Assembly: GCA_031285695.1 (NCBI GenBank)
Contig: JAITVR010000058.1
Span: 1 to 9,814 of the forward strand
Direction: 5' to 3'
Source of the DNA: Prevotellaceae bacterium
GTDB lineage: Bacteria; Bacteroidota; Bacteroidia; Bacteroidales; UBA932
Length of the DNA stretch: 9,814 nucleotides
The notes below the pieces were generated by a model, which was given only the letters and a program-made list of their open reading frames with translations, was not told where the DNA came from and did not search any database. Positions 1 through 9,814 of this stretch are shown here, piece by piece; the stretch's first letter is position 1, and the number at the start of each line of letters is the position of its first letter. A program made the position numbers and the translations under genes.

Positions 1-1982
1 TAATACTGGCCAACCGCGGCAACATTGTGGCGCACGATGGCCGACTTTTGGCTACTTCGATATACAAGTACAGACTCTTTAACGATTTAAGAGCAAACGG
101 ATTAACCGACAAAATATTTAACCCAAATGTAGATACTTTGGCGGCAGGTTTGTCAGCTATTTTGAAAGAAAAAACGGCGCAGGAGTACGCCAAAGAGCTG
201 AAAACCGACCGGCAAAAAGCGATGAACGACCGCCGTGGAAAAACTTTTAGAAACCGTCCGCTACTGCGACAAGACGTGGATTACGTTGTGCTGAAGGAGC
301 TGAAAGAATTGCCCATTTTGCGCAATCACCCCAACCGCGGAGGGCTAATTATTGACCAAAAAATACGCCGCATTCACCCCATCGAAAGCATGGCGCGCAA
401 CACCGTAGGCCGCACTAACTATGAGGGAAACGGAACCAGCGGCATGGAAGAATACTACAACAAAGAGCTGGCGGGCAAGCCCGGCATGGAGCTCATGGAG
501 TACACCACCACATGGATTCCCATTAGCAGCACGCCGCAGGTAGAGCCGGTGGACGGCTGCGATATTGTGAGCACCATTGATGTGGATATGCAGGAAATGG
601 CGGAGAGTGTAATCAAATCGAGCTTAGCGAAAAACCCCGATTTGGAGTGGGGCACAGCCGTAATTATGGAGGTAAAAACGGGCGAGGTGCGCGCCATTGT
701 AAACAAGAAAAAAGCGAAGGATAAAGAAAGCATTGTAGAGGAAGAAAACTACGCGCTGCACTACCGCAAGGACCCGGGGTCAACCTTCAAGCTCGCCTCG
801 TTCATCATTATGCTCGAAAAAGGCTTGAAGCTTACCGACTCGGTAAACACCGAAAACGGCAAGGTAAAGCTGTACGAAAAAACCTTTGAGGACGAAGGCT
901 CACGCGGCGGAAGGCTAAGCGTGCAGCAGGTTTTTGAAAAATCGTCGAACGTAGGAACGATTAAGCTGGCAAAAGAAATTTACAAAACGAAGGAAAACCA
1001 AAAAGATTTTGCGGAGCGCATTGAGGCCTTAAAATTTAAGGAAATTGTCAACTTTGACATGCTGCACGGACAGCGCGGCACCACGCCGCTCATCAAGTCG
1101 GCCGATGAATTTTCGGGGCTCACGCTGGCCATGATGAGCATTGGCTACGAGCTCGAAATTACGCCCCTGCAAACCCTCACGCTGTACAACGCTGTGGCCA
1201 ACAACGGCGCCATGGTGCACCCGCGTTTTTTGAAAGAAATTAGGCAAAGCGGCGAGGTGGTAAAAAAGTTTGAAACGCAAACCATACACGCCAGCATTTG
1301 CTCGCAAAAAACTGTGGAAAAGCTACAGCAAATGCTGCTTGCGGTGGTAGAAAAAGGTACCGCCAAAAGGGCGCAAAGCACCTCGTTTAAAATTGCCGGA
1401 AAAACCGGAACGGCGCACATTGCCGAGGGGCGCGCGGGCTACACCAACCAAAAGTTGGCCTCGTTTGCCGGCTACTTTCCCGCCGATGCGCCCAAGTACA
1501 GCTGCATTGTGGTGTTCAAAACTTACGACACGTACAACAAATCGTTTGGCGGAGCCATTGCCGCGCCTGCGTTTAAAGAAATTGCCGAAAAAGTGTACGC
1601 GCGCTCCATTGATTGGCACGCGCCAATTACCACAAAGCTGCCCATTGCCGAAGCGCCGTACAGCAAAAGCGGACAGTACAGCGCGCTGCAAAAAGTGCTT
1701 GCCGCTCTTGATATTTCGGCAAAAAACGATGTAGAGCCAAGCGAGTGGGTAAGCACCGAGCAGCAAAAAGACATGATAGCAATAAATAATCGCGGAGTGG
1801 TGCAAAATCTTGTGCCCAACGTGCAAAACATGGGCTTGCAGGACGCCATTTTTTTACTTGAAAATGCAGGATTAAAAGTTCGATTTTCGGGAAAAGGAAC
1901 CATAAAAAGTCAGTCGCCTATGCCCGGCAGCACGTACAGCGAGGGTGATGTGGTGGCATTGGCGCTAAGCTATAATGATTGA
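1..1982 (+). CDS. ftsI: Septal peptidoglycan transpeptidase FtsI (PBP with C-terminal PASTA domain), 5' end missing
   Basis: Class B penicillin-binding protein that crosslinks peptide stems at the division septum, working with FtsW. The gene is cut by the window edge: the frame is open from base 3 (residues ILANRGNI) and the N-terminal membrane anchor lies outside. Numbering from the codon at base 27, the dimerisation region covers about residues 1-170 and includes GMEEYYNKELAGKPG. The transpeptidase covers about 175-530. It has the active-site SxxK as STFK at 252-255 (bases 780-791), SSN at 306-308 and KTG at 459-461, so all three catalytic motifs are intact. A single PASTA domain fills about 588-651 (LVPNVQNMGLQDAIFLLENAG onward), as in SpoVD-type and Bacteroidota division PBPs. 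The TGA stop (1980-1982) lies inside a TTGACAATTTGACAATTT repeat. The family and the role beside murE and ftsW are secure; the true start is unseen. Confidence 0.96.
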   Translation, partial: ILANRGNIVAHDGRLLATSIYKYRLFNDLRANGLTDKIFNPNVDTLAAGLSAILKEKTAQEYAKELKTDRQKAMNDRRGKTFRNRPLLRQDVDYVVLKELKELPILRNHPNRGGLIIDQKIRRIHPIESMARNTVGRTNYEGNGTSGMEEYYNKELAGKPGMELMEYTTTWIPISSTPQVEPVDGCDIVSTIDVDMQEMAESVIKSSLAKNPDLEWGTAVIMEVKTGEVRAIVNKKKAKDKESIVEEENYALHYRKDPGSTFKLASFIIMLEKGLKLTDSVNTENGKVKLYEKTFEDEGSRGGRLSVQQVFEKSSNVGTIKLAKEIYKTKENQKDFAERIEALKFKEIVNFDMLHGQRGTTPLIKSADEFSGLTLAMMSIGYELEITPLQTLTLYNAVANNGAMVHPRFLKEIRQSGEVVKKFETQTIHASICSQKTVEKLQQMLLAVVEKGTAKRAQSTSFKIAGKTGTAHIAEGRAGYTNQKLASFAGYFPADAPKYSCIVVFKTYDTYNKSFGGAIAAPAFKEIAEKVYARSIDWHAPITTKLPIAEAPYSKSGQYSALQKVLAALDISAKNDVEPSEWVSTEQQKDMIAINNRGVVQNLVPNVQNMGLQDAIFLLENAGLKVRFSGKGTIKSQSPMPGSTYSEGDVVALALSYND

Positions 1983-2042
1983 CAATTTGACAATTTACAA
2001 TTTGCGCACAAGCCTACGCACGCGAAAAAAATGGTAAATGGT
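1979..2042. repeat. Imperfect inverted repeat in the ftsI-murE junction
   Basis: The motif TTGACAATTTGACAATTTAC begins at 1979 and contains the ftsI stop codon. The arm ACAATTTACAATTT (1990-2003) is matched at 12 of 14 positions by the reverse complement of AAATGGTAAATGGT (2029-2042). The two mismatches are the same T/G change in each half of the repeat. The 25-base centre carries GCGCACAAGCCTACGCACGCG. No U-tract follows, so this is not a classical terminator. It looks like a dispersed palindromic repeat that has settled between the genes. Confidence 0.7.
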
Positions 2043-2067
2043 AGATGAAAAAATAGTAAATAATTTT

Positions 2068-3528
2068 ATGTTTTTCGAAAATATACTACAGCACATAAAC
2101 GCACTTTCCGTGCACGGCAGCGCGCAGGTTGACATTTCCTCCATTGGGGTAAATAGCCGCGAGGCCTGCGCCGGGCAGTGCTTTGTGGCCATGCGCGGCA
2201 CGCAGGTTGATGGGCACACCTTCATTGCCGATGCCATTGCAAAAGGCGCTGCTGCCATCATTTGCGAGCAGCTGCCCTCGGAGCTTTTGCCCGCAGTGTG
2301 CTACGCAGTAGTAAAAAGCAGCGACATAGCTTTAGGGCAAGCTACCGCTACGTTTTACGGCAATCCTTCTACTGAATTAAAGCTGGTGGGCATAACGGGA
2401 ACCAACGGAAAAACTACCACCGCCACCCTACTCTACAAGCTGTTCAAAGCCTTAGGCCACAAGGTTGGCTTAATTTCTACGGTATCGTACATAGTTGATG
2501 AAAAAGTAGTGGAATCGACCCACACAACGCCCGACGCCATTACGCTGCAAAAAATTATGCGCGAAATGGTGGACTGCGGCTGCACCTACTGCTTTATGGA
2601 GGTGAGCTCACACGCTGTGGTGCAACGCCGCATTGAGGGGCTGCACTTTGTAGGCGGCATATTCAGCAACCTTACGCACGACCACTTAGACTACCACAAA
2701 ACCTTTGAGGAATATCTTAAAGCAAAGAAAAAATTCTTTGACGAGCTGCCGCCCCAAGCCTTTGCGCTGACCAACGTGGACGAAAAAAACGGGCGAGTAA
2801 TGGTGCAAAACACCCGCGCCAAGGTAAGCGCCTACGGGCTTTACACGCTCTCGGACTTTAAGTGCCGCATAGTGGAGCAGCACTTAGACGGCATGCTGCT
2901 GGACATTAACGGTACAGAATTTTGGACAACGCTCATTGGCGATTTCAACGCCTACAACCTTTGCGCCATATACGGTGCAGCCATTTTGCTCGGCGCAAAA
3001 AAGGAGGAGGTGCTGCGCATCATAAGCACGCTGCACTCGGTGGCGGGAAGGTTTGAGTACGTAAAATCCGCCACGGGCACTACCGCCATAGTGGACTACG
3101 CGCACACACCCGATGCGCTGGTAAACGTAATAGAAACCATCAACCGGCTGCGCATTGGCGGGCAAAAGCTGATAACCGTGGTGGGCTGCGGCGGCAACCG
3201 CGACCGAACCAAGCGCCCCATTATGGCAAAAGTGGCAACGGAAAATAGCGATACCACCATACTTACCAGCGACAACCCGCGCAACGAAAAGCCCGAGGAT
3301 ATTTTGGCAGAAATGTACGAGGGCGTTAGCATTACGGCGCGCAAAAAAACGCTTACCATTACCGACCGCCGCGAGGCTATAAAAACGGCGGTAATGATGG
3401 CCGGCAAAGATGATATAATACTGGTAGCCGGCAAGGGGCACGAAAACTACCAAATTATTGGCAACGAAAAGCACCACTTTGACGATAAGGAAACTTTACG
3501 CACCATGTTTAAAGAACTCGAGAAATAA
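2068..3528 (+). CDS. murE: UDP-N-acetylmuramoyl-L-alanyl-D-glutamate--2,6-diaminopimelate ligase (MurE)
   Basis: Cytoplasmic ATP-dependent ligase that adds meso-diaminopimelate to UDP-MurNAc-L-Ala-D-Glu. From this start the protein is 486 residues, normal for the family. The ATP loop is GTNGKTT at 111-117. The central-domain motif SNLTHDHLDYH and the lysine-rich YLKAKKKFF, where the carbamylated lysine is expected, are present. YAHTPDAL is at 344-351. DNPR at 402-405 is the motif that goes with diaminopimelate rather than lysine specificity. An in-frame ATG at 2038 would add ten residues (MVDEKIVNNF). I prefer 2068 because MFFENILQHINAL lines up with the usual start of family members and because 2038 lies inside the upstream inverted repeat. 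No Shine-Dalgarno sequence precedes either start. The gene lies between ftsI and mraY in the expected dcw order. Confidence 0.95.
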   Translation: MFFENILQHINALSVHGSAQVDISSIGVNSREACAGQCFVAMRGTQVDGHTFIADAIAKGAAAIICEQLPSELLPAVCYAVVKSSDIALGQATATFYGNPSTELKLVGITGTNGKTTTATLLYKLFKALGHKVGLISTVSYIVDEKVVESTHTTPDAITLQKIMREMVDCGCTYCFMEVSSHAVVQRRIEGLHFVGGIFSNLTHDHLDYHKTFEEYLKAKKKFFDELPPQAFALTNVDEKNGRVMVQNTRAKVSAYGLYTLSDFKCRIVEQHLDGMLLDINGTEFWTTLIGDFNAYNLCAIYGAAILLGAKKEEVLRIISTLHSVAGRFEYVKSATGTTAIVDYAHTPDALVNVIETINRLRIGGQKLITVVGCGGNRDRTKRPIMAKVATENSDTTILTSDNPRNEKPEDILAEMYEGVSITARKKTLTITDRREAIKTAVMMAGKDDIILVAGKGHENYQIIGNEKHHFDDKETLRTMFKELEK

Positions 3529-3531
3529 AAA

Positions 3532-3601
3532 AGTTTACAGTTTACAAGTTAACAAGTTTACACAAAAAACGGTTAACTCGTAAACTGTAAACTTGTAAAC
3601 T
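3532..3601. repeat. Strong inverted repeat in the murE-mraY junction
   Basis: The arm AGTTTACAGTTTACAAGTTA plus AC (3532-3553) pairs with 3572-3593, with one mismatch in 22 positions around an 18-base loop (AAGTTTACACAAAAAACG, 3554-3571). A further TGTAAACT follows at 3594-3601. Both arms are built from repeated GTTTAC / GTAAAC units. Six A residues rather than T residues follow, so a rho-independent terminator on the + strand is unlikely. mraY starts nine bases after the repeat. It is probably a dispersed palindromic repeat that is transcribed as part of the operon. Confidence 0.85.
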
Positions 3602-3610
3602 AAAAAAGCT

Positions 3611-4942
3611 ATGCTGTACCACTTAATCAACCACCTTGGTTCGCTCTACGATTTTCCGGGCGAGCGACTGATAAACTACCTCTCCTTTAGGGCGGGGGTG
3701 GGCGTGCTGCTGGCGCTCATTATGGGCTTGGTGTTTGGCAAGCGCATTATTGGGCGGCTGCAAAAAATGCTCATAGGCGAAGAAATTCGCGACCTCGGCA
3801 TTGAGGGGCAGCTGCAAAAAAAGGGAACCCCCACCATGGGCGGCATCATTATACTGCTGTGCATACTGGTACCCACGCTGCTGCTGGCCGACCTTACCAA
3901 CATGTACACCTGGCTCATGATTATTAGCACCGTGTGGCTGGGCACGCTTGGTTTTTTGGACGATTACATCAAGGTTTTTAAAAAGAATAAGGCAGGGCTA
4001 CAGGGCAAATTCAAAATCATTGGGCAGGTAGGCATAGGCGTTATTGTGAGCCTTATACTGTACAAGGGCGATACCTTTACCGTGCAGGAAAGGATTCCTG
4101 ATTTCAAATTCCAAATTTCAAATTACGCACAAGCCGACACACAGGGGAGCTCGAGCGAAGGAAAATCTGAAATCAGAAACCTGAAAGCTGAAACCCAAAG
4201 GCTCAGCGCACCGCACAAGAGCACTACCACCACCATTCCATTTTTCAAAAACAACGAGTTTGACTACACCATGCTGGTGCCCGATTTTTTTGGCGAGCAC
4301 AAGCAAGATGTGGGCTGGCTCATTTTTATGCTCGTTACCATATTCATCATAGCGGCGGTGAGCAACGGCGCCAACCTTACCGATGGCATGGACGGGCTGG
4401 CCTCGGGCGTATCCATCATTATAGGCATTACGCTGGGCATACTGGCCTACCTTTCAAACAACATAATTTACGCCGACTACCTGCAAATAATGTACATTCC
4501 GGGCTCGGGCGAGCTGGTTATATTTATGGCCATAGTGATAGGGGCGCTCATAGGCTTTTTGTGGTACAACACCTACCCCGCGCAGGTATTTATGGGCGAC
4601 ACGGGCAGCTTGGCGCTGGGCGGCATCATTGGCGTTTTTGCCATTGTAATACGCAAAGAGCTGTTGATTCCCATACTATGCGGCATCTTTTTTGTCGAAA
4701 GCCTGTCGGTAATTCTGCAAACAGCCTACTTTAAGTACAGCAAGCACAAGTACGGCGAGGGGCGGCGCATATTCAAAATGTCGCCCCTGCACCACCACTT
4801 TCAAAAGCCGGGCGATGGCAGCATCAAAGCGCTTATGCAAAAGCCCTACAAGCCCCTGCCCGAGGCCAAAATTGTGGTGCGCTTTTGGATTGTGGCGGCG
4901 CTGCTGGCCATTACGGCCATACTAACGTTGAAGGTGAGGTAG
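3611..4942 (+). CDS. mraY: Phospho-N-acetylmuramoyl-pentapeptide-transferase (MraY)
   Basis: Polytopic inner-membrane enzyme that transfers phospho-MurNAc-pentapeptide from UDP to undecaprenyl phosphate, giving lipid I. The family motifs are intact: KKGTPTMGG at 70-78, the Asp pair in LDDYIK (117-118), [10 protein letters not shown] with Asp258 and Asp261, GDTGS (Asp330), and the histidine triad in SPLHHHF (395-397). Several hydrophobic membrane segments flank these. At 443 residues it is long for the family; proteobacterial members are about 360. Part of the excess is a low-complexity polar stretch at about 163-200, between the fourth and fifth membrane segments, encoded by an in-frame palindromic repeat (separate entry). 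Conserved sequence resumes at [20 protein letters not shown] 3611 gives the normal N-terminus and lacks a Shine-Dalgarno sequence. The gene follows murE, as in other Bacteroidota clusters. Confidence 0.97.
4097..4191. repeat. In-frame palindromic repeat inside mraY
   Basis: The arm at 4097-4124 (CCTGATTTCAAATTCC, then AAATTTCAAATT) matches the reverse complement of 4164-4191 (AATCTGAAATCAGAAACC, then TGAAAGCTGA) at 19 of 28 positions. Several mismatches are T/C differences, so they would be G-U pairs in one strand's RNA. The repeat encodes roughly residues 163-194 of MraY ([12 protein letters not shown] through SEIRNLKAE), with no stop codon and the frame kept. The peptide is polar, unlike the flanking membrane segments, and falls in the predicted periplasmic loop between membrane segments 4 and 5. 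Bacteroidota MraY proteins already have a variable loop here, so the insertion site is tolerant. Confidence 0.7.
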
Positions 4943-4947
4943 CACCA

Positions 4948-5019
4948 CGTCATTGCGAGGAGGTACGACGAAGCAATCTCCTACCAACTTGAGATTGCTT
5001 CGCTTCGCTCGCAATGACG
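4948..5019. repeat. Nested hairpin repeat, copy 1 (CGTCATTGCGAG family)
   Basis: The outer arms CGTCATTGCGAG (4948-4959) and CTCGCAATGACG (5008-5019) are perfect complements. The inner arms CGAAGCAATCTC (4969-4980) and GAGATTGCTTCG (4991-5002) are also perfect, around a 10-base loop (CTACCAACTT). The repeat starts six bases after the mraY stop. From memory, CGTCATTGCGAG...CTCGCAATGACG palindromes are multicopy in many unrelated bacterial genomes. No run of T follows, so termination is not shown. Confidence 0.9.
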
Positions 5020-5040
5020 AAGAAGGGGGAGATAGAGGGG

Positions 5041-5291
5041 TAAAAGGCGGCTTGCAGAAGCTCTGCAAGAGGTAAAGATGACAAAATGTCAGCCGCAGAA
5101 GCTTCTGCAAACGACAAAGAGGGTAAAAAGCAGCTTGCAGAAAGCTCTGCAAACGACAAAGAGGGCAAAAATCGACTTGCAGAAGGTGCAGCAAGGGCAA
5201 AAGAGGGCAAAAAGCAGCTTGCAGAAAGTTCGGCAAGAGGTAAACATGACAAAATGTCACTTGCAGGAAGTCCTGCAAGGGCAAAAGAGGG
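5041..5291. repeat. Six tandem 42-base units, each with an internal dyad
   Basis: Units are at 5041-5081 (41 bases), 5082-5123, 5124-5165, 5166-5207, 5208-5249 and 5250-5291. The shared core is AAAAGCAGCTTGCAGAAAGC followed by TCTGCAA. Each unit has a dyad centred on the CTTGCAGA...TCTGCAAG core, clearest in units 1, 2, 3 and 6. Unit 2 has the perfect palindrome GCAGAAGCTTCTGC. Because 42 is a multiple of three, several frames stay open. One, 5086-5436 on the + strand, would give a lysine- and alanine-rich protein of 14-residue repeats (QLAESSANDKEGK, NRLAEGAARAKEGK). It then reads straight through the neighbouring hairpin repeats and has no convincing start signal, so I do not call it a gene. 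Units 1-2 and units 5-6 share the junction GATGACAAAATGTCA or CATGACAAAATGTCA, which suggests a higher-order duplication. Confidence 0.9.
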
Positions 5292-5324
5292 TAATTATAC
5301 TCGGGGTTATGCGCTTACGTTCGC

Positions 5325-5437
5325 CCACGTCATTGCGAGGCGCGAGGAACGAGCAACGAAGCAAAGGTTTCACGCTGTCATACCGCGCTTGACGCGGTAT
5401 CTCCCGGCTGAAGATTGCGGGTCAAGCCCGCAATGAC
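5325..5437. repeat. Hairpin repeat, copy 2, with chimeric core
   Basis: It opens with CCACGTCATTGCGAG (5325-5339) and closes with GCAATGAC (5430-5437), so the outer boundary resembles copies 1 and 3. The inner GAAGCAATCTC...GAGATTGCTTC stem is missing. In its place are two short hairpins: ATACCGCG/CGCGGTAT (5380-5387 and 5393-5400, loop CTTGA) and ATTGCGGG/CCCGCAAT (5414-5421 and 5427-5434, loop TCAAG). The two loops are reverse complements of each other. This reads as a second palindrome family fused into the first. Confidence 0.85.
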
Positions 5438-5486
5438 AACAGGAAAAAGAGGGTAATTATACTCGGGGTTATGCGCTTACGCTCGC

Positions 5487-5578
5487 CCACGTCATTGCGA
5501 GGCGCGAGGAACGAGCAACGAAGCAATCTCAAGCCCGATGTTGAGATTGCTTCGGGAAATACCCTCGCAATGACGTGG
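5487..5578. repeat. Nested hairpin repeat, copy 3 (CGTCATTGCGAG family)
   Basis: The outer arms CCACGTCATTGCGAG (5487-5501) and CTCGCAATGACGTGG (5564-5578) are perfect over 15 bases. The inner arms GAAGCAATCTCAA (5520-5532) and TTGAGATTGCTTC (5541-5553) are perfect over 13 bases, around an 8-base loop (GCCCGATG). This is the most complete of the three copies in the mraY-murD gap. It lies about 60 bases before the murD start. Confidence 0.9.
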
Positions 5579-5611
5579 CAGCAGGGCTGAGTGACAACAG
5601 GCAAAATTTTT

Positions 5612-5636
5612 AATTTTTAATTCTTAATTTTTAATT
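5612..5636. repeat. AT-rich 25-base repeat arm overlapping the murD start codon
   Basis: The sequence AATTTTTAATTCTTAATTTT followed by TAATT is identical to the right arm of the element between ftsW and murG (8546-8570). Its last two bases (5635-5636) are the TT of the murD TTG start codon, and the next base (5637) supplies the G. A G also follows the repeat at 8571. No partner left arm is visible upstream, so this looks like a solo arm. Confidence 0.85.
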
Positions 5637-7035
5637 GAACAAGCGTTTAGTCATACTTGGTGGCGGCGAAAGCGGCGTAGGCTCGGCAGTGCTGGGGCTT
5701 AAGCAGGGTTACGAGGTCTTTTTATCGGACATGGGGACGATAAAGCCCGAGTACGCCGCCCAGCTACAGCGCTACGGCGTGCCCTACGAGCAGGGCGGGC
5801 ACACCCCAGCGCTTATCCTCAACGCCCACGAGGTGGTAAAAAGTCCCGGCATACCCGACACCGCGCCCTTGGTGCAGCAGCTCGTAGCCGCAGGCACCCC
5901 TATTTTGTCCGAAATAGAGTTTGCCGGCCGCTACACCAGCGCAAAAATGGTGTGCATAACCGGCAGCAACGGCAAAACCACCACCACCTCGCTACTATAC
6001 TACATGCTACAGCAGGCGGGGTTCAACGTGGGCTTGGGCGGCAACATTGGTAAAAGCTTTGCCCTGCAGGTAGCCACCGAAAACTTTGACTACTACGTGC
6101 TGGAGCTAAGCTCCTTTCAGCTCGATAACATGTACACGTTCAAGGCCGATGTTGCCATACTGCTCAACATTACGCCCGACCACTTAGATAGGTACGACTA
6201 TAAGCTGGAAAGCTACGCCCGCTCAAAGCTGCGCATAGCGCAAAATATGGACGCCAACGGCACCTTCATCTACTGCGCCGACGATGAGCTGAGCACAAAA
6301 TATTTGGCAGAAGCCAATGTACAGGCGCAAGTAGTGCCTTTTAGCATGAACAAGACATGCGACACGCGACATGCGATATGCGAAAATGTAAGTCGCACAT
6401 CGCATATCGAGCATCGCACATCGAACAACGGAGCTTTTTTAAACGATAACAAACTTACCTCTATGTACCACAACGACACCTTCGAAATGCTGGCAGGCGA
6501 GCTATCGCTCAAGGGCAAGCACAACCTCTACAACTCCATGGCGGCTACCATTGCCGGACAGGCGCTGCGCATACGCAAGGAAACCATTCGCCAAAGCCTA
6601 AGCAGCTTCAAAAGCATTGAGCACCGCTTAGAGCCCGTGCTAAAGGTGGGCGGCATGCTGTTTGTAAACGATAGCAAGGCCACCAACATCAACTCCACCT
6701 GGTACGCCCTCGAAAGCATGACCACCCCCACCGTGTGGATTGTGGGCGGCAAGGACAAGGGCAACGACTACAGCGAGCTCTCGGAGCTCGTTCGCCTCAA
6801 GGTCAAAGCCATTGTGTGCCTTGGCGTGGACAATAGCAAAATACACGCCGCCTTTGGCAGCATAGTCGATACTATTGTAGATACGCAAAGCGCCGAGGCA
6901 GCCGTAAAGGCCGCCTACAGCCTCGGCGAAAAGGGCGACACGGTGCTGCTCTCACCCGCCTGCGCCAGCTTCGACCTTTTTCAAAGCTACGAGGACAGAG
7001 GCAAGCAGTTTAAGGAAGCAGTGAAGAAGTTGTAA
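5635..7035 (+). CDS. murD: UDP-N-acetylmuramoyl-L-alanine--D-glutamate ligase (MurD)
   Basis: Cytoplasmic ATP-dependent ligase that adds D-glutamate to UDP-MurNAc-L-Ala. The N-terminal domain starts LVILGGGESGVGSAVLGL and carries VVKSPGIP (68-75). The ATP loop is GSNGKTTTT at 110-118. ELSSFQLDN (157-165), LNITPDHLDRY, the KAT of NDSKATN (about 348), GGKDKGNDY and SPACASFDLF (440-449) complete the Mur ligase set. At 466 residues it is slightly long, because about 25 residues at 240-265 come from an in-frame palindromic repeat. The start is TTG: a TAA lies directly upstream in frame and no ATG or GTG precedes the conserved Rossmann motif. The TT of this TTG belongs to an AT-rich repeat, which probably displaced an original ATG. 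The gene is separated from mraY by 692 repeat-filled bases but is otherwise in standard dcw order. Confidence 0.95.
   Translation: MNKRLVILGGGESGVGSAVLGLKQGYEVFLSDMGTIKPEYAAQLQRYGVPYEQGGHTPALILNAHEVVKSPGIPDTAPLVQQLVAAGTPILSEIEFAGRYTSAKMVCITGSNGKTTTTSLLYYMLQQAGFNVGLGGNIGKSFALQVATENFDYYVLELSSFQLDNMYTFKADVAILLNITPDHLDRYDYKLESYARSKLRIAQNMDANGTFIYCADDELSTKYLAEANVQAQVVPFSMNKTCDTRHAICENVSRTSHIEHRTSNNGAFLNDNKLTSMYHNDTFEMLAGELSLKGKHNLYNSMAATIAGQALRIRKETIRQSLSSFKSIEHRLEPVLKVGGMLFVNDSKATNINSTWYALESMTTPTVWIVGGKDKGNDYSELSELVRLKVKAIVCLGVDNSKIHAAFGSIVDTIVDTQSAEAAVKAAYSLGEKGDTVLLSPACASFDLFQSYEDRGKQFKEAVKKL
6352..6429. repeat. In-frame palindromic repeat inside murD
   Basis: This is a run of related GCGACATGCGATATGCGA and TCGCACATCGCATATCG units. 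CGATATGCGA (6374-6383) and TCGCATATCG (6400-6409) form a perfect 10-base stem around AAATGTAAGTCGCACA. Further copies of ATCGCACATCGA lie on the right. It encodes about residues 240-265 (KTCDTRHAICENV through EHRTSNN), rich in Arg, His, Ser and Thr and unlike MurD family sequence. Conserved sequence resumes at NGAFLNDNKL. The reading frame is kept. Its borders are judged from the translated sequence and are approximate. Confidence 0.75.
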
Positions 7036-7040
7036 TGCAT

Positions 7041-7145
7041 GTTTAAAGATAGTTTTAAAATTGTTTGAGATAGTTTGAAGTTGTTTTTTAACGCGCGAAG
7101 CGCATCAAACAAGCATCAAACGCGAAGCATCAAACAATCTTAAAC
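7041..7145. repeat. Imperfect inverted repeat in the murD-ftsW junction
   Basis: GTTTAAAGAT (7041-7050) and TTGTTTGA (7061-7068) pair with TCAAACAA (7130-7137) and ATCTTAAAC (7137-7145), with one looped-out segment. The right half has GCATCAAAC three times (from 7102, 7113 and 7127), and the left half has the related TAGTTTGA and TTGTTTGA. A small GCGC-GAA-GCGC hairpin lies at 7093-7103. The repeat fills nearly the whole 120-base gap. No other feature is visible in the gap. Confidence 0.75.
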
Positions 7146-7155
7146 GCTGTAACGA

Positions 7156-8442
7156 ATGAGCAAGTTAGATAACATAGACCGCTACTTTAAGGGCGATAAG
7201 ATGATTTGGCTGGTAGTAATGCTGCTATCCGTCTTTTCGTTGCTGGTAGTGTTTTCGTCCACCGCGGCGCTGGCAGCGCGTGCCGAGGTAGCGCCCTTTA
7301 GCTACTTCCTCAAGCAGCTCATGTTTTTGGTGGTGGGCTTTGGCGTGCTGTACTTCATTTCGCGCCTGCCCTCTACCCTGTTTATGGGCGCAGCGCAAGC
7401 CGGTTTTTGGATTAGCATTGGGCTGCTGCTGCTCATGCTCATTATGGGGCGCAGCTACAACCAGGCGGTGCGCTCGCTCTTTGGCTTTCAGCCTGCCGAA
7501 ATAGCCAAGGTTGCCCTCATTATTTACGTAGCAAGGCTGCTTACCGTCAATCAAGACGTCATTCACGAGGGTTGGAAAAAAGGTTACATCAAAATACTTT
7601 TACCTGTGCTTGCCACCTGCGGACTCATATTTTTATCCAACTTTTCTACCGCAGCGGTGCTTGGCCTTACCTGCTTCATCATGATGTTTATTGGGCGCGT
7701 GCGCATCAAGCATTTGGTGGTAACCGTAGGTTTGGCAGTAGCCTTGCTTGCTCCCGCGCTGTTTCTAACCAAAATTATTGACGACCAAGTTGACGCTAAG
7801 CGCGCAAAGAGGGAGCAAATTACGGGCGCCCTTGCCACCGGCTACAAAATTGTGAGCAAAACGCGCCTGCAAACCATCTACGGACGAATTTTTACCTGGC
7901 AGGAGGAGAAAAAAGAGGATACCGACAAAAAAACGCTGCAACCTACGCAGTCCGATTTTGCCAAAAAAGCCATTGCCTCCGGCGGCCTACTGTGGGGCAA
8001 GGGGCCCGGCAACAGCACCATGCGCTACCGCCTACCCGAGGCCTTCAGCGATTTTGTGTTTGCCATTGTGGTGGAGGAGTACGGCGTGCTGTTTGCCTGC
8101 ATTGTTATACTGTGCTACCTCATTGTGCTGTACCGCGTGGGCGTAATGGCCAAAAAGTCCACACGCTTCTTCCCCACCCTGCTATCCATTGGCATCAGCA
8201 CGCAGGTAATGCTACAGGCGCTGGTCAACATGTGCGTATCCACCGGCATTACACCCGTAACGGGACAAAACCTGCCCTTCATTAGCCAAGGCGGTTCGTC
8301 GCTCATTATTACCTGCGTAATGTTTGGCATACTGCTCAGCGTAAGCCGCAGCCAAACCGAAGCCGAAGAAAAAGAAGCCCTGCGCAAAGCAAAATTAGAG
8401 GCAGCAAGCAATGAACAGGAGCAAATAGTAATTAAAAATTAA
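7156..8442 (+). CDS. ftsW: Septal peptidoglycan glycosyltransferase FtsW (SEDS family)
   Basis: Multi-pass membrane SEDS protein that polymerises lipid II at the septum with its partner FtsI, encoded upstream. The 428-residue protein has about ten hydrophobic segments, beginning at residues 16-38. The catalytic region LPEAFSDFVFAIVVEE (293-308) has the expected SEDS aspartate at 299. The C-terminal NMCVSTGITPVTGQNLPFISQGGSS (358-382) is a hallmark of FtsW and RodA. FQPAEIAKVA (111-120) is present. The preceding NGAxRW motif is changed to NQAVRSL, with the Trp lost. FtsW is favoured over RodA by the dcw position between murD and murG. The last residues (VIKN) and the stop are contributed by the AT-rich repeat that begins at 8430. 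ATG 7156 has no Shine-Dalgarno sequence. Confidence 0.95.
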   Translation: MSKLDNIDRYFKGDKMIWLVVMLLSVFSLLVVFSSTAALAARAEVAPFSYFLKQLMFLVVGFGVLYFISRLPSTLFMGAAQAGFWISIGLLLLMLIMGRSYNQAVRSLFGFQPAEIAKVALIIYVARLLTVNQDVIHEGWKKGYIKILLPVLATCGLIFLSNFSTAAVLGLTCFIMMFIGRVRIKHLVVTVGLAVALLAPALFLTKIIDDQVDAKRAKREQITGALATGYKIVSKTRLQTIYGRIFTWQEEKKEDTDKKTLQPTQSDFAKKAIASGGLLWGKGPGNSTMRYRLPEAFSDFVFAIVVEEYGVLFACIVILCYLIVLYRVGVMAKKSTRFFPTLLSIGISTQVMLQALVNMCVSTGITPVTGQNLPFISQGGSSLIITCVMFGILLSVSRSQTEAEEKEALRKAKLEAASNEQEQIVIKN

Positions 8443-8570
8443 GAATTAAAAATTAAAAAAATGATGATGTGGAGTAGCGTAATACAGGATACGAGTTATC
8501 AACTTCGTACAAATATCTTTACAATAAGAAGCAAATTTAATTCCTAATTTTTAATTCTTAATTTTTAATT
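8430..8570. mobile_element. Small AT-flanked insertion element, collapsed copy
   Basis: The left arm 8430-8454 (AATTAAAAATTAAG, then AATTAAAAATT) and the right arm 8546-8570 are perfect 25-base reverse complements. They enclose about 90 bases that resemble the start of the four-helix-bundle gene at 9699, with an internal deletion. The left arm is followed by AAAAAAATGATG, exactly as at 9693-9704. The right side has an extra TTAATTCC step before the arm. No clear target-site duplication is visible. The element begins inside ftsW, whose last codons and stop it provides, and ends three bases before the murG ATG. It has no transposase and would need help in trans. The mobile nature is inferred from the repeated structure, not demonstrated. 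Confidence 0.6.
8461..8535 (+). pseudogene. Decayed 5' remnant of a four-helix-bundle (S23/IVP) protein gene
   Basis: The segment starts ATGATG after seven A residues, as in the intact gene at 9699, and shares ATACAG at 8482-8487. About 20 bases are then missing. Similarity resumes strongly: TACGAGTTATCAACTT (8490-8505) matches TACGAATCATCAACTT (9748-9763) at 14 of 16 positions, and TACAAATATCTTTAC (8508-8522) matches TACAAGTACCTTTGC at 12 of 15. Every mismatch in these two blocks is a transition. The deletion and a one-base indel disrupt the frame. What remains is a 28-codon open frame (8461-8547) beginning MMMWSSVIQ, where only VIQ agrees with the intact protein. It is unlikely to be functional. 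Confidence 0.65.
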
Positions 8571-8573
8571 GAT

Positions 8574-9680
8574 ATGGGCAAGCGTATCATCATCAGCGGC
8601 GGCGGCACAGGTGGCCACATCTTCCCCGCCATATCCATAGCCAATGCGCTGAAGCAAATCGACAGCAGCATCGAAATTCTATTTGTAGGCGCCGAGGGCA
8701 AAATGGAAATGGAAAAAGTTCCCGCCGCAGGCTACCAAATAGTCGGCTTGCCAATTATTGGCATCAAGCGCAGCATGCTATCAAGCCAAAATTTGAGCGT
8801 ACCCCTTAAGCTGCTCAAAAGCGTGCGGCGCGCCTCCAAAATCATCTCCGACTTCAAGCCCGATGTGGTGGTGGGCGTAGGCGGATACGCCAGCGCACCC
8901 ACGCTGTGGAGCGCGCAGAACAAGGGAATTCCAACGCTTATACAGGAGCAAAACTCCTACGCCGGCCTAACGAATAAGCTGCTGGCCAAGCGCGCCAAAA
9001 AGGTGTGCGTGGCGTACGATGGCATGTCACGCTTTTTTCCTGCACCGAAAATAATCTTTACCGGAAATCCCGTTCGTCAGGATTTGGGAAAGGTAGCCCA
9101 GCTGCGCAGCGAAGCCTTGATGGAGTTTGGCTTGGAGCCCAACAAAAAGACAATACTTATAGTGGGCGGAAGCCTTGGCGCACGCACCCTAAACCTAAGC
9201 GTGCTGCGCCACGCAAACGATATTGCTGCCGCGCACAACCTGCAAATTATTTGGCAAATTGGCGAAATATACGAGGCAAGCGTTCGCAAAAAGTTAGAAA
9301 CCTGCGACTGCAAAAACGTGAAGGTAATGCCCTTCATCAAGCGCATGGACTACGCGCTTTCCGCTGCCGATTTGGTTATTTCGCGCGCCGGTGCAGGCAC
9401 CATTTCGGAGCTGTGCGTGGTGCGCAAGCCCTGCATACTGGTGCCCTCGCCCAACGTGGCGGAGGACCACCAAACCGCCAACGCCATGGCGCTGGTACGG
9501 AAGAACGCCGCCATTTTAGTACCCGACAGCGAAGCGGTGGAAAACCTTATCCCCATTGCGCTAAAGGTGCTTGAAGATGCACAGCGCTTGCAGGAGTTAT
9601 CAAACAACATTGGCGCGCTGGCCACCACCAACGCAGCAAATGATATAGCGAAAGAAGTACTTTCTTTAATTAAAAATTAG
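8574..9680 (+). CDS. murG: UDP-GlcNAc:lipid I N-acetylglucosaminyltransferase (MurG)
   Basis: Peripheral membrane GT28 glycosyltransferase that adds GlcNAc to lipid I on the cytoplasmic face, producing the lipid II used by FtsW. The 368-residue length is normal. Glycine-rich loops are GGGTGGHIFPA at 9-19, GVGGYAS at 101-107 and GGSLGAR at 198-204. The acceptor-side motif EQNSYAGLTNK starts at 125. In the C-terminal domain, RAGAGTISEL (271-280) and EDHQTANA (297-304) form the UDP-GlcNAc site. ATG 8574 follows the AT-rich repeat by three bases and has no Shine-Dalgarno sequence. The protein ends LIKN and its TAG stop lies inside the next AT-rich repeat arm (9668-9692). In this phylum murC normally follows, but here the next gene encodes a four-helix-bundle protein. 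Confidence 0.97.
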   Translation: MGKRIIISGGGTGGHIFPAISIANALKQIDSSIEILFVGAEGKMEMEKVPAAGYQIVGLPIIGIKRSMLSSQNLSVPLKLLKSVRRASKIISDFKPDVVVGVGGYASAPTLWSAQNKGIPTLIQEQNSYAGLTNKLLAKRAKKVCVAYDGMSRFFPAPKIIFTGNPVRQDLGKVAQLRSEALMEFGLEPNKKTILIVGGSLGARTLNLSVLRHANDIAAAHNLQIIWQIGEIYEASVRKKLETCDCKNVKVMPFIKRMDYALSAADLVISRAGAGTISELCVVRKPCILVPSPNVAEDHQTANAMALVRKNAAILVPDSEAVENLIPIALKVLEDAQRLQELSNNIGALATTNAANDIAKEVLSLIKN

Positions 9681-9692
9681 GAATTAAAAATT
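9668..9692. repeat. AT-rich 25-base left arm at the end of murG
   Basis: The arm AATTAAAAATTAGG followed by AATTAAAAATT differs from the left arm at 8430-8454 at one position (G for A). It contains the murG stop codon and supplies the last residues IKN. The same A-run and ATGATG follow it. By comparison with 8430-8570 it should be the left end of a full-length element whose right arm lies beyond the window. Confidence 0.8.
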
Positions 9693-9698
9693 AAAAAA

Positions 9699-9814
9699 AT
9701 GATGAAAACGGAGAATGTGATACAGAAAAAGTCATTTGCGTTTGCCGTACGAATCATCAACTTATACAAGTACCTTTGCGACGAAAAAAAGGATTATGTT
9801 TTATCAAAGCAAGT
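9699..9814 (+). CDS. Four-helix-bundle protein (S23 / 23S rRNA intervening-sequence family), 3' end missing
   Basis: The first 38 codons run from MMKTENVIQKKSFAFAV through RIINLYKYL and CDEKKDYVLSKQ to the window edge. The pattern VIQxKSFxFAxRIxNLYKYL...EKKxxVLSKQ is typical of the small four-helix-bundle family first known from intervening sequences in 23S rRNA genes and related to the Avd accessory proteins of diversity-generating retroelements. Members are usually about 115-130 residues, so roughly two thirds is missing. The cellular role of stand-alone members is unknown to me. The start could be 9699 or the adjacent ATG at 9702. The gene follows the AT-rich arm at the end of murG by six bases and has a collapsed relative between ftsW and murG. 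Confidence 0.88.
   Translation, partial: MMKTENVIQKKSFAFAVRIINLYKYLCDEKKDYVLSKQ

Follow-up and report, generated by a model that had tools for sequence, protein, structure and literature searches.

What are the matching arrays that lie at the ends of ftsW and murG in this stretch of Prevotellaceae DNA, and what ties them to a small four-helix-bundle gene? The window, by which we mean the whole 9,814-nucleotide stretch analysed, carries two units, one between ftsW and murG and one 3' of murG, neither of them inside a 23S or 16S rRNA gene. Their parts and neighbours are as follows.

7156..8442, + strand: ftsW, its final codons and stop lying within the left arm of the short unit
8430..8455, + strand: left arm (26 bp) of the short unit, a heptamer array of AATTAAA/AATTAAG that includes the ftsW stop codon
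8456..8544, + strand: interior of the short unit, resembling the IVP gene at 9699 over its initial ~100 nt; probably a decayed or internally deleted remnant
8545..8570, - strand: right arm of the short unit, an exact inverted copy of 8430-8455, 3 nt upstream of the murG start codon
8574..9680, + strand: murG, its final codons and stop lying within the left arm of the full unit
9668..9693, + strand: left arm of the full unit, including the murG stop codon (9678-9680), one base off the 8430-8455 arm
9699..9814, + strand: 5' part (38 codons) of an IVP/S23 four-helix-bundle gene (hereafter IVP); the contig (C17) ends at 9814

The initial annotation had described perfect facing arms around the short unit and the same arm with one mismatch ahead of the four-helix-bundle gene, and both descriptions hold, at 8430-8455/8545-8570 and 9668-9693, respectively. 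The window arms are almost entirely A/T. The RNA of positions 8421-8580 reached a folding energy of -36.9 kcal/mol; shuffled sequences averaged -18.7, and none of 200 folded as well.

The 38-residue product of the window gene matched PF05635 and TIGR02436 at E = 0.0012 each (19.4 and 19.0 bits, under both cut-offs at such length), and a relative from the same genome, L007, scored 98.3 and 105.7 bits, above both. Contig C204, which starts with such an arm, was considered as the continuation of the window's contig and rejected, as by eye it does not run on into murC. Elsewhere in the window's genome a matching right arm was found at eight of nine testable IVP genes (p <= 0.01), the ninth giving p = 0.02. 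The short-unit interior had been read as a decayed relative of the window gene. Its alignment to the gene at 9699 beat 1000 of 1000 shuffles and, without the shared leader, was equalled by two of 1000; its alignments to L007 and L008, the nearest full genes, were at chance level, so it is the comparison with the window gene that carries this reading. The further suggestion that the short copy is an internal-deletion derivative gains modest support from the same alignment to the gene at 9699.

Heptamer arrays lie at four further places in the window.

3531..3594, no strand: small hairpin between murE and mraY, an inverted repeat made of AGTTTAC-type heptamers
4099..4193, no strand: heptamer arrays of the TTTCAAA and rc(AAATCTG) types, facing each other within the open mraY frame
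5611..5636, - strand: solitary arm of the AATTAAA/AATTAAG heptamer family, directly before murD
6353..6426, no strand: facing ATGCGAC-type heptamer arrays within the open murD frame; the motif is that of the arms of IVP locus L001

Most copies of the AATTAAA arm in the window's genome lie away from any IVP gene, as expected of gene-less derivatives. Under a strict pattern, a facing partner was found at three of the AATTAAA-type places (L015-L040) in addition to the window pair, and many of these places are therefore solitary or have diverged partners. Reversing the pattern gave 28 matches against 30; the pattern is almost its own mirror image and hence a poor control.

The association of inverted arms with IVP genes was surveyed in two sets of loci. 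The set from the window's order comprised 83 genes taken from 122 PF05635 places, mostly the better-scoring ones (84 profile matches, less one duplicate place), and a further six with short flanks were set aside; for the named set, confirmed stretches were ordered by their similarity to Xcc0516 and the best 80 of the 571 were used. Each arm test used 200 shuffles for IVP loci and 100 for control genes. Inverted matching arms (p <= 0.01) were present at 50 of 77 loci in the order, against 3 of 140 control genes, and at 58 of the 80 named loci, which span many phyla (best 80 of 571), against 1 of 147. Pooled, this is 108/157 IVP loci (the named part being the best 80 of 571) versus 4/287 control genes (Fisher p = 1e-58), which bears out for the family the initial proposal that arms are commoner near four-helix-bundle genes than elsewhere. 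The threshold was missed by 27 of 77 loci in the order and 22 of the 80 named loci (best 80 of 571). When the right flank was begun at the stop codon, which overlooks arms inside the tails of open reading frames (as in Xanthomonas), the counts were 44/77 and 52/79. A direct-orientation flank match was also seen at 34 of 157 IVP loci (named part, best 80 of 571). Matching arms were likewise found at 11 of 12 plasmid loci (11 cyanobacterial and one from Riemerella, chosen out of 41 plasmid matches and including the near-duplicates L373 and L374).

These arms consist of tandem units, mostly of 7 bp, whose sequence varies from locus to locus and agrees across both arms of any one locus. For loci that reached significance, the best lag was 7 in 29 (order) and 31 (named, best 80 of 571), and 14 in a further 7 and 10 of these sets, respectively. 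A single fixed arm sequence for all units is ruled out by the differing motifs, and GC-rich arms (GGGAATC, GCCGCCA, CAGGTGA) behave like the A/T-rich ones. Compared with permuted units, the order of units agreed between the two arms at p <= 0.05 in 7 of 37 loci and lay above the permutation mean in 33 of 37, a result that speaks weakly against a telomere-like, independent growth of both ends.

Do arrays of this kind also occur without the gene? In samples of 62-200 kb per genome, period-7 arrays were present in all six IVP-positive genomes and in none of five IVP-negative ones (885 kb); five of the 16 arrays from the window's genome (G000) lie inside the window. The IVP-rich, low-GC genomes G046 and G050 yielded few sampled arrays (two and one), and 7 was not the commonest period in the samples of G046, G050 and G019. 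Facing gene-less pairs occurred in four of the six sampled IVP-positive genomes. In each of three genomes, the gene-less arrays resembled the IVP arms of their own genome better than any of 1000 random sets, with several arrays fitting none of those arms well. In the Xanthomonas family, an IVP gene was present in 17 of 19 genomes with at least 20 GGGAATC dimers versus 18 of 60 with fewer; no IVP gene was detected in G111 and G120, which have 50 and 35 such dimers. The GGGAATC heptamers of Xanthomonas are the arms of the Xanthomonas IVP gene.

Arm motifs travel with IVP protein subfamilies. Likeness of arm motif correlated with protein identity (Mantel rho 0.21, 0 of 500 permutations as high), and still did so when arm base composition was controlled for and only arms from different genomes were compared (0.150, 0/500). 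Arms of the AAAGTTTGT type, for example, are carried by proteins 58-68% identical in three genera (L003, L225, L245). The opposite-strand comparison of arms also tracks protein identity (rho 0.13, 0/500), and the signal of co-inheritance is therefore partly one of composition. The arms are thus more than the initial annotation had claimed: they are subfamily-specific tandem 7-mers that reach far past one genome and account for published heptamer repeats.

Filled and empty sites were then compared among relatives. By MurG the nearest relative is G033, where 2 bp separate ftsW from murG; in G003 the two genes overlap. The pyrB-pyrI junction lacks a unit in all 25 relatives that have both genes on the locus, and five plasmid junctions have empty sites in relatives at about 90-95% nucleotide identity. 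Empty alleles in relatives, the comparison proposed with the initial annotation, are thus on hand at all of these places. The presence of a unit at one plasmid junction and its absence from the same junction in close relatives indicate that the unit likely moves. In Nostoc, L384 is an arm-bounded remnant from which the gene is absent, at a site filled in L377 and L393 and empty in L382 and L383. In sister plasmids, distinct IVP units occupy separate junctions within one gene cluster (loci L378 and L392), and L007 and L008 share 81% nucleotide identity over 421 bp, comprising arms and gene and ending there, at unrelated junctions. No constant target-site duplication was seen across the five junctions (ATG stood on both sides in one and TTCTA in one); one filled site is short of ~40 bp that its empty counterpart has, and another has ~30 bp extra outside the right arm.

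The arm survey and the empty sites support the initial proposal of a non-autonomous or self-assisted unit of arms and four-helix-bundle gene, loosely comparable to REP sequences and their RAYT partners. The best reading is likely that of a family of mobile elements akin to rRNA intervening sequences (IVS), whose IVP protein likely recognises its own repeats. More specifically, we think it probable that each unit combines an IVP gene, or its likely remnant, with subfamily-specific inverted arms of ~7-bp units, and that the family moves through a protein recognising its own repeat hairpin, leading to insertion at gene junctions. We know of no catalytic activity of IVP. The protein may bind its repeats as folded RNA or single-stranded DNA and could mobilise full and gene-less units in trans, with insertion carried out by host enzymes or by an unrecognised activity of IVP itself. 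Cleavage by RNase III is published for the rRNA-borne relative in Coxiella; here the enzyme would cut the RNA stem that the paired arms would form, and operons would thereby tolerate the insert.

The strong RNA stem of the window arms, the cleavage of that relative by RNase III (excerpted text of PMC4990558) and the orientation of IVP genes, co-directional with both neighbours at 86 of 111 loci versus 119 of 225 small control genes, would also suit a passive unit. IVP would then be an RNA-binding host or operon protein, the arms RNA-processing stems selected in place, and ordinary recombination and horizontal transfer the means of spread. We regard this as rather unlikely, because it does not lead one to expect empty/filled polymorphism at sites about 90-95% identical, distinct IVP units at separate junctions within one cluster of sister plasmids (L378 versus L392), or subfamily arms at unrelated sites together with gene-less arrays of similar motif. 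Movement through RNA, in which a reverse transcriptase provided in trans would copy the excised IVP RNA and IVP would act like Avd, is quite doubtful: PF00078 was unmatched in seven of 14 multi-copy IVP genomes, including G000 (77% complete) and four at 95-98% completeness. It would agree with the mostly sense orientation of IVP genes relative to their neighbours and with their distant relationship to Avd (NF033474, E = 1.4e-6 and 0.0075, under cut-off; excerpted text of PMC10053308).

A host Y1 (IS200/REP) transposase might instead move the hairpins, with IVP a mere passenger. The hairpin ends do look like REPINs and Y1_Tnp genes occur in 12 of the 14 IVP genomes; however, PF01797 was unmatched in G000 (77% complete) and G022 (94% complete), and arm motifs track IVP subfamilies, so that we find this improbable. 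Scarcely credible is an origin of the arms as chance or slippage-born AT-rich repeats without relation to the gene. Although 7-mers can grow by slippage and the window arms are near-pure A/T, GC-rich arms behave alike, and chance AT-rich palindromes were dropped in view of the control genes (4/287) and the array-free samples of the five IVP-free genomes.

The preferred reading, a mobile family whose protein recognises its own repeats, also bears on CRISPR neighbourhoods. The IVP genes at cas6^cas4 (L371, L372) and beside cmr2 and cmr3 (L379) have their own arms, and the cmr2-cmr3 site of PCC 7002 is empty; where gene neighbourhood has suggested a role related to CRISPR, this may therefore be an artefact of insertion. 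On a wider claim our judgement is evenly balanced: that IVP units form a distinct, near-universal class of prokaryotic mobile elements without a known transposase, integrase or reverse transcriptase, in which a single four-helix-bundle gene lies between co-evolving inverted heptamer arrays that serve as a private address and has gene-less satellites, and which includes rRNA intervening sequences, the simple heptamer repeats known from Xanthomonas and Nostoc, and the 'CRISPR-associated' IVP genes. If true, this would give a function to a common protein of unknown role, explain both the over-representation of heptamers among bacterial simple repeats and their occurrence in facing pairs next to start and stop codons, and account for IVP genes in rRNA genes and cas operons. 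It would also raise the question of how DNA is moved by a four-helix bundle of 120 residues that has no known nuclease.

Among known systems, REPIN/RAYT elements are non-autonomous repeats, short, palindromic and scattered, whose cognate gene is bordered by the same repeat. IVP units resemble them in having many gene-less palindromes that carry the repeat of the cognate gene. They differ in that the IVP gene encodes a PF05635 four-helix bundle and not a Y1 HUH transposase (PF01797). Their ends differ as well, consisting of heptamers in tandem, and one genome has several such motifs next to one another. The Avd proteins of diversity-generating retroelements are likewise four-helix bundles and distant homologues of IVP, whereas reverse transcriptase (PF00078) was unmatched in the window's genome (77% complete) and in six of 13 other IVP genomes.

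The heptameric simple repeats of Xanthomonas and Nostoc form 70 and 75 convergent pairs, positioned beside stop and start codons, according to the excerpted text of Rehm 2015 (PMC4692102), which reports generally no association of heptamers with mobile elements. GGGAATC, the motif compared here, is one of those repeats and also makes up the arms of the IVP gene in Xanthomonas; the excerpted texts of Rehm 2015 and of MacGregor 2015 (TAACTGA; PMC4679880) draw no link between repeats and an IVP gene. A description of IVP genes tied to heptamer arrays as a mobile family was not found in the open-access literature, as far as its excerpted texts go (including PMC8700078, PMC11270868, PMC3936711, PMC10053308 and PMC10910872); PMC4990558 comes nearest, with heptamers before S23p.

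The rRNA IVS of Coxiella and Leptospira share the protein family and the complementary ends with IVP units. According to the excerpted text of PMC4990558, GACAGAT heptamers directly precede the S23p start codon in the Coxiella IVS, which has a 28-bp terminal stem and is cleaved by RNase III; S23p is suggested not to be made in Coxiella, and earlier proposals of a mobile IVS are cited. The units described here, in contrast, number several per genome and lie in operons that encode proteins; their arms are specific to the subfamily, and they have gene-less derivatives. Complementary ends together with an IVP open reading frame, as in rRNA IVS, are found at the level of the family, and the short unit of the window has both ends and a likely remnant of the gene.

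Within the window, which carries dcw genes and is an entire contig of a fragmented genome (G000; 1.48 Mb, 255 contigs, 77% complete), two 26-bp inverted arms (8430-8455 and 8545-8570) lie between ftsW and murG, confirming the facing perfect arms described in the initial annotation. The further arm said to precede the four-helix-bundle gene with one mismatch was also recovered after murG, at 9668-9693, carrying one change and lying upstream of the ATG at 9699. The gene opened by this ATG runs off the contig end. Its 38 available codons match the PF05635 and TIGR02436 profiles of the IVP family weakly (E = 0.0012) and resemble the start of a full gene in the same genome (L007). The interior of the short pair had been read as a decayed relative of the window gene. 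It does align with the start of that gene (0/1000 shuffles as good; 2/1000 with the shared leader removed), but not with L007 or L008, another IVP locus of G000.

G000 yielded ten PF05635 places, whose flanks show inverted arms around the genes. The arms vary from gene to gene, being built of tandem units, for example TTTCAAA, GAGAGTT, TAGTTCA, TATGATT, ATGCGAC or AAAGTTTGT, and the units are similar on both sides of any one gene. From their translations, we take the junctions to include pyrB and pyrI, mutA and mutB-like, asnS and rpoN, and lepA and SufE-like genes. To compare the arms with chance, the upstream flank was aligned to the reverse complement of the downstream flank, against 200 dinucleotide shuffles of both. 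Inverted arms were present at p ≤ 0.01 in 8 of the 9 testable G000 loci (L002 was left out, its flank being too short), with p = 0.02 for the ninth. Across the order of the window, 83 IVP genes were taken from 122 places, and 50 of the 77 loci with sufficient flank (30 genomes) had inverted arms at p ≤ 0.01. The same was true of 58/80 loci in a named set, the best 80 of 571 from a scan of genome contigs, covering Proteobacteria, Bacteroidota, Chloroflexi, Planctomycetota, Acidobacteria, Verrucomicrobia, candidate phyla, archaea and others; its three loci from archaea, all Methanophagales, gave p = 0.005 (L326 and L368) and p = 0.77 (L325). Facing arms therefore enclose 108/157 IVP loci, compared with only four control genes of 90-200 aa (100 shuffles each; 3/140 in IVP-positive and 1/147 in IVP-negative genomes), in keeping with the earlier proposal that arms and gene belong together. 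Flanks matched in direct orientation at 34/157 loci (p ≤ 0.01), so some carry same-direction arrays too, but the inverted signal is three times commoner. Among 12 plasmid loci selected from 41 matches (11 cyanobacterial, one Riemerella), 11 had inverted arms at p ≤ 0.01.

The best lag was 7 in 29 (order) and 31 (named set) significant loci, 14 in 7 and 10, and 8 in 9 and 12, respectively, with a few at 6, 9 and 10. Units of 8 or 9 bp replace those of 7 bp in some subfamilies (L236, L238, L068, L003, L225, L245), and the length of the unit seems to follow the subfamily of the protein. Motif and protein are inherited together: protein identity correlated with arm similarity over 49 loci (rho 0.21), also between different genomes only (0.198), and under composition control (54 loci; 0.154, between genomes 0.150), with 0/500 permutations in each case. 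An opposite-strand comparison gave a weaker rho of 0.13, again 0/500, which partly reflects base composition. L007 and L008, at unrelated junctions, share 81% nucleotide identity across 421 bp that span the arms and the gene; the similarity ends there.

The arm-gene-arm unit is present or absent at junctions. Empty sites, which the initial annotation had suggested seeking in relatives, were found: ftsW and murG are 131 bp apart in the window and 2 bp apart in relative G033, the gap is negative in G003, and it is at most 44 bp in 23 of 27 measured relatives. Longer gaps occur in G001 (825 bp), G064 (346 bp), G032 (98 bp) and G016 (88 bp). The G001 insert (L073) opens with TTTTGAA heptamers, an array unlike that of the window, and sister species therefore had separate insertions at ftsW-murG. 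The pyrB-pyrI gap is ≤72 bp in 25/25 relatives with both genes on the locus; four further loci lack pyrB. Plasmids allow filled and empty sites to be compared at high identity. Where TraM adjoins a hypothetical gene, Nostoc C052 and N. edaphicum carry the unit, two C057 plasmids have the empty site (94% identity), and ATCC 53789 retains a remnant bounded by arms but lacking the IVP gene. At an integrase-hypothetical junction, the unit is present on two Calothrix NIES-22 plasmids, and the site is empty in Tolypothrix, Aulosira and N. carneum (90-91%). In one Nostoc gene cluster, two ATCC 53789 plasmids carry different IVP units at neighbouring junctions, one per plasmid, and both junctions are empty in L389, L390 and L391 (92-95%). 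The flanking genes at the plasmid sites are still annotated on either side. No constant target duplication was seen at the plasmid junctions (ATG was common to both sides once, TTCTA once); one filled site is ~40 bp short of the empty version, and in another ~30 additional bp lie beyond the right arm. A further plasmid site, the cmr2-cmr3 junction, holds a unit in Picosynechococcus PCC 7003 and none in PCC 7002 (90%). IVP genes between cas6 and cas4 (L371, L372) and beside cmr2/cmr3 (L379) have their own heptamer arms, and the published CRISPR neighbourhood link of such genes may therefore be insertion only.

Gene-less relatives of these units also exist. Searching for arrays of four units at 80% identity, we found sixteen of period 7 in 114 kb of G000 including the window, five of them in the window, versus one at all other periods from 4 to 15. 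All six sampled IVP-positive genomes had period-7 arrays (16, 2, 1, 14, 16 and 2), the commonest period being other than 7 in the three array-poor samples; none was found in samples of five IVP-negative genomes (885 kb, of overlapping GC content). Arrays of G000, G056 and G058 were closer to the arms of IVP genes in the same genome than to random foreign-arm sets (0/1000 each), although several single arrays had no good match to any own arm. A strict detector returned 14 facing pairs (eight in G000, including a pair separated by 615 bp, four in G056 and one each in G046 and G050) and none in the G058 and G019 samples.

Other repeats were observed in the window. Facing heptamer arrays lie within the open mraY frame (4099-4193), which they extend in frame by some tens of residues; the pair is reminiscent of those palindromic elements that become inserted in protein-coding frames. 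Facing ATGCGAC-type and CATCGCA-type (reverse complement) arrays lie within the open murD frame (6353-6426), where they are likely an in-frame insertion; their motif is that of IVP locus L001. A 42-bp tandem repeat (6 x 7) occupies 5058-5309, between mraY and murD, and a further repeat comprises two near-identical 85-bp copies with outer inverted arms:

4945-4980, 5280-5364, 5442-5526 and 5543-5578: palindromic repeat of another kind, CCACGTCATTGCGAGG...GAAGCAATCTC

We propose that IVP binds its own repeat, predicted to form a hairpin, and could thereby mobilise its unit and the gene-less relatives; trimming of the stem by RNase III would make an insert tolerable. IVP genes are in sense with both neighbours at 86/111 loci versus 119/225 small control genes (p = 1.6e-5), an excess that would be expected were insertions in sense the better tolerated ones. 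Reverse-transcriptase matches were absent from 7 of 14 multi-copy IVP genomes and Y1 transposase matches from 2 of the 14, each including the incomplete G000, and so neither enzyme looks required.

The units can be linked to heptamer repeats already described. A Xanthomonas IVP gene (L290), a relative of Xcc0516 (PDB 2gsc), sits between accB and accC, as read from sequence, and is flanked by GGGAATC arrays. Its genome holds 199+209 partly overlapping GGGAATC-dimer matches (≤2 mismatches); the reversed control gave 1+3. Among 79 genomes of the Xanthomonas family, IVP was detected in 17/19 with at least 20 dimers (one mismatch) versus 18/60 with fewer (p = 7e-6). Two genomes, G111 and G120, have many dimers and no detected IVP gene; the gene may have been lost, its sequence may be missing, or mobilisation may occur in trans. 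These repeats were described by Rehm et al. 2015 (PMC4692102), who generally found them not to be associated with mobile elements; two species are reported there to have 70 and 75 convergent pairs, and the repeats to adjoin stop and start codons.
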